A DNA stretch of 64,000 nucleotides from Pelagibacterium sediminicola. Lineage in GTDB: Bacteria > Pseudomonadota > Alphaproteobacteria > Rhizobiales > Devosiaceae. Below are positions 1 to 64,000 of this stretch, piece by piece. A program made the position numbers and the translations under genes. Below the pieces are notes generated by a model. The model was not told the origin of the DNA and did no database searches. It saw only the letters and a list, made by a program, of their open reading frames with translations. How positions within the stretch are numbered: the stretch's first letter is position 1; each line of letters starts with the position of its first letter. The stretch lies in contig NZ_QMEL01000005.1 in assembly GCF_003390885.1 (NCBI RefSeq), positions 124,001 to 188,000 of the forward strand, given 5' to 3'.

Positions 1-459
1 CTCGCCGAGTTCGTAGTGCTCCTTGGGCGCAAAACCCAATTCGGGCGTTGCCGGTCGGGTGGCTTCGGATTCATTGGCACGGAAATAGGGCTGGTTGTCG
101 TTTTCGTCGGCCCCCTCGGGCACCTCCGGCAAGGGCAGGTTGGGGATCACCGAGAGCGCGTTGCGCAATTCGAGCTCCCACATCCGCGAATCGTATTCGA
201 GCGATGTGAGTTCGCCCTTGAGATTGGCGACCTCCGCCATCAACTCGGCGGCGCGCGCCTCGTCCTTCTGGGCCTTGGCCTGCCCGATCAGCTTGGACGA
301 CGCATTGCGCTTTTCCTGCACCGCGTTGAGTTCGGCAACAACCGAACGGCGCTTTTCATCAAGGGAAATCAGCGAGCCCGAAAGTGCGGACTGCCCGCGC
401 CTGGCAAGGGCGGCGTCGAAGGCTTCGGGGTTGGCGCTGATCCACTTGATATCGAACAT
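1..459 (-). CDS. serS: Seryl-tRNA synthetase, N-terminal part (cut by window edge)
   Basis: The protein begins MFDIKWISANPEAFDAAL and continues through a long charged helical segment rich in Glu, Lys and Ala. This is the tRNA-binding coiled-coil arm at the start of bacterial seryl-tRNA synthetases; the enzyme charges tRNA-Ser with serine in the cytoplasm. About 153 residues are visible and the class II catalytic core lies outside the window. The ATG at 457-459 gives the family-typical N-terminus. The gene follows tatC on the same strand after a gap of about 160 bases that holds a palindromic repeat. The tatABC-serS order is common in Hyphomicrobiales. Confidence 0.93.
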   Translation of the reverse strand, partial: MFDIKWISANPEAFDAALARRGQSALSGSLISLDEKRRSVVAELNAVQEKRNASSKLIGQAKAQKDEARAAELMAEVANLKGELTSLEYDSRMWELELRNALSVIPNLPLPEVPEGADENDNQPYFRANESEATRPATPELGFAPKEHYELGE

Positions 460-551
460 GGGTGTAAGGTCCGCTCGGTTGAATGAAAGCGGCCTACTGC
501 CTAGCCGAGACGCTGGCCGAACACAAGGATTCGGCGCCGCCCGCGCTCGAT

Positions 552-590
552 GTCATTCCGGGATTCATTCCCGGAATCCAGCGCGATGCT
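552..590. repeat. Family A palindromic repeat, single copy
   Basis: An imperfect palindrome, GTCATTCCGGGATTCATTCC followed by CGGAATCCAGCGCGATGCT, lies between tatC and serS. The same unit, including the CCAGCGCGAT tail, recurs near 10.4 kb and 50.3 kb, where it occurs as facing pairs. It looks like a REP-type intergenic element. In this position it could also form a hairpin in the tatC-serS transcript. Confidence 0.8.
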
Positions 591-616
591 GCCATAACCG
601 CCGGAGAGTGCTGTTT

Positions 617-1447
617 CTAGCTTTCGAGATCCTTGAGCAGTTCGGCTTCGCGCGCAAGCCGCCTTCTCTCGACAAAACGCACGGCGAGAACCGAAATCTC
701 GTAGAGCGCGAGAAGCGGAATGGCGAGGCCCAGTTGGGAAAACGGATCGGGCGGGGTCAGGAAAGCTGCGAGCGCGATGCACGCAACGATCGCATATTTG
801 CGCCAAGCCTTGAGATTTTGTTCCCCGATCACACCGATCTGGGCCAATAGCGTCAAGATCACGGGAAGCTGGAAGCAGGCACCGAACGCCAGCAGCAGCG
901 TCATGATCAGGCTCAGATATTCCGAAACGCGCGTCACCATCTCGATGGTGACCCCATCGCCGCCCGTTTGCTGCATTCCGAGGAAAAAGCCCAGCGCCAG
1001 CGGCATCACGCCATAATAGACCAGCGCCGCGCCGATCAGAAAACAGATGGGCGTGGCGATGAGATAGGGCACGAACGCCATGCGTTCGTTCTTGTAGAGG
1101 CCCGGCGCAACGAACATGTAGATCTGGCCGGCGATGACTGGAAAGGCGAGGAAGACCGCCGCAAACAGCGCCACCGAAAGTTTTGTGAAGAAGAATTCCT
1201 GCGGCGCGGTATAGATGAGCTTGACCGCTTCGGGCGATCCTGCCGCCGCCTTGAACGGGCCGAGCAGGAAATCGTAGATGTAATCGGCGACGAAAAAGCA
1301 CGCGACGAACAAAAGCGCCAGTGCCACGATCGAATAGATCAACCGCTGGCGTAATTCCGTCAGATGCTCGATCAGCGGCGCTTCGCTACCCTTGAGTTCG
1401 TCTTCGCGCTCGGCAGCCTTTTTGGCCTGTACATCGGTCTCGGCCAT
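617..1447 (-). CDS. tatC: Sec-independent protein translocase subunit TatC
   Basis: TatC is the multi-spanning core receptor of the twin-arginine translocase, which exports folded proteins with an RR signal. The 276-residue protein has the family start APLIEHLTELRQRLIYS after a charged cytoplasmic N-terminus, followed by about six hydrophobic segments (near 37-58, 95-115, 130-160, 175-200, 215-230 and 235-250). Length is normal for alphaproteobacteria. The gene begins three bases after tatB ends and closes the tatA-tatB-tatC operon. A likely client within this window is the L,D-transpeptidase at 54.2 kb, which carries an SRRGFM signal. Confidence 0.97.
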   Translation of the reverse strand: MAETDVQAKKAAEREDELKGSEAPLIEHLTELRQRLIYSIVALALLFVACFFVADYIYDFLLGPFKAAAGSPEAVKLIYTAPQEFFFTKLSVALFAAVFLAFPVIAGQIYMFVAPGLYKNERMAFVPYLIATPICFLIGAALVYYGVMPLALGFFLGMQQTGGDGVTIEMVTRVSEYLSLIMTLLLAFGACFQLPVILTLLAQIGVIGEQNLKAWRKYAIVACIALAAFLTPPDPFSQLGLAIPLLALYEISVLAVRFVERRRLAREAELLKDLES

Positions 1448-1450
1448 CGA

Positions 1451-2068
1451 TCAGTCTTTCCCGTTGCCGCTGGCGGGCTTGGCGGCCTGTTTGCGGGGCT
1501 TGGCTGCCGTCGTCTTGCCGGCAGCGGACGTGGCCTTCTTTGCCTTTGCCGGAGTGCCGGCGGTTTTTGCCGCCGCGGGCTTTTTCGCAGCGGGCTTCCG
1601 GGCCGGTGCCTTTGCGGTTGCCTGCCCGGCCTCAGCCGCTTTCGTTACGTCCATGCGGGCCTTTACCTGCGCCTGGAGTGCGGCCCCGGCGCGGTCAGGA
1701 TCTGCGGGGGCGGGCGGCGTAATACCGGCCTGGGCATGAATTTCACCGACCACGCTCTCCGCTCCGGGATCGCTTGGCTTGAGCTTGCCGGACGGCTGGG
1801 GTTTTCCGTCCCTGCCGATTGCATTGAATTCCTTGCGGATATCCTCGGTCGTTTGCCTCAGCGGGTCGGAGATCGCCTTCTGGGCTTCCTTGAATTCCTC
1901 CGCAGCGATCGCCTTGTCGATTTCCTGCCGGAACTCGTTGCTCATGCGGCGCACCGTGCCCATCATGCGGCCGAGATTGCGCAGCAGCATGGGCAACTCC
2001 TTCGGGCCCACGACGACCAGCGCCAGAACCGCGATCACGAGCATTTCGGCCCAGCCGATGCCAAGCAT
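1451..2068 (-). CDS. tatB: Sec-independent protein translocase subunit TatB
   Basis: TatB joins TatC to form the signal-peptide receptor complex in the inner membrane. The protein starts MLGIGWAEMLVIAVLALVVV and then GPKELP, the classic hinge of the family, followed by an amphipathic helix (about 22-60). The 205-residue chain ends in a long low-complexity tail of roughly 70 residues made almost entirely of Ala, Lys, Pro and Thr, resembling a histone-H1-like tail. That tail is longer and more basic than in enterobacterial TatB, although extended tails occur in alphaproteobacteria. It sits between tatA and tatC in one operon. Confidence 0.95.
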   Translation of the reverse strand: MLGIGWAEMLVIAVLALVVVGPKELPMLLRNLGRMMGTVRRMSNEFRQEIDKAIAAEEFKEAQKAISDPLRQTTEDIRKEFNAIGRDGKPQPSGKLKPSDPGAESVVGEIHAQAGITPPAPADPDRAGAALQAQVKARMDVTKAAEAGQATAKAPARKPAAKKPAAAKTAGTPAKAKKATSAAGKTTAAKPRKQAAKPASGNGKD

Positions 2069-2115
2069 ATCAGGCTACCCCTTACCCATCGAAGCCCAGA
2101 GACGCAAAAAGACGG

Positions 2116-2343
2116 CTAGGCATCCTTGCTGCGATCGACTTCCTTGGCTTCGCTGAGTGTGGTCTCGGCCTGGCGGGGCTGTTCGATCTCGGCGACGGGC
2201 TTATCGTCGTCTTCGGCCATACCCTTGCGGAACGCCTTGATGCCGCCGGCCACCTCGCCCATCATGTTCGAGATCTTGCCGCGCCCGAACAGCAACAGCA
2301 CAACGAGCGCGATAATCAGAATACCCCAGGGTCCGGGATTCAT
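2116..2343 (-). CDS. tatA: Sec-independent protein translocase subunit TatA
   Basis: TatA is the small pore-forming subunit of the twin-arginine translocase. The protein is 75 residues: [20 protein letters not shown], an [10 protein letters not shown] amphipathic helix and a short acidic tail. The start at 2343 is chosen over a longer reading 17 codons upstream because it gives the family N-terminus and is preceded at the right distance by a strong ribosome-binding site, AAAGGAGGT. It heads tatABC. About 140 bases separate it from scpB; I see no recognisable feature in that gap. Confidence 0.95.
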
Positions 2344-2485
2344 GTCGGTACCTCCTTTGGTCGGCCGGCAACACGACGCGCCAGCCTTGGCCATTTACCT
2401 GTGACAGATATTGTCAAACAGCGTCGAAAACAAGGAAGACTTGGCCCCTCAACCACATTTGCCGCACAGGCTTTTCGCGGGCGCA

Positions 2486-3172
2486 TCAATCCTCGCCCCG
2501 CGCCTCGTCCAGCAGACTCCCTTCAAGCTCTCCCTGATCGTCGGGATCGAGGGGATCTTCATCCTCGCGCAGTTCGCCGTCATGGGGCAAGGGGATCTGG
2601 AAGCTCGTTGGAAGCCTGCTCGACAGCAAGCCAGCGCCCTTGAGTTCCTCAAGACCCGGCAGGTCGGCCAGCGTTTCCAGCCCGAAATGATCGAGAAACC
2701 CTTCCGTTGTGCCATAGGTTACCGGCCGCCCCGGCGTCCGCCGCCGCCCGCGCATCCTGATCCAGCCTGCTTCCATCAACACGTCGAGGGTGCCTCTCGA
2801 GATCGATACGCCGCGCAATTCCTCGATCTCCGCGCGCGTGACGGGCTGGTGATAGGCGATCATGGCCAGCGTTTCGAGCGCCGCGCGCGACAGCGGACGG
2901 GAATCGGTCTCCTCGCGGCGCAGCAGGAAATTGAGGTCTTCCGCCGTCCGGAACGCCCATTTGTCGCCGCGCTGAACGAGGTTGACCCCCCTGCCCGCAT
3001 AAGCTGCCTGCAATTCGAGTGCCAGAGCCCCGACATCGGCGGCTTCCGAAAGGAACGGCTGAACGTCCTTCAAATCCACGGGTTCGGCGGAAGCGAACAG
3101 CAGGGCTTCGAGCACGCGCAGATTGCGCGCATGCAGTTCCGGCTCGTCGGAGGTGTCGAACGGCTCGCCCAT
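2486..3172 (-). CDS. scpB: Segregation and condensation protein B
   Basis: ScpB is the winged-helix (kite) partner of the bacterial SMC condensin. With ScpA it bridges the SMC heads and helps organise and segregate the chromosome. The motif LRVLEALLFASAEPVDLKDV near the N-terminus and EIEELRGVSISRGTLDVLME near residue 120 match the two winged-helix domains. The C-terminus is acidic. The start at 3172 overlaps the scpA stop as ATGA, which signals translational coupling; a longer in-frame reading would run inside scpA and is rejected. Length is 228 residues. Confidence 0.95.
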   Translation of the reverse strand: MGEPFDTSDEPELHARNLRVLEALLFASAEPVDLKDVQPFLSEAADVGALALELQAAYAGRGVNLVQRGDKWAFRTAEDLNFLLRREETDSRPLSRAALETLAMIAYHQPVTRAEIEELRGVSISRGTLDVLMEAGWIRMRGRRRTPGRPVTYGTTEGFLDHFGLETLADLPGLEELKGAGLLSSRLPTSFQIPLPHDGELREDEDPLDPDDQGELEGSLLDEARGED

Positions 3173-3975
3173 CAATCGACATCCGCCTTGCGGCGGCGCA
3201 GCAGCAGGGGGGCGAACGCCTCGCTCTGGCGCAACTCGACCTGCCCCAGCCGCACCAGTTCCAGCGAGGCGCTGAACGTCGAGGCCAGCACCGTCGCGCG
3301 CTCCTGTGGCTCTCCCAGATAATGGGCGAGATAGGTATCGAGCGCCACCCACTCGAAATTCTGCCCGATCAGGCGTTCGAGAATGTCGCGCGCCTCCTGC
3401 AAGGCCCAGACGGTGCGTTGCACCGGCGCATATTCAGCCGGGATCGCCCTCTCACGCTGCGCCGCATAGGCGCGCAAAAGCTGGTAGAGATCGGCTTCCC
3501 AAAGACTATGGCGGGTGATCGATACCGGCTCTGGCATGCCACGCGCAAAAACGTCGCGTCCAAACCGGGGGCGGTTCATCAGCCGGGCGGCGGCCTCGCG
3601 CATGGCTTCGAGCCTTGCCAGCCTGAATTGGAGCAACGCCGCCATTTCCTCGCCGGTCGGCTCATCGTCGTCGGCCTGCTGCGGCACCATCAGCCGGCTC
3701 TTGAGATAGGCCAGCCACGCCGCCATCACGAGGTAGTCGGCGGCGATCTCGATGCGCTGCTTGCGCACCGTTTCGATAAAAGCGAGGTATTGCTCGGCCA
3801 GCGCCAGAACGGAAATCTGCGCCAGATCGACCTTCTGCTTGCGCGCCAGATCGAGCAGCAGGTCGAGCGGCCCTTCATAGCCGCCCACATCGACACGCAG
3901 CACCGCGTCCGGTTCGATGGCTGCGGACGGCTCGGCTTCCAGCCAGTTATGCTGCGTATCGGTCATCGGGAACAA
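3172..3975 (-). CDS. scpA: Segregation and condensation protein A
   Basis: ScpA is the kleisin subunit of the SMC-ScpAB condensin. Recognition rests on YEGPLDLLLDLARKQKVDLA near the N-terminus, the LVMAAWLAYLKSRLMVP helix and a C-terminal winged-helix that contacts an SMC head. Two starts are possible: a TTG at 3975 with GAGGCG seven bases upstream, or an ATG three codons later at 3966 with no good ribosome-binding site. I list the TTG. In many Hyphomicrobiales nagZ lies between the SPOR gene and scpA; here only 67 bases separate them. Confidence 0.94.
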   Translation of the reverse strand: MFPMTDTQHNWLEAEPSAAIEPDAVLRVDVGGYEGPLDLLLDLARKQKVDLAQISVLALAEQYLAFIETVRKQRIEIAADYLVMAAWLAYLKSRLMVPQQADDDEPTGEEMAALLQFRLARLEAMREAAARLMNRPRFGRDVFARGMPEPVSITRHSLWEADLYQLLRAYAAQRERAIPAEYAPVQRTVWALQEARDILERLIGQNFEWVALDTYLAHYLGEPQERATVLASTFSASLELVRLGQVELRQSEAFAPLLLRRRKADVD

Positions 3976-4042
3976 GAAAGCGCCTCAAAAGTCGCGGGGG
4001 AGCAGCATTGCCACTCCCCTTTATTCCGTCAAGCCGCAAGCG

Positions 4043-5908
4043 TTAATTGTTCAGGACGAAACAATCCCCGCCCTGCCCCTTGATGGCGTCGCACACCGTA
4101 TTGGCCTCGGCCATGCTCGGCTGGGGAAGTCTCACGCGGTAGTAAATACCGCGCTCGCCAAGATCGACACGGCTGACGTCGAGCGCCGTTCCGTTGAACA
4201 ACGCGCCATATCGCGATTGAAGGCTGGGAATGTCGGCCTGCGCGGCTTCCTCGGAGCGCTGGGAAGAAAGCTGCACCCACGCGCCCACAGTGCCCGCCGC
4301 CGCCGTCGTGGCCGCCGGAGCGGGCGCGGGAACGGCAAGCGGTTGCGCCTCTGCGGTCTCGATGGTCTGCGGCGCGGATTGCACCGGCTGGGGCGCGGCC
4401 TGCGGCGATGCAAGCCCCGCAGGGCGCGCGACGGGACGCGGGACCAGTTCGGGATCGACGATCGGGGCCGACGCCCCCGTTTCAGCGGGCACCTCTGCCG
4501 GTGTCCCGGTGATCGCCGGGCTCTGCGTCCCGACCGGCTCCTCGGCAATCGCGGCGGCGATAGCCTCCCCGATGGGGTCTGCCGTCAGCGTACTGTTGGG
4601 CACCGAAGGCACGTCAGGGCGGTCGACCGGCAGCACATTGCTGCCCGCGATGCTGTTGTCGCTGGAAACGATGGTGCCGTCGGGCCGGACGGTGACCGTC
4701 CGCACCGGGCGGTTGGCCAGCGCGGTTTCGCCCTCTTCCGGCGCGATGACGCTGCCGATTTCGGCCCCGGTCGCGCCATCGGTCTGGTCGCGCGAGACGA
4801 GTGCCTCGTCTTCGGGTGAAACGGTATTGCCATCGATTTCGTTGAAGATCACCGATTCCGATGCGGTCGAGGGTGTCCCGGTATCTTCGGGCACCTCCTT
4901 CAAATCTCCGGTATCGGCCACCAGCACCGGCGCCTCACCGGGAACGGGCGGCGGCGCGAGAAAAAAGAAATAGCCCGCACCGAGCAGCGCCACGATGGCC
5001 GTGCCCGCAGCCGCCGGAAGGATATATCCGCCACGACGGCGAGGCCGCCGCACGGGGACTTCATCGTCCTCGACCGGCTCGGGGCCCATTTCAGCGCCTG
5101 CGGCATCCAGATTGTCCTGCCGGAAATCGGTGGGGTCGAACGAGGGTTCTGCCGCGGGTTCGGGCTCCGGCCGGACGGGTTCCTCGATATGGGAAATCTC
5201 CGCGCCGCTGGCTGCGGCAGCCGCCAGAATGGCCGATTCCGCTGCATCGACGGCGCGTTCGGCCCTTATGTCTTGATAATCGGGCGTATCGAGATAGCTC
5301 GAACGCACCTTACGCCCGCTATTGGCCGTCGCATTGGCGCTCACCTGCGCCGCCTCCCCGATCAGCGCCTCGATCTCGCTCAACGGATCGCTGTCCCCGA
5401 TCTGGCCGGGAGCGCTTGACTGGGCGTAAAATTCTTCGGGCGGAGGCTGCGGCTCGCTCCGAGGCGCAGCGTCGCTGACAGATATTTCAGGAGCGAGAAC
5501 GGGTTCGACCGCATAACCGGGAAACTCGTCATCATCTTCCCGGGTCGGCTGATCGTCCACTTCGGCGCTTGCGATCAGTTCGGCGATTTCGTCATGTTCA
5601 TCGGCCACCGGCGCCGGTGTATCGGCATTGCCCGCGAAATTGAAATCGAAGTCGAAAGCCGGTTCCGGTCGCGATGTCATCGCGGCATCGTCGGCGGTCT
5701 CCGCGTAATCGTCATAGCCCGTCTCGTTCCGCTCCGGCTCTGCGTAATCGTCGACAGGCAATTGCGGCTCGGGTTCGGGCTCCGGGCTGTAGACGGCGCT
5801 GTTGGCGGACTGGCTGCGGGCATCCCGCGCAACGAGGCGCGCAAGTTCCGCAATGAGATCGTCGGACTCCTCTGCGCCCTGCAAAGGGTTTTGCTTGGTC
5901 GTGTCCAT
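4043..5908 (-). CDS. Large SPOR-domain inner-membrane protein
   Basis: The 621-residue protein has a long acidic, Pro/Glu-rich cytoplasmic region (1 to about 290), a basic RRPRRRGG stop, one transmembrane segment (about 296-318, ILPAAAGTAIVALLGAGYFF), a disordered Pro/Ala/Thr-rich periplasmic region, and a C-terminal SPOR domain from about 545 (GAWVQLSSQRSEEAAQ). SPOR domains bind septal glycan strands lacking stem peptides, so a role at the division site or in peptidoglycan remodelling is likely. The exact partner is unknown. The position between argS and scpA is conserved in related bacteria. The last residues, GDCFVLNN, fit a normal SPOR end, so the gene is intact. Confidence 0.88.
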   Translation of the reverse strand: MDTTKQNPLQGAEESDDLIAELARLVARDARSQSANSAVYSPEPEPEPQLPVDDYAEPERNETGYDDYAETADDAAMTSRPEPAFDFDFNFAGNADTPAPVADEHDEIAELIASAEVDDQPTREDDDEFPGYAVEPVLAPEISVSDAAPRSEPQPPPEEFYAQSSAPGQIGDSDPLSEIEALIGEAAQVSANATANSGRKVRSSYLDTPDYQDIRAERAVDAAESAILAAAAASGAEISHIEEPVRPEPEPAAEPSFDPTDFRQDNLDAAGAEMGPEPVEDDEVPVRRPRRRGGYILPAAAGTAIVALLGAGYFFFLAPPPVPGEAPVLVADTGDLKEVPEDTGTPSTASESVIFNEIDGNTVSPEDEALVSRDQTDGATGAEIGSVIAPEEGETALANRPVRTVTVRPDGTIVSSDNSIAGSNVLPVDRPDVPSVPNSTLTADPIGEAIAAAIAEEPVGTQSPAITGTPAEVPAETGASAPIVDPELVPRPVARPAGLASPQAAPQPVQSAPQTIETAEAQPLAVPAPAPAATTAAAGTVGAWVQLSSQRSEEAAQADIPSLQSRYGALFNGTALDVSRVDLGERGIYYRVRLPQPSMAEANTVCDAIKGQGGDCFVLNN

Positions 5909-5992
5909 AGAGCGGCGCCCCGATATTCGGTTCTAGACTTGTCCTCTATTTCAAAGGACGGGCGGGCACTTGTCCACAGCAATGCGCCTGAA

Positions 5993-7744
5993 TTATGAAA
6001 GCTCCTCCGGCGCCGAGACGCCGAGAAGCCCAAGACCGTTGCTGAGCACCTGACGCACGCTGTCAACCAGCGCGAGTCGTGCCAGGGTCAGTGTGGGGTT
6101 ATCGTCGTTAACAAACCGTAATGCTGGGTTTTCCTTGCCCCTGGCCCAGAAGGCGTGAAATTGCGCGGCAAGTTCATGCAAATAAAAGGCCAGCCGATGC
6201 GGCTCATGCGCCCGTGCCGCCGCCGCGACCTGGCGCGGCCACGACCCCACGAGCCGGATGAGATCGAGTTCGTCGGGCGAAGACAATAGCGACAGATCGG
6301 CCCCCCTGAGTGCGGATGCCGAGATATCGAGGCCGGGCAAGTCACGCGCCGCGTTGCGAAATATCGACCATGTCCGCGCATGGGCGTACTGGACATAAAA
6401 GACCGGATTATCCCGCGTCTGCTCCTTAACGACCGCGAAGTCGAAATCGAGCGGCGCGTCGTTGCGCCGGAACAGAAGCATGAATCGGGTCGCGTCCGCA
6501 CCCACTTCATCCACGACTTCAGCAAGCGTCACCAGATCGCCGGAACGCTTGGACATTTTGACTGGCTCGCCATTGCGCAACAGCTTGACGAGCTGACAGA
6601 AGCGCACATCGGCCTGCGCCTTGCCGTCGGAAACGGCCTTGACCGCGGCGGTGATCCGCGCCGCGTAGCCCGCGTGGTCGGCACCCAGCACGTCGATCAG
6701 CGCCGTGAACCCGCGCAGCACCTTGTTGCGGTGATAGGCGATATCGGCGGCAAAATAGGTATAGCTGCCATCGGACTTGATGAGCGCGCGGTCGGTATCG
6801 TCCCCGAACTGGGTGGCCCGGAACAGGGTCTGCTCGCGGTCTTCCCAATCCTCGGGCAGCTTGCCCTTTGGCGGCTCGAGCCGGCCTTCATAGACCAGCC
6901 CTCTTTCGCGCAGCCAGTCGAGCGTTTCCTCGATGTCGCCGCCCGGCCCGTGCAGGGTGCGTTCGGAAAAGAACACGTCATGCTCGATATTGAGTTTTTT
7001 GAGGTCCGCCTTGATCAGTTCCATCATCGCGGCCAGAACGTGCTGCTTGACCGGTGGAAGCCAGGCATCCTCGGGCTTGCCCAGAAGGCTGTTGCCAAAT
7101 TCCTCGACCAGCGACAGGCCGACCGGAACCAGATAATCGCCCGGATAGAACCCCGCCGGTATCTCGATGGTCTCGCCCAGCGCCTCGCGGTAGCGCAGGA
7201 AAGCCGAGCGCGCCAGCGTATCGACCTGCGAACCCGCATCGTTGATGTAATATTCTTTGGTTACGTCATAGCCGGTATAGGCAAGCAGCGAAGCCAGCGC
7301 ATCGCCGAACACCGCGCCCCGCGTGTGCCCCACATGCATGGGGCCGGTGGGGTTGGCCGACACATATTCGACGTTGACCTTTTCGCCCTGTCCCACATCG
7401 GAGCGCCCGAAATCGGCCCCTTGCTCGGCCACCGAGGCCAGCACCTTGTGCCAGACGCCCGCATCGAGCCTGAAATTCAGAAAGCCCGGCCCGGCCACTT
7501 CCGCCGACGCCACATCGGGGTCGCTGCCGAAATGATCGGCCAGCACCGTTGCGACCTCACGCGGGTTCTTGCCCAGCGGCTTGGCGACGACCATGGCGGC
7601 ATTGGTGGAAAGGTCGCCATGCGTGGCATCGCGGGGCGGCTCCACCACCACGCGCGCGAGAACCTCGTTCCGGCTGGCGAGTTCGGGGAAGCTGGCGGTC
7701 AACGCATCGGCGACGCGCCCTTCAAAAAGGGCAAAGATGTCCAT
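5993..7744 (-). CDS. argS: Arginyl-tRNA synthetase
   Basis: This class I synthetase charges tRNA-Arg. At 583 residues it is of normal length. The HIGH-type signature appears as [15 protein letters not shown] near residue 125-140, and the KMSK loop as [10 protein letters not shown] near residue 400. The N-terminal additional domain (GDLSTNAAM) and the C-terminal DALR anticodon-binding helical domain are both present. It lies 84 bases upstream of the SPOR gene on the same strand and 41 bases downstream of dgt, so the three may share a transcript. Confidence 0.97.
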
Positions 7745-7785
7745 GGGAAAAAACCTGAAGGGTCCGGGATGACAAGCCGTTCCGG

Positions 7786-8979
7786 TTACCGGAAATCGGA
7801 CCGCTCGTCAAACAGACGCGCGTGTTCGTCCAGTGCGAAGGGATCGGTCATCCCTGCAACGAAATCGCACACGGTCCGCGCCCGTGCCATCGCATCAGGC
7901 GCGTCGCGCCACAGCGCGCCCCACCGGCCCGGCATGTCGCCCGTATCGAGATAGGCGTCGAACAGCCGCCCGACGATGGCCTCTCCGGCCTCGACCGGCT
8001 CCATGACCTTGGGGTGCCGATAGACCCGGGCGAAAAGAAGCGCCTTGAGCGCCCTTTCGTCCCGCGCCATGGCTTCGGGAAACCCGACAAGCGTCCGCCC
8101 GCAGCGCCGCACGGCATCGGCATCGCGCGGATCTGCTTTTGCGATCCGCGCCGCGCTCTCGGCGATTACCGCCTCGATGGTGCGCGTGATCAGCCGCCTT
8201 TGTACCTCGTGGATCTGCCGGTAGCGCTCGGCACCGGGCCACAAATCGAGCACTTCGCGCGCAATGGGCCCGACCAGCGGCACATCGAGCAGATCGCCTA
8301 TGGTCAAAAGCCCGGCCCGTGCCGCATCGTCGATATCGTGAGCATTGTAGGCGATATCGTCGGCGATTGCCGCCGCCTGCGCCTCGAGGCTCGCATGAGT
8401 ATCGAGCATCAGATCGGCGCTGGCCTCGACCTTATCGTAGCCGGGCGGCAGCCCCTGCTCGACATATCGCCCGACGGGCTGGCCCCCGGCGCCTGTCAAC
8501 GGACCGTTGTGCTTGAGGATGCCTTCGAGCGTTTCCCATGTGAGGTTGAGCCCGTCATGGGCGGCATAGCGGTTTTCCAGTTTGGTGACGACCCGCAGCG
8601 CCTGCATGTTGTGGTCGAAACCGCCCCATTTTCCCATACGCTCGGCCATGACCCTCTCGCCCGCATGCCCGAACGGGGTATGTCCGAGATCGTGGGCCAG
8701 CGCCACGGCCTCGGCCAGATCCTCGTTGAGCCCCAGCGCCCGCGCGATGGACCGCGCGATCTGGCTCACCTCCAGCGTATGGGTCAGGCGCGTACGGAAA
8801 TGCTGGCCCTCATGATGCAGGAACACCTGCGTCTTGTGCTGGAGCCGCCGGAACGCGGTCGAATGGATGATCCTGTCGCGGTCGCGCTGGAATTCCGAGC
8901 GCGTCGGGCTGGCGCCGGGCACGAACAGCCGCCCGCGCGTCCGGGCCGGATCGGAAGCATAGGGTGCTAGGCTGGACAT
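7786..8979 (-). CDS. dgt: dGTP triphosphohydrolase-like HD-domain protein
   Basis: The family hydrolyses dNTPs to nucleosides and triphosphate, influencing dNTP pools. The HD metal-binding signature is clear: [13 protein letters not shown] and, about 30 residues later, [18 protein letters not shown]. The N-terminal [17 protein letters not shown] segment is also characteristic. At 397 residues it belongs to the shorter type 2 Dgt-like group, whose in vivo substrate is less certain than for E. coli Dgt. It is divergent from the erpA-like gene, with an intergenic space of 84 bases that must hold both promoters. Confidence 0.94.
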
Positions 8980-9063
8980 CAGGCTTTTCGGACGCGCCCC
9001 TTTTCATCGTCGCTTGACGATATTATGTTGCGTAAACGAAACGGATCATCTCGCGAGCGGAAT

Positions 9064-9414
9064 ATGGCCGATACCCAGTTAGCACCAAACCATGTCGTTT
9101 TGACAGAGCGCGCGGCCAAAAGGATCAACAAGATCGTGGCCGGGGAAGAACCGGGCACCGTCCTGCGCATTTCGGTGGCGGGCGGCGGCTGCTCCGGCTT
9201 TCAGTATGAATACAACCTCGTCCGGGAATCGCCGGGCGAGGACGATGTCGTTCTTTCGCGCGACGGGGCGACGGTTCTCATCGATACCATGAGCCTTGAA
9301 TTCATGGGCGGCGCCGAGATCGATTTCGTGGACGACCTGATCGGCCAGTCCTTCCAGATCAAAAATCCCAACGTGGTCGCCTCCTGCGGCTGTGGCACCA
9401 GCTTCGCCGTTTGA
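9064..9414 (+). CDS. erpA: Iron-sulfur cluster insertion protein, A-type carrier
   Basis: A-type carriers accept Fe-S clusters and pass them to target enzymes. The three ligand cysteines are visible in GGGCSGFQY and the C-terminal SCGCGTSF. The 116-residue length is normal. I chose the ATG at 9064 (MADTQLAPNHV) because the family begins here; a longer reading from 9025 adds 13 residues with no homology. Naming as ErpA rather than IscA rests on overall resemblance and on its standing alone, so it is less certain than the family. A radical SAM Fe-S enzyme (RimO) and the lipoyl pathway gene lipB in this window illustrate possible demand. Confidence 0.9.
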   Translation: MADTQLAPNHVVLTERAAKRINKIVAGEEPGTVLRISVAGGGCSGFQYEYNLVRESPGEDDVVLSRDGATVLIDTMSLEFMGGAEIDFVDDLIGQSFQIKNPNVVASCGCGTSFAV

Positions 9415-9466
9415 TCGGCGGCGCGGTCCCCGCTAAAGTCGGACCGTAACGCAAGCGGGGCCGCCC

Positions 9467-10273
9467 ATGAGAATCGCCACCTGGAACATCAACGGCATCA
9501 ACGCCCGCCACCATGCGGTTCTTACTTGGCTCGACGAGGTCAAACCCGACATTGTGGGCCTGCAGGAGATCAAGTGCCTGGATGAGAAATTCCCGCGCGC
9601 CGAGTTCGAGGCGCGGGGCTACAATCTCGAAACCTTCGGCCAGAAGAGTTTCAACGGCGTCGCCCTCCTCTCCAAACTTCCCTTCGACGAGGTTTATCGC
9701 GGCCTGCCCGGCGATGATTCGGACGAACAGGCGCGGCTGATCGAAGGCGTGTTCTCGACCGAGGACGGCGGCGTCATAAGGGTGTGCAACATCTACCTGC
9801 CCAACGGCAATCCGGTCGATACCGAAAAACTCCCCTATAAGCTCGGCTGGATGAAAAGGCTTCACGCCTTCGTCGAGGAGCGCCTGACCCTCGAAGAACC
9901 CTTCATCCTGATGGGCGATTTCAACCTCATCCCCACCGGTCACGACTGCCACGACCCCAAGGTCTGGTGGGGCGACGCGCTGTTCCGCCCCGAAAGCCTC
10001 GAAAAGTGGCGGCGGCTCGTAAACCTGGGGCTGACCGACGCGGTACGCGCGACGACCTCCGATCCCGCCTACACCTACTGGGATTTCCAGAACGGCGCCT
10101 GGCGCCGCAACTGGGGCATCCGCATCGACCACCTGCTGCTTTCACCCCAAGCCGCCGACCGCCTGAACGCGGTCAAGATCCACAAGGATACCCGCGGCTG
10201 GGACAAGCCTTCCGACCATGTGCCGGTGGAAGCCGAATTCGCCCTCGTCGGAGGCAAGGCGAAGGCGGCTTAG
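9467..10273 (+). CDS. xthA: Exodeoxyribonuclease III
   Basis: This AP endonuclease and 3'-5' exonuclease acts in base excision repair. The catalytic elements of the exonuclease-endonuclease-phosphatase fold are all present: Asn7 in TWNINGIN, Glu34 in LQEIKC, the GDFNLIPTG loop and the terminal SDHVPVEAEF. Length is 268 residues, as expected. The gene starts 53 bases after erpA on the same strand. A pair of family A repeats follows it. Confidence 0.96.
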   Translation: MRIATWNINGINARHHAVLTWLDEVKPDIVGLQEIKCLDEKFPRAEFEARGYNLETFGQKSFNGVALLSKLPFDEVYRGLPGDDSDEQARLIEGVFSTEDGGVIRVCNIYLPNGNPVDTEKLPYKLGWMKRLHAFVEERLTLEEPFILMGDFNLIPTGHDCHDPKVWWGDALFRPESLEKWRRLVNLGLTDAVRATTSDPAYTYWDFQNGAWRRNWGIRIDHLLLSPQAADRLNAVKIHKDTRGWDKPSDHVPVEAEFALVGGKAKAA

Positions 10274-10329
10274 AGCCGGTCAGTATTTGACGGAATCGTC
10301 GAAGCTTCCGCGATTGCGGCGGGTTCGGT

Positions 10330-10435
10330 CTGGATCCCGGGAATGAATCCCGGGGTGACAAGCGGGTATGGGGCAGGTATCGGCCAAAATCACCAGTGTC
10401 ATTCCGGTATTCATTACCGGCAATCCAGCGCGATC
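10330..10435. repeat. Family A repeat pair, facing copies
   Basis: Two copies of the family A palindrome lie about 35 bases apart in opposite orientation (10330-10360 and 10396-10435). The second ends in the CCAGCGCGATC tail also seen at 552-590. They fill the space between the convergent genes xthA and ppx. The copies differ in the palindrome core (CCCGGG versus CCGGTA), with the arms changed together, so base pairing is kept. This pattern fits a REP-type element maintained as DNA or RNA hairpins. Confidence 0.82.
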
Positions 10436-10483
10436 TTTCAAAACGCGCCGCTCTGTGCCGGTTCAATCAAAACGTGAAATGAT

Positions 10484-12022
10484 CTACCCCTCTGCCACCA
10501 CGATCGTCCCATCGCGGAAGCCAGCCTCGACTGCCAGTTGCTGCTGGCGTCCGCGCATGCGGTCGCCGTCGAGGAAGGCGAGGTCCGAGGGAAGGTTGAG
10601 GATGAGCATCTGGTTTTCCACCGTGAACCAGGTGCGCGGCACGATGCCCGGCATGGCCGCCGCCAGCGGATAGGCGACGCGAAAATAGGCCGCGATCAGC
10701 CGCGCCCGGGCGGTGAGGTGTTCGCCGGCCAGCGAAAGCAGCTTCTTGCTGGTGCTCTTTTGCTTGAAACCCATATAGCGCAGGGCGACCGTCTGGGCGA
10801 GAAAGGCGCGCCCCGGATGGCCGATTCCGATGATGTCGGAAAAAGCGATCATGTCGATACTCTGTTCGCCCCGATAGTCCGGATGCGCCCGCCATCCGAT
10901 GTCCGAGATATAGCACACCGCCTCGCGCAACCGCCGCTCGTCGGGTGTTTCGTCCACCCTCAGGATCGCCAGCAATTCGGCGCTGCCCGCGATGATGTCC
11001 CCGGCAAATTCGGGCGCGCGCGAGCGGAGCACCGAAATCTCCTTACACGCCTCGATCAGCGGATCGTCGTCCTTTTCCTCATCCGCAAGCCGGTCATAGA
11101 GATAGCCCTCGCGCACGCCCAGCGCGGAAAAAATCACCGTCTTGAAGCCGCCGGCCCTGAGGATTTCCGCAAGCACCGCCGCGCCATAGGGCAGCAGCCC
11201 CCGGCGCGCGCTAGCCACCGTGTCCATCCCCCCAACCTGCTTCCTGTCCTCCACCAGCGCATCGCAGAGCGGCAGTATGTCTGAAACCGGCACTTCGTAA
11301 TGCTGCACCATATGCAGCGGATATTTGCAGCGCGCCTGATGCAGCCGGGCCAGCGCGCGCCAGGTGCCCCCGATCGCCGCAAAGGTCTCGAGCGGCTCGC
11401 GCCGGATCGCTTCCGATTTCGCCAGCCGTTCACGCACGATCTCCACCGCCCGCGCCGGCGACATTTCACTATCGTCCTGCAGCCGGATAACACCGAGTTC
11501 GTGGGTTTCCGTGGAACAGTCCTTGCGTCCGCGCACGATGGCCAGTTCAAGGCTCCCCCCGCCCAGATCGCCCGTTACCCCCTTGAAATCGGGCATGCCG
11601 GAAACAACGCCCAGCGCGGCGAAATGAGCTTCCTCCTCCCCGCTCAGCACGCGGACGGGCACGCCGATGATCTCTTCGGCCTCACGGGTGAATTGGGGGC
11701 CGTTCCCGGCCTGTCGCACCGCCGAGGTGGCAAGCACATGCACCTCACCGGCCTCCATCAGCCGGCACACCAGCGCGAACCGCTTTATCGCCTTGAACGC
11801 GTGCGCCATGCTCGCTTCGGCGAGCAGGCCCGTCTGTGCCACACCGCGCCCCAGCGTCGAGGACGCCTTTTCGTTGTAAAGAACCGTCAGTGCCCGCGCG
11901 AGGCGTTCGTAAACGACGAGGCGCACCGAGTTCGAGCCTATATCGAGCACCGCCACCGGTTTTGCCCCGGCGATGCGCCCCTGCCCGGCAGGGTCGGACT
12001 CAACGCTCCAGAATCGGATCAA
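10484..12022 (-). CDS. ppx: Exopolyphosphatase, Ppx/GppA family
   Basis: The family removes terminal phosphates from polyphosphate, or converts pppGpp to ppGpp. The ASKHA-type ATPase fold is shown by [14 protein letters not shown] near residue 25, [13 protein letters not shown] and the [11 protein letters not shown] phosphate loop near 150. A C-terminal HD-like region (about 310-510) makes up the rest of the 512 residues. The start is a TTG at 12022 that overlaps the ppk1 stop as TTGA and has AAGGTG just upstream, so the two proteins are probably translationally coupled. A ppk-ppx pair argues for the polyphosphatase role. Confidence 0.93.
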
Positions 12023-14202
12023 TCGGCACCTTCTTCGTCATCCTCCTGCCCGTGAAGGGCGCTGCCGCGTCCCGAAAGCGAAGGATTGGTCATAAAGTAG
12101 TCATGCGCGTTGAAAGGTTCCTCGCCCTCCCCCGGCACGATGCGCTGAGCCGTACCGTCGGGCAGAACTTCCCAACTCTGCTGGTTGTCTCGCAGATTGG
12201 CGACCATAATTCTATCGAGAATTTGCTTGTGCACAGTCTTGTTCTTGATCGGCACCAGCGTTTCCACGCGCCAGTCGAGGTTGCGCGTCATCAGGTCCGC
12301 CGAGGAAATATAGACCGCCGCATCGCGCGAGGGCATTTCGCGCCCATTGCCGAAACAGTAGATCCGCGAGTGTTCGAGAAACCGCCCCACAATCGATTTC
12401 ACGCGGATATTGTCCGAAAACCCCGGAATACCGGGCCTGAGGCAACAGATGCCGCGCACCACCAGTTCGACCTTCACCCCAGCCTGGCTGGCATCGTAGA
12501 GTGCGTCGGTGAGTTCGGGATCGACCAGCGCATTGCATTTGAGCCAGATCGAGGCCGGTTCGCCCCGCCGCGCGAACTCCGCCTCCATCGCGATATGGTC
12601 CATCAGCCGCTGCCGGAGCGTAATGGGCGAAATAGCGATCGCTTCGAGTTCGGTCGGCCGCGCATAGCCGGTGATGAAGTTGAACACCCGCGCCACATCG
12701 CGCGTGATCACCGGATCGGCGGTGAAATAGGAAAGGTCGGTATAGATCTTGGCCGTGACCGGATGGTAGTTCCCCGTCCCCACATGGCAGTAGGAGGCGA
12801 GCTTGCCCTTCTCGCGCCGCACCACCTGGCTGAGCTTGGCGTGGGTCTTGAGCTCGATGAACCCGAACACCACCTGCACGCCCGCGCGTTCAAGGTCGCG
12901 CGCCCAGCGGATATTGGCTTCCTCATCGAACCGCGCCTTCAATTCGACCAGCGCCGTCACCGACTTGCCCGCCTCGGCCGCCGCGATCAGCGCCTTGACG
13001 ATGGGGGAATCCTTGGACGTGCGATAAAGCGTCTGCTTGATGGCCACCACGTCCGGATCGCGCGCCGCTTGCGCGATGAACTGGGCCACCACGTCGAAGC
13101 TCTCGTAAGGGTGATGGACCACGATGTCCTTTTCCCGGATCGCCGCAAAACAGTCTCCGTGGTGATCACGGATGCGCTCGGGGAAACGCGCGTGATAGCG
13201 CGGGAATTTCAGCTCGGGCCGGTCGAGAGCGTAGATCCGGTCCGCATCCGCCAGCCCGAGGAAGCCGTCCACCTCGAACGTATCCTCGATCCCGATGCCC
13301 AGTTCATCGGCGATCAGCCGCTTGAGGCTGCGCGGGGTCGAGCTGTTGATTTCGAGCCGGATCACCTGCCCGCGCCGCCTTTGCCGCAACGCGGACTCGA
13401 ACTCGACCACGAGGTCCGCCGCCTCGTCGTCGATCTCGATCTCACTGTCGCGCACGATGCGGAACGCGCCCGAACCCACGATGGAGAAGCCGGGAAATAT
13501 CTTGTGGAAGAACAGCTTCACCATCGTCTCGATGGTCACCATCTCCACCCTGCGATCCGATATTTCCCTCGTCGGGAGCTTCACGAACCGGTCGAGATTG
13601 GATGGGATGCGCACCAGCGCCGTCATATGCGTGTTGTCCGTGGCGCGCGTGAGCTGAAAGGCCAGCGAGAACCCCAGATTGGGGATGAAGGGGAACGGAT
13701 GGGCCGGATCAATGGCGATCGGCGTCAAGACCGGGAAAATCTCCTCGCGGAATATTTTTTGCAGGAACTCGATCTGCTCGGGCCCCAGATCGGATTCCTC
13801 GAGCAGGACGATATTTTCCTTGAACAGTTCCTCGCGGATCGACTGCCACTGGTCCTGCTGTTCGAGATGGAGGTGCTGGGCGAGCGTCGAAATCTCCTCG
13901 AGCTGCTCGGTCGGCGTCATGCCGTCTGCGCTCTCGCGCGGCAACCCGGCGCGCAACTGGCCCTTGAGTCCGGCGACGCGTACCATGAAGAACTCATCGA
14001 GATTGTTGGCCGAGATCGAGACGAACCGCAACCGCTCCAGCAGTGGATGGTTGAGGTTGGCGGCCTCTTCCAGCACCCGCATGTTGAACTGCAGCCAGCT
14101 CACCTCACGGTTGACGAACCGCGCGGGGCTTTCGCGCAGCGCCTCGATATCGGGCGTGATATCCTCGGCGGGTTGCTCGTCGTAATGCGCCATCTCGTCC
14201 AT
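12019..14202 (-). CDS. ppk1: Polyphosphate kinase 1
   Basis: PPK1 makes polyphosphate from ATP through a phosphohistidine intermediate. The N-terminal domain begins [20 protein letters not shown]. The two histidines that are essential in E. coli PPK correspond to His454 in [11 protein letters not shown] and His611 in [12 protein letters not shown]. Length is 727 residues, normal for alphaproteobacteria. I chose the ATG at 14202 (AAGGGC upstream) over a TTG two codons earlier. It lies between hdaA, 12 bases upstream, and ppx, which it overlaps. Confidence 0.97.
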
Positions 14203-14214
14203 TTTCAAATGCCC

Positions 14215-14958
14215 TTATCTGCCATCTGCGTGTCGCGCGGCACGGATGTCCAGCGCCTCGGCGGCGATGGCCCGCGTAATGGCCCGCCCGCGCGAGAGCG
14301 CCAGCCTGTCGGCGATGGAAACCAGTGCAACCACTTCCTCGGACGACCGCTCCATGCGCGTCACCAGATAGGAAATCACTTTCGGGTCCACCGACAACTG
14401 CCGGTCGGCAAACAGTTTTACGAACATCTGCGACAACAAGATGTCATCGGGAGCGGTGATCGGGAAGTGCGAGGCCAGCCGTGCCCGGGATTTGACGTCA
14501 TCGGTCGCATAGGGCCAGTTCGCCACCGGCGTTCTTGCCGTCATCAGCACGGGCCGCTCGTCGCGCATCGACTGGTTGAGCAGGTGAAACAGCCCCGCCT
14601 CATCATATCCGGCCCGGTCCACATCCTCGATCAGAACCGGCCCCGTTCCGCCCTCCGCCGCCAGCGCGTCGAGATCGTCCCGCCCCACGATCCCTGCCCC
14701 GGCGCGGCCCACCCAGATGCGCGCGAGATGCGATTTGCCCGATTTCACCGGCCCCTCGACAAGCGTCAGGGCAGACGACCACTCGGGAAAGGCAAGCACA
14801 TGGGAAAAGGCCAGCCTGTTGCCCTCGCAGACCATGAAATCATCCACGCTCTGCGCCTCGATATGTCCCAGATCGAGAACGAGCTGCCCCCTCGCCTGCG
14901 CAAGATCGGCCAGATGATCATCCTCGTTTTCAGCTTGTCTTACCGGTGCCTGCATCAT
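14215..14958 (-). CDS. hdaA: DnaA regulatory inactivator, HdaA type
   Basis: HdaA works with the DNA polymerase sliding clamp to trigger ATP hydrolysis by DnaA and prevent over-initiation. The protein carries a clamp-binding hexapeptide QLVLDL at residues 25-30, a P-loop GPVKSGKS at 69-76, a Walker B-like VLIEDVDR and a DnaA-like sensor region. Length is 247 residues. It overlaps the permease gene upstream by 29 bases and is followed 12 bases later by ppk1. In Caulobacter and relatives HdaA has this neighbourhood too. No DnaA domain IV is present, as expected. Confidence 0.92.
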   Translation of the reverse strand: MMQAPVRQAENEDDHLADLAQARGQLVLDLGHIEAQSVDDFMVCEGNRLAFSHVLAFPEWSSALTLVEGPVKSGKSHLARIWVGRAGAGIVGRDDLDALAAEGGTGPVLIEDVDRAGYDEAGLFHLLNQSMRDERPVLMTARTPVANWPYATDDVKSRARLASHFPITAPDDILLSQMFVKLFADRQLSVDPKVISYLVTRMERSSEEVVALVSIADRLALSRGRAITRAIAAEALDIRAARHADGR

Positions 14959-16057
14959 TGTCCTTGGGCGTATTGGCCAGAGTTGGGTTCACCAGCGCCG
15001 GATCGCTGAGGTAAAGCGGGCTGTTGCGATATTTCACCACCGCCCAGCGCATCAGGACGCCGCTGATCGCGGCCAGCGGCACCGCCATCAGCACCCCCAC
15101 CACCCCGAACAGCACGGCGAAGGCGAAAATGGCGAACATCATCCACACCGGATGCAGCCGGATCGAGGAGCCGACCAGCTTGGGATAGAGAAAATAGCTT
15201 TCGAGCAACTGCCCGAAAAGATAGATCGCCGCGATGAGCGAGATCATCATGGGGTCCGGCCAGAACTGCACGAGCCCGACCCCGATCGAAAGCCCGAAAC
15301 CCAGCGCCGAGCCGAGATAGGGGATGAAGCTGAACAGCCCCGTGATGATACCGATGGCCAGCCCGAAATGCAGGCCGGCAAGCGACAGCGCGATGCCGTA
15401 ATAAACCGCAAGGATCAAGAGCACCGCACCCTGCCCGCGCAGGAATCCGCCCAGCGCTACGTCCATTTCCTCCAGCAGCGCCCTGATCTCGCCCTTGTAG
15501 CGTGGCGGCAGGAGTCCATCGACCGCTGCCACCATGCGTTCCCAGTCGAGCAGCATGTAGATCGCCACCACCGGGGTCACGACGAGCACGCTCAACGTGC
15601 CGATAAGACTCGCGCTCGATTGCATGATCTGGCCGGTGATGTTCGTTACGAGCCCGATCACATCGGTGAACATCTGCTCAAGCCCGCGTTCGAGCTCTTC
15701 CATGCGCTGCGGGCCCAGCCATTGCTCGAGCCGCGGCACCTGCATTTCCACAAAGCCCTGCAACTGCTCGAAATATCCCGGCATGTTGCGCGCCAGCCCG
15801 AGCCCCTGCTGCACCAGAACCGGCACCACGAGCAGGATCGCAACGATGACGATGAGCAGAAAGACGAGCATGGCGATGGTTGTTGCGAGCCCGCGATGCA
15901 GCCCCCGCTCGGCCAGCCACGTCACCGGAGGATTGAGCAGATAGGCCAGCCCGATTCCCAGCACGAAAGGCAGAAGGATGCCTCGGAAAATCCACAGGAA
16001 CAGGCCGGTGACGACCAGCAGGGAAACCCACGCGATGATCTGGTTCTTGAGCGACAT
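14930..16057 (-). CDS. AI-2E family (PerM-like) membrane transporter
   Basis: The 375-residue protein has about seven to eight membrane segments, starting with two close helices (about 10-55), then a pair near 65-85. A soluble stretch (about 90-150, FEQLQGFVEMQVPRLEQW) follows, then several helices to about 345. This layout and the VVTPVVAIYMLLDWERM segment identify the AI-2E/PerM superfamily. Members export quorum signals or act as sodium/proton antiporters; the substrate here cannot be read from sequence. It is the first gene of the operon with hdaA, ppk1 and ppx. Confidence 0.9.
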   Translation of the reverse strand: MSLKNQIIAWVSLLVVTGLFLWIFRGILLPFVLGIGLAYLLNPPVTWLAERGLHRGLATTIAMLVFLLIVIVAILLVVPVLVQQGLGLARNMPGYFEQLQGFVEMQVPRLEQWLGPQRMEELERGLEQMFTDVIGLVTNITGQIMQSSASLIGTLSVLVVTPVVAIYMLLDWERMVAAVDGLLPPRYKGEIRALLEEMDVALGGFLRGQGAVLLILAVYYGIALSLAGLHFGLAIGIITGLFSFIPYLGSALGFGLSIGVGLVQFWPDPMMISLIAAIYLFGQLLESYFLYPKLVGSSIRLHPVWMMFAIFAFAVLFGVVGVLMAVPLAAISGVLMRWAVVKYRNSPLYLSDPALVNPTLANTPKDNDAGTGKTS

Positions 16058-16251
16058 GACCGTCCCTGCCTTTTGGAGCGTCCGGAAGAAGTGGATACCA
16101 CGTGTTCGGTTGGAACCCGAAGTGCCCCCAGCCTTGCGCGAAACGCCGTGAGCCGCTATCAGCCAATCGATTATAGCCCATCGGTGGGGCGATCAACGTC
16201 AATCTGCTGCCCTTACGCCCCTGTGGGCAGCCAAGTGGATAAACCCGATAA

Positions 16252-17328
16252 ATGGTCGATAGCGCCAAACTGCCACCGAACGGCCTCTCCTACAAGCAGG
16301 CGGGGGTCGACATCGACGCCGGCAACGCGCTGGTCGAGGCGATCAAGCCCGCCGTCAAATCCACCCGCCGCCCCGGCGCGGATGGAGAGATCGGCGGCTT
16401 TGGCGGGCTGTTCGACCTGAAGGCCGCAGGGTTTGCCGATCCCGTCCTCGTTGCCGCCAATGACGGGGTGGGCACCAAGCTGCGCATCGCCATCGATGCG
16501 GGCGTCAACGACACGGTCGGCATCGATCTGGTCGCCATGTGCGTAAACGACATCGTCGTACAGGGCGCCGAGCCCCTGTTCTTCCTCGATTATTTCGCCA
16601 CCGGCGCGCTCGACGTGGCGCAGGGCACCGCCATCGTCAACGGCATCGCCGAAGGTTGCCGCCAGGCCGGCTGCGCGCTGCTGGGCGGGGAAACCGCCGA
16701 AATGCCCGGCATGTATCATGGCGACGACTACGACCTTGCAGGGTTTGCCGTCGGCGCCGCCGAACGCGGCACGCTCCTGCCCCGCGCCGATATCGCGGCG
16801 GGCGACACCCTCGTTGCCATCGCGTCTTCCGGCGTTCACTCCAACGGCTATTCGCTGGTGCGCAAAATCGTCGATATGTCCGGCCTCGGATGGTCCGATC
16901 CGGCCCCCTTCGCCCCATCCCAGAGCCTCGGCGAAGCGTTGCTGGCTCCCACGAAAATCTACGTAAAACCCGTCCTCGCGTCCCTCCGCGCCGGCCTCGG
17001 CATCAAGGCGCTTGCCCACATCACCGGCGGCGGCTTTCAGGAAAACATCCCCCGCGTGCTGCCCAAACACCTTGCCGCCAGCGTCGACCTCGACGCCATC
17101 GTGCCCCCGAAAGTCTTCGGCTGGCTCGCCCGGCAGGGCGGCATCGAGACAACCGAAATGCTCCGCACCTTCAATTGCGGCGTCGGCATGCTGGTCGCTA
17201 TCGCCAGCGATGATGCCGAAAAGCTCATTTCGCTCCTTGCCGAACACGGCGAAACCGGAACCATCGTCGGCACCCTCACCGAACGCACCGGCGACCCGGT
17301 CCGGTTTTCTGGCACCCTGGCGCTATGA
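16252..17328 (+). CDS. purM: Phosphoribosylformylglycinamidine cyclo-ligase
   Basis: PurM (AIR synthetase) closes the imidazole ring in step five of purine synthesis using ATP. Key signatures are [17 protein letters not shown] at the N-terminus, [38 protein letters not shown] and the [10 protein letters not shown] loop. Length is 358 residues. It overlaps purN by four bases. The gene is divergent from the AI-2E permease, with 194 bases between them that must hold promoters; I see no further feature in that gap. Confidence 0.97.
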
Positions 17329-17930
17329 CCGAAAAAAAGCGCGCCGCGATCCTCATCTCGGGCCGCGGCTCGAACATGAGCGCGCTGATCGATGCCGCCC
17401 GCGCACCCGATTATCCGGCCCGGATCGTCGGCGTCTTCTCGAACCGCGCCGGGGCGGCGGGCCTCCAGACCGCGCGCGCCCAAGATATCCCCACGGCGAC
17501 CCTCGCCCAGAGCCGGTTCGACACCCGCCTCGATTTCGAGAACGCGCTGACCGGCATTCTCGAAGACTGGGGCGCCGAGATCGTGTGCCTAGCCGGGTTC
17601 ATGCGCATCCTGACCCCGGAATTTACCCAACGCTGGGCCGGACGCCTCATCAATATCCACCCGTCCCTGCTCCCCGATTTCCGGGGCCTCAATACCCACG
17701 CGCGCGCCCTTGCGGCGGGCGTTGCCGAACACGGCTGCACGGTCCATTTCGTCACCCCCGGCCTCGACGAAGGCCCGGCGATCCTGCAAGCCCGCGTACC
17801 GGTCCTGCCCGGCGACACCCCCGAAACCCTTTCCGCCCGCGTGCTGGCCGAGGAGCACCGGCTTTACCCCGAGGCGCTCAGGCGCGTCGCTCTGGACGGG
17901 ACGTCAAAACCGGGTGGCGTCATCACATAA
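17325..17930 (+). CDS. purN: Phosphoribosylglycinamide formyltransferase
   Basis: PurN transfers a formyl group from 10-formyl-THF to GAR in purine synthesis. The N-terminal [16 protein letters not shown] loop binds substrate phosphate. The catalytic Asn-His pair lies in [21 protein letters not shown], and the catalytic Asp in [12 protein letters not shown]. Length is 201 residues. The start overlaps the purM stop (ATGA). The 10-formyl-THF it uses depends on folate made by folP, folB and folK further along the window. Confidence 0.96.
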
Positions 17931-18015
17931 ATTGATGACACTCATCGCCACAAATGTTTCGACTTTGTTCCACTCCCGGCGTAGCGTCACCCCCTGACTG
18001 ACAAGGCTAAAGACC

Positions 18016-18909
18016 ATGGCAATGCGCGACTGGCTGCTGATCGTCCTGCTTGGGGCGATCTGGGGCAGTTCCTTTATCTTCAACACGGTTCTCATCCGCG
18101 AGATCGGCCCGCTCTGGGTATCGGGGCTACGCGTGGGCATTGCTGCGCTGGGGTGCTGGTCGTTCCTCTTCGCGCTGCGCAAGCCGATCCCGCGCGATGC
18201 CGGGCTCTGGGTGCAACTAAGCCTTTTGGGCCTGCTCGCCTATGCGATTCCCTTTTCCCTTTTCCCGCTCGCCCAGGCCGATGTCGCCAGCGGTGTCGCA
18301 GCCATCGTCAATGCGCTGACCCCGATCACGACGGTCATCGTCTCCCATTTCTGGTTCGACGGTGAACGCGCCACCCGCACCAAGAGCCTCGGAGTCATCG
18401 CGGGCTTTTCAGGCGTTGCGATCCTTGCATCCCCTGCCCTTGCGGCCGACAGCAATTCACAACTCTGGGCCATCGGCGCGTGCCTGCTGGCAACGGTGTG
18501 TTACGCAGTCTCGCTCAACATCACCCGCAGCTACAAGCATATCGAGCCGACCGCCTTTGCCGCCATCGCCCTCACCGGCGCGGCGGTCGCCACCGTGCCC
18601 CTCGCCTTTTTCGTCGAGGGCGCGCCGGCCATCACGCGCCCTGAAACCTGGGGCGCCGCGCTCTCCATCGGTCTCATCGCCACCGCCTTCACCTTTCAGG
18701 TCATGTATCGCATCCTGCCCCGTGTCGGCGCGACCAACTTCTCGGCCACCACCTTCATCGCACCGGTCTCGGCCATGATTCTTGGCATGAGCTTTCTGGG
18801 CGAAGCGATTCAACCGACTCACATTTTCGGAATGGCCGCCATCTTCCTTGGCCTCCTCCTCATCGACGGCCGCTTCCCCCGCTGGCTGCGGCAGCGCAGG
18901 GCGGCCTGA
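18016..18909 (+). CDS. DMT-superfamily transporter with EamA domains
   Basis: The 297-residue protein is almost wholly hydrophobic, with about ten predicted membrane helices in two EamA repeats. The first begins LLGAIWGSSFIFNTVLIREI and the second near LLATVCYAVSLNITRSY. Family members export amino acids, metabolites or drugs; nothing here fixes the substrate. It begins 85 bases after purN with AAGG upstream of the ATG and may be transcribed separately. A family B repeat pair follows. Confidence 0.88.
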   Translation: MAMRDWLLIVLLGAIWGSSFIFNTVLIREIGPLWVSGLRVGIAALGCWSFLFALRKPIPRDAGLWVQLSLLGLLAYAIPFSLFPLAQADVASGVAAIVNALTPITTVIVSHFWFDGERATRTKSLGVIAGFSGVAILASPALAADSNSQLWAIGACLLATVCYAVSLNITRSYKHIEPTAFAAIALTGAAVATVPLAFFVEGAPAITRPETWGAALSIGLIATAFTFQVMYRILPRVGATNFSATTFIAPVSAMILGMSFLGEAIQPTHIFGMAAIFLGLLLIDGRFPRWLRQRRAA

Positions 18910-18916
18910 CTCCCCT

Positions 18917-19008
18917 CATCGCTGTCCCGGCGAAAGCCGGGACCCATCTCGCCACCTCTGCGATAGCGGCGCAAGGAGCCTGGACCCCGGCTTCCGCCGG
19001 GGAAGCGA
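18917..19008. repeat. Family B repeat pair
   Basis: A palindrome with the core GTCCCGGCGAAAGCCGGGAC (18923-18942) and a second one, ACCCCGGCTTCCGCCGGGG, about 40 bases on. The pair faces itself: the second unit is roughly the reverse complement of the first. The same arrangement recurs at 43.6 kb, 44.2 kb and 60.0 kb. It lies between the convergent DMT transporter and proline-rich genes. Confidence 0.85.
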
Positions 19009-19039
19009 AGAGGAAATTCTCGTTTCCGTCAAAAAGCAT

Positions 19040-19246
19040 TTAAGGATTGCGATCGCCCCGTGACCCCGGATCGGTCGGGTCGGGCAAAATCTCGGGATCG
19101 GGCCGCTGCGGTTGCGGGTCTTCGGGGATCGGAATGGGCGAATCCGGTTGCGGCGGCACGGGATCGCGCTCGCGGTCGGGCAGTGGCGGGATCGGGTCGG
19201 GATTGGGAACGTCGGGCCTGGGGGTACGAGGTTGCGGGTCGGTCAT
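19040..19246 (-). CDS. Proline-rich short hypothetical protein
   Basis: A 68-residue chain in which 25 residues are proline, arranged as repeats such as PDP, PIP and PQP with interspersed Asp, Gln and Arg. There is no membrane segment or signal peptide and no domain I recognise; it should be disordered. Support for a real gene is an ATG at 19246 preceded by GGAGAAA at a good distance, and position downstream of the VOC gene on the same strand. The extreme composition means the reading could instead be a chance open frame in GC-rich DNA. Confidence 0.5.
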   Translation of the reverse strand: MTDPQPRTPRPDVPNPDPIPPLPDRERDPVPPQPDSPIPIPEDPQPQRPDPEILPDPTDPGSRGDRNP

Positions 19247-19296
19247 CGGGTTTCTCCGTTGTACCGAAACAACGGCTGAAACACCCCGCCGTTCCT

Positions 19297-19680
19297 TTAT
19301 TGCGTGGGCGTTGAAATATCGACCACCACGCCATTGGGATCGCGCAAAACCATCTGCATCTGGCCATAGCCGAGCGCGGTGGGCTTGCTCACGATATCAA
19401 CTCCCATGTCCCGCGCTCTGGCGTGGGCCGCGTGCACATCGTCCACCACCAGCGTCAGATAGCCGCCCGCAAACAGGCCCCGCGCCGCCTTGGGCACGAA
19501 TTCGCTCACCTCGTCGATGATGCCGAGTTCATAGCTCCGTTCCTCGCCGGGCGTCAGAACGATATACCAGTCGCTGGTGTAAAGGCGCGAAAGACCGCAC
19601 AGGACTTCATAGAACCGGGCCGTTTCCTCAATGTCCCTGGCGAGGATATTGAAGATGATCCGGTTCGTTTCCTGTGTCAT
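19297..19680 (-). CDS. VOC-family (glyoxalase/dioxygenase fold) protein
   Basis: The 127-residue protein has paired beta-alpha-beta-beta-beta modules of the vicinal-oxygen-chelate fold: NRIIFNILARDIEETARFYE at the start and LTLVVDDVHAAHARARDMGV, then LRDPNGVVVDI at the end. Members include glyoxalases, dioxygenases and bleomycin-resistance proteins. The usual first metal ligand positions are not obviously filled here, so activity is uncertain. Its ATG overlaps the gatB stop (ATGA), showing co-translation. Confidence 0.85.
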   Translation of the reverse strand: MTQETNRIIFNILARDIEETARFYEVLCGLSRLYTSDWYIVLTPGEERSYELGIIDEVSEFVPKAARGLFAGGYLTLVVDDVHAAHARARDMGVDIVSKPTALGYGQMQMVLRDPNGVVVDISTPTQ

Positions 19681-21164
19681 CAGTTCAGTCCCAGTTTTGC
19701 CTTCAGGATCTCATTGACTGCCTGTGGGTTGGCCTTGCCGCCGGTCTGCTTCATCACCTGACCGACGAACCAGCCGAGCAACCCCGGCTTGGTCTTAACG
19801 GCCTCCACCTGACCGGGGTTCCCGGCAATGATCTCGTCGACGATCTTCTCGATGGCGCCGGTATCGGAAACCTGCTTCATCCCGCGGCTTTCCACGAGTT
19901 CCGCAGGGTCGCCCCCCTCGGACCAGACGATCTCGAACAGGTCCTTGGCGATCTTGCCCGAAATCTCGCCCTTGGTGATGAGGTCGATCACTCCGCCGAG
20001 CTGGTCGGCGCTCACCGGGCTCGAATTCACGTCCAGCCCTTCCTTGTTGAGCCGTCCGAACAATTCGTTGATGACCCAGTTGGCCGCGAGCTTGCCGTCG
20101 CGCCCGTTGGCGACCGCCTCGAAGAACGCGGCGGAATCGCGATCCGTCACCAGCACGCTCGCATCATAGGGCGAGATGCCATAGCTCTCGATGAACCGCG
20201 CCTGCTTTTCGTCGGGCAACTCGGGCAGGTTCTCGGCCAGCGCCGCGATGAATGCATCGTCGAACTCGAGCGGCAGGAGATCGGGATCGGGGAAGTAGCG
20301 GTAATCGTGCGCTTCTTCCTTGCTCCGCATCGAGCGCGTCTCGCCGGTCTTGGGGTCGTAAAGCCGTGTCTCCTGATCGATGGCCCCGCCATCCTCCAGA
20401 ATATCGATCTGCCGCCGCGCCTCGTATTCGATGGCCTGCCCGGCGAAACGCACCGAGTTGACGTTCTTGATCTCGCAACGCGTGCCGAACTCCCCGCCCG
20501 GCCGCCGCACCGAGACGTTGATGTCGGCGCGCATCGAGCCCTGCTCCATGTTCCCGTCGCAGGTGCCCAGATACCGCAGGATGGTGCGCAGTTTGGAAAG
20601 ATAGGCCCGCGCCTCCTCGGAAGACCGCATGTCGGGCTTGGAGACGATCTCCATCAGCGCCACGCCCGAGCGGTTGAGATCGACAAAGCTCATGCTTGGG
20701 TGCTGGTCGTGGATCGACTTGCCCGCATCCTGCTCCAGATGCAGCCGCTCGATGCCGATTTCCACCTCGCCATCCTCGCCTAGATCGAGCAGCACCTTGC
20801 CCTCGCCGACGATGGGGTCCTTGAACTGGGAAATCTGGTAGCCTTGCGGCAGGTCGGGATAAAAATAGTTCTTGCGGTCGAACACCGACCGCTTGTTGAT
20901 CCGGGCCTTGAGCCCCAGCCCTGTCCGCACCGCCTGGCGCACGCATTCCTCGTTGATCACCGGCAACATCCCCGGCATCGCCGCATCGACAAACGAGACA
21001 TTGGCATTGGGCGGATTGCCGAACTCGGTGGACGACCCCGAGAACAGCTTGGACTCGGACGTCACCTGCGCATGCACTTCCATCCCGATAACAATCTCCC
21101 AGTCGCCGGTGGCGCCGGAAATGAAATATTTCGGATTGGGCGTACGGGTATCGACAAGGGTCAT
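19680..21164 (-). CDS. gatB: Aspartyl/glutamyl-tRNA amidotransferase subunit B
   Basis: GatB is the kinase and tRNA-binding subunit of GatCAB, which converts misacylated Glu-tRNA-Gln and Asp-tRNA-Asn to the correct amidated forms. Signatures are [12 protein letters not shown] near the N-terminus, [19 protein letters not shown], and [19 protein letters not shown]. The C-terminal YqeY-like tail ([25 protein letters not shown]) is intact. Length is 494 residues. gatC and gatA lie about 3 kb upstream on the same strand, so the three genes are split by accessory genes. Confidence 0.97.
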
Positions 21165-21268
21165 GGATCGCTCGGAAAAGGCTGGAGATAGTGGTGTTTC
21201 GATAGCCGAAATGGGCGGGGGAGGCTAGGGCCAATCGACATCCGGCGTGAGCGGTTAACATCGCAGAA

Positions 21269-21437
21269 CCCCTCACCCCTCCCCACAAGGGCAGGGCTAT
21301 CGCATATAGATCTGCCCTTGTGGCCTCACCCCTCCCCAGCCTTCCCCATCAAGGGGAGGGTGCTTCCTTTTCCTTGGAACTCTCCTACGCACAAGACCAG
21401 CACCTCCCCCCTTGTGAGGGAGGTTGGGAGGGGGGTA
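21269..21437. repeat. Family D repeat cluster
   Basis: This fills most of the 311-base gap between gatB and the DUF1801 gene. It holds CCCTCACCCCTCCCC blocks and the palindromic pair AAGGGGAGGGTG and TTGTGAGGGAGGTTGG. A facing pair of CCTTGTGG/CCACAAGG elements lies around 21285-21325. Equivalent units occur at 27.2 kb and 34.3 kb. I see no gene in this gap. Confidence 0.8.
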
Positions 21438-21475
21438 AGCGATACCAACCAAACCCGCAAACACCACTCACCCCT

Positions 21476-21886
21476 TCACATCTTCTCCCCCGGCAACCCG
21501 CTCGCCTGCTTCACCCAATCGGCGAACTGCCCCTCGTCCGGCTCATCACCCTCATGGATATGGAAATACCGCACCACCGGATATTTCGAGGTTACCGGCG
21601 GGGGCGGGTCGAGCGCGCCGCCATTGAGGAACGTGACTTTCACGTAGCGGTCGAAGCAGTGGAACGAGAGGAAATAATGGTCCTTCTCCACCCCGTAAAA
21701 GGGCGAGTTCCACTTCACCGCCTTCATCACGCCCGGCACGGTTTTCGTGACGATCTTGTCGATCCACCGGCCCACCGCCTGCTTCCAGTCGGGCATTGCG
21801 ACGATATAAGCCTGTACTGGCTCATCGCCATACCCCTTCGGAATTTGCGGGTTGCCGCCCGACAGCAGCACCGGTTTGTCAGTCAC
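21476..21886 (-). CDS. DUF1801 domain protein
   Basis: The 136-residue protein has the DUF1801 (YdhG-like) pattern: a GYGDEPVQAYIVAMPDWKQ helix pair, VKWNSPFYGVEKDHYFLSF and VKVTFLNGGALDPPP. The family adopts a small alpha/beta fold of unknown biochemical role and often accompanies ArsR/AHSA1 genes. The start is a GTG at 21886. It is the last of three small same-strand genes with the ArsR and AHSA1 genes upstream. Confidence 0.85.
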   Translation of the reverse strand: MTDKPVLLSGGNPQIPKGYGDEPVQAYIVAMPDWKQAVGRWIDKIVTKTVPGVMKAVKWNSPFYGVEKDHYFLSFHCFDRYVKVTFLNGGALDPPPPVTSKYPVVRYFHIHEGDEPDEGQFADWVKQASGLPGEKM

Positions 21887-21938
21887 CGCTCTTGCTCCTC
21901 ACGCGTCTTTTCCGGCAGGATGCCCCTTGAATGCGGCC

Positions 21939-22361
21939 TCAGTCCAGCGCCGCGACGGCCTTTTCGAGATTGGCCAGATGCTCGGTCCATCCATATTGCG
22001 CGCCACCCAGCGCCTGCTTCTGATCGGCCCGGAAACCGGTCTGCTCCATCCGCACATGCGTGCCGACCTCAGTTTCGGTGAGCGTAAAGGTCACGACGCT
22101 CTTGAGCGCATAGGCCGGGTCCTCGTGGGCGTGATCCCAGCGATAGGAAAGTCTCGTGTGCGGCTCGATGGCGAGGAATTCGCAGTCCACCCCGCCCCAG
22201 TCCCCGCTCAGCCGGAATTTTTCGCCCCGGCCCAGCACGAAATCGGTCTTCATCAGCCATTCCGAGACGAGATGGGGACTGGTCAGCGCCCGCCACACCC
22301 TTTCGGCCGGGAACGGCATGTCGCGTTCGACGACGACGGTACGAATGTCTGTCTCGGTCAT
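21939..22361 (-). CDS. SRPBCC (AHSA1-type) domain protein
   Basis: AHSA1/START-like proteins have a deep hydrophobic pocket that binds lipids or small ligands. The 140-residue sequence shows the pattern RDMPFPAERVWRALTSPHLVSEWL, LSYRWDHAHED and a C-terminal amphipathic helix HLANLEKAV. Its start overlaps the stop of the upstream ArsR gene by four bases (ATGA). ArsR-AHSA1 pairs are widespread in bacteria; the SRPBCC protein is probably the effector controlled by the regulator. Confidence 0.9.
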   Translation of the reverse strand: MTETDIRTVVVERDMPFPAERVWRALTSPHLVSEWLMKTDFVLGRGEKFRLSGDWGGVDCEFLAIEPHTRLSYRWDHAHEDPAYALKSVVTFTLTETEVGTHVRMEQTGFRADQKQALGGAQYGWTEHLANLEKAVAALD

Positions 22362-22681
22362 TGGTCCATCCTTCTGAGCAGATCTTCAAGCGCCTCGAAC
22401 CGGCCCGACCAGAACTCGGTCATCTGGTGCGTCCAGTCGATGAGCGGGGTCAGCGCCCGATATTGCGCGCTGTAATGGGTCTGGCGACCTTCGGGCCGGT
22501 CGAAAACCAGCCCGGCCTCTTTGAGCACCTTGAGGTGTTTTGAGACCGCCGGCTGCGAAACGCCCGCCCGCACCGTCAACGCGCCAACGGTCTGCGATCC
22601 CTCAAGGCACAACTGCTCAAATATGGCCCGCCGCGTGGGATCGGCAAGTGCCGTGAACAGGGCATCGTGAGGCTGGGACAT
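22358..22681 (-). CDS. ArsR-family transcriptional regulator
   Basis: This is a 107-residue winged-helix protein: ALADPTRRAIFEQLCLEG, the recognition helix AGVSQPAVSKHLKVLKEAGLV and the wing FDRPEGRQTHYSA. No CxC metal-binding site of ArsR/SmtB metal sensors is present, so it probably senses something other than arsenic-type metals. I use the ATG at 22681; a TTG three codons upstream is also possible, and neither has a strong ribosome-binding site. The gene is coupled to the AHSA1 gene, and it likely autoregulates this small operon. Confidence 0.9.
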   Translation of the reverse strand: MSQPHDALFTALADPTRRAIFEQLCLEGSQTVGALTVRAGVSQPAVSKHLKVLKEAGLVFDRPEGRQTHYSAQYRALTPLIDWTHQMTEFWSGRFEALEDLLRRMDQ

Positions 22682-22752
22682 CGCAATCAATAACTCGCTG
22701 GCTATGGCTGCGACTCATAACTGTCGGGCTATTGGTTTGTCAAGTATGGGGC

Positions 22753-22896
22753 CACCATCGCCGCCCCCTCATCCGACCTTTTGCTTCGCAAAAGCCCACC
22801 TTCTCCCACGAGGGGAGAAGGGGAAGTGTGCGGCAGCCACACGAGCCCCCCTCTCCCCTCGTGGGAGAGGGGTTGGGGGTGAGGGGGCCAGCGATG
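22753..22896. repeat. Family C repeat, about 140 bases
   Basis: A compound element: CCCCCTCATCCGACC, then a short variable part (TTTTGCTTCGCAAAAGC), AAGCCCACCTTCTCCCACGA and GGGGAGAAGGGGAA, a central block (CAGCCACACGAGCC), then CCTCTCCCCTCGTGGGAGAG and GTGAGGGGGCCAGCGATG. It can fold on itself. Two further copies lie at 28425-28567 (same orientation) and 62971-63107 (inverted). Confidence 0.87.
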
Positions 22897-22922
22897 TCAG
22901 CCGAGAAACGAAAGGCAAAAAA

Positions 22923-23438
22923 CTACCGCGCCTCGACCACCAGCCGCTTTTCCATGCGCACCTTCTCGATACGCTGGCCGATCATGCGCGAGAACTTTAT
23001 CCCCCGCCACACGATCTCATAGCCCTCGCGGGCATAGAACCGGATTGCTCCGCCATTTTCGGCGTGGGTTTCGAGCACGCTGACATCGTATCCGGCCCGG
23101 AAGATACCCTGCTCGGTACGGCTTAGCAGCATTCGCCCCACCCCAAGGCGCTGGAATTCGGGGGCGACCCAGAGGTCGGAAATATAGGCGCTCATCGCCT
23201 CGCACGCCGCCCAGCCGATCGGCTTGCCGTTGCGCTCGGCCACCGTAATGGCCGGCGTGGCGTTGATGCAGAAAAGCTGGAAGCTGAGCAGCAGCGCGTC
23301 ACGCTCGTTCTGCAGCGCCGCCTCGGTCTCCGAGCGCAAAATCTGCCGCATGCTCGAGTCCCAGGACGCAAACGCCAGCCGGCCGAGCTTGTCGGCTTCG
23401 GCGATCGAGGCTGTGCGCAGCGTCAGGTTGTCAAGCAT
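22923..23438 (-). CDS. GNAT-family N-acetyltransferase
   Basis: The 171-residue protein carries the GNAT core: ITVAERNGKPIGWAA (strand pair), ISDLWVAPEFQRLGVGRMLL with the Q-R-x-G-V-G acetyl-CoA loop, and the FYAREGYEIV segment near the end. The acceptor substrate is unknown. I chose the ATG at 23438 (MLDNLTLRTAS), seven bases past the chorismate mutase stop, because longer readings run into that gene. Confidence 0.88.
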   Translation of the reverse strand: MLDNLTLRTASIAEADKLGRLAFASWDSSMRQILRSETEAALQNERDALLLSFQLFCINATPAITVAERNGKPIGWAACEAMSAYISDLWVAPEFQRLGVGRMLLSRTEQGIFRAGYDVSVLETHAENGGAIRFYAREGYEIVWRGIKFSRMIGQRIEKVRMEKRLVVEAR

Positions 23439-23445
23439 TGGTCCG

Positions 23446-23760
23446 TCATGGCTTGCGGTTCCGTGCGATGATGATGCCCTTTTCGTAGTTGATATTCCAG
23501 CCAATAAGTGTGCGCCAGATCAACTCTGCCTGGTCCTCGTCGAGATCGAGCCCTGCCGCCTGTTGCCGGCGCTTGGCGATCACGGTCTCGATCCGGGCCG
23601 GGTCGTTGGCCTCGTGCGGATCGGTCTTGATCTCCGCCATCCGCGTCACATAGGCGTGCCGCTCCGCAAACAGCGCGACCAGCGCGCTGTCGATACGGTC
23701 GATCTCGGTGCGGACCTCGTCCTTGGTCTCACAGGCGGCGGGCGGTTTTATGGCGGTCAT
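23446..23760 (-). CDS. Chorismate mutase, AroQ type
   Basis: This all-helical enzyme converts chorismate to prephenate for phenylalanine and tyrosine synthesis. The 104-residue protein has the AroQ layout: VRTEIDRIDSALVALFAERHAYVTRMAEIK in helix 1 with the catalytic Arg, then RIETVIAKRRQQAAGL and a final helix with IWRTLIGWNINYE. I chose the ATG at 23760, where homology begins. It stands as a single domain and is followed by the GNAT gene. Confidence 0.87.
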   Translation of the reverse strand: MTAIKPPAACETKDEVRTEIDRIDSALVALFAERHAYVTRMAEIKTDPHEANDPARIETVIAKRRQQAAGLDLDEDQAELIWRTLIGWNINYEKGIIIARNRKP

Positions 23761-23913
23761 GGAGCGTACGGAGTCCCTTGAAAGATATTGCCCGGCAGGT
23801 GTGCCCTGCCCCGGCATCTTTTTCAACCCGCACAAATATCCCCGGGGCGCTCAACACGGTTATCCTGTCCGGTTGGAGAAAACCGGATGCGCGGGCCGGG
23901 AGGACCCAACGCA

Positions 23914-23959
23914 AAAAATGACTGAACGAATTGAACGCAATTCGTACAATCCGTTCAGT
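23914..23959 (-). terminator. Intrinsic terminator after the gatC-gatA operon
   Basis: Just beyond the stop at 23966 the minus strand holds a 13-bp inverted repeat, ACTGAACGGATTG and CAATTCGTTCAGT, with one mismatch and a 13-base loop. It is followed by CATTTTTTG. The T-run on the minus strand fits a Rho-independent terminator for the gatC-gatA transcript. The arms are not very GC-rich, so an operator role cannot be excluded. Confidence 0.7.
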
Positions 23960-23965
23960 TATGGC

Positions 23966-24280
23966 TTACTGCCGGGTGGTTTCCGACAGCGACAGCGCCA
24001 TGTGCTCCCATTCCTGGGACACCGAGGGCGCGGCGCGGCGTTTTCCGGCCTGCCGATACCAGTAGTCGGCGTTGCCCATATCGGCCTCGATCCAGTGCAG
24101 CAGGGCGTGCACCCAGTCGAAGGCCTGCACGCCCTCCATCGTCTGCACGATCCGGTGCGCCTCCTCCCATTCCGGCCCCATCCGGAATTCGCCCTTCCTG
24201 ATCCACCACAGGGCCTGCAGGGGCATGCTCATGTCCCTGGGCGGCGCCGACCAGTCGGACGTCGTGAAAATGTCAGTCAT
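23966..24280 (-). CDS. Conserved hypothetical protein next to gatA
   Basis: The 104-residue protein has the pattern LQALWWIRKGEFRMGPEWEEAHRIV, then AFDWVHALLHWIEADMGNAD and YWYRQAGKR. I recognise this layout as a short helical family (TPR-like in feel) that is common in Hyphomicrobiales, with no assigned role. The gene begins three bases after gatA on the same strand, so it is probably co-transcribed with gatCA. Confidence 0.8.
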   Translation of the reverse strand: MTDIFTTSDWSAPPRDMSMPLQALWWIRKGEFRMGPEWEEAHRIVQTMEGVQAFDWVHALLHWIEADMGNADYWYRQAGKRRAAPSVSQEWEHMALSLSETTRQ

Positions 24281-24283
24281 TGC

Positions 24284-25765
24284 CTACCACCATTGCGCCG
24301 GGGCGAGATCGAGCGCAGCGCTCTTTTCGATCACCCGGCCCGCCGCGAACAGCGTTTCCTCGTCGAACGGCTTGCCGATCAGTTGCAGCCCGAGCGGCAG
24401 CCCCTGCCCGTCCTTGCCCGCGGGCACGGCAATGCCCGGAAGCCCGGCCATGTTGACCGTCACCGTGAAGATGTCGTTGAGATACATCTTGACCAGATCG
24501 ACCTTCATCTCCTCGTCGGCGATCCGGAACGCCGCCGAAGGCGTCGCGGGCGTAAGGATGGCGTCGACGCCTGCGTTGAAGGCGTCTTCAAAGTCCTTCT
24601 TGATCAGCGTCCTGACCTTTTGCGCCTGCACGTAATAGGCATCGTAATAGCCGGCCGAAAGCACATAGGTGCCGATCATCACCCGGCGTTTGACCTCGCG
24701 GCCGAACCCTTCGGCGCGGGTCATCTCGTACATGTCGGTGATGTCCTTGCCCGAAACCCTCAGCCCGTACCGCACCCCGTCATAACGCGCCAGGTTCGAT
24801 GACGCTTCGGCGGGGGAAACGACGTAATAGGCCGGGAGCGCGTAGTTGGTGTGCGGCAGGGAAATATCCCTTACCGTCGCCCCTTCGGCCTTGAGCCATT
24901 CAAGGCCCTGCTGCCAGAGCCTTTCGATCTCGGCGGGCATCCCCTCGATCCGGTATTCCCTGGGCACGCCGATGGTCAGCCCCTTGACGCCCCGCTCCAC
25001 CGCCGCCGCGAAATCGGGCACCTGCAGGTCCGCCGAGGTCGAATCCTTCGGGTCGAACCCGCTCATCGATTTGAGCATGATCGCGCTGTCCTCGACCGTG
25101 CGGGCGAGCGGCCCGGCCTGATCGAGCGAGGAGGCATAGGCAATGATCCCCCAGCGCGAGCAGCGCCCGTAGGTCGGCTTGATCCCGACGGTGCCGGTAA
25201 AGGCCGCCGGCTGGCGGATCGAGCCGCCCGTATCGGTCGCCGTCGCGCCCGCGCAAAGCCATGCGGAAACCGCCGCCGCCGAACCGCCCGACGAGCCGCC
25301 CGGCACGAGGTCTTCCCCGCTCTCCCCGCGCCACGGATTGATCACCGGGCCATAAAAGGAGCTTTCGTTGGACGAGCCCATCGCGAACTCGTCCATGTTG
25401 AGCTTGCCCAGCATCACCGCGCCGTCGCGCCACAGATTGCTCGTGACGCTCGATTCGTATTCGGGCTTGAAGCCTTCGAGAATCCGGCTCGCCGCCTGTG
25501 TGTGCACGCCCTCGGTCGCAAACAGGTCCTTGACGCCCAGCGGCACGCCTTCGAGCGGCCTCGCCTCGCCCTTGCCGATACGCTCATCGGATGCCTTCGC
25601 CATGTCGCGCGCCTTGTCGGCGGTCACCGCGACATAGGCATTGAGCTTGCCATTGCCCGCATCGATGGCCGCGAGATACGCGTCGGTCGCTTCGAGCGCG
25701 GTGAATTCCTTCCTGGCCAGCCCGTCGCGCAGGGCCTTGAGGCTCAATCGGGTAAGATCGGTCAC
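24284..25765 (-). CDS. gatA: Aspartyl/glutamyl-tRNA amidotransferase subunit A
   Basis: GatA is the glutaminase subunit that releases ammonia for tRNA amidation by GatCAB. It belongs to the amidase-signature family, and the Ser-cisSer-Lys triad is complete: Lys79 (PLGVKDLF), Ser158 ([10 protein letters not shown]) and Ser182 ([11 protein letters not shown]). Length is 493 residues. It starts three bases after gatC. The presence of GatCAB implies that tRNA-Gln and/or tRNA-Asn are charged by the indirect route in this organism. Confidence 0.97.
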
Positions 25766-25768
25766 GCG

Positions 25769-26056
25769 CTACTCCACAACCTTGGGAACCATGAAGAAAT
25801 TGTCTTCCGAGAGCGGCGCGTTGGCGACGATCTTTTCGGCATAGCCGCCATCGGTCACCGCATCCTCGCGGCGGCGAAGCTGCATCGGGGCCACCGATGT
25901 CATGGGCTCGACGCCCTCGACATCCACTTCGCCAAGCTGCTCGACAAAACCGAGAATAGCGTTGAGTTCGCCCTCATAGGCGGCAACCTCATCCTCGGTG
26001 ACCCTGATGCGGGCCAGACGCGCAATGCGTCTCACGGTATCGGCATCGACCGACAT
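25769..26056 (-). CDS. gatC: Aspartyl/glutamyl-tRNA amidotransferase subunit C
   Basis: GatC is the small scaffold that wraps around GatA and stabilises GatCAB. The 95-residue chain begins [17 protein letters not shown] and contains [20 protein letters not shown] and the [17 protein letters not shown] segment, all family-typical. The ATG at 26056 is chosen because AGGAG lies seven bases upstream; an earlier in-frame start adds 11 unrelated residues. Confidence 0.95.
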
Positions 26057-26146
26057 GAAACTACTCCTGCCATATGTGCGGGACTTCAATTACCGCGCCT
26101 TTTAGCAATGGCGGCGAACCAAAGGCAATCGGCAATTGCCGGGGCC

Positions 26147-26680
26147 TCATACCTCCACCGCCATCCCCGGTTCGAGAACGATCAGGCTCGCATCGCCCAG
26201 TTGCGGGGCAAGACCCTCAAAGGCCATATCCGCCGCGCCATCGCCAACGGCCAGCGCGATCAGCCGGGGCCGCGCAATTTCGAGCAGGGCCGCGCCCTCC
26301 GCCACACATTGCCCACCGGTCCCGCTCAACACCACGACGGTATTATCGGCCCACCGCCCCCATTGCGGCCCCGCCCCGGCATCGGCGATCACGAGAACCC
26401 CATCATCGACCGAAGAAGCCACAAGCCCGGCACCGAGCCGGAAAAGGCTCAAGCCTTCGTCACCTGCGCCCTCATCGATCAGCCGCCCGCGCCTGCGGGG
26501 CTTCCAGATGGAGGGATCAAACGGGGGAATGCCGTTCCGGGCCGCCGACACGACCGTCTGCGCGCCCGACACCAGTTCGCCGGGATCGACCCCCTCGGCC
26601 GCCCCGTCCGGATCGATGACCACGATCCGCCCCGCGATATGAATGCGGAAGGTCATCGCGGCAAACCATGTGATCTTCAT
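26147..26680 (-). CDS. Metallo-beta-lactamase-like protein lacking the metal ligands
   Basis: The 177-residue protein starts MKITWFAAMTFRIHIAGRIV and VIDPDGA, which resembles the start of UPF0173-type metal-dependent hydrolases (MKITWFGHSAF...IDP). However, the following HxHxDH motif and later His/Asp ligands of the fold are absent. The remainder looks like beta strands and short turns of a shortened version of the fold. It is likely non-catalytic or has another role; this is inference. GAGGGAA lies just before the ATG at 26680. It stands upstream of gatC on the same strand, divergent from ruvX. Confidence 0.72.
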   Translation of the reverse strand: MKITWFAAMTFRIHIAGRIVVIDPDGAAEGVDPGELVSGAQTVVSAARNGIPPFDPSIWKPRRRGRLIDEGAGDEGLSLFRLGAGLVASSVDDGVLVIADAGAGPQWGRWADNTVVVLSGTGGQCVAEGAALLEIARPRLIALAVGDGAADMAFEGLAPQLGDASLIVLEPGMAVEV

Positions 26681-26744
26681 TTCCCTCGTCCCTTGCCAAG
26701 CGGCGCGATACTGCTGATAAGCTGGCGAGGCCCCAACGGCAAGG

Positions 26745-27209
26745 ATGCCCATGACCGACACCGATTCTCCGCTGGCCGGCCTTGCCGAAAACGGCAAGCT
26801 GATGGGGCTCGATCTGGGCACTAAAACCATCGGCGTCGCCATATCGGACGCCCTGCGCATGACCGCCTCGCCGGTCGAAACCATCAAGCGCATCAAATTC
26901 ACCCAGGACGCCGAGCGGCTGGCAAAACTCGTCGCCGACCATAACGTCACCGGCATCGTCGTCGGCTTGCCGCTCAACATGGACGGCACCGAGGGCCCCC
27001 GCGCCCAATCCACCCGCGCCTTCGTGCGCAACCTGAAACAGAAGATCGATCTCCCCATCGTCTTCTGGGACGAACGGCTCTCCACCATGGCGGTAACCCG
27101 CACCATGCTCGAAGCCGACCTCTCCCGCGCCCGGCAGGCCGAAGTGGTCGACAAGCTGGCGGCAAGCTACATCCTGCAAGGCGCGCTGGACCGGTTGCGG
27201 CGGGGGTAA
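26745..27209 (+). CDS. ruvX: Putative Holliday junction resolvase, YqgF/RuvX family
   Basis: The RNase H-like fold is shown by [17 protein letters not shown] near residue 20, [17 protein letters not shown] and [12 protein letters not shown] with the catalytic acidic residues. Family members act in 16S rRNA 5'-end maturation and have been proposed as junction resolvases. The 154-residue length is typical. It is divergent from the MBL-like gene and is followed by a family D repeat before pyrB. Confidence 0.93.
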
Positions 27210-27223
27210 AAAACCCGGCGCAA

Positions 27224-27329
27224 TCACCCTCCCCACCAAGGGGAGGGTGTTTCCTTTGCTTGGACACCTCCTGCGCACAAGCCCGGCACCTCCCCCCTTG
27301 TGGGGGAGGTTGGGAGGGGGGTATTCGGT
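27224..27329. repeat. Family D repeat
   Basis: The unit CACCCTCCCCACCAAGGGGA is followed by GGGTGTTTCCTTTGCTTGG and, about 45 bases later, CCCCCTTGTGGGGGAGGTTG. It shares layout and wording with the copies at 21.3 and 34.3 kb. It lies between ruvX and pyrB, two genes on the same strand. Confidence 0.83.
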
Positions 27330-27424
27330 GCTTGCGGCTATATATGACTCACAAAAATCTCGCCCCACCCTTGCCGCACCTCTTCCCATGGGCTAGGGAC
27401 CGGCAGTCGCAAGCGGGGTATCAA

Positions 27425-28405
27425 ATGGCACGACGACAGCCTGAACCTTCCGACACGAAAACCGGCCCGACCGGGTCCTTTCTTCCTTTCCGTCACCGGC
27501 ATCTTCTGGGCATCGCGCAGCTTTCGCCCGTCGAGATCGTCGATCTCATCGACCGCGCCGAGGCGATGATTCCGGTTTCGCGGGCACGCAAGACGCTGCC
27601 CGGCCTCGCGGGCAAGACCCAGATCAACCTGTTTTTTGAAAATTCCACCCGCACCCAGGCGAGCTTCGAGATCGCAGGCAAGCGGCTGGGGGCGACCGTG
27701 CTCAACATGGCGGTCAGAACCTCCTCGCTCGCCAAGGGCGAAACGCTGGTCGACACAGCAACGACGCTCAACGCCATGCAGCCCGACGCCATCGTCGTCC
27801 GTCACGGCTCGTCGGGCGCGGTCGAGCTTTTGAGCCAGAAGGTCGAATGCGCGGTCATCAACGCAGGCGACGGCTCCCACGAGCACCCCACGCAAGCCCT
27901 CCTCGACGCCCTCACCATCCGCCGCCATTTCGGGCGGCTCAACGGGCTGACGGTGGCCATCTGCGGCGACATCGCCAATTCGCGCGTGGCGCGCTCCAAT
28001 CTCGTCCTGCTCGGTGCCATGCAGGCCCGCACCCGCGTCATCGCCCCCAAAACGCTATTGCCGCGCGGCGTCGAGCAGATGGCGAGCGAGGTCTTCACCG
28101 ACATGCGCAAGGGGCTCAAGGGCGCGGACGTGGTGATGATGCTCCGCCTCCAGAACGAACGCGCCAGCGGCAAGCTGATCCCCTCGGTGCGCGAGTATTA
28201 TCGCTTTTACGGCCTCGACGCCGAAAAGCTCGCCCATGCCAACGCCAACGCGCTGGTCATGCACCCCGGTCCGATGAACAGGGGCGTCGAGATCGACCCC
28301 GCCATCGCCGACGGCCCCCAATCGGTGATCACCGAGCAGGTGGAAATGGGAGTTGCGGTGCGCATGGCGGTGCTGGATGCGCTGCTGGGTGGGGAGAAGG
28401 AATGA
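27425..28405 (+). CDS. pyrB: Aspartate carbamoyltransferase catalytic subunit
   Basis: ATCase makes carbamoyl-aspartate, the first committed step of pyrimidine synthesis. The carbamoyl phosphate loop [20 protein letters not shown] near residue 65 and the aspartate-binding [11 protein letters not shown] near residue 280 are complete. The ATG at 27425 gives 326 residues; an earlier in-frame start would extend into the repeat upstream and is rejected. It pairs with the pyrC' gene downstream, as expected for ATCases that assemble with an inactive dihydroorotase. Confidence 0.95.
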
Positions 28406-28424
28406 TGGTCTTACATTTTATGCT

Positions 28425-28567
28425 AGCATCGCAGCCCCCTCATCCGACCTTTCGCTTTGCGAAAGCCCACCTTCTCCCACGAGGGGAGAAGGGGAACCGT
28501 GGAGCAGCCACACGAGCCCCCCTCTCCCCTCGTGGGAGAGGGGCTGGGGGTGAGGGGGCCAGCGATG
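28425..28567. repeat. Family C repeat abutting the pyrC' start
   Basis: The copy runs from about 28425 to the pyrC' start codon. Its conserved right end reads GTGAGGGGGCCAGCGATG, and that ATG is the pyrC' start, with GAGGGGG placed about six bases upstream as a potential ribosome-binding site. The same end occurs in the other two copies, where it does not start a long gene. Confidence 0.85.
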
Positions 28568-29869
28568 CCTAACCGCCCACTGCTGATCGAGAATGCCCGC
28601 ATCATCGATCCCGCGACCAACGCCGATTTCAAGGGCTCCATCCTCATCGAGAAGGGCCGTATCGCCGATATCGCGGAAGGCGCTGCGCCCGGAGTTCCGG
28701 AAAAGGCCCGCACCATTGACGCCATGGGCCTCATCGCCGCGCCGGGTCTTATCGACATGCGCGTTTTCACCGGCGAGCCCGGCCATGAATACCGCGAGAC
28801 CATCGCAAGCGCCGGAGAGGCGGCGGCGGCGGGTGGGGTAACGACCATCCTCGTCATGCCCGACACCCTGCCGGTGATCGACGATGGCGCGCTGGTCGAG
28901 TTCATCGCCCGCAACGCCAAGGCCAATACCGGCATCACCGTCCTGCCCTCGGCCGCCATCACCAAAGGCACCGAAGGCAGCGAACTGACCGAATTCGGCC
29001 TGCTGCTCGAAGCGGGGGCGGCGTGTCTGGCGGAGGGGCGCAAGTCCATCCAGAACTCGGCCGTCCTGCGCGCCGCAATGACCTATGCCGCCAATTTCGA
29101 CGCGCTGATCGTCCATCAGCCCGCCGAGGCGAGCCTTGTTTCGGACGGGGTGATGAACGCCGGGCCCCTCGCCACCTTCCGGGGGCTCAAGGGCATCCCC
29201 GGCGAGGCCGAGACCATCCCGCTCGACCGCGACCTGCAACTGGCGCTGATGACCGGCGCGCGTTATCACGCCGCGCAGATCTCCACCGCCCGCGCCATCG
29301 AGCTAACCCGGTTCTACAAGGCGCGCGCGGCTCACGTCACGGTCGGCGCATCGATCAACAATCTCTGCCTCAACGAGAACGACGTCGGCTCCTATCGCAC
29401 CTTCTTCAAGCTCTCTCCGCCGCTCCGCCATGAGGACGACAGGATGGCGCTGGTGGAGGCGCTGAAATCGGGCATCGTCGATGTCATCCATTCCGACCAC
29501 GACCCGCAGGATTCCGAAGGCAAGCGCCAGCCCTTCGCCGATGCGGCAACGGGCGCCATCGGGCTCGAAACCCTGCTCCCGGCGGCCCTGCGGCTGGTTC
29601 ATTCGGGCGATGTGGACCTCATGACCGTCCTGCGCGCCATGACCGCCCGCCCCGCCGAAATCCTCGGGCTCGAAAGCGGGCGCATCGCAAAGGGCGCGCC
29701 GGCCGATCTCTGCCTTTTCGATATGGACTACCCCTGGCTCGTCGAGGAAGCTACGATCCGCTCCCGGTCGCGCAACACAACGTTTGAGAACGCGCGCATG
29801 ACCGGCAAGGCGATGCTGACTATCGCAGGGGGCAAGGTAGTGTTCATGGAGGAGCAGCAAGGTGCTTGA
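28565..29869 (+). CDS. Dihydroorotase-like subunit without metal-binding HxH (PyrC')
   Basis: The 434-residue amidohydrolase-fold protein aligns with class I dihydroorotases: [36 protein letters not shown] and [20 protein letters not shown]. The HxH metal site at the end of strand 1 is replaced by Arg66 and Phe68. Proteins of this type, known from Pseudomonas as PyrC' (PyrX), are inactive but are needed to assemble ATCase with PyrB. An active dihydroorotase should lie elsewhere in the genome. The start codon sits at the edge of a family C repeat, and plsY overlaps its 3' end. Confidence 0.9.
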
Positions 29870-30461
29870 TTATGCGCTGGCGCTTGTATTGGGCTACCTG
29901 CTCGGCTCGATCCCCTTCGGGCTGATCCTCACGCGGTTTGCCGGGCTCGGCGATGTACGCGCCATCGGCTCGGGCAATATCGGCGCCACCAACGTGCTAC
30001 GCACCGGCCGCAAGGACATCGCGGCGGCAACGCTGGTGCTCGATGCGGGCAAGGGAGCCGTCGCAGTGCTGATCGCCATATGGCTCTGGGGCTTTGAGGC
30101 GGGCATGGTCGCCGGCATCGCCGCCTTTGCGGGACATGTCTTTCCCGTCTGGCTCGGGTTCAGGGGCGGCAAGGGCGTCGCCACCTATATCGGCATCCTT
30201 CTGGCGCTCGACTGGCGGATCGGGCTGATCTTTTGCGCGGTCTGGCTGGTAATTGCCTTTGCGCAACGCTACTCCTCGCTGGCCGCCCTCACCGCTGCCG
30301 CCACCGCGCCCATGTTCGCCTTTGCCTTTTCGGGAACCGGACTGACGATCGCAACCCTCGTACTCTCGATGGCACTCTATATCACCCACCGCGAAAACAT
30401 CGTGCGGCTGGCCCGAGGCACCGAATCACGGATCGGGCAGAAAAAGGCCGGAGAGGGATAA
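29862..30461 (+). CDS. plsY: Glycerol-3-phosphate acyltransferase PlsY
   Basis: PlsY transfers an acyl group from acyl-phosphate to glycerol-3-phosphate, the first step of phospholipid synthesis. The three family motifs are visible: [25 protein letters not shown] near residue 40 and [13 protein letters not shown] near residue 105. About five membrane helices are present in 199 residues. The GTG start at 29862 overlaps the end of pyrC' by eight bases, with GGAGCAGCAAG upstream. Confidence 0.96.
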
Positions 30462-30467
30462 GCGGCC

Positions 30468-31589
30468 ATGACGCGCGAAAGGCTCACACCCCGGCAGCGC
30501 GTCGACTGGCTCCGCCTCATCCGCACCGCCAATGTCGGTCCGCAGACCTTTCGCCAGCTCATCAACCGCTTCGGATCTGCCAGCGCCGCGCTCGACGCCC
30601 TGCCCGGCCTCATAAGGCGCAACGGCGCGCCGCCGCCCTCGATTCCCGCCATCGCGGAAGTGGAAGACGAGATCGCGACAGCCGAAAAGCTCGGCGCCCG
30701 GTTCGTTGCCGTGGGCGACCCCGATTACCCCCCGCATTTGAGGCACATCCACGGCCCCCCGCCGCTTCTCGCGGTGATGGGCGGCGATATTCTGGCCAGC
30801 GGGAGGACCGTGGGGATTGTTGGCGCGCGCAACGCATCCGCCGCCGGACGGCGCATGGCGCAAGTGCTGGCGCGTGAACTGGGCGATGCGGGATATGTCG
30901 TCGTCTCGGGTCTGGCGCGGGGGATAGACGCGGCGGCCCACGAGGCGGCGCTGCGCGGCGGGACGATCGCTGTGATGGCGGGCGGGCTCGACCGGCTGTA
31001 CCCGGACGAGAACAAGCCGCTGGCCCGGGCCATCATCGCCGAGGGCGGCGCGCTGGTGAGCGAGATGCCGTTCGGCTGGGCGGCCCGCGCCCGCGACTTC
31101 CCCCGCCGCAACCGGCTGGTGGCGGGCATTTCGCTCGGCGTTGTCATCGTCGAGGCCGCAAGGCGCTCCGGTTCGCTGATCACCGCCCGGCTGGCGCTGG
31201 AGCAGAACCGCGAGGTCTTCGCCGTCCCCGGATCCCCGCTCGACCCGCGCGCCGAAGGCGGCAACGCTCTCATCCGGCAGGGCGCAACGCTCATCACCTG
31301 CGCGGCCGACATCGTGGACGATCTCGCGCAGGCCCGGCCGGCGCAATCGGACCTCTTCGAGACCGACGAGCCGGACCAGCCCCTCCATGCCCTGCCCGAC
31401 CCGACCAGCGACGAGCGCCACAAACTGCTCGACGCCCTGAGCCCCACACCGGTCCCCATCGACACGCTGGTGCAGACCTGCGGGCTTGCTGCCGGGACGG
31501 TGCAAATCCTCCTTCTTGAACTCGATCTGGCGGGCCGGATCGAGCGTTCGGGCGGCCAACTGGTCGCCCTGCGCCCCGCCGCTTCCTGA
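30468..31589 (+). CDS. dprA: DNA processing protein DprA
   Basis: DprA binds incoming single-stranded DNA during transformation and loads RecA. The Rossmann-like core shows VGIVGARNASAAGRRMA, VVSGLARGIDAAAHEAAL and GTIAVMAGGLDRLYPDENK. An N-terminal helical (SAM-like) region and a C-terminal winged-helix (DALSPTPVPIDTLVQTCGL) complete the 373 residues. It lies six bases after plsY. A lone dprA does not prove natural competence, as it is present in most proteobacteria. Confidence 0.95.
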   Translation: MTRERLTPRQRVDWLRLIRTANVGPQTFRQLINRFGSASAALDALPGLIRRNGAPPPSIPAIAEVEDEIATAEKLGARFVAVGDPDYPPHLRHIHGPPPLLAVMGGDILASGRTVGIVGARNASAAGRRMAQVLARELGDAGYVVVSGLARGIDAAAHEAALRGGTIAVMAGGLDRLYPDENKPLARAIIAEGGALVSEMPFGWAARARDFPRRNRLVAGISLGVVIVEAARRSGSLITARLALEQNREVFAVPGSPLDPRAEGGNALIRQGATLITCAADIVDDLAQARPAQSDLFETDEPDQPLHALPDPTSDERHKLLDALSPTPVPIDTLVQTCGLAAGTVQILLLELDLAGRIERSGGQLVALRPAAS

Positions 31590-31732
31590 TACCAGGTCCC
31601 TCCCTTCCTGACTTCTGATTTGACATGGGCCACCGCATTCACCATGTTGCGCTCGCCTTGAGGGTCGCGTTCCTGACCCCCTATTCTCCCGAATTCAGGG
31701 CATATCAATCCAGTTGCGGAGCCGCGTAAGGC

Positions 31733-34282
31733 ATGAAAGTCGTCATCGTCGAGAGCCCGGCCAAGGCCAAGACCATCAACAAATATCTGGGCAAGGACTT
31801 CGAGGTTCTCGCCAGCTTTGGCCACATCCGCGACCTGCCCTCCAAGGACGGATCGGTGCGGCCCGACGAGGATTTCGCCATGAGCTGGGAGGTCGATACG
31901 GCCTCGAAAAAGCGGCTGTCCGACATCGCCAAAGCCGTAAAAGGCGCCGACGAACTGATTCTCGCCACCGACCCCGACCGTGAGGGCGAGGCCATTTCCT
32001 GGCACCTGCTGGACGTGCTCAGGGAAAAAAGGGCCATCAAGAAGGACATGCCGGTCAAGCGCGTGGTGTTCAACGCCATCACCAAGGACGCGGTGACCGA
32101 GGCGATGAAAAAGCCCCGTGACATCGACGCGCCGCTGGTCGATGCGTATCTGGCGCGCCGCGCGCTCGATTATCTCGTGGGCTTCACCCTCTCACCGATC
32201 CTGTGGCGCAAGCTGCCCGGCTCGCGCTCGGCGGGCCGCGTACAGTCGGTCGCGCTGCGGCTGGTGACCGAGCGCGAGGAGGAAATCGAAAGGTTCAAGC
32301 CGCAGGAATACTGGTCGGTCCTCTCGACGCTCGCCCAGAACGGAAAATCCTTCGAGGCGCGGCTTTATTCGGTCGACGGCGAAAAGACCGACAAGCTGGC
32401 GGTGAAAACAGGCGAGGATGCCGAAGCGCTGAAAAAGGCCATCGAAGCCGGGACGTTCCGCGTTTCATCGGTCGAGAAAAAACCGACCAAACGCAACCCT
32501 TACGCCCCCTTCACCACCTCGACCTTGCAGCAGGATGCTTCCTCGCGCCTGAGCCTTTCGCCCTCGCGCACCATGCAGATCGCCCAGCGGCTCTATGAGG
32601 ACGGGCTCATCACCTATATGCGGACCGACGCCGTGCAGATGGCCCCCGAAGCCATCGAGGCGGCGCGGCGCGTGATCGGCAAGGAATTCGGCGCCGAATA
32701 CGTACCGGAAAAGCCGCGCCTTTATCAGACCAAGGCCAAGAACGCGCAGGAAGCCCACGAGGCGATCCGCCCCACCGATCTCGGCAAGCATCCCGATACG
32801 CTGCGCAATATCGACCCCGACCAGCACAAGCTCTACCAGCTCATCTGGCGGCGGGCGCTGGCCAGCCAGATGCGGTCGGCCGAAATCGAGCGGACCACAG
32901 CCGACATCGCGGTTGCCACCGCCGGCCGCGCCATAACCTTGCGCGCCGTCGGCTCTGTCATCACCTTCCCCGGCTTCCTCGGCGTCTATGGCGTCGAAAA
33001 GACCGGCGAGGACGACGAGGACAGCCGCGAACTCCCCGCCCTCAAGGAAGGCGACACCCCTGCGCTTGAAAAGGTCGATATCGAGCAGCATTTCACCCAG
33101 CCCCCGGCGCGCTACACCGAAGCGAGCCTCATCAAGAAGATGGAAGAGCTGGGCATCGGGCGGCCCTCGACCTATGCGGCAACGCTGGGCACCCTCAAGG
33201 ACCGCGATTATATCCGGCTCGAAAAGCGCGCGCTCATCCCGGAGGATCGCGGGCGGCTGGTGACGGCTTTCCTCCAGAGCTTTTTCACCAGATATGTCGA
33301 ATACGGCTTCACCGCCGGGCTCGAGGAAGAACTGGACGAAATCTCGGCGGGCGAGATCGACTACAAGGAAGTGCTGCGCCGCTTCTGGAAGGATTTTTCG
33401 CACCAGGCCGAGGAAATCAAGGACCTCAGGGTCTCCCAAGTTCTCGACGCGCTCAACGAGCTTTTAGGCGATCACATCTTCCCGGCCCGCGAGGACGGGT
33501 CCGACCCGCGCCTCTGCCCCACCTGCGGCACTGGCCAGCTTTCGTTGAAACTCGGCAAGTTCGGCGCCTTCATCGGCTGCTCGAACTACCCCGATTGCCG
33601 CCACACCCAGCAGCTTTCCGAAAGCGCGACGGGACAGGCGAACGAGGCGGCGCAAGGCGACGGCGTGCTGGGTACCGATCCCGAAACGGGTCTCGACGTG
33701 TTCCTGAAGACCGGTCGTTTTGGGCCTTACGTCCAGCTCGGAGAAGACAAGGAGCCCAAGCGCTCAAGCCTGCCCAAAGGCTGGAACGCGGCATCGATGG
33801 ATCTCGAAAAGGCATTGAAGCTGCTTTCCCTGCCCCGCGAAATCGGCACCCACCCCGAGAGCGGCAAGCCGATTACGGCGGGCATCGGGCGCTATGGCCC
33901 GTTCGTCCTTCATGACGGCACCTACGCCAACCTGCCGGACGTGGAAGAAGTGTTCACGGTCGGCCTCAACCGCGCCGTGACGCTGATCGCCGAAAAGAAG
34001 GCGGGCGGCGGGCGCGGCCGCGCGGCAGCCGCCGCGCCGATCCAGACCTTCGAGCACGCCGATGGCCCGGTTACCGTACGCGCGGGCCGTTACGGGCCCT
34101 ACGTCAACCAGGGCAAGATCAACGCTACCCTCCCCCGCGACCTCGCGCCGGAAGCGGTGACGCTGGAAAAGGCACTGGAACTGATTGCCGCCAAGGCGGG
34201 TTCGGGAAGCAGGAAGAAGGCTCCGGCCAAAAAGGCTGCGGCAAAAAAGAAACCGGCGGCGAAGAAGAAGGCGGAAGCCTGA
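31733..34282 (+). CDS. topA: DNA topoisomerase I
   Basis: This type IA topoisomerase relaxes negative supercoils. The TOPRIM domain starts KVVIVESPAKAKTINKYLG and contains DPDREGEAISWHLL. The catalytic tyrosine lies in GLITYMRTDAVQ near residue 300. A four-cysteine zinc ribbon (CPTCGTGQL ... GCSNYPDC, near 590-625) and two repeated C-terminal domains (TGRFGPYVQLG, AGRYGPYVNQG) follow. The chain ends in a Lys/Ala tail, probably for DNA contact. Length is 849 residues. The 143-base gap before it holds its promoter region; I see nothing else there. Confidence 0.97.
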   Translation: MKVVIVESPAKAKTINKYLGKDFEVLASFGHIRDLPSKDGSVRPDEDFAMSWEVDTASKKRLSDIAKAVKGADELILATDPDREGEAISWHLLDVLREKRAIKKDMPVKRVVFNAITKDAVTEAMKKPRDIDAPLVDAYLARRALDYLVGFTLSPILWRKLPGSRSAGRVQSVALRLVTEREEEIERFKPQEYWSVLSTLAQNGKSFEARLYSVDGEKTDKLAVKTGEDAEALKKAIEAGTFRVSSVEKKPTKRNPYAPFTTSTLQQDASSRLSLSPSRTMQIAQRLYEDGLITYMRTDAVQMAPEAIEAARRVIGKEFGAEYVPEKPRLYQTKAKNAQEAHEAIRPTDLGKHPDTLRNIDPDQHKLYQLIWRRALASQMRSAEIERTTADIAVATAGRAITLRAVGSVITFPGFLGVYGVEKTGEDDEDSRELPALKEGDTPALEKVDIEQHFTQPPARYTEASLIKKMEELGIGRPSTYAATLGTLKDRDYIRLEKRALIPEDRGRLVTAFLQSFFTRYVEYGFTAGLEEELDEISAGEIDYKEVLRRFWKDFSHQAEEIKDLRVSQVLDALNELLGDHIFPAREDGSDPRLCPTCGTGQLSLKLGKFGAFIGCSNYPDCRHTQQLSESATGQANEAAQGDGVLGTDPETGLDVFLKTGRFGPYVQLGEDKEPKRSSLPKGWNAASMDLEKALKLLSLPREIGTHPESGKPITAGIGRYGPFVLHDGTYANLPDVEEVFTVGLNRAVTLIAEKKAGGGRGRAAAAAPIQTFEHADGPVTVRAGRYGPYVNQGKINATLPRDLAPEAVTLEKALELIAAKAGSGSRKKAPAKKAAAKKKPAAKKKAEA

Positions 34283-34300
34283 TAACTTCCAGTACCGGGC

Positions 34301-34415
34301 TCCACCCCTCCCCAACCCTCCCCATCAGGGGGAGGGTGTTACGGAGCGTTTGGGGCAGCCGGTGGTACGATCCAGCACCTCCCTCCTTGTGGAGGAGGAT
34401 GGGTGGGGGGTATCC
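34301..34415. repeat. Family D repeat
   Basis: The unit CCACCCCTCCCCAACCCTCC, then ATCAGGGGGAGGGTGTTACG, and at the far end CCTTGTGGAGGAGGATGGGT. It lies between topA and rnr. Its right end supplies an in-frame GTG and a purine-rich stretch ahead of rnr, but the true rnr start lies beyond it. Confidence 0.82.
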
Positions 34416-34441
34416 AGAGCGAGCAACTGGGCAGAAGTTCA

Positions 34442-36718
34442 ATGAAAAAAGCCGGTCCCCGCACCACCAAAAACGCCAAAGCGACCAAATACCAGCCCGG
34501 CACCCTCCCCACCCGCGAAGCCATTCTCGAGGCCGTCTCCCAATTTCCCGACATCGACTCCAAGCGCGAGATCGCGCGGCATTTCGGGATCAAGGGGGAT
34601 GACCGCATCGCGCTCAAGGTCATGTTGCGCGATATGGAGAACGAGGGCCTGCTGGCGCGCAAGCGCAAGGCGATCCGGGTGACGAGCGAATTGCCCGCCG
34701 TCACCGTGCTCGATATTCCCGCCGATGCGGACCCCGACAATCTCCACGCCTTCCCTGCCAGATGGGACGAGGAAGAAGGCGAAAAGCCGCGCGTGACGGT
34801 GCTGGCGGGCAAGGACGCCCGCGTGGTCCCTGCCCCCGGCGACCGCATTCTGGCGCGCATCCAGCGCGGGGATGAACTGGCGCCCACCTACACCGCCCGC
34901 GCGATGAAGGTGCTCGACAAACCGCGCAAAGCCGATATCGGCATCGTGCGGATGGACGAGGACGGCGCGCGGCTGGTGCCCATCGAGCGCAAGGCGCGCG
35001 AGATGCGCATATCCGCGGGCGATCTGGGCGACGCGAAGGATGGCGATCTGGTCGAGGTCGAAGTGACGCTATCGGGCCGCCTGATGATCCCGAGGGCCAA
35101 GGTCATCTCCGTCATCGGCAATCCCAGGTCCGAAGGGGCGGTGAGCCTCATCGCGCTCCACGCGCTGGATATCCCCTACCGCTTCCCCGCGTCCGTCATT
35201 GCCGAGGCCGCCGAGGCGCAGGAGGCAACGCTCAAGGGCCGCGAGGACTGGCGCGATATCCCGCTCGTCACCATCGACCCGCACGACGCCAAGGATTTCG
35301 ACGACGCCGTCCACGCCGAGCCTGACACCGACCCCGCCAATTCCGGCGGACACATCATCCATATCGGCATTGCCGACGTGGCTCACTATGTGCGCTCCGG
35401 CTCAGCACTCGACCGCGAAGCCTGGCTGCGCGGCAACTCGGTCTATTTCCCCGACCGGGTGGTGCCGATGCTGCCCGAAAGGATTTCCAACGATCTGTGC
35501 TCGCTGCGCGAAGGCGAGAACAGGGCCGCGATGGCCTTGCGCATCGTCATCGACGCCGAGGGCAACAAGAAGCGCCATTCCTTCCATCGCGTGACGATGC
35601 GGTCCGCCGCCAGGCTCAGCTACCAACAGGCGCAGGCCGCCATGGACGGCAAGCCGGACGACGCGACGGGCCCCCTGCTTGAAACGATCCTCAAGCCCCT
35701 GTGGGCCGCATATGCCGCGCTTGCAAAAGCCCGCAACCGGCGCGGTCCACTGGCACTCGACATGCCCGAGCGGCGCATAAGACTCGATCAGAACGGCATG
35801 GTCGTCGACGTTTTCGTGCCCGAACGGCTCGAAGCCCACAAACTCATCGAAGAGATGATGATCCTCTCCAACGTCTGCGCCGCCGAGACGCTGGAAAAAC
35901 ACCGGATCGGCCTGCTCTACCGGGTGCACGACGCGCCAAGCCGCGAAAAGCTGACGGCACTGGGCGAATTCCTCAAATCGCTGGACCTTCCCGTCCCGCG
36001 CTCGGAAAGCCTCAGGCCAAGGGATTTCAACCAGATCCTTTACCGCGCCGAAAAGGCGGGCAAGTCCGAACAGGTCAACGAAATGGTGCTGCGCAGCCAG
36101 GCACAGGCCGAATATGCGCCGGGCAATTACGGCCATTACGGCCTCAATCTCGACCGCTACGCCCATTTCACTTCTCCCATTCGCCGCTATGCGGACCTCA
36201 TCGTCCACCGCGCCCTGATCCGTGCGCTGGGGCTGGGCAATGACGGGTTGACCGAGGCCGAGGAAGGCCGTCTTGCCGCCATCGGCCAGCACATCTCTGC
36301 CACCGAACGCCGCGCCATGGCCGCCGAACGCGAAACGGCGGACAGGCTGCTGGCGCAATATCTCGCCAGCCACATCGGCGCGCGCTTCACGGGCAAGATC
36401 GCCGGCATCGCGGGCGCGGGCCTGTTCGTGCGCCTCGACGAGACCGGCGCGGATGGTTTCGTTCCCGTCTCTTCACTCGGCACCGACTATTTCCGCTATT
36501 TCGAGGACCGGCAGGCCATGATCGGGGAGCGGACCGGCGAGCGATTCGGCATCGGCGACCGGGTCGAGGTGCGACTGCTTGAAGCGGCCCCCATGGCTGG
36601 CGCTCTGCGCTTTGAAATTCTATCTGAAGGGGAACGTGTGAAACCGCCGGGCCCCGGCCGTGGCAGGCAGCGCGCCAAACGGCCGCCCATACGCACCAAG
36701 CACCGCCCCAGGAGATGA
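34442..36718 (+). CDS. rnr: Ribonuclease R
   Basis: RNase R is a processive 3'-5' exoribonuclease that degrades structured RNA. The order is an N-terminal helix-turn-helix region (EIARHFGIKGDDRIALKVML), cold-shock domains, the RNB catalytic domain with ITIDPHDAKDFDDAVHA-like wording near residue 280, YGHYGLNLDRYAHFTSPIRR, and a C-terminal S1 domain (GARFTGKIAGIAGAGLFVRL). A basic tail ends the 758 residues. I chose the ATG at 34442 (MKKAGPRTTK); an earlier GTG lies inside the repeat. Confidence 0.95.
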   Translation: MKKAGPRTTKNAKATKYQPGTLPTREAILEAVSQFPDIDSKREIARHFGIKGDDRIALKVMLRDMENEGLLARKRKAIRVTSELPAVTVLDIPADADPDNLHAFPARWDEEEGEKPRVTVLAGKDARVVPAPGDRILARIQRGDELAPTYTARAMKVLDKPRKADIGIVRMDEDGARLVPIERKAREMRISAGDLGDAKDGDLVEVEVTLSGRLMIPRAKVISVIGNPRSEGAVSLIALHALDIPYRFPASVIAEAAEAQEATLKGREDWRDIPLVTIDPHDAKDFDDAVHAEPDTDPANSGGHIIHIGIADVAHYVRSGSALDREAWLRGNSVYFPDRVVPMLPERISNDLCSLREGENRAAMALRIVIDAEGNKKRHSFHRVTMRSAARLSYQQAQAAMDGKPDDATGPLLETILKPLWAAYAALAKARNRRGPLALDMPERRIRLDQNGMVVDVFVPERLEAHKLIEEMMILSNVCAAETLEKHRIGLLYRVHDAPSREKLTALGEFLKSLDLPVPRSESLRPRDFNQILYRAEKAGKSEQVNEMVLRSQAQAEYAPGNYGHYGLNLDRYAHFTSPIRRYADLIVHRALIRALGLGNDGLTEAEEGRLAAIGQHISATERRAMAAERETADRLLAQYLASHIGARFTGKIAGIAGAGLFVRLDETGADGFVPVSSLGTDYFRYFEDRQAMIGERTGERFGIGDRVEVRLLEAAPMAGALRFEILSEGERVKPPGPGRGRQRAKRPPIRTKHRPRR

Positions 36719-36721
36719 ACA

Positions 36722-37141
36722 ATGGCGTTCATCCAGACAACATCCAGACCCCACCGCCCCCTCTGGCCCGCAATGAAACGCGGCATGGCCGGCAAATGCC
36801 CTAGTTGCGGCGAGGGGCAACTGTACTACAAATATCTCAAGGTCAACGAGACCTGCCCCGCCTGCGGCGAGGAACTGCACCACCACCGCGCCGATGACGC
36901 CCCGCCCTATCTCGTGATCGTCATCGTCGGTCATGTCATGATCGGGATCGTCATTTACATGGAGATGATGTTCCGCATCGCCGCCATACAGTATCTGGCA
37001 GTCGTGCTGCCGCTGGCCGTCCTGCTCTCGCTCTGGCTCCTGCCGATCGTCAAGGGCGCGATCGTGGGCCTGCAATGGGCAAATTACATGCACGGGTTCG
37101 ATCCCGACGGGGCGGACGACGATCCGGAGGAGTGGAAGTAG
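36722..37141 (+). CDS. DUF983 membrane protein
   Basis: The 139-residue protein has a small zinc-ribbon-like start, GKCPSCGEGQLYYKYLKVNE followed by CPACGEELHHHRADDAPPY, then two membrane helices (about 63-83 and 90-110). This is the DUF983 layout. Members are common in alphaproteobacteria, sometimes near cytochrome oxidase genes, and have no settled function. It begins three bases after the rnr stop. Confidence 0.9.
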   Translation: MAFIQTTSRPHRPLWPAMKRGMAGKCPSCGEGQLYYKYLKVNETCPACGEELHHHRADDAPPYLVIVIVGHVMIGIVIYMEMMFRIAAIQYLAVVLPLAVLLSLWLLPIVKGAIVGLQWANYMHGFDPDGADDDPEEWK

Positions 37142-37288
37142 GCTCCACTTTTCCGGAGACCGAAACCTCTCGTATATCGGCAAGCACCGCTTGACATTCG
37201 GCGCAAAATCCATAGTTTGCGCGCAACTGATTTCGGACGCCGTGCGCAGGACCTGCCGCGCGGCCTCGTTTTTTCAAAGGCTACCGCA

Positions 37289-37456
37289 ATGGCAAAGTCC
37301 AACACGATCAAGATCAAGCTGGTCTCGACCGCCGACACCGGCTTTTACTACGTGACCAAGAAGAACACCCGCACCGCGACCGAGAAGCTCTCGTTCCGCA
37401 AGTACGATCCGGTGGTGCGCAAGCATGTCGAGTTCAAGGAAGCCAAGATCAAGTAA
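37289..37456 (+). CDS. rpmG: Ribosomal protein L33
   Basis: L33 is a small protein of the large ribosomal subunit. The 55 residues begin [20 protein letters not shown] and end [11 protein letters not shown]. The zinc-binding cysteines of the C+ form are absent, as usual in alphaproteobacteria. The ATG at 37289 gives the family N-terminus; a longer reading adds 24 unrelated residues. A strong terminator follows. Confidence 0.97.
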
Positions 37457-37484
37457 GATCCGGCGCCTCATGAAGAAATACGGA

Positions 37485-37510
37485 AACCCCGCCTCGGCGG
37501 GGTTTTTCTT
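37485..37510 (+). terminator. Intrinsic terminator of rpmG
   Basis: The palindrome AACCCCGCCTCGGCGGGGTT is followed directly by TTTCTTTT. The GC-rich stem with a T-run 29 bases after the rpmG stop is a clear Rho-independent terminator. Confidence 0.92.
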
Positions 37511-37539
37511 TTGTCCTTGGAATATCGAGAAGAAGAAAT

Positions 37540-37677
37540 GGCTGGCCCGGAACGGCTGTCGAAGAGGCCACTCTTGGGTGCCGTGGCCGGGCCAGCCCCC
37601 TACGGTACAGGAGTTGCGGCGGACCTGAATTCCGTAGGGACATACTGAACAGAGATGCAGTTGCATCCGTTTCAGTA
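37540..37677. other. Run of three hairpins between rpmG and pleD; possible structured RNA
   Basis: This is the main content of the 316-base gap. Hairpin 1 (37540-37597) has 11-bp perfect arms GGCTGGCCCGG/CCGGGCCAGCC, then inner arms ACGGC/GCCGT (37552-37556, 37580-37584) and AAGAG/CTCTT around a GCCA loop. Hairpin 2 has arms CCCTACGG (37598-37605) and CCGTAGGG (37632-37639). Hairpin 3 has TACTGAA/TTCAGTA (37643-37649, 37671-37677) enclosing GATGCA-GT-TGCATC. On the minus strand hairpin 1 is followed by CATTTCTTCTTC, so it could terminate pleD. From 37678 to 37772 I see only AT-rich DNA and a small GTACGTATACGGTAC palindrome. Confidence 0.6.
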
Positions 37678-37772
37678 CGTATACGGTACGCGCTTGCCCC
37701 TATAAGGCCAAGTATACAATGGCCCGGCATCTGCTGTTTTACTATTAATAATAAAGAGTTAACCTTAATCGG

Positions 37773-39143
37773 TCAGGCCGCCTCGGAAACCACGCGGTTG
37801 CGGCCACTGCGCTTGGCGGCATAAAGCGCCATGTCGGCGCGCTTGATAACCGTTTCGGGCGTATCGTCCGCGAATTCGTTGAACGCCATCCCTGCGCTCA
37901 CCGTGATACCCAGCGGCGTATCGGGCCCGACCTTGAACTGCGCCTGGGCGATCGACTGCCGTACCCGTTCGGCGACGTGAAGCGCGAGGCTCGCATCGGT
38001 ATCGGGCATCAGAACGACAAACTCCTCGCCCCCGAACCGGCAGGCCAGATCCACGCCCCGGATATTGCGCTGGAGCCGCAGGGAAAATTCCTTGAGCACC
38101 GCATCACCCACATCATGACCGTGAGTGTCGTTGACCGCCTTGAAGAAATCGATATCGAGCAGCATGACAGCCATCGGGCGGTCCTGTTCCCTCGCTTTGG
38201 AAAGGCTCAGGGCAAGATGGCGCTCGAAATAGCGGCGGTTGTAGAGACCAGTCAGTTCGTCGATCACCGCCATCTGCATGGTCGAGGACAGGCTTTCGCG
38301 CAACTCGACCGTATAGCGATGCCGCCTGATCTGCGTCTTGACGCGTGCCGCCAACTCGTGGCGTTCGAGCGGACGCATGATGAAATCATTGACCCCGAGG
38401 TCCAGCCCGCGCACCACCTGCTGGCGGTCCTTGTCGTCGGCAATCAGGATGATGGGCAGCGAGCGGGTCTGGTCCGCCGTCCTGATCTGCGAGCAGACGC
38501 GCAGCGGATCGAACCCTTCGAGGGCCATGCTGACCAGCACCAGCTCGTAATCCCCGCCCGAAATCTGGAACACCGCATCGGAGGGCGTCGTCAGCACATC
38601 GACATTGTGATGATCCTGGAGATAGGCCCGGATGCGCTCGGCGCGCCCCGCTTCTCCCTCGATGACGAGGATGCGCCCCTGCGAGGCATCGGTCTCCTCG
38701 ACCGAGCGGGCGGCGTGTTCGAGCGCCAGTTGGTGGCTCGTATTGGCGCGGGCGCGCAACTCATCGGTCAGCACCTTGAGGCGGATGAGGCTCTTGACCC
38801 GCGCCAGCAACTGGATGTCATCGACCGGCTTGGTGAGAAAATCGTCGGCCCCCGATTCGAGTCCACTGACCTTGTCGGACGGCTGGTCGAGCGCGGTGAC
38901 CATAACGATGGGGATATGGGAGGTGCGCGCATCGGCCTTGAGGATACGGCAACACTCGAACCCGTCCATTTCGGGCATCATCACATCGAGCAGCACGACA
39001 TCGATGTCCTGACTGCGGCAGATCTCGATGGCCTGCTGGCCCGAAACTGCGGTGACGACCTCGAAATATTCCGCCATGAGCCGCGCTTCGAGCAGCTTCA
39101 CATTGGTGGGAATATCGTCAACGATCAGCACCCGTGCCGTCAC
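37773..39143 (-). CDS. pleD: Response regulator with GGDEF domain, PleD type
   Basis: PleD is a diguanylate cyclase that makes c-di-GMP when phosphorylated. The 456 residues hold a receiver domain with phospho-acceptor Asp53 (VVLLDVMMPEMDG), a second degenerate receiver (about 155-275), and a GGDEF domain with active site RFGGEEFVVLMP. The RGVD inhibitory site lies five residues before it. In Caulobacter it acts in the swarmer-to-stalked change together with DivK. It lies 39 bases downstream of divK, the usual divK-pleD operon. Confidence 0.96.
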   Translation of the reverse strand: MTARVLIVDDIPTNVKLLEARLMAEYFEVVTAVSGQQAIEICRSQDIDVVLLDVMMPEMDGFECCRILKADARTSHIPIVMVTALDQPSDKVSGLESGADDFLTKPVDDIQLLARVKSLIRLKVLTDELRARANTSHQLALEHAARSVEETDASQGRILVIEGEAGRAERIRAYLQDHHNVDVLTTPSDAVFQISGGDYELVLVSMALEGFDPLRVCSQIRTADQTRSLPIILIADDKDRQQVVRGLDLGVNDFIMRPLERHELAARVKTQIRRHRYTVELRESLSSTMQMAVIDELTGLYNRRYFERHLALSLSKAREQDRPMAVMLLDIDFFKAVNDTHGHDVGDAVLKEFSLRLQRNIRGVDLACRFGGEEFVVLMPDTDASLALHVAERVRQSIAQAQFKVGPDTPLGITVSAGMAFNEFADDTPETVIKRADMALYAAKRSGRNRVVSEAA

Positions 39144-39182
39144 GGCGCCATCCTCTCGATCCGGTGTTGAGTTGCAGGTCCA

Positions 39183-39557
39183 CTACGCGGCCTTGCCAAT
39201 GTAGCTTTCAATCGTTTCCAAAAAGTGAGGCACGGAGATAGGTTTGGAGATATAGCCTTCGCACCCGCCCTCCAGGATGCGCTCTTCATCGCCCTTCATG
39301 GCGAAGGCCGTGACGGCGATGACGGGAATCGGCGCGAGATCCTCGTCTTCCTTGAGCCATTTGGTGACGACCAGCCCGGAAACCTCGGGCAACTGTATAT
39401 CCATGAGGATGAGGTCGGGCTTGTGCTCGCGCGCCAGATCGAGCGCTTCCATCCCGTTGCGGGTCTGGATGGTGCTATAGCCCCGCGATTCCAGAAGGTC
39501 ATGGAAGAGCTTCATGTTGAGCTCGTTGTCCTCGACGATCATCACTGTCTTGGGCAT
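39183..39557 (-). CDS. divK: Single-domain response regulator DivK
   Basis: DivK is an essential cell-cycle regulator in Caulobacter and relatives that modulates DivL, PleC and DivJ and, through them, CtrA. The 124-residue chain is a single receiver domain with acidic pocket Glu9-Asp10, phospho-acceptor Asp53 ([12 protein letters not shown]) and the conserved Thr/Lys ([17 protein letters not shown]). I chose the ATG at 39557 ([11 protein letters not shown]) because GGAAGTGG lies ahead and the family starts here. Confidence 0.95.
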
Positions 39558-39672
39558 TTTTCCACTTCCCCGCCGCCTCGCGGTCAACGCTTTTCGTTCT
39601 GGTTATGATCCGGTATCATCAATCCGTTACGAAACAAGAAATATGGCGAGTCTCTCGCCCGGGTCGAGGACC

Positions 39673-39936
39673 ATGTCCGACACTGAACTGGACCGGATTG
39701 CCGATGCGTGCCTCACCTGGCTGGCGGGGGACGTTGCCGAACTCGAGCGCTTCATGACACTTGCGGGCTATACGCCGCAATCGCTGCGCGGCGCCGTGGG
39801 CACGGCAGGGTTGGCGCATGGTCTGATCGACTATTTCGGGCGCAACGAGCCGCTCCTGCTCGCCATGTGCGCCAACACCGGGCTCGACGTCGGCCACGTC
39901 ATGAGGCTCTGGAACCGCCTCAACGCCCACGCCTGA
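39673..39936 (+). CDS. DUF3572 protein
   Basis: The 87-residue helical protein MSDTELDRIADACLTWLAGD ... ERFMTLAGYTPQSLRGAVG ... LIDYFGRNEPLLLAMCAN matches DUF3572. The family is limited largely to alphaproteobacteria and often lies next to divK and dinB. Function is unknown. The ATG at 39673 is preceded by GAGGACC. It starts a five-gene operon and is divergent from divK. Confidence 0.88.
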   Translation: MSDTELDRIADACLTWLAGDVAELERFMTLAGYTPQSLRGAVGTAGLAHGLIDYFGRNEPLLLAMCANTGLDVGHVMRLWNRLNAHA

Positions 39937-39939
39937 GCG

Positions 39940-41253
39940 ATGGCCGCGACACCCTTCATGTGCCGCGACTGCCTTATGCACGGCACGGCGGTCAGCCCCC
40001 CTGCCCGGTGCGCGCAATGCGGCTCGCCGCGCGTCCTCGCACATGCGGAGCTTTTCGATCTCGCCATCGCTCACGTCGATTGCGACGCCTTTTACGCCTC
40101 GGTGGAAAAGCGCGACGACCCCGGCCTTGCCGACAAGGCGCTGATTGTGGGCGGCGGGCAGCGGGGCGTGGTGGCCACCGCCTGCTACATCGCGCGCATG
40201 AGCGGGGTGCGTTCGGCCATGCCGATGTTCCAGGCAAGACGCCTTTGCCCCGAGGCGGTCATCATCAAGCCCAACATGAAGAAATATGCGAGCGTCAGCC
40301 GGGAAATCCGGGCGCTGATGGATGGGTTGACCCCGCTGGTGCAGCCGCTCTCGATCGATGAGGCCTTCCTCGACCTTTCGGGCACCCAGGCGCTGCACAA
40401 GGCCCCGCCCGCCATCGCCCTTGCGCGATTCGCAAAGCGGGTGGAGACGGAAATCGGCGTGACGGCTTCGGTGGGGCTTTCCCACAACAAGTTCCTCGCC
40501 AAGATTGCCTCGGACCTCGACAAGCCTCGCGGCTTTGCGGTGATCGGCAGGGCCGAGACCATCCCGTTCCTCGCCGAAAAGCCGATCTCGTTCATCTACG
40601 GCGTCGGCAAGGCGATGACCGAGACGCTGAAAAAGGACGGGCTCGTTACCATCGGCCAACTCCAGAACCGGGCGCCCGAAGACCTGATGCGGCGCTATGG
40701 CGAGATGGGCGCCCGCCTCGCCCGGCTCTCGCGCGGGGAGGACCCAAGGCGGGTTTCGCCGGAACGGGAAACGAAATCGGTCAGCACGGAAACCACCTTC
40801 TTTGCCGATCTCGCCGATTTCGATGCCCTGTCCACCGCCCTGCTCTCGCTTTGCGAACGGCTGTCCGAGCGCCTTAAAAAACAGATGCTTGTCGGCGATA
40901 CCGTAACGCTTAAATTAAAGACGGCCGGGTTCAGGACCCGGACCCGTGCCCAGCACCTGATGATGCCGACCCAACTCACCACAACTCTCTACCAGACCGG
41001 CCTCCAGCTTCTGGCGCGTGAGGTGGACGGCACTGCCTTTCGCCTGCTGGGCATCGGTGTTAGTGGTCTGGAGGTGGCGGACGGGACCGACCCTGTCGAT
41101 CTCATCGAACCGCTCATTGCCCGCAAGGCCGCCGCCGAACGCGCCATGGACAAGGTGCGCGACAAGTTCGGGCGCGAGGCGCTGGTGCGCGGCAAGCTCT
41201 ATAAACAGCCCAAACCAAGGGACACACAGGTGGAGATGGAAGATGACGATTGA
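39940..41253 (+). CDS. dinB: DNA polymerase IV with N-terminal zinc-ribbon-like extension
   Basis: Pol IV is a Y-family polymerase for translesion synthesis. Catalytic acidic motifs are present: AIAHVDCDAFYASVEKRDDP near residue 45 and LSIDEAFLDLSG near 135. A GLSHNKFLAKIASD fingers/palm segment and a little-finger domain to about residue 380 follow. Before the polymerase core, the first 35 residues hold two cysteine pairs, CRDC and CAQC, a probable zinc ribbon seen in some alphaproteobacterial Pol IV proteins. Length is 437 residues. It begins three bases after DUF3572. Confidence 0.95.
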   Translation: MAATPFMCRDCLMHGTAVSPPARCAQCGSPRVLAHAELFDLAIAHVDCDAFYASVEKRDDPGLADKALIVGGGQRGVVATACYIARMSGVRSAMPMFQARRLCPEAVIIKPNMKKYASVSREIRALMDGLTPLVQPLSIDEAFLDLSGTQALHKAPPAIALARFAKRVETEIGVTASVGLSHNKFLAKIASDLDKPRGFAVIGRAETIPFLAEKPISFIYGVGKAMTETLKKDGLVTIGQLQNRAPEDLMRRYGEMGARLARLSRGEDPRRVSPERETKSVSTETTFFADLADFDALSTALLSLCERLSERLKKQMLVGDTVTLKLKTAGFRTRTRAQHLMMPTQLTTTLYQTGLQLLAREVDGTAFRLLGIGVSGLEVADGTDPVDLIEPLIARKAAAERAMDKVRDKFGREALVRGKLYKQPKPRDTQVEMEDDD

Positions 41254-41698
41254 AGCAAAACTCAAGGACCTCGGATACGATCTCCCCAAACCGGCTGCGC
41301 CCGTCGCCGCCTATGTGCCGGTGACCCGCTCGGGCAATCTGCTGTTCGTCTCCGGCCAGCTTTCGACCGGCCCCGACGGGCTGGTAAAGGGGCATCTTGG
41401 CAAGGACGTCGATGTTGCCGCGGGCCAGAAGGCAGCCGAGCTTTGCGCGGTCAACATCCTGGGCCAGATCGCGGCGGTCGCCCCGCTCGAAAACATAACC
41501 GCGATCCTCAAACTCACCGTTCTCGTCGCCTCGGCGCCGGACTTTTCCGAGCAGCATCTGGTGGGCAACGGAGCGTCCGAACTGTTCATAAAAGTGTTGG
41601 GTGACCGGGCTAAACACGCTCGCGCCGCGTTCGGCGTAGCGGCCCTCCCCCTCGGCGCGGCCGTCGAGATCGACGCCGTCGTGGAGATCAGGGACTAG
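41243..41698 (+). CDS. RidA-family protein
   Basis: RidA (YjgF/YER057c) proteins hydrolyse reactive enamine/imine intermediates formed by PLP enzymes. The 151-residue protein has RSGNLLFVSGQLSTGPDG, AAELCAVNILGQIAAV and a C-terminal AALPLGAAVEIDAVVEI, the standard trimer fold. The arginine used for catalysis in classic RidA is not in its usual place near the C-terminus, so it may belong to another subgroup. The start overlaps the dinB end by 11 bases. Confidence 0.87.
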   Translation: MTIEAKLKDLGYDLPKPAAPVAAYVPVTRSGNLLFVSGQLSTGPDGLVKGHLGKDVDVAAGQKAAELCAVNILGQIAAVAPLENITAILKLTVLVASAPDFSEQHLVGNGASELFIKVLGDRAKHARAAFGVAALPLGAAVEIDAVVEIRD

Positions 41699-42447
41699 TG
41701 ACTTCAGATATTTTCGCCCGCCCCATAGCACATCGCGGGCTGCATGACCGTGCCGCAGGCATCACCGAAAACTCCCGTTCCGCCTTTGAAGCCGCGATCG
41801 ATCGCGGCTTCGGGATTGAATGCGACCTGCAGATAACGAGCGATGGCGACCCCGTGGTGTTCCACGACGCAACGCTGGAAAGACTGACGGGGCGGGAAGG
41901 ACGGGTGATCGACACAAAGACCGCGGACCTTTGCGCCATCCCCCTCGTCGAAAGCACGGCGGGCGATACGCCGCTGAGGTTTCCCGACCTGCTCGATGGC
42001 GTTGCCGGGCAGGTTCCGCTGGTCGTCGAGATCAAGCAACAGAACTATCCCAACGAAACCCGGCACCTTGCCCAACAGGCGCTCGAGGCGATCGCAGGCT
42101 ATGAGGGGCCGCTGGTCTTCAAGTCGTTCGATCCGCTGGCGCTCAGTGTCTTGCACAAGGCTGGATACCGCGGCGGCAAGGGCATCATCACCTTCGATTA
42201 CCAGAATCATGCCGACCATCTGAGCGGCGTGCAGAAATTCATTTTGCGCAATACCTTGCATCGGGCCATCTCGCACTTCACATTCATATCCTGCGAGCGC
42301 ACCGCGCTGTCCAATCCGGTTGTCCGGCTGCGGCGCGCGATGGGCATGAAGATAATGAGCTGGACCGTACGATCAGCGGCACAGGCGCAAGAGGCGCTCG
42401 AGCACGCCGACCAGATCGTCTTTGAAGGATTCGATCCCGAGGCGTGA
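41698..42447 (+). CDS. Glycerophosphodiester phosphodiesterase
   Basis: The family cleaves glycerophosphodiesters to glycerol-3-phosphate and an alcohol. The TIM-barrel motifs are clear: IAHRGLHDRAAGITENSRSA with catalytic His, GIECDLQITSDGDPVVFHD with metal-binding Glu/Asp and the second His, and VVEIKQ. The end has MKIMSWTVRS. Length is 249 residues with no signal peptide, so a cytoplasmic enzyme is likely. The GTG start shares one base with the RidA stop. Confidence 0.92.
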   Translation: MTSDIFARPIAHRGLHDRAAGITENSRSAFEAAIDRGFGIECDLQITSDGDPVVFHDATLERLTGREGRVIDTKTADLCAIPLVESTAGDTPLRFPDLLDGVAGQVPLVVEIKQQNYPNETRHLAQQALEAIAGYEGPLVFKSFDPLALSVLHKAGYRGGKGIITFDYQNHADHLSGVQKFILRNTLHRAISHFTFISCERTALSNPVVRLRRAMGMKIMSWTVRSAAQAQEALEHADQIVFEGFDPEA

Positions 42448-43610
42448 CTGCATCTGCCGAACTGACCATTTCGGTTCACCCCGACGCCGCTTCGATCCCT
42501 GCCCACGAATGGAACAGGCTGGCGGCGAACGGCACGGAAGGGCCTCCCAATCCCTTTCTCGACCACGCCTTTTTCCTCGCCCTCGAACAATCGGGCTGCG
42601 CAACCGGCAAAACGGGCTGGCAGCCCCAGCACATCCTCATCCGGCGCGGGGACGAGGCGATCGGTCTGATGCCGATGTTCCTCAAATCCCATTCCATGGG
42701 TGAATACGTGTTCGATCACGCCTGGGCCGACGCCTTCGAGCGGGCCGGCGGGCGCTATTATCCCAAGCTGCAGTCCTCGGTGCCCTTTACGCCGGCCACC
42801 GCGCCAAAGCTGCTGGCGGCGGATGACGGCATCGAAACCCGCATGGCCCTGCTGGGCGCGGCGGAAACGCTGGCCGAGCGGCTGGGCGCATCATCGGTGC
42901 ACGCAACCTTCGTACCCGAAGCCGAGGAAACCCTTGCCCGCGAGGCTGGATGGCTGGTGCGGCACGATACGCAGTTCCACTGGACCAATGAGGGGTTCGC
43001 AAATTTCGACGATTTCCTCACCATCCTGCAATCGCGCAAGCGCAAGGCGATCCGCCGCGAACGGCGCGAGGCGCTGGCCGATGGATTGAGCGTGGAATGG
43101 GTGACCGGCAGCGACCTCACCGAAGCCCATTGGGACGCCTTTTTCGCGTTCTACATGGACACCGGCTCGCGCAAATGGGGCCGCCCCTATCTCAACCGCG
43201 AGTTCTTTTCGCGCATCTCAGAGACGATGGCCGACCGCATCCTGCTGGTGATGGCGAGGGACGGCGACGACTATATCGCGGGGGCGCTCAATTTCATCGG
43301 CACCGATACGCTCTTTGGCCGCAACTGGGGCGCGGTCCGCGACGTGCCGTTCCTCCATTTCGAGCTTTGCTATTATCAGGCCATCGATTTCGCGATCGAA
43401 AGGGGCCTCAAGCGCGTGGAAGCCGGCGCGCAGGGCGAGCACAAGCTCGCCCGGGGCTATGGACCGCAAACCACGCGCTCGATCCATTTCATCACCCATC
43501 CGGGCCTGCGGCGCGCCGTGGCCGATTATCTTAACGAGGAGCGCCGCGCGGTCGCCATGCACAGCGAAGCGCTTGAAACCTATACGCCGTTCCGCAAGAG
43601 TGACGGATAG
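42444..43610 (+). CDS. FemAB/GNAT-like N-acyltransferase (DUF482)
   Basis: The 388-residue protein matches the peptidoglycan-biosynthesis/recognition FemAB-like family: NPFLDHAFFLALEQSGC, WQPQHILIRRGDEAIGLMPM, KAIRRERREALADGLSVEWV, FAFYMDTGSRKWGRPYLN and VEAGAQGEHKLARGYGP. Two linked GNAT folds are expected. The acyl donor and acceptor are not known. Its GTG start overlaps the preceding stop, and it ends the DUF3572-dinB-RidA-GDPD operon. Confidence 0.88.
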   Translation: MTASAELTISVHPDAASIPAHEWNRLAANGTEGPPNPFLDHAFFLALEQSGCATGKTGWQPQHILIRRGDEAIGLMPMFLKSHSMGEYVFDHAWADAFERAGGRYYPKLQSSVPFTPATAPKLLAADDGIETRMALLGAAETLAERLGASSVHATFVPEAEETLAREAGWLVRHDTQFHWTNEGFANFDDFLTILQSRKRKAIRRERREALADGLSVEWVTGSDLTEAHWDAFFAFYMDTGSRKWGRPYLNREFFSRISETMADRILLVMARDGDDYIAGALNFIGTDTLFGRNWGAVRDVPFLHFELCYYQAIDFAIERGLKRVEAGAQGEHKLARGYGPQTTRSIHFITHPGLRRAVADYLNEERRAVAMHSEALETYTPFRKSDG

Positions 43611-43626
43611 CTGTGCGGCTTGCTCC

Positions 43627-43717
43627 CATCGCTGTCCCGGCGAAAGCCGGGACCCATCTTGCCCCTCGCTCTGCGGCTGGCAAAGCATGGACTCCGGCTT
43701 TCGCCGGAGAAGCGAAC
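43627..43717. repeat. Family B repeat pair
   Basis: The unit CATCGCTGTCCCGGCGAAAG ... CCGGGACCCAT (43627-43657) faces the unit ACTCCGGCTTTCGCCGGAG about 40 bases later. It occupies the gap between the FemAB-like gene and the HIT gene, both on the plus strand. Confidence 0.85.
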
Positions 43718-43768
43718 GGTGGGGAGGCTCGCTCCGTCCATTTTTAACAACACCCGCGGGAGGACCTG

Positions 43769-44188
43769 ATGACCGCCTACGATCCGGACAACATTTTCAC
43801 CAAGATCATCGAGGGCGAAATCCCCTGCCACAAGGTCTATGAGGACAACGAGACGCTGGCCTTCATGGATATCATGCCCCAGTCGCAAGGCCATACGCTG
43901 GTGATCCCCAAATCCGGCTCGCGCAACCTGCTCGACGCCGACCCGGCCGTCCTCGCCGACCTGATCCAGAAAACCCGGACGGTCGCCGCCGCCGTGATGA
44001 AGGCCACCGGCGCCGACGGTTTCCGCATCATGCAGTTCAACGAAGCCCCCGCCGGACAGACGGTCTTCCACCTCCACTTCCACATCATCCCGATCTACGA
44101 AGGCGTGCCCCTCAAACCCCATGCGGGCGAGGCAGCGGACCACACGGCGCTCGGGGCGCTGGCAGCCAAGATTCGCGGAGCGTTTTAG
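43769..44188 (+). CDS. HIT-family hydrolase
   Basis: HIT proteins hydrolyse nucleoside phosphoramidates and related nucleotides. The histidine triad is complete in FHLHFHIIPIYEG near residue 100, and the N-terminal NIFTKIIEGEIPCHKVYEDN is typical of the HinT-like branch. Length is 139 residues. The ribosome-binding site GGGAGG stands at good distance from the ATG. Confidence 0.93.
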   Translation: MTAYDPDNIFTKIIEGEIPCHKVYEDNETLAFMDIMPQSQGHTLVIPKSGSRNLLDADPAVLADLIQKTRTVAAAVMKATGADGFRIMQFNEAPAGQTVFHLHFHIIPIYEGVPLKPHAGEAADHTALGALAAKIRGAF

Positions 44189-44216
44189 ATTTTGACGGAA
44201 ACGATCAGCAATCTTC

Positions 44217-44383
44217 CATCGCTGTCCCGGCGAAAGCCGGGACCCATAGCGAACCATCCGCGAGGGAGAATGTTGAAACATGTGCCCCGGTTTTCGCCGG
44301 GGAAGTGAAGGAGCAAGGCCGGCGTCTCCACCGGCCTTCCCGTCTTTTCCCCGTCATTGCCCGGCTTGTCCGGGCAATCCAGC
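44217..44383. repeat. Family B repeat pair plus a second palindrome
   Basis: The gap between the convergent HIT and clpA genes holds the family B unit (44217-44247), its partner CCCCGGTTTTCGCCGGGG (44284-44301), and further on the palindrome TTGCCCGGCTTGTCCGGGCA (44356-44375). No gene is visible in this 234-base gap. Confidence 0.82.
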
Positions 44384-44422
44384 CTTTGGGGCCGCTGGAT
44401 CACCGGATACGACGGGGCGGTT

Positions 44423-46807
44423 TCAGGTCTTGGACTCCGCGCCCTTCGTCTTTGCCTTGCTGGTCGGCTTTTTCCCACCCCTCGGCCCGGTGATGGCCTT
44501 GGGGCGTGCCGGGCGCGGGGGGAGGGAGACAAGTTCGAGCCGGGCTTCGCTGCCCTCCCCGACCACGGTCACCTTCACCGATCCGCCCTTCTGCAAGAGT
44601 CCGAACAGCACTTCCTCGGCCAGAGGCTTCTTGACGTATTCCTGGATCACCCGGCCCAGCGGGCGGGCACCCATCTTTTCGTCATAGCCGCGTTCGGCCA
44701 GCCATACGGCGGCTTCGGGCGTCAACTCGATAGTGATGCCGCGCTCGGCGAGCTGGCCTTCGAGCTGGAGGACGAATTTCTCGACCACGCGATTGACCGT
44801 CTCGGGTGGCAGCGGAGCGAACGAAATAACCGCATCGAGCCGGTTGCGGAATTCAGGGCTGAAGGTGCGGTTGATCGCGTCCTCGTCGTCCCCTTCCTGC
44901 CGCGTGCGGCCAAACCCGATGGGGGATCTGGCCAGTTCCGCCGCGCCCACGTTCGAGGTCATGATCAAAATGACATTGCGGAAATCGACCTGTTTGCCCG
45001 AATGATCGGTCAGCTTGCCGTGGTCCATCACCTGCAACAAGATGTTATAAAGGTCCGGGTGGGCCTTTTCGATCTCGTCGAGCAGAACCACGCAATGAGG
45101 GTTCTGGTCCACGCCATCGGTCAAAAGCCCGCCCTGATCGAACCCGACATAACCCGGAGGCGCGCCGATCAGCCGCGAAACGGTGTGGCGCTCCATATAT
45201 TCGGACATGTCAAAGCGCAGCAGTTCCACGCCCAGCGTATCAGCGAGCTGCTTGGCGACCTCGGTCTTGCCGACGCCGGTGGGGCCGGTGAAGAGGTACG
45301 AGCCGATGGGCTTTTCGGGCTCGCGCAGCCCGGCACGGGCCAGCTTGATCGCGGCTGAAAGCGCATCGATCGCCTTGTCCTGCCCGAACACCACGCGCTT
45401 GAGGTTGGTTTCGAGGTTGGCCAGCAATTCGGTATCGGACTTGGAGACCGATTTTGGCGGGATGCGCGCGATGGTGGCAACCGTCGCCTCGATGTCCTCG
45501 GCGGTGATCAGCTTCTTGCGCTTGTCCTCGGTCACCAGCATCTGGCGCGCACCGGTCTCGTCCACCACGTCGATGGCCTTGTCCGGCAGCTTGCGGTCGT
45601 TGATGTAGCGGGCCGAAAGCTCGACGGCGGCCTTGATGGCATCATCGGTATATTTGAGCTTGTGGTAATCCTCGAAATAGGGCCGCAACCCCTTCATGAT
45701 CTCGATGGCATCGGGGATGGTCGGCTCGTTGACGTCGATCTTCTGGAAGCGCCGCACCAGCGCGCGGTCCTTCTCGAAGAACTGGCGATATTCCTTGTAG
45801 GTGGTCGAGCCGATGCAGCGAATCGCGCCCGAAGCCAGCGCGGGCTTCAAAAGGTTCGAGGCATCGAGCGCGCCGCCCGAAGTGGCGCCTGCGCCGATCA
45901 CGGTGTGGATCTCGTCGATGAAAAGGATGACGTTATCCTTCTTTTCGAGTTCCTTCATGATCGCCTTGAGGCGTTCCTCGAAATCGCCGCGATAACGGGT
46001 GCCCGCGAGCAGCGAGCCCATGTCGAGCGCGTAGATCACCGAATCCTTGAGCACGTCGGGAACGTCGCCCTCGATGATGCGGCGTGCGAGGCCCTCGGCG
46101 ATGGCCGTCTTGCCCACGCCGGGGTCACCCACATAGAGCGGATTGTTCTTGGAGCGCCGGCACAGCACCTGGATGGTGCGTTCGAGTTCGGGCGCACGCC
46201 CGATCAGCGGGTCGATCTTGCCCTGCTTGGCCTTCTCGTTGAGGTTGACGCAGAAATCGGCCAGTGCTGAACTCTGCTGCGGTCCGCCCTGCCCGCCGCG
46301 CGCGTTGTCTTCCGCATAGCCCGGACCGCCCTCCTCGGCACCGCGCGCCGCACGGTCCATATTGCGCCCGGACTTGGAAATGCCGTGCGAAATGAAGTTG
46401 ACCGCATCGAGCCGGCTCATGTCCTGCTGCTCGAGGAAATAGGCAGCGTGACTCTCGCGCTCGGCAAAGATGGCGACGAGCACGTTGGCCCCGGTCACTT
46501 CCTCGCGGCCCGAGGATTGAACGTGAATGACGGCGCGCTGGATGACGCGCTGGAACGCGGCGGTCGGACGCGCGTCCTGTCCATTGGCGACGACGAGGCT
46601 GTCGAGTTCCTCGTCGATGAATTCCTCGAGATCGGCGCGCAGCGCCTCCACATCGACATCGCAGCCGTTGAGCACTGCGATGGTGTCGCGATCCTCTGTC
46701 AGCGCCAGAAGCAGGTGTTCGAGGGTTGCGAACTCATGGGCCCGCTCGCGGGCGAGGTTCATCGCCTGATGGAGTGCCTTTTCAAGTCCGCGGGAAAATG
46801 AGGGCAT
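44423..46807 (-). CDS. clpA: ATP-dependent Clp protease ATP-binding subunit ClpA
   Basis: ClpA unfolds substrates and feeds them to ClpP. The order is an N-terminal double Clp repeat (LHQAMNLARERAHEFATLEH), first AAA domain with VGDPGVGKTAIAEGLA, second AAA domain with FTGPTGVGKTEVAKQLA, and a basic Lys/Pro tail. Length is 794 residues. It lacks the long middle coiled coil of ClpB, which decides the name. The adaptor clpS is 15 bases upstream on the same strand, so N-degron substrates are the likely clients. Confidence 0.96.
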   Translation of the reverse strand: MPSFSRGLEKALHQAMNLARERAHEFATLEHLLLALTEDRDTIAVLNGCDVDVEALRADLEEFIDEELDSLVVANGQDARPTAAFQRVIQRAVIHVQSSGREEVTGANVLVAIFAERESHAAYFLEQQDMSRLDAVNFISHGISKSGRNMDRAARGAEEGGPGYAEDNARGGQGGPQQSSALADFCVNLNEKAKQGKIDPLIGRAPELERTIQVLCRRSKNNPLYVGDPGVGKTAIAEGLARRIIEGDVPDVLKDSVIYALDMGSLLAGTRYRGDFEERLKAIMKELEKKDNVILFIDEIHTVIGAGATSGGALDASNLLKPALASGAIRCIGSTTYKEYRQFFEKDRALVRRFQKIDVNEPTIPDAIEIMKGLRPYFEDYHKLKYTDDAIKAAVELSARYINDRKLPDKAIDVVDETGARQMLVTEDKRKKLITAEDIEATVATIARIPPKSVSKSDTELLANLETNLKRVVFGQDKAIDALSAAIKLARAGLREPEKPIGSYLFTGPTGVGKTEVAKQLADTLGVELLRFDMSEYMERHTVSRLIGAPPGYVGFDQGGLLTDGVDQNPHCVVLLDEIEKAHPDLYNILLQVMDHGKLTDHSGKQVDFRNVILIMTSNVGAAELARSPIGFGRTRQEGDDEDAINRTFSPEFRNRLDAVISFAPLPPETVNRVVEKFVLQLEGQLAERGITIELTPEAAVWLAERGYDEKMGARPLGRVIQEYVKKPLAEEVLFGLLQKGGSVKVTVVGEGSEARLELVSLPPRPARPKAITGPRGGKKPTSKAKTKGAESKT

Positions 46808-46822
46808 TTAGGACATCCTGTT

Positions 46823-47275
46823 CTATTGCTTTTCCATCACGCATTGCAGCGGATGAGAGTTTCGGCGCGCGGCATCCATCACTTGGGTAACCTTGGTTTC
46901 GGCCACCTCATAGGGATAGACCCCGCATTCCCCCACGCCCTCGTTATGAACGTGCCACATGATAGAGGTGGCCTCTTCACGGGACTTGTTGAACACCTGT
47001 TCGACGATCAGGATCACGAACTCCATCGGCGTATAGTCGTCATTGAGCAGCAATACCCGATAAAGGCTCGGCTTTTTGGTTTTCGGCCGGGTCTTGGTGA
47101 CCACCCCGACCTGTCCCTCGCCCCCGTCATCCTCGCTCCGCCCCCCGCCGGGTCCGGCACTCAGCCGTGAACGGACGGCAAGGTCCCTTGCAAGCGGGGC
47201 GGTTAAGGCAAAGGGCTTGGAAATTTCAGACAAAGCGAGACGTCCCGATCCTCGAACAGACATAGAGGGCTTCAT
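46823..47275 (-). CDS. clpS: ClpS adaptor protein
   Basis: ClpS delivers N-end-rule substrates to ClpA. The core begins [20 protein letters not shown] and includes [24 protein letters not shown], with the residues of the N-degron pocket. As listed the protein is 150 residues, with about 60 poorly conserved residues before the core. No ribosome-binding site supports the ATG at 47275. A GTG at 47104 has GGGACAGG upstream and would give 93 residues; the true start is open. Confidence 0.9.
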
Positions 47276-47521
47276 TATGTAGGCAAAACTTCGGCCATGT
47301 TAAGGGGCGATCTCGTGATCGGCCAAAAGTGAACGCCTCGCGCCGAAAAGCGCATCAAATTTTACGCACTTTACGGATTTGTAACCGCACCGCTCCTAAC
47401 GTGGACGCATAAACGAATTCGGATGCCCTGCACGGGGGACGGCAGGCCCAACATCCGGTCCGTACAGTTGAGCGTACGGCGCAGCGTAACGCGCCGGTTG
47501 AGTAAAGAGTTGGAGTACCGG

Positions 47522-49102
47522 GTGCCGACCCTTCTGCGTAACGATTCCGCGCGTTCCGTGCTTGCGCGCGCCATTCTCGTCCTTGTTTTCGCGCTAGGGG
47601 CCTTCGCCCTGCTGCTTCAGCCCGCCGCCGCCCAGAACGTTCCGCGCGCCTACGCCGGTATCGCGGTCGACGCCAAGACCGGACAGGTGCTTTACCAGGA
47701 CAAGGCCAACGATCTGCGCTATCCGGCCTCGCTCACCAAGGTCATGACGCTTTATATCCTGTTCCAGGAACTCGAAGCGGGGCGCATGAACCTCAATACC
47801 AAGCTCTCCGTCTCGGCCCATGCCGCCGCCGCCGTCCCCACCAAGCTCTACGTGCAGCGCGGCTCGACCATTTCGGTAGAAAACGCTATCAAGGCGCTCG
47901 TGACGCTCTCGGCCAACGACGTGGCACGGGTGATCGCGGAAAACATCGGCGGCACCGAAAGCCGGTTCGCCGAGCGCATGACCCAGACGGCCCGCGCGCT
48001 GGGCATGAGCAAGACCACCTACAAGAACGCCTCGGGGCTTCCCGACCGCGGGCAGGTGACTACCGCCGCCGATCAGGCGATCCTCGCCCGCGCCGTATTC
48101 CAGCATTTTCCGCATTATTACGAATATTTCCAGACGCGCAGCTTCACCTATGGCAAGCGCACATACGGCAACCACAACGCCCTGCTCGGCCAGAACGGCG
48201 TAGACGGTATCAAAACCGGCTATATCAACGCCTCGGGCTATAACCTGATGACCGCCGCGCGGGCCAGCAATCGACATATCGTCGTCGTGGCCCTCGGTTT
48301 CAACACCGGCGCGTCGCGCAACGCCAAGGTCGCCGAACTGGTGCGCACCTACATGCCCAAGGCCCGTCAGGGGGACTACTGGCGCGAGGCGATGATCGCC
48401 CGCCCCACCCTGCTCGGCACCGGTAGCAACATTCAAGTCGCCGCGGCCCCGGGCCGGGTCTATCCGCTCAACGGCCTGCCGCCCGTGCGCCCCGCCGCCA
48501 TCATGGCCGGTGCGGTACAGGTCGCCTCGGCAGGCGCCGTCGCAACCATGCCCGCCCAGCCCGAAGTGGTGCCCTTCCAGATCATTTCCGCCACCGACAT
48601 TCCAGCGCGGCCCGGCGACAGTGCGCTCGACCAGGCCACCTATGTGGCCACCGGCGTCATGCCCGACAGCACCCCGCAATATCCCGTGGACGATCCGATC
48701 GGCGCCTGGATCGCCGACACCATGCGGCTCAGCGCCTCCCCTTCGGACGTGGCAACGCTTCAGCCGGGGCAGGTCCTCGTGCCTCCCGCCCCCATCGCCC
48801 GCCCCGAAGGGCTGGCGCTCGACCTGATGACGACGCAGAGCGCCGATGGCGTGCCCGTTCAGGGCTGGGTGGTACAGGTGGGCGCCGTGCCGACCGAACA
48901 GGGCGCCGACGCCCTGCTGACCCAGGCCGCCGGCACCGTCGATGAGTTGAGGGACCTGCGCTCCTATGTCGAAACCTTCGAGCGCAACGGGCAGACGTTC
49001 TACCGTGCGCGCTTTGCAGGATTTGCCGACCGTGGACAGGCCCGCGTTGCGTGCGACGCACTGAGCGCCGCGTCCATGGCCTGCCTCACAGTACAGGGGT
49101 AG
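47522..49102 (+). CDS. D-alanyl-D-alanine carboxypeptidase with C-terminal SPOR-like domain
   Basis: Penicillin-binding D,D-carboxypeptidases trim peptidoglycan pentapeptides in the periplasm. A signal peptide (about 12-38, ending QPAAAQ) leads into the catalytic domain with Ser70-x-x-Lys73 (PASLTKVM), SAN at 130-132 and KTG near 231 (GIKTGYINASG). A long linker rich in Pro/Ala is followed by a SPOR-like domain (from about 445, WVVQVGAVPTEQGADALL). I chose the GTG at 47522, since GGAG lies six bases ahead and the signal peptide then starts properly; an ATG at 47423 adds 33 residues in front. Confidence 0.9.
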   Translation: MPTLLRNDSARSVLARAILVLVFALGAFALLLQPAAAQNVPRAYAGIAVDAKTGQVLYQDKANDLRYPASLTKVMTLYILFQELEAGRMNLNTKLSVSAHAAAAVPTKLYVQRGSTISVENAIKALVTLSANDVARVIAENIGGTESRFAERMTQTARALGMSKTTYKNASGLPDRGQVTTAADQAILARAVFQHFPHYYEYFQTRSFTYGKRTYGNHNALLGQNGVDGIKTGYINASGYNLMTAARASNRHIVVVALGFNTGASRNAKVAELVRTYMPKARQGDYWREAMIARPTLLGTGSNIQVAAAPGRVYPLNGLPPVRPAAIMAGAVQVASAGAVATMPAQPEVVPFQIISATDIPARPGDSALDQATYVATGVMPDSTPQYPVDDPIGAWIADTMRLSASPSDVATLQPGQVLVPPAPIARPEGLALDLMTTQSADGVPVQGWVVQVGAVPTEQGADALLTQAAGTVDELRDLRSYVETFERNGQTFYRARFAGFADRGQARVACDALSAASMACLTVQG

Positions 49103-49151
49103 AACCGAAAACCGAGTACCCGCATTGGTGCGTTTGTAACGGAGTAGCCCA

Positions 49152-49433
49152 ATGAGTGACATCATCGCCCTGAGCCGGTTGGCAAGATACCGCGCCAGTT
49201 CCCCCCTCGCCCATGAGGATGCGGCGATCGCCGATGAGGCTTTACGCAAGCTGGTCAAAAGCCTCGAGCCGCAAAAGCCGGTGCGCCGCCGCGTGTCCGA
49301 CCTGCTTTCGATCGTATTGGCGCTTTCGGCACGCACCCGCCGCATGGTGCTCCCCCGCGTCACGGTCGAAGTGGATGTATTCGCACCCAACGGCAGCCGC
49401 GCGGTCCAGCTGTTCTTTCCGGAAGAAAAATAA
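49152..49433 (+). CDS. Hypothetical protein downstream of the carboxypeptidase
   Basis: The 93-residue sequence starts MSDIIALSRLARYRASSPLA. It is basic in the middle (PVRRRVSDLLSIVLALSARTRR) and ends in a beta-rich stretch VTVEVDVFAPNGSRAVQLFF. I recognise no domain. The middle hydrophobic piece is too short for a membrane helix and may be amphipathic. AACGGAGTAG precedes the ATG. Location 49 bases after the carboxypeptidase suggests co-transcription. Confidence 0.65.
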   Translation: MSDIIALSRLARYRASSPLAHEDAAIADEALRKLVKSLEPQKPVRRRVSDLLSIVLALSARTRRMVLPRVTVEVDVFAPNGSRAVQLFFPEEK

Positions 49434-49504
49434 CGGAACTTCCCCGCCTCCAGCGCCATTGCCAGAACCGCAAGTGTCGTATCAAACTTGCCGCAAACTG
49501 AGCA

Positions 49505-50278
49505 ATGGAGGAGGCGCAGGTGCAGTTTGAAAACAGGATCGTCCTCGTGACCGGAGCGGGATCGGGGATCGGCCGGGCCACGGCGCAGGCTTTCGCCCGG
49601 CAGGGCGCGCACGTGATCGGGCTGGACCTAAATTCCGAATCCCTTGGTACCCTCACCCAAGACGGCATCGAAACCATCCGCGCGGACGTCTCCGATCCCG
49701 CCGACATGCAGTCGGCCTTCGACCAGATCACCGAACGCCATGGACGGCTCGACGCCACCTTCGCCAATGCGGGCGTCAACGGCACCTGGGCCCCCATCGA
49801 GGACATGCGGGTCGAAGACTGGGACCAGGTGATGGGCATCAATTTGCGGGGCACGTTCCTCACCGTGCACCACACCGTACCCCTGATGCGCGGCGCCGGC
49901 GGCTCGATCATCATCACCTCCTCGATCACCGGCACCCGCATCTACAACATCACCGGCGCCTCGGCCTATGCAGCCACCAAAGGCGCACAGCTTTCCTATA
50001 CGAAAATGGCGGCGCTCGAACTGGCCCGCTACAAGATCCGCGTCAACGCCGTATGCCCGGGCCGCATCCAAAGCAACATCCACGCCAATCCCAAGCACGG
50101 GCTCGAAAAGATCACCGTCCCCGCCGACTATCCCGACGGCGACATCCCGCTGACGGGCGGCACGGACGGCAAGCCCGAGGACGTCGCCGATGTCGTGACG
50201 TTCCTTGCCTCGGATGCGTCACGGCACGTCACCGGCACCTTCGTTTTCGTCGACGGCGGGCAATCGCTGCTGGTTTGA
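49505..50278 (+). CDS. SDR-family oxidoreductase
   Basis: A short-chain dehydrogenase/reductase of 257 residues. The cofactor loop VTGAGSGIGRATAQAF, acidic GLDL at the end of strand 2 (suggesting NAD preference), NAGVNG, the catalytic Ser (TSSITG) and YAATK are all present, as is the C-terminal GTFVFVDGGQSLLV. The substrate is unknown. GGAGG lies before the start. Family A repeats follow. Confidence 0.92.
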   Translation: MEEAQVQFENRIVLVTGAGSGIGRATAQAFARQGAHVIGLDLNSESLGTLTQDGIETIRADVSDPADMQSAFDQITERHGRLDATFANAGVNGTWAPIEDMRVEDWDQVMGINLRGTFLTVHHTVPLMRGAGGSIIITSSITGTRIYNITGASAYAATKGAQLSYTKMAALELARYKIRVNAVCPGRIQSNIHANPKHGLEKITVPADYPDGDIPLTGGTDGKPEDVADVVTFLASDASRHVTGTFVFVDGGQSLLV

Positions 50279-50306
50279 AGGGAGCGAACGCAGAGCAGGT
50301 GGAGGC

Positions 50307-50408
50307 ATCGCGCTGGATTCCGGGAATAAATCCCGGAATGACAATGGTGTGTTTTGCGCGTTCTTACCTATCTCCGGTGTCACCCCGGGATTTATTACCG
50401 GGGTCCAG
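50307..50408. repeat. Family A repeat pair, facing copies
   Basis: The unit ATCGCGCTGGATTCCGGGAA ... TCCCGGAATGACA (50307-50343) faces a second unit GTGTCACCCCGGGATTTATT ... ACCGGGGTCCAG (50377-50408). The spacing of about 33 bases matches the pair at 10.4 kb. It lies between convergent SDR and mipZ genes. Confidence 0.84.
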
Positions 50409-50434
50409 AGGATGCCAGCCACAAACGCGGAATT

Positions 50435-51298
50435 CTATGCGGCGGATTCCGCGAAAGGCTGGCGCTTCGCCTGCATCCGTCCGGCGCGCGGCAGGTTGAG
50501 AGCTTCGAGCAGACCCCGGTATTCCTGCCGCGCTGCCACATGACTCATGGAAGGCGCACCGCCCAGCATGTCCTCACTGAGAGGATCGAACACCGTCATC
50601 CCGAAGGGAAAGAGCGAGCGGAAAATGACGCGCTCGGCAATGCCATCGGCAACCCGGCACCCGAGCCGCGCCGAAATATTATCCAGTCCCGTCTGCACCA
50701 GCCGCGCGTTGCGCGAGGCGAGCATCGAAATCCTGTTGCGCACCAGCACCCAGTCGATCGAACGCCCGTCGATATTGAGCCTCTCGCTGCGCGCGCGCTG
50801 CACCAGCCGGCTGTAATGGCTCAATTCCCGCACATTGCCCGTTTCGGGATCGACCCGGGCGATGACGTCGAGATCGATGAGGCTGTCGTTGAGCGGGGTG
50901 ATGAGGGTATCGGCCATGGAATGGGCCAGCCGCGTCAAATGCGTATCGAACCCCGGCGTATCGATAATGACGAAATCGGCATAACCATCGATCTCCCCGA
51001 TCGCCTGCCGGAACATCTCGAACGCCATCCGGTCGTTGACGGTTCGGGAATCGTCGCGTGGCTGGGGCAGATGAAAATGCGCCGGCTGGGGAACCCGTAT
51101 TCCTTGCTTCCCGGCCCAGGCCCGCCGGTTGGAAACATAGGTCGTGAGCGTCTGCTGGCGGCTGTCGGTATCGATGGTTGCGACGCGAAAACCTTCGTAG
51201 GCTAGGAAAATAGCGAGGTGCAGCGCCGTGGTCGACTTGCCCGAACCTCCCTTTTCATTGCCCAGCACGATCACATGTGCATTGGCACGCTGCTGCAT
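50435..51298 (-). CDS. mipZ: MipZ-type division-plane positioning ATPase
   Basis: MipZ forms a gradient from the ParB-bound origin and inhibits FtsZ near the poles, placing division at midcell in alphaproteobacteria. The 287-residue P-loop ATPase starts HVIVLGNEKGGSGKSTTALH with the deviant Walker A Lys16 and Lys21. It has FVIIDTPGFDTHLTRLAHSM and the MipZ-typical TPLNDSLIDLDVIA and DWVLVRNRIS segments, which set it apart from ParA. The ATG at 51298 has GGAG six bases ahead. Confidence 0.93.
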   Translation of the reverse strand: MQQRANAHVIVLGNEKGGSGKSTTALHLAIFLAYEGFRVATIDTDSRQQTLTTYVSNRRAWAGKQGIRVPQPAHFHLPQPRDDSRTVNDRMAFEMFRQAIGEIDGYADFVIIDTPGFDTHLTRLAHSMADTLITPLNDSLIDLDVIARVDPETGNVRELSHYSRLVQRARSERLNIDGRSIDWVLVRNRISMLASRNARLVQTGLDNISARLGCRVADGIAERVIFRSLFPFGMTVFDPLSEDMLGGAPSMSHVAARQEYRGLLEALNLPRAGRMQAKRQPFAESAA

Positions 51299-51442
51299 AC
51301 CGCTCTCCACGCTCGTCCCCCCGACACAATCGCGAATCTGCCGGTCTGCCCATGCAGCATGTGTGCATTGCCGCACCGGCACAAGGACGCAATTTTTCTG
51401 ACCGAAAATGCTAGCTGCAAACTGATTAAGAATTTAGAAATG

Positions 51443-51468
51443 AAAAACGGCGGCCCGCAAGGCCGCCG
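51443..51468 (-). terminator. Intrinsic terminator after the PRC-barrel gene
   Basis: On the minus strand a stem CGGCGGCC/GGCCGCCG around TTGCG is followed by TTTTT. It lies 26 bases beyond the PRC-barrel stop and separates it from mipZ. It is a clear Rho-independent terminator. Confidence 0.88.
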
Positions 51469-51493
51469 CCATACAGCCCCCGGTCATGATGGA

Positions 51494-51895
51494 TCAAATC
51501 CAGTACGGCGGAATGCCGTAATGATTGTAGACGTCCATGCTCGCCTGCCGATCTTCCCAGTTGTAATCGTCCTCCGACCGGAAGCGCGGCGCGTCTTCCA
51601 GTTCAGCCTTTGAAAGATCGGTGCGGTAGCCTCCGATGCTTTCGTCGTAGACGAGCTTCGACCACGGCACGGGATAATGATCGTCCCCGATGCCGAGAAA
51701 GCCGCCAAAGCTCATGACCGCATAGGCGACCTTGCCGCTGGGCTTGTCGATCATCACGCGCTCGATGGTGCCGATATGCTCGTTGGCGTGATTGTAGACG
51801 TTGGTGCCCTCGACCTTGTCGGAGCCGATGAGGTTGCCCGACTCGCGTTTGTCGAGGTCGCGGGCGCGCAACCCGTTGTCCGTCCTCGGTTCCAT
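51494..51895 (-). CDS. PRC-barrel domain protein
   Basis: The 133-residue protein has a PRC-barrel core: LIGSDKVEGTNVYNHANEHI, GTIERVMIDKPSGKVAYAVM and FGGFLGIGDDHYPVPWSKLV. PRC-barrel proteins include the photosynthetic reaction centre H chain and RimM; stand-alone forms like this are frequent in Hyphomicrobiales and have no firm role, perhaps in stress. The ATG at 51895 is chosen because GGAGGA lies six bases upstream. Confidence 0.9.
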   Translation of the reverse strand: MEPRTDNGLRARDLDKRESGNLIGSDKVEGTNVYNHANEHIGTIERVMIDKPSGKVAYAVMSFGGFLGIGDDHYPVPWSKLVYDESIGGYRTDLSKAELEDAPRFRSEDDYNWEDRQASMDVYNHYGIPPYWI

Positions 51896-51993
51896 GATCA
51901 TTCCTCCATGCTTCACGTTGAGACATGGAAAAACGGGGTGCAGCCTGCGAAGTTCCCCAGATCGCCAACTAAGGCGGGAATCATCGAATAGGC

Positions 51994-52416
51994 CTAGATA
52001 AGCCCCAATTCGGCCAGTTCTTCCGCCATGCCGTCGGGCAGGCCTTCGCCGCCGCCCGCATCCAGATCGGGCGGAGCGTCCTTGGCTTCGAGGTAGCGCC
52101 ACCCCTGAAAGGGGCGCCGGGGATAGGGCATGGTGCGGATGAGTTCGGGATCGAGCAGGATGTTGCAGGCCGGACGCCCCTCGGGGTCGGTGGTCGCCTC
52201 AAATCCCACGATGCGCTGCCGGCACCGGATCGTGCCCGCCATGACCCAGTAGAGCGACCCCTGCCCCGCGATCTCGTCGCCGCGCCGGGGCGTCATGCGC
52301 GTGCGGTGGGCGACGAGCCCGTCCGGACGCCCAAACCCTTTCGCCTTGCGCTCGGCCCGCCAACTGGCCAGTTCCTCGACCGAGGACACGCCGACGCAGA
52401 GCTTGATGATATGCAT
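51994..52416 (-). CDS. DUF1489 family protein
   Basis: The 140-residue protein MHIIKLCVGVSSVEELASW ... RMTPRRGDEIAGQGSLYWVM ... RCRQRIVGFEATTD ... IRTMPYPRRPFQGWRYLE fits DUF1489, a family largely restricted to alphaproteobacteria and often a single-copy gene. Function is unknown. The fold is probably alpha/beta with a PUA- or ASCH-like feel, but that is a guess from the LYWVMAG and QRIVGF strands. Confidence 0.88.
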   Translation of the reverse strand: MHIIKLCVGVSSVEELASWRAERKAKGFGRPDGLVAHRTRMTPRRGDEIAGQGSLYWVMAGTIRCRQRIVGFEATTDPEGRPACNILLDPELIRTMPYPRRPFQGWRYLEAKDAPPDLDAGGGEGLPDGMAEELAELGLI

Positions 52417-52423
52417 TTCAGTT

Positions 52424-52468
52424 TCCGAAAAAAGAAGGGGGGGTGCGCCGCTATTGGGTGCACCCCCC
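52424..52468 (-). terminator. Intrinsic terminator downstream of the 33-residue gene
   Basis: On the minus strand GGGGGGTGCACCC and GCGCACCCCCCC form a GC-rich hairpin, followed by TTCTTTTTTC. It lies about 35 bases beyond the stop of the small gene at 52504 and just upstream of DUF1489. It therefore ends the short transcript and supports that gene as an independent unit. Confidence 0.8.
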
Positions 52469-52503
52469 GCCTAAACCAGTGTCTCCCATGGCGGGGCCTT
52501 TGG

Positions 52504-52605
52504 TCAGGCCCCCGCTACGATGGAAACAACGAAACCGAGCGAGACCAGACAAACGAAGGTCCAGCTAACGGCCCGCCAGCGTGCGGCCCAGGATTGGCTG
52601 CGCAT
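52504..52605 (-). CDS. Very small membrane protein, 33 residues
   Basis: The reading MRSQSWAARWRAVSWTFVCL continues VSLGFVVSIVAGA and stops with TGA. A basic Trp/Arg-rich N-terminus leads into one hydrophobic segment of about 19 residues, as expected for a positive-inside single-pass peptide. Evidence for a real gene is an ideal ribosome-binding site (AAGGAG, five bases before the ATG), the terminator shortly downstream, and isolation from other genes. A hairpin GGGGCCT/AGGCCCC overlaps the stop. Function is unknown. Confidence 0.6.
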   Translation of the reverse strand: MRSQSWAARWRAVSWTFVCLVSLGFVVSIVAGA

Positions 52606-52781
52606 GCGCGCTCCTTGCGCTGTTTAAACGACAAGGGATTATTAACCAGATGAAACGCTGCGGGCAAGACATGGAATTGCCATAATGCGTTCCGACGCCG
52701 CCATAAGCATTTTCCCAAAGGAAATCATAAGCCCGGGCTTAGCCCGCACCCCGCAATGCTTGTGGAAAACAGGAGGCTGAT

Positions 52782-53549
52782 ATGGAAGCATCATCTGCTG
52801 TTTCCCACCGGGCGGGTCGCTGGGACGCGGTTTTATGGACCATTCTTGGTCCACTGGCCTGCACCCTCATCGCGATGGGCGTCAATCACCGGCTTTTCAT
52901 GGGGCTCGATCCCCTCGCCTATGAGGCGGGGCTGCAAAGCGCGGTGATCCTGCCGCTTTGCGTGGGCACGCCGATCTTCCTGTTCTTCTCGCTCAAGATG
53001 CGTGACCTCGCCATCGCCAACCATCGGCTCCGCATCATGGCGGCGACCGACGGGCTCACCGCCTGCCTCAACCGCAGCGCCTTTTCCGCACAGGTCGATG
53101 CCCGCGCCGCGATGAGCGGCACCACGATGGGTGCCGGCGCGCTGTTGATCCTCGATGCCGACAGGTTCAAGCTCATCAACGACCGCTTCGGTCATCAGGC
53201 AGGCGACAGGGCGCTGGAACTGATCGCGGAAACATTGCGCGCAACCGTGCGCGCCGGCGATATCGTGGGACGGCTGGGCGGCGAGGAGTTCGGAGTGCTC
53301 CTGCCCAATATCGACCGGGTATCGGCTGGCCGGGTCGCCGAAAGACTCCGTACGGCCGTGGCGGGGATCACCTTCGTCGCCGATGGCCGCAGCTACCCGC
53401 TCTCGGTGAGCATCGGGGGCGTGGTGTTCGACGAAGAGGCGAGCTTCGAGCTGCTGTTCCAGCAGGCCGACGACCGGCTCTATCACGCCAAGCAGACCGG
53501 GCGGAACAAGGTTGCCATGACGAGCTACATCGCCGCGGTGGCCGGTTGA
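52782..53549 (+). CDS. Membrane-anchored diguanylate cyclase (GGDEF)
   Basis: The 255-residue protein has two membrane helices (about 17-38 and 52-72) and a GGDEF domain from about 85 (AATDGLTACLNRSAFSAQV). The active site is RLGGEEFGVLLP, with the RAGD inhibitory site five residues before it and LLILDADRFKLINDRFGHQAGD for metal binding. All catalytic residues are present, so c-di-GMP synthesis with product inhibition is expected. There is no sensory domain apart from the membrane part. Confidence 0.93.
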   Translation: MEASSAVSHRAGRWDAVLWTILGPLACTLIAMGVNHRLFMGLDPLAYEAGLQSAVILPLCVGTPIFLFFSLKMRDLAIANHRLRIMAATDGLTACLNRSAFSAQVDARAAMSGTTMGAGALLILDADRFKLINDRFGHQAGDRALELIAETLRATVRAGDIVGRLGGEEFGVLLPNIDRVSAGRVAERLRTAVAGITFVADGRSYPLSVSIGGVVFDEEASFELLFQQADDRLYHAKQTGRNKVAMTSYIAAVAG

Positions 53550-53621
53550 TACCCGGTTGGGGAAGCAAGGGAGGGCGGGGCGGCCTCTGGCACTTCATTA
53601 CCGCCTGTTGTATCGAAAAGC

Positions 53622-54173
53622 ATGCCTTCGCTCCCCCCCGATTTCTTCGATAACGACGTTGCAAACGTCGCCCGCGCACTCATCGGCAAGCAGTTGCTGG
53701 TGGGTGGTGTGGGCGGGATTATCGTTGAAACCGAAGCCTATGGCCGCGACGATCCGGCCTCGCACAGTTTTCGCGGCCCCACCGCGCGCAATGCCGCGAT
53801 GTTCGGCCCGCCGGGCACGGCCTATATCTACCGGTCATACGGCATCCACTGGTGCTTCAACATGGTGTGCAGGCCGGGAACCGCCGTGCTGATCCGGGCG
53901 CTCGAACCCACCGATGGTCTTGCGGCGATGGCCGCGCGGCGCGGGCTCGAAAACCCGTTGCGCCTCTGCGCCGGGCCGGGCTGTCTGACGCAGGCGCTGG
54001 GCATCGATCTCGGCCACGACGGGCGCGATCTTCTGGCGCCGCCTTTTATCCTCGAGGATGGCCCTGCCCTTGCGGTCACCACCGGCCCGCGCATCGGCAT
54101 TTCGCGGGCGGTCGAAATGCCCTGGCGGTTCGGCGCGGCGGGGAACCGGTTTCTCTCAAAACCGATGAAATGA
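53622..54173 (+). CDS. DNA-3-methyladenine glycosylase, AAG (Mpg) family
   Basis: The enzyme removes alkylated and deaminated purines in base excision repair. The catalytic Glu lies in GGIIVETEAYG, followed by DDPASHSFRGPTARNAAMFG and the AYIYRSYGIHWCFNMVC strand pair. At 183 residues it is of normal bacterial length. It starts 72 bases after the GGDEF gene and ends at a bidirectional terminator. Confidence 0.95.
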   Translation: MPSLPPDFFDNDVANVARALIGKQLLVGGVGGIIVETEAYGRDDPASHSFRGPTARNAAMFGPPGTAYIYRSYGIHWCFNMVCRPGTAVLIRALEPTDGLAAMAARRGLENPLRLCAGPGCLTQALGIDLGHDGRDLLAPPFILEDGPALAVTTGPRIGISRAVEMPWRFGAAGNRFLSKPMK

Positions 54174-54201
54174 AAAAGGCGCCCCGCAAGGCGCCTTCTT
54201 T
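54173..54201. terminator. Bidirectional terminator between mpg-type gene and L,D-transpeptidase
   Basis: AAAAAGGCGCCCCGCAAGGC continues GCCTTCTTT. The 8-bp arms AAGGCGCC/GGCGCCTT have an A-run on the left and a T-rich run on the right, so it can stop transcripts arriving from both convergent genes. Confidence 0.88.
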
Positions 54202-54217
54202 CCGAAGCGACAGACCT

Positions 54218-54835
54218 TTATGCCTGCAGCACCACGACCCGCGCGCCGGAGGGCACGCGCTCGTAAAGATCGACTACGTCATGGTTGATCATGCGGATGC
54301 AACCGCTCGACATCGCAAGGCCGATCGATTCCGGCTGGTTGGTGCCGTGGATGCGGAACATCGTGTCGTTGCCGTTGCGATAAAGATAAAGCGCACGGGC
54401 ACCAAGCGGATTGTTCGGCCCCCCGGGCACGCCTGAAGCGTAAGGCCGCATGATCTCGGGATCGCGCCTCAGCATGTTCGCGGTGGGCGTCCAGGTGGGC
54501 CATTTCGCCTTGCGCCCCACATAGGCATTGCCGCGCAACGCCAGCCCGGCGCGCCCGACCCCCACCCCGTAGCGCACGGCCCGGCCCTCGCCGAGCACGT
54601 AATAGAGATACTTGTTGGGCGTATCGACGACGACGGTGCCCTTGGCGTAATTCTTGTCGTAGGCGACTTCCTGCCGCCGCAAATGCGGCTTGAGCGCCGC
54701 CGTGTTCATCGACGGAAGCGGAAACCGCTCATCGGGGACGGCAGCGTATGCATTGAAATAGGAATTACGAGAAGAAGAGCAGGCTGCCAGAAACAACGGC
54801 AACCCGATCATAAAACCGCGACGCGATAAACTCAT
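54218..54835 (-). CDS. L,D-transpeptidase, Tat-type lipoprotein
   Basis: YkuD-family enzymes make 3-3 peptidoglycan cross-links or attach lipoproteins. The catalytic motif is HGTNQPESIGLAMSSGCIRM near the C-terminus, with the catalytic Cys in SSGC. The N-terminus is MSLSRRGFMIGLPLFLAAC: a twin-arginine signal (SRRGFM) and a lipobox with Cys19. The 205-residue protein thus seems to be exported folded by TatABC and lipidated. I chose the ATG at 54835 so that the signal peptide begins properly; an earlier start at 54877 is possible. Confidence 0.92.
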   Translation of the reverse strand: MSLSRRGFMIGLPLFLAACSSSRNSYFNAYAAVPDERFPLPSMNTAALKPHLRRQEVAYDKNYAKGTVVVDTPNKYLYYVLGEGRAVRYGVGVGRAGLALRGNAYVGRKAKWPTWTPTANMLRRDPEIMRPYASGVPGGPNNPLGARALYLYRNGNDTMFRIHGTNQPESIGLAMSSGCIRMINHDVVDLYERVPSGARVVVLQA

Positions 54836-54872
54836 CGGACAATGCCCAAACCCAGAATCAACAATGAGAGCG

Positions 54873-54897
54873 AACATTAACCATAACGGTTAATGTT
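54873..54897. promoter_or_regulatory. Perfect inverted repeat upstream of the L,D-transpeptidase
   Basis: AACATTAACC-ATAAC-GGTTAATGTT, a perfect 10-bp inverted repeat with a five-base centre, lies 38 bases before the L,D-transpeptidase start. It contains TTAACCAT, which resembles the CtrA half-site reported in Hyphomicrobiales, and it has the AT-rich symmetry of a dimer operator. No T-run follows, so a terminator is unlikely. Confidence 0.5.
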
Positions 54898-55007
54898 TCA
54901 TGCACCATAACCGGATGGAAAACCACGGAAGGGACCGTTCGGTCGTCACAAATATGTGAAAGGGCCGGGCTGCCTGCGGGCCGGCACCAAAGGCCGGTCC
55001 GGAAAAA

Positions 55008-55094
55008 TGGTGCGGTCGAGAAGACTCGAACTTCCACGGGAGTTACCCCACAGCGACCTCAACGCTGCGCGTCTACCAATTCCGCCACGACCGC
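55008..55094 (-). tRNA. tRNA-Leu, anticodon GAG
   Basis: The 87-base minus-strand sequence folds as a class II tRNA. The acceptor stem GCGGTCG pairs with CGACCGC before ACCA, the D arm is GCGGAATTGGTAGACGCGC, and the anticodon arm CAGCG-TTGAGGT-CGCTG gives GAG. A long variable arm and the TTCGAGTC T-loop follow. The CCA end is encoded. It reads leucine CUC/CUU codons. Confidence 0.95.
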
Positions 55095-55206
55095 ACTGTC
55101 CGGGGAATGCCTGCCCTTGAAGGGGCGGAGCGAGGCTGCATGTAGCAAATGGTTTCCCGTCCCTCAAGTGCCTAAATGGCGCTTTGGGCATAAAGTTCTG
55201 ATCAGC

Positions 55207-55440
55207 TCAGACGGGCTTGATGACCTTTTCGGTCACCACCACATTGAGCTGGCCGTCATCGACGGAAATCTCGCCCTTTGCGATGAGCGTATTGTTGGCA
55301 TAGATACGCATGGGATCGTCCTCGAAGGCATCGAGTTCGATCACCGCGCCGCGCCCCAGCCGCAACAGGTGGTGCACCGGCAGGATCGTGGCGCCCAGTT
55401 CGACGGAAATATCGACTTCGATGGTTTCAAGCGTATTCAT
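55207..55440 (-). CDS. Short FliN/SpoA-domain protein
   Basis: The 77-residue protein MNTLETIEVDISVELGATIL ... HHLLRLGRGAVIELDAFED ... IYANNTLIAKGEISVDDGQL is a complete SPOA domain, as in the C-terminal part of flagellar motor switch protein FliN. The N-terminal extension of ordinary FliN is lacking, and no other flagellar gene is near. It could be a small FliN that works in the flagellar C-ring or a related type III secretion switch protein. The gene lies between tRNA-Leu and lipB. Confidence 0.85.
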   Translation of the reverse strand: MNTLETIEVDISVELGATILPVHHLLRLGRGAVIELDAFEDDPMRIYANNTLIAKGEISVDDGQLNVVVTEKVIKPV

Positions 55441-55516
55441 ATCGATCCGTCATAAAAAACATGCACGCCAAAGGATTCGCTTGCCCGAGCGCGTCAGGAT
55501 AGAGCATTGAACCGGC

Positions 55517-56251
55517 ATGGTTAGCGAAGCGTTAATTTCCCCTCCCCTCACAGCGTGCGAGAACTCGAAAAAGCTGCTGCGCGCCGATGACAGGCCCGCC
55601 GGCTGGGTCATCGCCGATGGCTACGTTCCCTATCCCCTGGCGCTGGAAACCATGCGCGCCCGCGCCGCCGCCATCGCAGCCGGGGACGCGGGCGAGGCGG
55701 TGTGGCTTCTTGAGCACCCCCCGCTCTATACCGCCGGAACTTCGGCCAAAGCCTCCGATCTTTTGACGCCCGACCGGTTTCCCGTATTCGATGCCGGGCG
55801 CGGCGGGCAATATACCTATCATGGGCCGGGCCAGCGCGTTGCCTATGTGATGCTCGACCTCAGGCAGCGCGGACGCGACGTGCGCTGCCTCGTTGAAGGG
55901 CTGGAAAACTGGGTCATCGACACGCTGGCGGCCTTCAACGTCAGGGGCGAAAAGCGCGAGGGGCGGGTCGGCGTCTGGGTGAAGCGCCCCGAGCGCGGGC
56001 CGTTCGCCGAGGACAAGATCGCCGCCATCGGCGTGCGGGTCTCCAAATGGGTGAGCTTTCACGGCATATCGTTCAACGTCAGCCCCGATCTTGGCCATTA
56101 TTCCGGCATCATACCGTGCGGCATCACCGATCAGGGCGTCACGAGCCTCGAGGACCTGGGGCACATCGTCTCGATGGAAGAGGTCGATTCGGTGATGAAA
56201 TCGGCCTTCGAGCGGCATTTTGGCCCCGTCGAGGTTGCGCAAGGGCTTTAA
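55517..56251 (+). CDS. lipB: Octanoyltransferase LipB
   Basis: LipB moves octanoate from acyl carrier protein to lipoyl domains. The 244-residue enzyme shows [37 protein letters not shown], catalytic Lys in [13 protein letters not shown] and catalytic Cys in [15 protein letters not shown]. The insertion of lipoate sulfur by LipA needs Fe-S clusters, linking it to the erpA-like carrier. lipA is not in the window. Confidence 0.96.
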
Positions 56252-56310
56252 CCCACCCAGATTAGGGCTTGAAACGATTCTCATTTTCATCCGGCGCGGG
56301 ACGAAACGAA

Positions 56311-56805
56311 ATGCGGTTTGACGACATCAGGAAGCTGGCAACGGGCAATATCCTTTTCGACCTTCGCAGGATCATCTCGCCCCGCCTCGTGACCATCGCC
56401 TATCTTCTGGGGCTTGCGGCCATCGCGCTGTGGGCGGTCAACCACTTCTTTTTCTCCTTCCGCTTCGGGTTCGGAAACGGGCTGTGGGGACTGCTGGAAA
56501 TCGCCGTTTTCGGGCTGCTCGCGCTCATCATCCTGCGCATCGTCTGCGAGGGGGTGATCGTCTATTTCAAGGCCCATGAAAGCGAAGCCGCCCAGATCGA
56601 GGTCATAGCGCCGTTACGTCCCGGCACGACGCTGATCGACGACGTGCGCGACGCCATCGAGGAACTGGCCGATCGGGAACCCGAACTCGATGAACCCGAA
56701 ACGCCCCCCGCCGCCGCAGCGGTGGTGCCGGACCCCGCGCCGGAAGCCGTAGCGCCCGCACCGCCCAAAAAGCGGGGACGCCCGGCCAAACCGAAGGCGG
56801 AATAA
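56311..56805 (+). CDS. DUF4282 membrane protein
   Basis: The 164-residue protein starts MRFDDIRKLATGNILFDLRR and has two membrane helices (about 28-48 and 58-84) separated by a short FFFSFRFGFGNG turn, as in DUF4282. The tail is acidic and then Pro/Ala-rich, ending in KKRGRPAKPK, an AT-hook-like basic stretch. Function is unknown. I chose the ATG at 56311; a TTG at 56269 would add 14 residues. Confidence 0.82.
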   Translation: MRFDDIRKLATGNILFDLRRIISPRLVTIAYLLGLAAIALWAVNHFFFSFRFGFGNGLWGLLEIAVFGLLALIILRIVCEGVIVYFKAHESEAAQIEVIAPLRPGTTLIDDVRDAIEELADREPELDEPETPPAAAAVVPDPAPEAVAPAPPKKRGRPAKPKAE

Positions 56806-56810
56806 CGAGC

Positions 56811-56927
56811 CTATCGCCGTTGGCGCAGCCCGAACCACGCGAACAGAACAATCATGACCGCACGCAGCGCCACATTGGCCCAGACTACAAGCCGTGCTTT
56901 GCGTTCAATGCTGCCCCGCACCGGCAA
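56811..56927 (-). CDS. Possible small membrane protein, 38 residues
   Basis: The TTG-initiated reading encodes MPVRGSIERKARLVVWANVA, then LRAVMIVLFAWFGLRQRR. AAAGGT stands six bases before the TTG, at 56933-56939. One hydrophobic segment of about 18 residues is flanked by basic residues on both sides, typical of small membrane peptides. It overlaps no other gene and fills the gap between the DUF4282 gene and rimO on the opposite strand. A non-ATG start and small size make this tentative. Confidence 0.35.
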   Translation of the reverse strand: MPVRGSIERKARLVVWANVALRAVMIVLFAWFGLRQRR

Positions 56928-56991
56928 AGATTGACCTTTGCCAGCTTTTCGCTATGACACGCGCTTTAATGAAAGGTTGGATTGCCGCCAA

Positions 56992-58338
56992 ATGAGCGCG
57001 CCGACGCAAAACGCCCCCAAAATCGGTCTCGTGAGCCTTGGCTGCCCCAAGGCGCTCGTCGATTCCGAACGCATCCTCACCACCCTGCGCGCGCAGGGCT
57101 ACACCTTCTCGCCCTCCTACGAGGGCGCGGACGTGGTGATTGTCAACACCTGCGGCTTTCTCGACAGCGCCAAGGCCGAAAGCCTCGATGCCATCGGCGA
57201 GGCGATCAACGAGAACGGCAAGGTCATCGTCACAGGCTGTCTGGGGGGCGAGGAAGAGCTGATCCGCAAGACCCATCCGGGCGTCCTCGCCGTTTCCGGC
57301 GCGCATCAATACGAGGCCGTGGTAAGCGCGGTGCACGAACACGTGCCGCCCATCCCCAACGCCTTTACCGATCTGGTGCCCGAGCAGGGATTGCGGCTGA
57401 CCCCGCGCCATTACGCGTATCTCAAGATTTCCGAGGGCTGTAACAACCGCTGCACCTTCTGCATCATCCCATCCATCCGGGGCGACCTCGTCTCGCGGCC
57501 AATCGCGCAAGTGCTCTATGAGGCCGAACGGCTGGTGAAGGCCGGCGTGAAAGAGATCATGGTGATCTCGCAGGACACCTCGGCCTATGGCGTGGACATC
57601 AAGTACAAGACTTCCCCCTATCGCGGGCGGCAGGTCGAGGCGCGGTTCCAGACGCTGGCCGAGGAACTGGGGCAGTTGGGGGCATGGGTGCGCATGCACT
57701 ATGTCTACCCCTACCCCCACGTCGACAACGTCATTCCGCTAATGGCCGACGGGGTGATCCTGCCCTATCTCGATATCCCCTTCCAGCACGCCTCCCCCCA
57801 GGTGCTCAAATCCATGCGGCGCCCGGCCAATCAGGAAAAGACCGCCGACCGCATCCGCCGCTGGCGCGAAACCTGCCCGGACCTTGCCATCCGCTCGACC
57901 TTCATCGTCGGCTTCCCCGGCGAGACGGAAGAAGATTTCCAGATGCTGCTCGACTGGGTGGCGGAAACGAAAATCGACCGCGCGGGCGCTTTCCCCTATG
58001 AACCGGTGACCGGCGCACGCGCCAACGATCTGGGCCTTGCCGAAATCCCCGACGAGGTGAAGCAGGAGCGCTATGGCCGGCTGATGGAAGCGCTGCAAAA
58101 AGTGTCCGCCGAGCGGCTGGCCGGCAAGGTGGGCCGCACCATCGACGTGCTGGTCGATGATGTGGAGCCCGACGAACGCCGCGTCATCGCCCGCAGCCAG
58201 TGGGACGCGCCCGAGATCGACGGCAATGTGATCGTAGAGGACGCGGACGGCATCAAGCCCGGCGACATGATTTCCGTCACCGTCACCGATAGCGACGAAT
58301 ACGACCTTTACGCCGTGCCCGCGGAACCGGTCCAGTGA
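56992..58338 (+). CDS. rimO: Ribosomal protein S12 methylthiotransferase RimO
   Basis: RimO adds a methylthio group to an aspartate of ribosomal protein S12. The N-terminal domain has [30 protein letters not shown] and VTGCLGG, whose cysteines hold the auxiliary 4Fe-4S cluster. The radical SAM motif is [20 protein letters not shown] near 150, and a TRAM domain ends the 448 residues. I chose the ATG at 56992 ([10 protein letters not shown]) as the family start. It overlaps folP by four bases. Confidence 0.96.
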
Positions 58339-59186
58339 CGCACCTCGCCTATGAGGTGCCGATGGGCGATACCATTCTCCGGCTTGGCCGCGATCCGGTG
58401 ATGATGGGGATACTGAACGTCACCCCCGACAGCTTTTCAGATGGCGGAGATTTTTCGGCCATCGCCGGTGCCACCGCGCAGGCCCGGCAAATGGCGGCCG
58501 ACGGCGCACACATCATCGATATTGGCGGCGAAAGCACCCGGCCCGGTTCGGGCGAAGTCGGCGTACAGGATGAACTCGACCGGGTTATGCCCGTGCTCGA
58601 TGCGCTGGCCGAGGCGGATTTTCCGGTGCCTGTTTCCATCGATACCTACAAGGCACTGGTGGCCGATCAGGCCGTGCAGGCGGGCGCAAGGATCATCAAC
58701 GACGTGTGGGGCCTCCAGCGCGATCCGGAGATCGCCGCCGTCGCCGCTCACCACGGCGTGCCGGTCATCGCGATGCACTGGGACACGGCGCGCGATCCGG
58801 ACAAGGACATCATCGACGAGATGAAGCGCTGGCTTTCGCGCTCGGCCGAGATCGCACTCGATGCCGGGGTCGGCCACGAAAAGATCATTCTCGATCCCGG
58901 TTTCGGTTTCGGCAAGACTTTCAGCGAAAACTATATCCTTTTGAATCGACTCGAAGAATTGCATGCGCTGGGCTTCCCCCTCCTCATCGGCACTTCGCGA
59001 AAATCGATGATCGGCAAGCTGCTCGACGTGCCTCCCAAGGACCGCGAGGCCGGTACGGTGGCCACCAGCCTGCTCGCTTATCTCAAGGGCGGTCATATAT
59101 TTCGTGTACACAACGTTCGCATGAACCATGACGGCTTGCGCGTTGCCCACGCCACGCTCTATGGTGCACCCACCGGGAGGGACTGA
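58335..59186 (+). CDS. folP: Dihydropteroate synthase
   Basis: FolP condenses p-aminobenzoate with 6-hydroxymethyl-dihydropterin pyrophosphate; it is the sulfonamide target. Motifs: [40 protein letters not shown]-type wording ([14 protein letters not shown]), IINDVWGL and [14 protein letters not shown]. Length is 283 residues. The GTG start overlaps the rimO stop. It leads the folP-folB-folK operon. Confidence 0.95.
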
Positions 59187-59187
59187 G

Positions 59188-59574
59188 ATGAGCGATTTCC
59201 AGGACAGAGACCGTATCTTTTTGGAAGGACTGGCCTTTTACGGCTACCATGGTGTGATGCTTGAGGAAAACAAGCTCGGCCAGCGCTTCCGCATCGATCT
59301 CGAACTGGGGATCGACATGACCGACGCATCCAGAACGGATGATGTTGCCTCGACGATTCACTACGGAAATGTATACAACATGGTGAAGGAAGCCTTCGAG
59401 GAAAAGCGCTTCAAGCTCATCGAGGCGCTAGGCTATCACATCATCGTCCGCCTGCTCGGCGAGTTCGATCGCCTCGACTGGGTCCGCATCCGCGTGCGCA
59501 AGCCCGAAGCCCCGCTCCCCATCGTCGCCGGGGAAGCCGCCATCGAAATGCTCAGGACACGGGACCAGATCTGA
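59188..59574 (+). CDS. folB: Dihydroneopterin aldolase
   Basis: FolB converts dihydroneopterin to 6-hydroxymethyl-dihydropterin and glycolaldehyde. The 128-residue protein has the family start DRIFLEGLAFYGYHGVMLEE with the catalytic region GYHG, plus TIHYGNVYNMVKEAFEE and VRIRVRKPEAPLPIVAG. The ATG at 59188 follows the folP stop by one base, with GGGAGGG just upstream; an earlier reading inside folP is rejected. Confidence 0.95.
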   Translation: MSDFQDRDRIFLEGLAFYGYHGVMLEENKLGQRFRIDLELGIDMTDASRTDDVASTIHYGNVYNMVKEAFEEKRFKLIEALGYHIIVRLLGEFDRLDWVRIRVRKPEAPLPIVAGEAAIEMLRTRDQI

Positions 59575-60008
59575 TGGCCCGCGCCGTCCTCGCGCTCGGC
59601 GCCAATATCGGCGATGCCGCGAGCCAAATCGAGGCGGCGATCAAGGCCATCGGGGAGAACCCGCAGATCACCCTGCTCAAGCGCTCGACGATCATCGTCA
59701 CCCCGCCCTGGGGTGTCGTTGATCAGGATGAATTCCACAACGGCGCGGTTCTGGTCGAGACCGATCTTTCACCGCTCGAATTGCTCGATTTCTGCCTTGC
59801 GACAGAAACGGTGCTGGGCCGCGTGCGAACCCTCAAATGGGGACCGCGCATCATCGACATCGACGTGATCGCCTATGACCGTCTGGAGATGGAAACCGAA
59901 CGGCTCACCCTGCCCCACCCTTACGCCCATGAGCGCGATTTCGTGCTAGTGCCGGTGCGCGAGATCGCGCCCGATGTGGCGGAATGGCTGGTGAGAAGGT
60001 CGCGCTGA
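59574..60008 (+). CDS. folK: 6-hydroxymethyl-7,8-dihydropterin pyrophosphokinase
   Basis: FolK activates the pterin with ATP to give the FolP substrate. Motifs: ALGANIGDAASQIEAAIKAI at the N-terminus, DEFHNGAVLVETDLSPLELL, and KWGPRIIDIDVIAYDRLEM with the metal-binding Asp pair, then LPHPYAHERDFVLVPVREIAP. Length is 144 residues. Its ATG overlaps the folB stop (TGATG). With folP and folB it supplies three steps of folate synthesis. Confidence 0.96.
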   Translation: MARAVLALGANIGDAASQIEAAIKAIGENPQITLLKRSTIIVTPPWGVVDQDEFHNGAVLVETDLSPLELLDFCLATETVLGRVRTLKWGPRIIDIDVIAYDRLEMETERLTLPHPYAHERDFVLVPVREIAPDVAEWLVRRSR

Positions 60009-60026
60009 GTCGCCACTCACGCCGTT

Positions 60027-60080
60027 CGCTGCTCCGGCGCAAGCCGGAGTCCATGGGTCCCGGCTTTCGCCGGGACAGCG
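60027..60080. repeat. Family B repeat pair, compact
   Basis: CTGCTCCGGCGCAAGCCGGA and GTCCCGGCTTTCGCCGGGAC follow one another without the usual 40-base spacer. It lies between convergent folK and the ATP12 gene. Confidence 0.83.
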
Positions 60081-60117
60081 GAGGCGGGAAAATGTGGCTT
60101 CAGTTCAAAAAAGAACC

Positions 60118-60894
60118 CTACCCCGCCAGCCACCGCATGACATTGACCGCCGCGTCGAACTCGATCCGCCGCCTTTTGCGGCGCGCGGCGGCCTCGAAAT
60201 CCTCACCCCAGAGAGAAATCTGGTAATCCTCATCGACATGAGCTGCCTTCCATGCGGCCTCAGGGTCGACCAACCCTTCTCGCAGCGCGATCGACAGCAG
60301 GCCTGAGCCCGTAATACCAGTCATGGAAACCATCGCGGTTACGGGCATGAAGCCGAGGGCCGAGAGCGAAGCCTTGAGCCTTTCCAGCGTCTCGCCCGGC
60401 TGCTCCTGATGGAGAATACCCACCGTGGGGCGGAAGCTGACCGCGAATTTCCGGGCCAGCCTCACGAGCACATCGTCCCATGCCTGCTCCTGCAACGCCA
60501 CCAGTTCGCGCGGCGTGTCGGCGCGATAAAGCAGCAGATCGTTGGCGGCGTATTTGACGACTTCATCGACCAGCGCCTGCCGCGCGTCCTCGCCGCCCTC
60601 GATGGCGGAATTGACCAGCCGGACATGCGGCATCAGGTCCGGGTCGACAAATTCGCCCTGCCCGTCCCATTCGGCGCGCATCACATCGGCGAGGTCGGCC
60701 GATGCGACCACGACCGGCTTTTTCGTCGGTGTTTTCACTTGCCGCCCGTCGAGCGTCACGGTGTAGCCACCATCTGCCTCGGCCACCACGACGTCCTTAT
60801 AGAACCGCTTGGGCAAGTCGCGCTGCAGATGCTTTTGCGCACGGCCATAGCCATCGTCGCGGTGGTTGAGGGCGTCTTCCAGAAATTCGCGCAT
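60118..60894 (-). CDS. ATP12-family F1-ATPase assembly chaperone
   Basis: ATP12 binds free F1 alpha subunits during ATP synthase assembly; it occurs in mitochondria and alphaproteobacteria. The 258-residue protein has KRFYKDVVVAEADGGYTVTLDGRQVKTPTK-type wording near 30, AEWDGQGEFVDPDLMPHVRL, AANDLLLYRADTPRELVALQ and GSGLLSIALREGLVDPEAAW. Its start overlaps the HAD gene stop. The ATP synthase genes are outside the window. Confidence 0.93.
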   Translation of the reverse strand: MREFLEDALNHRDDGYGRAQKHLQRDLPKRFYKDVVVAEADGGYTVTLDGRQVKTPTKKPVVVASADLADVMRAEWDGQGEFVDPDLMPHVRLVNSAIEGGEDARQALVDEVVKYAANDLLLYRADTPRELVALQEQAWDDVLVRLARKFAVSFRPTVGILHQEQPGETLERLKASLSALGFMPVTAMVSMTGITGSGLLSIALREGLVDPEAAWKAAHVDEDYQISLWGEDFEAAARRKRRRIEFDAAVNVMRWLAG

Positions 60895-61562
60895 CAGGCA
60901 AGCACCTCCTCGATTGCCGCGTCGAGATCGGCATAATCCTCGATAATGATATGGGCGCCAGCCGCTTCGAGCAGCGCGCGCTCGTGATAGCCCCAGGTGA
61001 CCCCGATGGTTTTTGCGCCCGCCGCAACGCCCAATTCAATGTCGAACGTCGTATCCCCGATCATCACGGCGCGCGACGGGTCGATGCCGGTCTCCGCGCA
61101 GGCGCGCAGCATCATGCCCGGATGGGGCTTGGAGGGGTTGTGATCAGGCGTCTGGACGGTGATGAAATGGTCGGTGAGCCCGTGGAGCGCAAGGATGCGG
61201 CTCGCCCCGTGCAGCGCCTTGCCCGTGGCGATGCCCAGCAGCGCGGTTTCCATGCCGCGCAGGCGGGCCAGCGCCTCGGCGGCCCCGGCATAAAGCGGCT
61301 CGTGCCGCCCCTCGGTTTCGAGCATGGCGCGATAAAGCCGGCGATAGGTCTCCGCCAGCGCCAGCGCGGTATCGGTATCGCAATCGGCAAGCCGCTGCAT
61401 GGCGATGTCGAGCGTCAGCCCGATCACCATGTTGGACTGCGCACGGGTCGGCGCGACCAGCCCGTGCTCGGTGAAGGTCGCTGCCATATGCTCGGCGATG
61501 ATCGCGCCGGAATCGATCAGCGTGCCGTCCATGTCGAAAACGATGAGGCGCGGGTCGGCCAT
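60894..61562 (-). CDS. HAD-superfamily hydrolase, phosphoglycolate-phosphatase-like
   Basis: The 222-residue protein has the HAD motifs: LIVFDMDGTLIDSG (nucleophile Asp), LLGIATGKA in the motif II position, and AVMIGDTTFDIELGVAAGAK with the metal-binding acids. A cap domain lies between. It probably dephosphorylates a small metabolite; the substrate cannot be read. Its start shares a base with the stop of the pseudouridine synthase gene, so the genes are co-translated. Confidence 0.9.
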   Translation of the reverse strand: MADPRLIVFDMDGTLIDSGAIIAEHMAATFTEHGLVAPTRAQSNMVIGLTLDIAMQRLADCDTDTALALAETYRRLYRAMLETEGRHEPLYAGAAEALARLRGMETALLGIATGKALHGASRILALHGLTDHFITVQTPDHNPSKPHPGMMLRACAETGIDPSRAVMIGDTTFDIELGVAAGAKTIGVTWGYHERALLEAAGAHIIIEDYADLDAAIEEVLA

Positions 61563-62557
61563 CAGGCTTCCTCCTCGGGGTCGGCGGTCTGGGCATCGTA
61601 GCGGTTGGCGTCGAACCCGAGCGTATCGAAGGTCTGTTTCATGTGTGGCGGCAGGGGTGCGGTGATATCGAGCCGCTGCCCACTCCTGAGCGGGATGGCG
61701 AGGCGCCGGGCGTGAAGGTGCAGCCCCCCCCCCAGTTCGTCAGGCCGCTCCCAGTTCCAGTTGTCGAGATTGAAATAGCGCGGGTCGTCGAGAATGGGCG
61801 TGCCCAGTTCCGTCATATGGACGCGAAGCTGATGCGTGCGGCCGGTCACGGGTTTGAGCGTCACCCACGCAAATTGATGCGCCGCGCTGTCGGTGACTGA
61901 ATAATAGCTCACCGAATGCTGCGCGCCCTCTGCACCGTTCTCGACCACCACCATCTGCTCGCCGTCCTGCGTCGCCTGCCGGGCGAGAAAGCACGATATG
62001 CGGCCCTGGCGCGGGCTGGGCACACCCACCACTACCGCCCAATAGATCTTGCGCGCCGCCCGCGAGCGGAACACCGTGCCGAAATGGCTGGCCGCCGCGC
62101 GGGTCTTGGCGACCAGCAGGCAGCCAGAAGTGTCCCGGTCGAGCCGGTGCACGAGCCGGGGCGGCTCCCCCTTCTTGTTGGGGAGCGATTTCAGCATCCC
62201 GTCGATGTGGCGCCGGGTGCCCGACCCGCCTTGAACGGCAAGCCCGTGCGGCTTGTTGAAGACGTAAACCTCGTCGTCCTCATAGATGATGAGATCGCGC
62301 AGGAACTGTGCGTCCTTGTCGTTGATTCGGGGCTTGCCGCTGGGCGCGGGCGCCTCGCCGAGCGGGGGCACCCGCACGATCTGCCCGGCGGCAAGCCGCG
62401 CATTGGTTTGAACGCGCCCGCTATCGACGCGCACCTGTCCCGACCGCAACAGCTTTTGCAGCCGCCCGAAGGACAGGTGCGGAAAATGCACCGAAAACCA
62501 CCGGTCGAGCCGCATCCCGTCTTCATCGCGCGCGACCTCGCGCATCTGAACGCTCAT
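61562..62557 (-). CDS. RluC-type 23S rRNA pseudouridine synthase
   Basis: The 331-residue enzyme starts with an S4 RNA-binding domain (MRLDRWFSVHFPHLSFGRLQ) and has the RluA-family catalytic loop PRLVHRLDRDTSGCLLVAKT with the essential Asp. The later GRTHQLRVHMTELGTPI segment is also typical. It most resembles RluC, which modifies 23S rRNA near the peptidyl-transferase centre; assignment within RluC/RluD is not certain. I chose the ATG at 62557, one base after the crcB stop. Confidence 0.92.
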   Translation of the reverse strand: MSVQMREVARDEDGMRLDRWFSVHFPHLSFGRLQKLLRSGQVRVDSGRVQTNARLAAGQIVRVPPLGEAPAPSGKPRINDKDAQFLRDLIIYEDDEVYVFNKPHGLAVQGGSGTRRHIDGMLKSLPNKKGEPPRLVHRLDRDTSGCLLVAKTRAAASHFGTVFRSRAARKIYWAVVVGVPSPRQGRISCFLARQATQDGEQMVVVENGAEGAQHSVSYYSVTDSAAHQFAWVTLKPVTGRTHQLRVHMTELGTPILDDPRYFNLDNWNWERPDELGGGLHLHARRLAIPLRSGQRLDITAPLPPHMKQTFDTLGFDANRYDAQTADPEEEA

Positions 62558-62558
62558 T

Positions 62559-62930
62559 TCAAAACACTCCACGGGCAATCCACAGCCCACCCATGAGGGC
62601 CGCGACCGAACCGACCACCGAAAGCGCGACATAACCCAACGCCATGCCCCACTGCCCCCGCTCGATAAGGATCACGACATCGAGCGAAAAGGCCGAAAAG
62701 GTCGTGAACCCGCCAAGCAATCCCACTGCGAGCAGCAACCGGGCCTCATGGCCCCATCCGACCGTAATGCGGGCCAGCACCGCAACGAGCACGCCCATCA
62801 GCATCGAGCCGACAACGTTGACGATCAGTGTTGCGACGGGGACCCCCGTGACCGGAACGAGACGCCCCACACCATATCGCGCCATCGACCCCACAGCGCC
62901 GCCCAGCCCGACAAGAAGATATGCGTTCAT
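62559..62930 (-). CDS. crcB: Fluoride ion channel CrcB/Fluc
   Basis: CrcB forms dual-topology dimeric fluoride channels in the inner membrane. The 123-residue protein has four helices with the family markers GLGGAVGSMARYGVGRLV, LIVNVVGSMLMGVLVA and GLLGGFTTFSAFSLD (the pore Asn, Thr/Ser and Phe box). I do not see a fluoride riboswitch ahead of it. It is first of the crcB-rluC-HAD-ATP12 operon. Confidence 0.94.
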   Translation of the reverse strand: MNAYLLVGLGGAVGSMARYGVGRLVPVTGVPVATLIVNVVGSMLMGVLVAVLARITVGWGHEARLLLAVGLLGGFTTFSAFSLDVVILIERGQWGMALGYVALSVVGSVAALMGGLWIARGVF

Positions 62931-62970
62931 TTTTGCCTCTTGGCCAATCGAAACCCGGCGTCTGCAGCCA

Positions 62971-63107
62971 GCATCGCCCCCCTCACCCCCGGCCCCTCTC
63001 CCACGAAGGGGAGAGGGGGGCTCGTGTAGCTACCCCACGGTTCCCCTTCTCCCCTCGTGGGAGAAGGTGGCCCGGCAAAGCCGGGTCGGATGAGGGGGCC
63101 AGCGATG
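62971..63107. repeat. Family C repeat, inverted copy
   Basis: The blocks of the copies at 22.8 and 28.4 kb are recognisable with CCTCTCCCACGAAGGGGAGA, CTCGTGTAGCTACC and TTCTCCCCTCGTGGGAGAAG, and the right end again reads TGAGGGGGCCAGCGATG. A small insert (CCCGGCAAAGCCGGG) forms its own palindrome. The element fills the gap between crcB and rarA. Confidence 0.85.
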
Positions 63108-63187
63108 CCAACCAACAGCGCAATTGCCGATCGGTGGAGAAAGCGTGGCCGCGTCAATAACACCTTTGCGCCATCGGCTCCAGCCGC

Positions 63188-64000
63188 TCAGTTTCCGCTC
63201 CGCCTCGCCGCCCTCAGCTTTCCGAAGTAATCGAGACGCTTGATGATCTCGCGCTCGAACCCCCGCTCCACGGGCTTGTAAAAATCCTGCCGCCCGATCT
63301 TTTCGGGGAAATATTCCTGCCCCGAAAATCCTTCGGGCGTATCGTGGTCGTAGATATAGCCCTCGCCATAGCCCTGCCCCTTCATGAGCTTTGTGGGCGC
63401 GTTGAGGATGGACATGGGCGGGGTGGGTGAGCCGGTCTTTTTGGCCAGCGCCAGCGCCTTGTTATAGGCGTTGTAGAGCGCGTTCGATTTGGGCGCGGTC
63501 GCCAGATAAACGACCACCTGCGCCAGCGCCAGTTCGCCCTCGGGCGAGCCGAGCATGTGATAGGCGTCCTTGGCGGCGGTAGCGATGGGCAGCGCCTGCG
63601 GATCGGCCATGCCGATGTCCTCGACCGCCATGCGGATCAGCCGCCGCGCCAGATACATCGGGTCCTCGCCCGCATCGATCATGCGCGCGAAATAATAGAG
63701 CGCGGCGTCCGGGTCCGACCCTCGCACTGTCTTATGCAGCGCCGAGATAAGGTTGTAGTGCCCGTCCTGCGACTTGTCGTAGATCGGCGCGCGGCGCTGC
63801 ACCAGCTTGGTCAGCCCCTCATGGTCGAGCATGTCCTTGGGCCCGGTTGCCGCATCAAGTTCCTCGATGAGCCCCAGAAAGGCGCGCCCGTCGCCATCGG
63901 CCAGCGAGATCAGCGTTTCCCGCGCGTCCTCATCGAGCGGCAGCGCGCGGCCAATCTCTGCCTCGGCGCGCCTGGCCAGCGCCTCGAGATCCTCGCGCGA
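63188..64000 (-). CDS. rarA: Replication-associated recombination protein RarA, C-terminal part (cut by window edge)
   Basis: RarA (MgsA) is a clamp-loader-related AAA+ ATPase acting at stalled forks. The visible 270 residues lack the P-loop domain, which lies beyond the window. Present are the end of the AAA lid (LISLADGDGRAFLGLIEELD) and the tetramerisation region: YDKSQDGHYNLISALHKTVR, GSDPDAALYYFARMIDAGED and YHMLGSPEGELALAQVVVYL. The final MKGQGYGEGYIYDHDTPEGF and QEYFPEKIGRQDFYKP are characteristic. The reading frame stays open to 64000. Confidence 0.95.
   Translation of the reverse strand, partial: SREDLEALARRAEAEIGRALPLDEDARETLISLADGDGRAFLGLIEELDAATGPKDMLDHEGLTKLVQRRAPIYDKSQDGHYNLISALHKTVRGSDPDAALYYFARMIDAGEDPMYLARRLIRMAVEDIGMADPQALPIATAAKDAYHMLGSPEGELALAQVVVYLATAPKSNALYNAYNKALALAKKTGSPTPPMSILNAPTKLMKGQGYGEGYIYDHDTPEGFSGQEYFPEKIGRQDFYKPVERGFEREIIKRLDYFGKLRAARRSGN

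Follow-up and report, generated by a model that had tools for sequence, protein, structure and literature searches.

The closest described system is EcpR1 of Sinorhizobium meliloti, also known as SmelC291, SmrC10 and Sra33, an sRNA that slows the cell cycle under stress and is encoded between the divK-pleD operon and rpmG (PMC4414408). EcpR1 is backed by northern-blot evidence and is made in forms of 101, 142 and 171 nt, the longer of which include the terminator (PMC4414408). It has a GC-rich loop, UCCGCCGCAUCU, for which compensatory changes demonstrated pairing with the mRNAs of gcrA and dnaA (PMC4414408). An EcpR1 with two stem-loops has also been detected as a transcript in Methylosinus sporium 5, which belongs to another family; the available part of that report mentions no extra 5' stem-loop (PMC12403871). 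Our literature search found no paper that names EcpR1 together with Devosia.

The ecpR1 locus between pleD and rpmG

The DNA analyzed here (the window) is a stretch of 64,000 nucleotides from Pelagibacterium sediminicola, a member of the Devosiaceae (contig NZ_QMEL01000005.1, positions 124,001 to 188,000). The original prediction drew attention to three adjacent inverted repeats between rpmG and pleD; all three are found where they were placed, and they abut one another without any gap. Hairpin 1 is the 58-nt rod that had been described, with 11-bp, 100% complementary arms (37540-37550 and 37587-37597) and two inner stems. Hairpin 2 has the expected 8-bp stem (arms 37598-37605 and 37632-37639), along with an inner 4-bp CAGG/CCTG stem that had been overlooked. 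Hairpin 3 is nested, as had been proposed, but is longer than the 7 + 6 bp ending at 37677 originally given: its outer stem spans 10 bp (arms 37640-37649 and 37671-37680, with one G-U pair on the minus strand), encloses a 6-bp stem and ends at 37680. The 181-nt fold is exceptionally stable on the minus strand (z -5.20) and on the plus strand (z -4.96); since none of 200 dinucleotide shuffles is as stable on either strand, a chance origin, already considered improbable, is excluded.

On the minus strand, positions 37642..37535 match Rfam family RF02500 (Atu_C6, EcpR1) over the full length of the model (positions 1-113 of 113), including both of its stem-loops, at 60.2 bits (cmscan), only just above the gathering score of 60 bits. 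Orthology to EcpR1 does not depend on this thin margin, because the core (37535..37642, minus strand) is present as a single copy, other Pelagibacterium genomes score 65.4-76.8 bits, 131 of 136 Devosiaceae genomes contain RF02500 matches, and synteny is retained. A search of the window's genome for further copies, proposed at the outset, returned this one alone. In the window, hairpin 2 corresponds to SL1 (37598..37639), the target-binding stem-loop by homology, and hairpin 1 to SL2 (37540..37597); hairpin 3, here called SL0 (37640..37680), has no counterpart in the model. Among the options that the original prediction had left side by side, the structured small RNA is the right one. We consider it very probable that the three hairpins, with the mechanism discussed below, are best explained as the gene of a trans-acting sRNA, EcpR1, transcribed from the minus strand of the pleD-rpmG gap.

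The neighborhood is that of S. meliloti ecpR1, with the gene order divK-pleD-ecpR1-(rpmG). Upstream and co-directional lies pleD (37773..39143, minus strand), whose product has response regulator receiver domains and a GGDEF domain in a protein search, preceded by a gene for a divK-like single-domain response regulator (39183..39554, minus strand), named by position and homology. The convergent neighbor is rpmG (37289..37456, plus strand), identified by protein search as encoding ribosomal protein L33. The pleD-sRNA-rpmG order is kept in nearly all relatives examined, and on the pleD side the position of EcpR1 is unchanged at almost all of the Devosiaceae loci studied. At three Pelagibacterium loci (L032, L033 and L043), rpmG was not found in the downstream stretch examined, and the pleD side of ecpR1 is intact; synteny toward rpmG is thus lost in some cases.

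The 5' stem-loop and the putative promoter region

SL0 sets the window apart from S. meliloti EcpR1 as an extra, long 5' stem-loop. The 44 nt that precede SL1 in Devosiaceae fold into a hairpin, and its sequence varies between genera and even between species. Because MAFFT alignment is unreliable between distant species, SL0 was assessed by shuffling and by half-swap chimeras instead of pair counting. Measured against dinucleotide shuffles, 53 non-redundant Devosiaceae leaders have a mean z of -2.18, as compared to +0.04 to -0.69 for six control windows further upstream; the signal in leaders of other Rhizobiales (n = 107) is much weaker, with a mean z of -0.73. Chimeras that join the 5' half of SL0 from one species to the 3' half from another fold at about -8.5 kcal/mol vs. 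a native mean of -13.7 kcal/mol, and in 44-47 of 50 Devosiaceae, vs. 63-66 of 106 other Rhizobiales, the native SL0 is more stable than the median chimera. The structure of SL0 is thus maintained across Devosiaceae while its sequence diverges.

Upstream of SL0, the minus strand carries a putative -35 element, CTTGGC (37707..37712), of the CTTG type common among relatives, and a putative -10 element, TACCGT (37683..37688), which is TAGGTT-like in relatives. The arrangement in the window, CTTGGC-18-TACCGT, resembles promoter-like pairs found at 51 of 70 Devosiaceae loci (mostly CTTGAG or CTTGGC, a 17-18 nt spacer and a TAGGTT-like hexamer), which end a median of 45 nt before SL1. From the position of this pair, a sigma-70-type promoter would direct transcription of the minus strand from a start site near 37676, at the base of SL0. 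For S. meliloti ecpR1, a predicted sigma-54 promoter proved non-functional. With a start near 37676, SL0 would be a hairpin at the extreme 5' end of the RNA, where it most likely slows 5' decay or is removed by processing.

SL0 could instead be a feature of the DNA or of the pleD 3'UTR, such as an inverted repeat bound by a protein or a hairpin that shields the 3' end of pleD mRNA from decay, leaving EcpR1 with SL1 and SL2 only. The start site of EcpR1 is a predicted one, SL0 is clearly maintained in Devosiaceae only, and the overexpression phenotype in S. meliloti does not require the 29 nt at the 5' end of the long form (PMC4414408), all of which would fit; yet the stem begins at the predicted +1, immediately downstream of the -10 element, and directly adjoins SL1, and pairing that is kept along the whole stem despite sequence change suits an RNA better than a protein-binding site on DNA. 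We regard this explanation as unlikely and favor SL0 as the 5'-terminal domain of EcpR1.

A separate element, GGTTAACTCTTTATTATTAAT, is present on the minus strand at 37738-37768, just after the pleD stop codon and upstream of the ecpR1 promoter. It is conserved in Pelagibacterium as GGTTAACCTTTCATTATTAAT, and GGTTAA is found there in 31 of 70 Devosiaceae loci; the element bears a loose likeness to a CtrA-type TTAA site, with the wrong spacing.

SL2, the 3' end and termination

SL2 is a terminator-like stem-loop supported by both its fold and covariation. In an alignment of 42 Devosiaceae, 8 of the 11 pairs of its stem have changes on both sides, a variability also seen in the SL2 stem of S. 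meliloti EcpR1. Over the whole structure, double changes occupy 24 cells and 99.8% of cells remain paired, a result that none of 500 shuffles equals; control pairings slid out of register leave 29.8-49.8% of cells paired. SL1 is nearly invariant in the alignment and gives no information either way on its pairing. The covariation test proposed in the original prediction finds SL2 covarying within Devosiaceae, and the hairpins are present in close relatives; on both counts the prediction withstood the attempt at refutation.

In the window, SL2 is followed on the minus strand by the U-rich AUUUCUUCUUCUC, and hairpin 1 is, as had been observed, the only one of the three with a T-rich flank (ATTTCTTCTTCTC, minus strand). 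This U-tract is missing in several relatives, e.g., L032, which has AACCCCCACC. The repeats were also correctly placed beyond the rpmG terminator, a hairpin at 37482-37507 that is likewise flanked by a T-rich stretch when read on the minus strand (TATTTCTTC); this hairpin is probably shared, so that the long ecpR1 form likely ends at 37507-37482, in line with the longer S. meliloti forms that reach a downstream terminator. The EcpR1 transcript would then consist of SL0, SL1 and SL2, with its 3' end either past SL2 or at the shared rpmG terminator, and SL2 would serve as a stabilizing, terminator-like domain or as the end of the RNA. Weak Rfam matches at the rpmG terminator (rsmX, rnk_pseudo, istR and others) fell far below their cut-offs and were discarded. 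At one locus (L039, G126), the stretch that separates SL2 from the terminator contains TTCAGGCCCGCCGCACTTTCT, which is similar to the loop region of SL1 and may represent a second copy in decay.

A double terminator region was among the original proposals, and the hairpins might do no more than terminate the transcripts that run toward each other from pleD and rpmG. These genes do converge, SL2 of the window is GC-rich and precedes a U-rich stretch, and its S. meliloti counterpart has been termed a putative Rho-independent terminator (PMC4414408). However, SL2 alone combines a GC-rich stem with a U-tract, which several relatives lack, and it covaries; neither SL0 nor SL1 has a U-tract, the SL1 loop is invariant over Devosiaceae, which a terminator would not need, and the locus matches an sRNA detected on northern blots in S. 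meliloti. Termination as the sole role is therefore rejected as very improbable. The remaining proposal, that the hairpins were left behind by a small mobile element, and the related idea that they belong to a dispersed repeat family could appeal to inverted repeats abutting in an intergenic gap, but a single copy in the window's genome and in each relative, a slot fixed throughout Devosiaceae on the pleD side and functional-type conservation of the SL1 loop refute both almost completely.

The SL1 loop and its predicted targets

As an EcpR1 domain, SL1 exposes an unpaired GC-rich loop, UCCGCCGCAACU (37612..37623, minus strand), which by homology would be the mRNA-pairing site. Eleven of its 12 letters are identical to the S. 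meliloti loop, UCCGCCGCAUCU, from which it differs by one substitution, U to A. The loop is invariant over the 42 aligned Devosiaceae, and the changed letter tracks the family: it is A in 70 of 70 Devosiaceae loci and U in 119 of 119 other loci, A thus replacing the U of other Rhizobiales. A pattern search among named genomes gave five A-form loops, of which three belong to Devosia, one to a Pelagibacterium and one to a Devosiaceae MAG.

The gcrA leaders of Devosiaceae contain a ACACGATATCTCGTGTGGCGGACC-type motif some 105-110 nt ahead of the start codon, close to where the site lies in S. meliloti (-109 to -95). The match GGCGGACC occurs within -160..-60 of gcrA in 24 of 29 Devosiaceae vs. 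0 of 1169 control windows, and the loop-gcrA duplex has a median of -23.4 kcal/mol, as compared to -14.7 kcal/mol in controls, by a simple scoring that ignores accessibility. The match is conserved in relatives, whereas the window's own genome departs from them: its gcrA site (L220, G000:C25) is TGTGCGGACC, one base short of the TGTGGCGGACC found in 12 of 12 other Pelagibacterium genomes, and its predicted duplex is weaker, at -19.1 kcal/mol vs. -23.3 kcal/mol in all 12. This shortening may be a real loss, in which case the target may be weakened here, or an assembly error. Nearly all Devosiaceae gcrA leaders (L200-L229 and L290-L297) also have a conserved small hairpin, ACACGA-TATC-TCGTGT, directly before the EcpR1 site, which may present or hide the site.

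We looked for co-variation of gcrA sites with the A/U change in the loop and saw none; binding to the Devosiaceae sites would even be slightly better with the U form. Outside Devosiaceae, comparison of genomes with and without EcpR1 shows no clear tracking of the gcrA match with EcpR1 presence. Target conservation does not extend to dnaA, which is an EcpR1 target in S. meliloti without being among the features that define the family model: simple duplex scoring of 28 Devosiaceae leaders revealed no positionally consistent loop site, and dnaA was thus not recovered as a conserved target in this family.

By analogy with S. meliloti, EcpR1 would accumulate under stress or in stationary phase, and its loop would pair with a gcrA leader site that lies about 105 nt ahead of the start codon, leading to less GcrA and a slower cell cycle. 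A more specific proposal, which we put forward tentatively and at somewhat less than even odds, is that EcpR1 of Devosiaceae is a three-domain variant, in which a fast-evolving, structurally maintained 5' stem-loop and a family-wide loop change together alter stability and the target set relative to the rhizobial sRNA, with gcrA kept and dnaA dropped.

EcpR1 of Devosiaceae is a modest addition to a known sRNA family, a lineage-specific elaboration consisting of SL0 and the loop change. Three anonymous hairpins can now be given a name, a strand and a role open to testing, and the range of EcpR1 is extended by Devosiaceae, with a dense comparative set of 70 loci. As the extra 5' stem-loop and the altered loop show, the Rfam model does not fully capture the Devosiaceae form; the same two features offer a natural experiment for learning which positions of the loop are important. 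The conserved leader site suggests that sRNA control of the cell-cycle regulator gcrA is old in the order.
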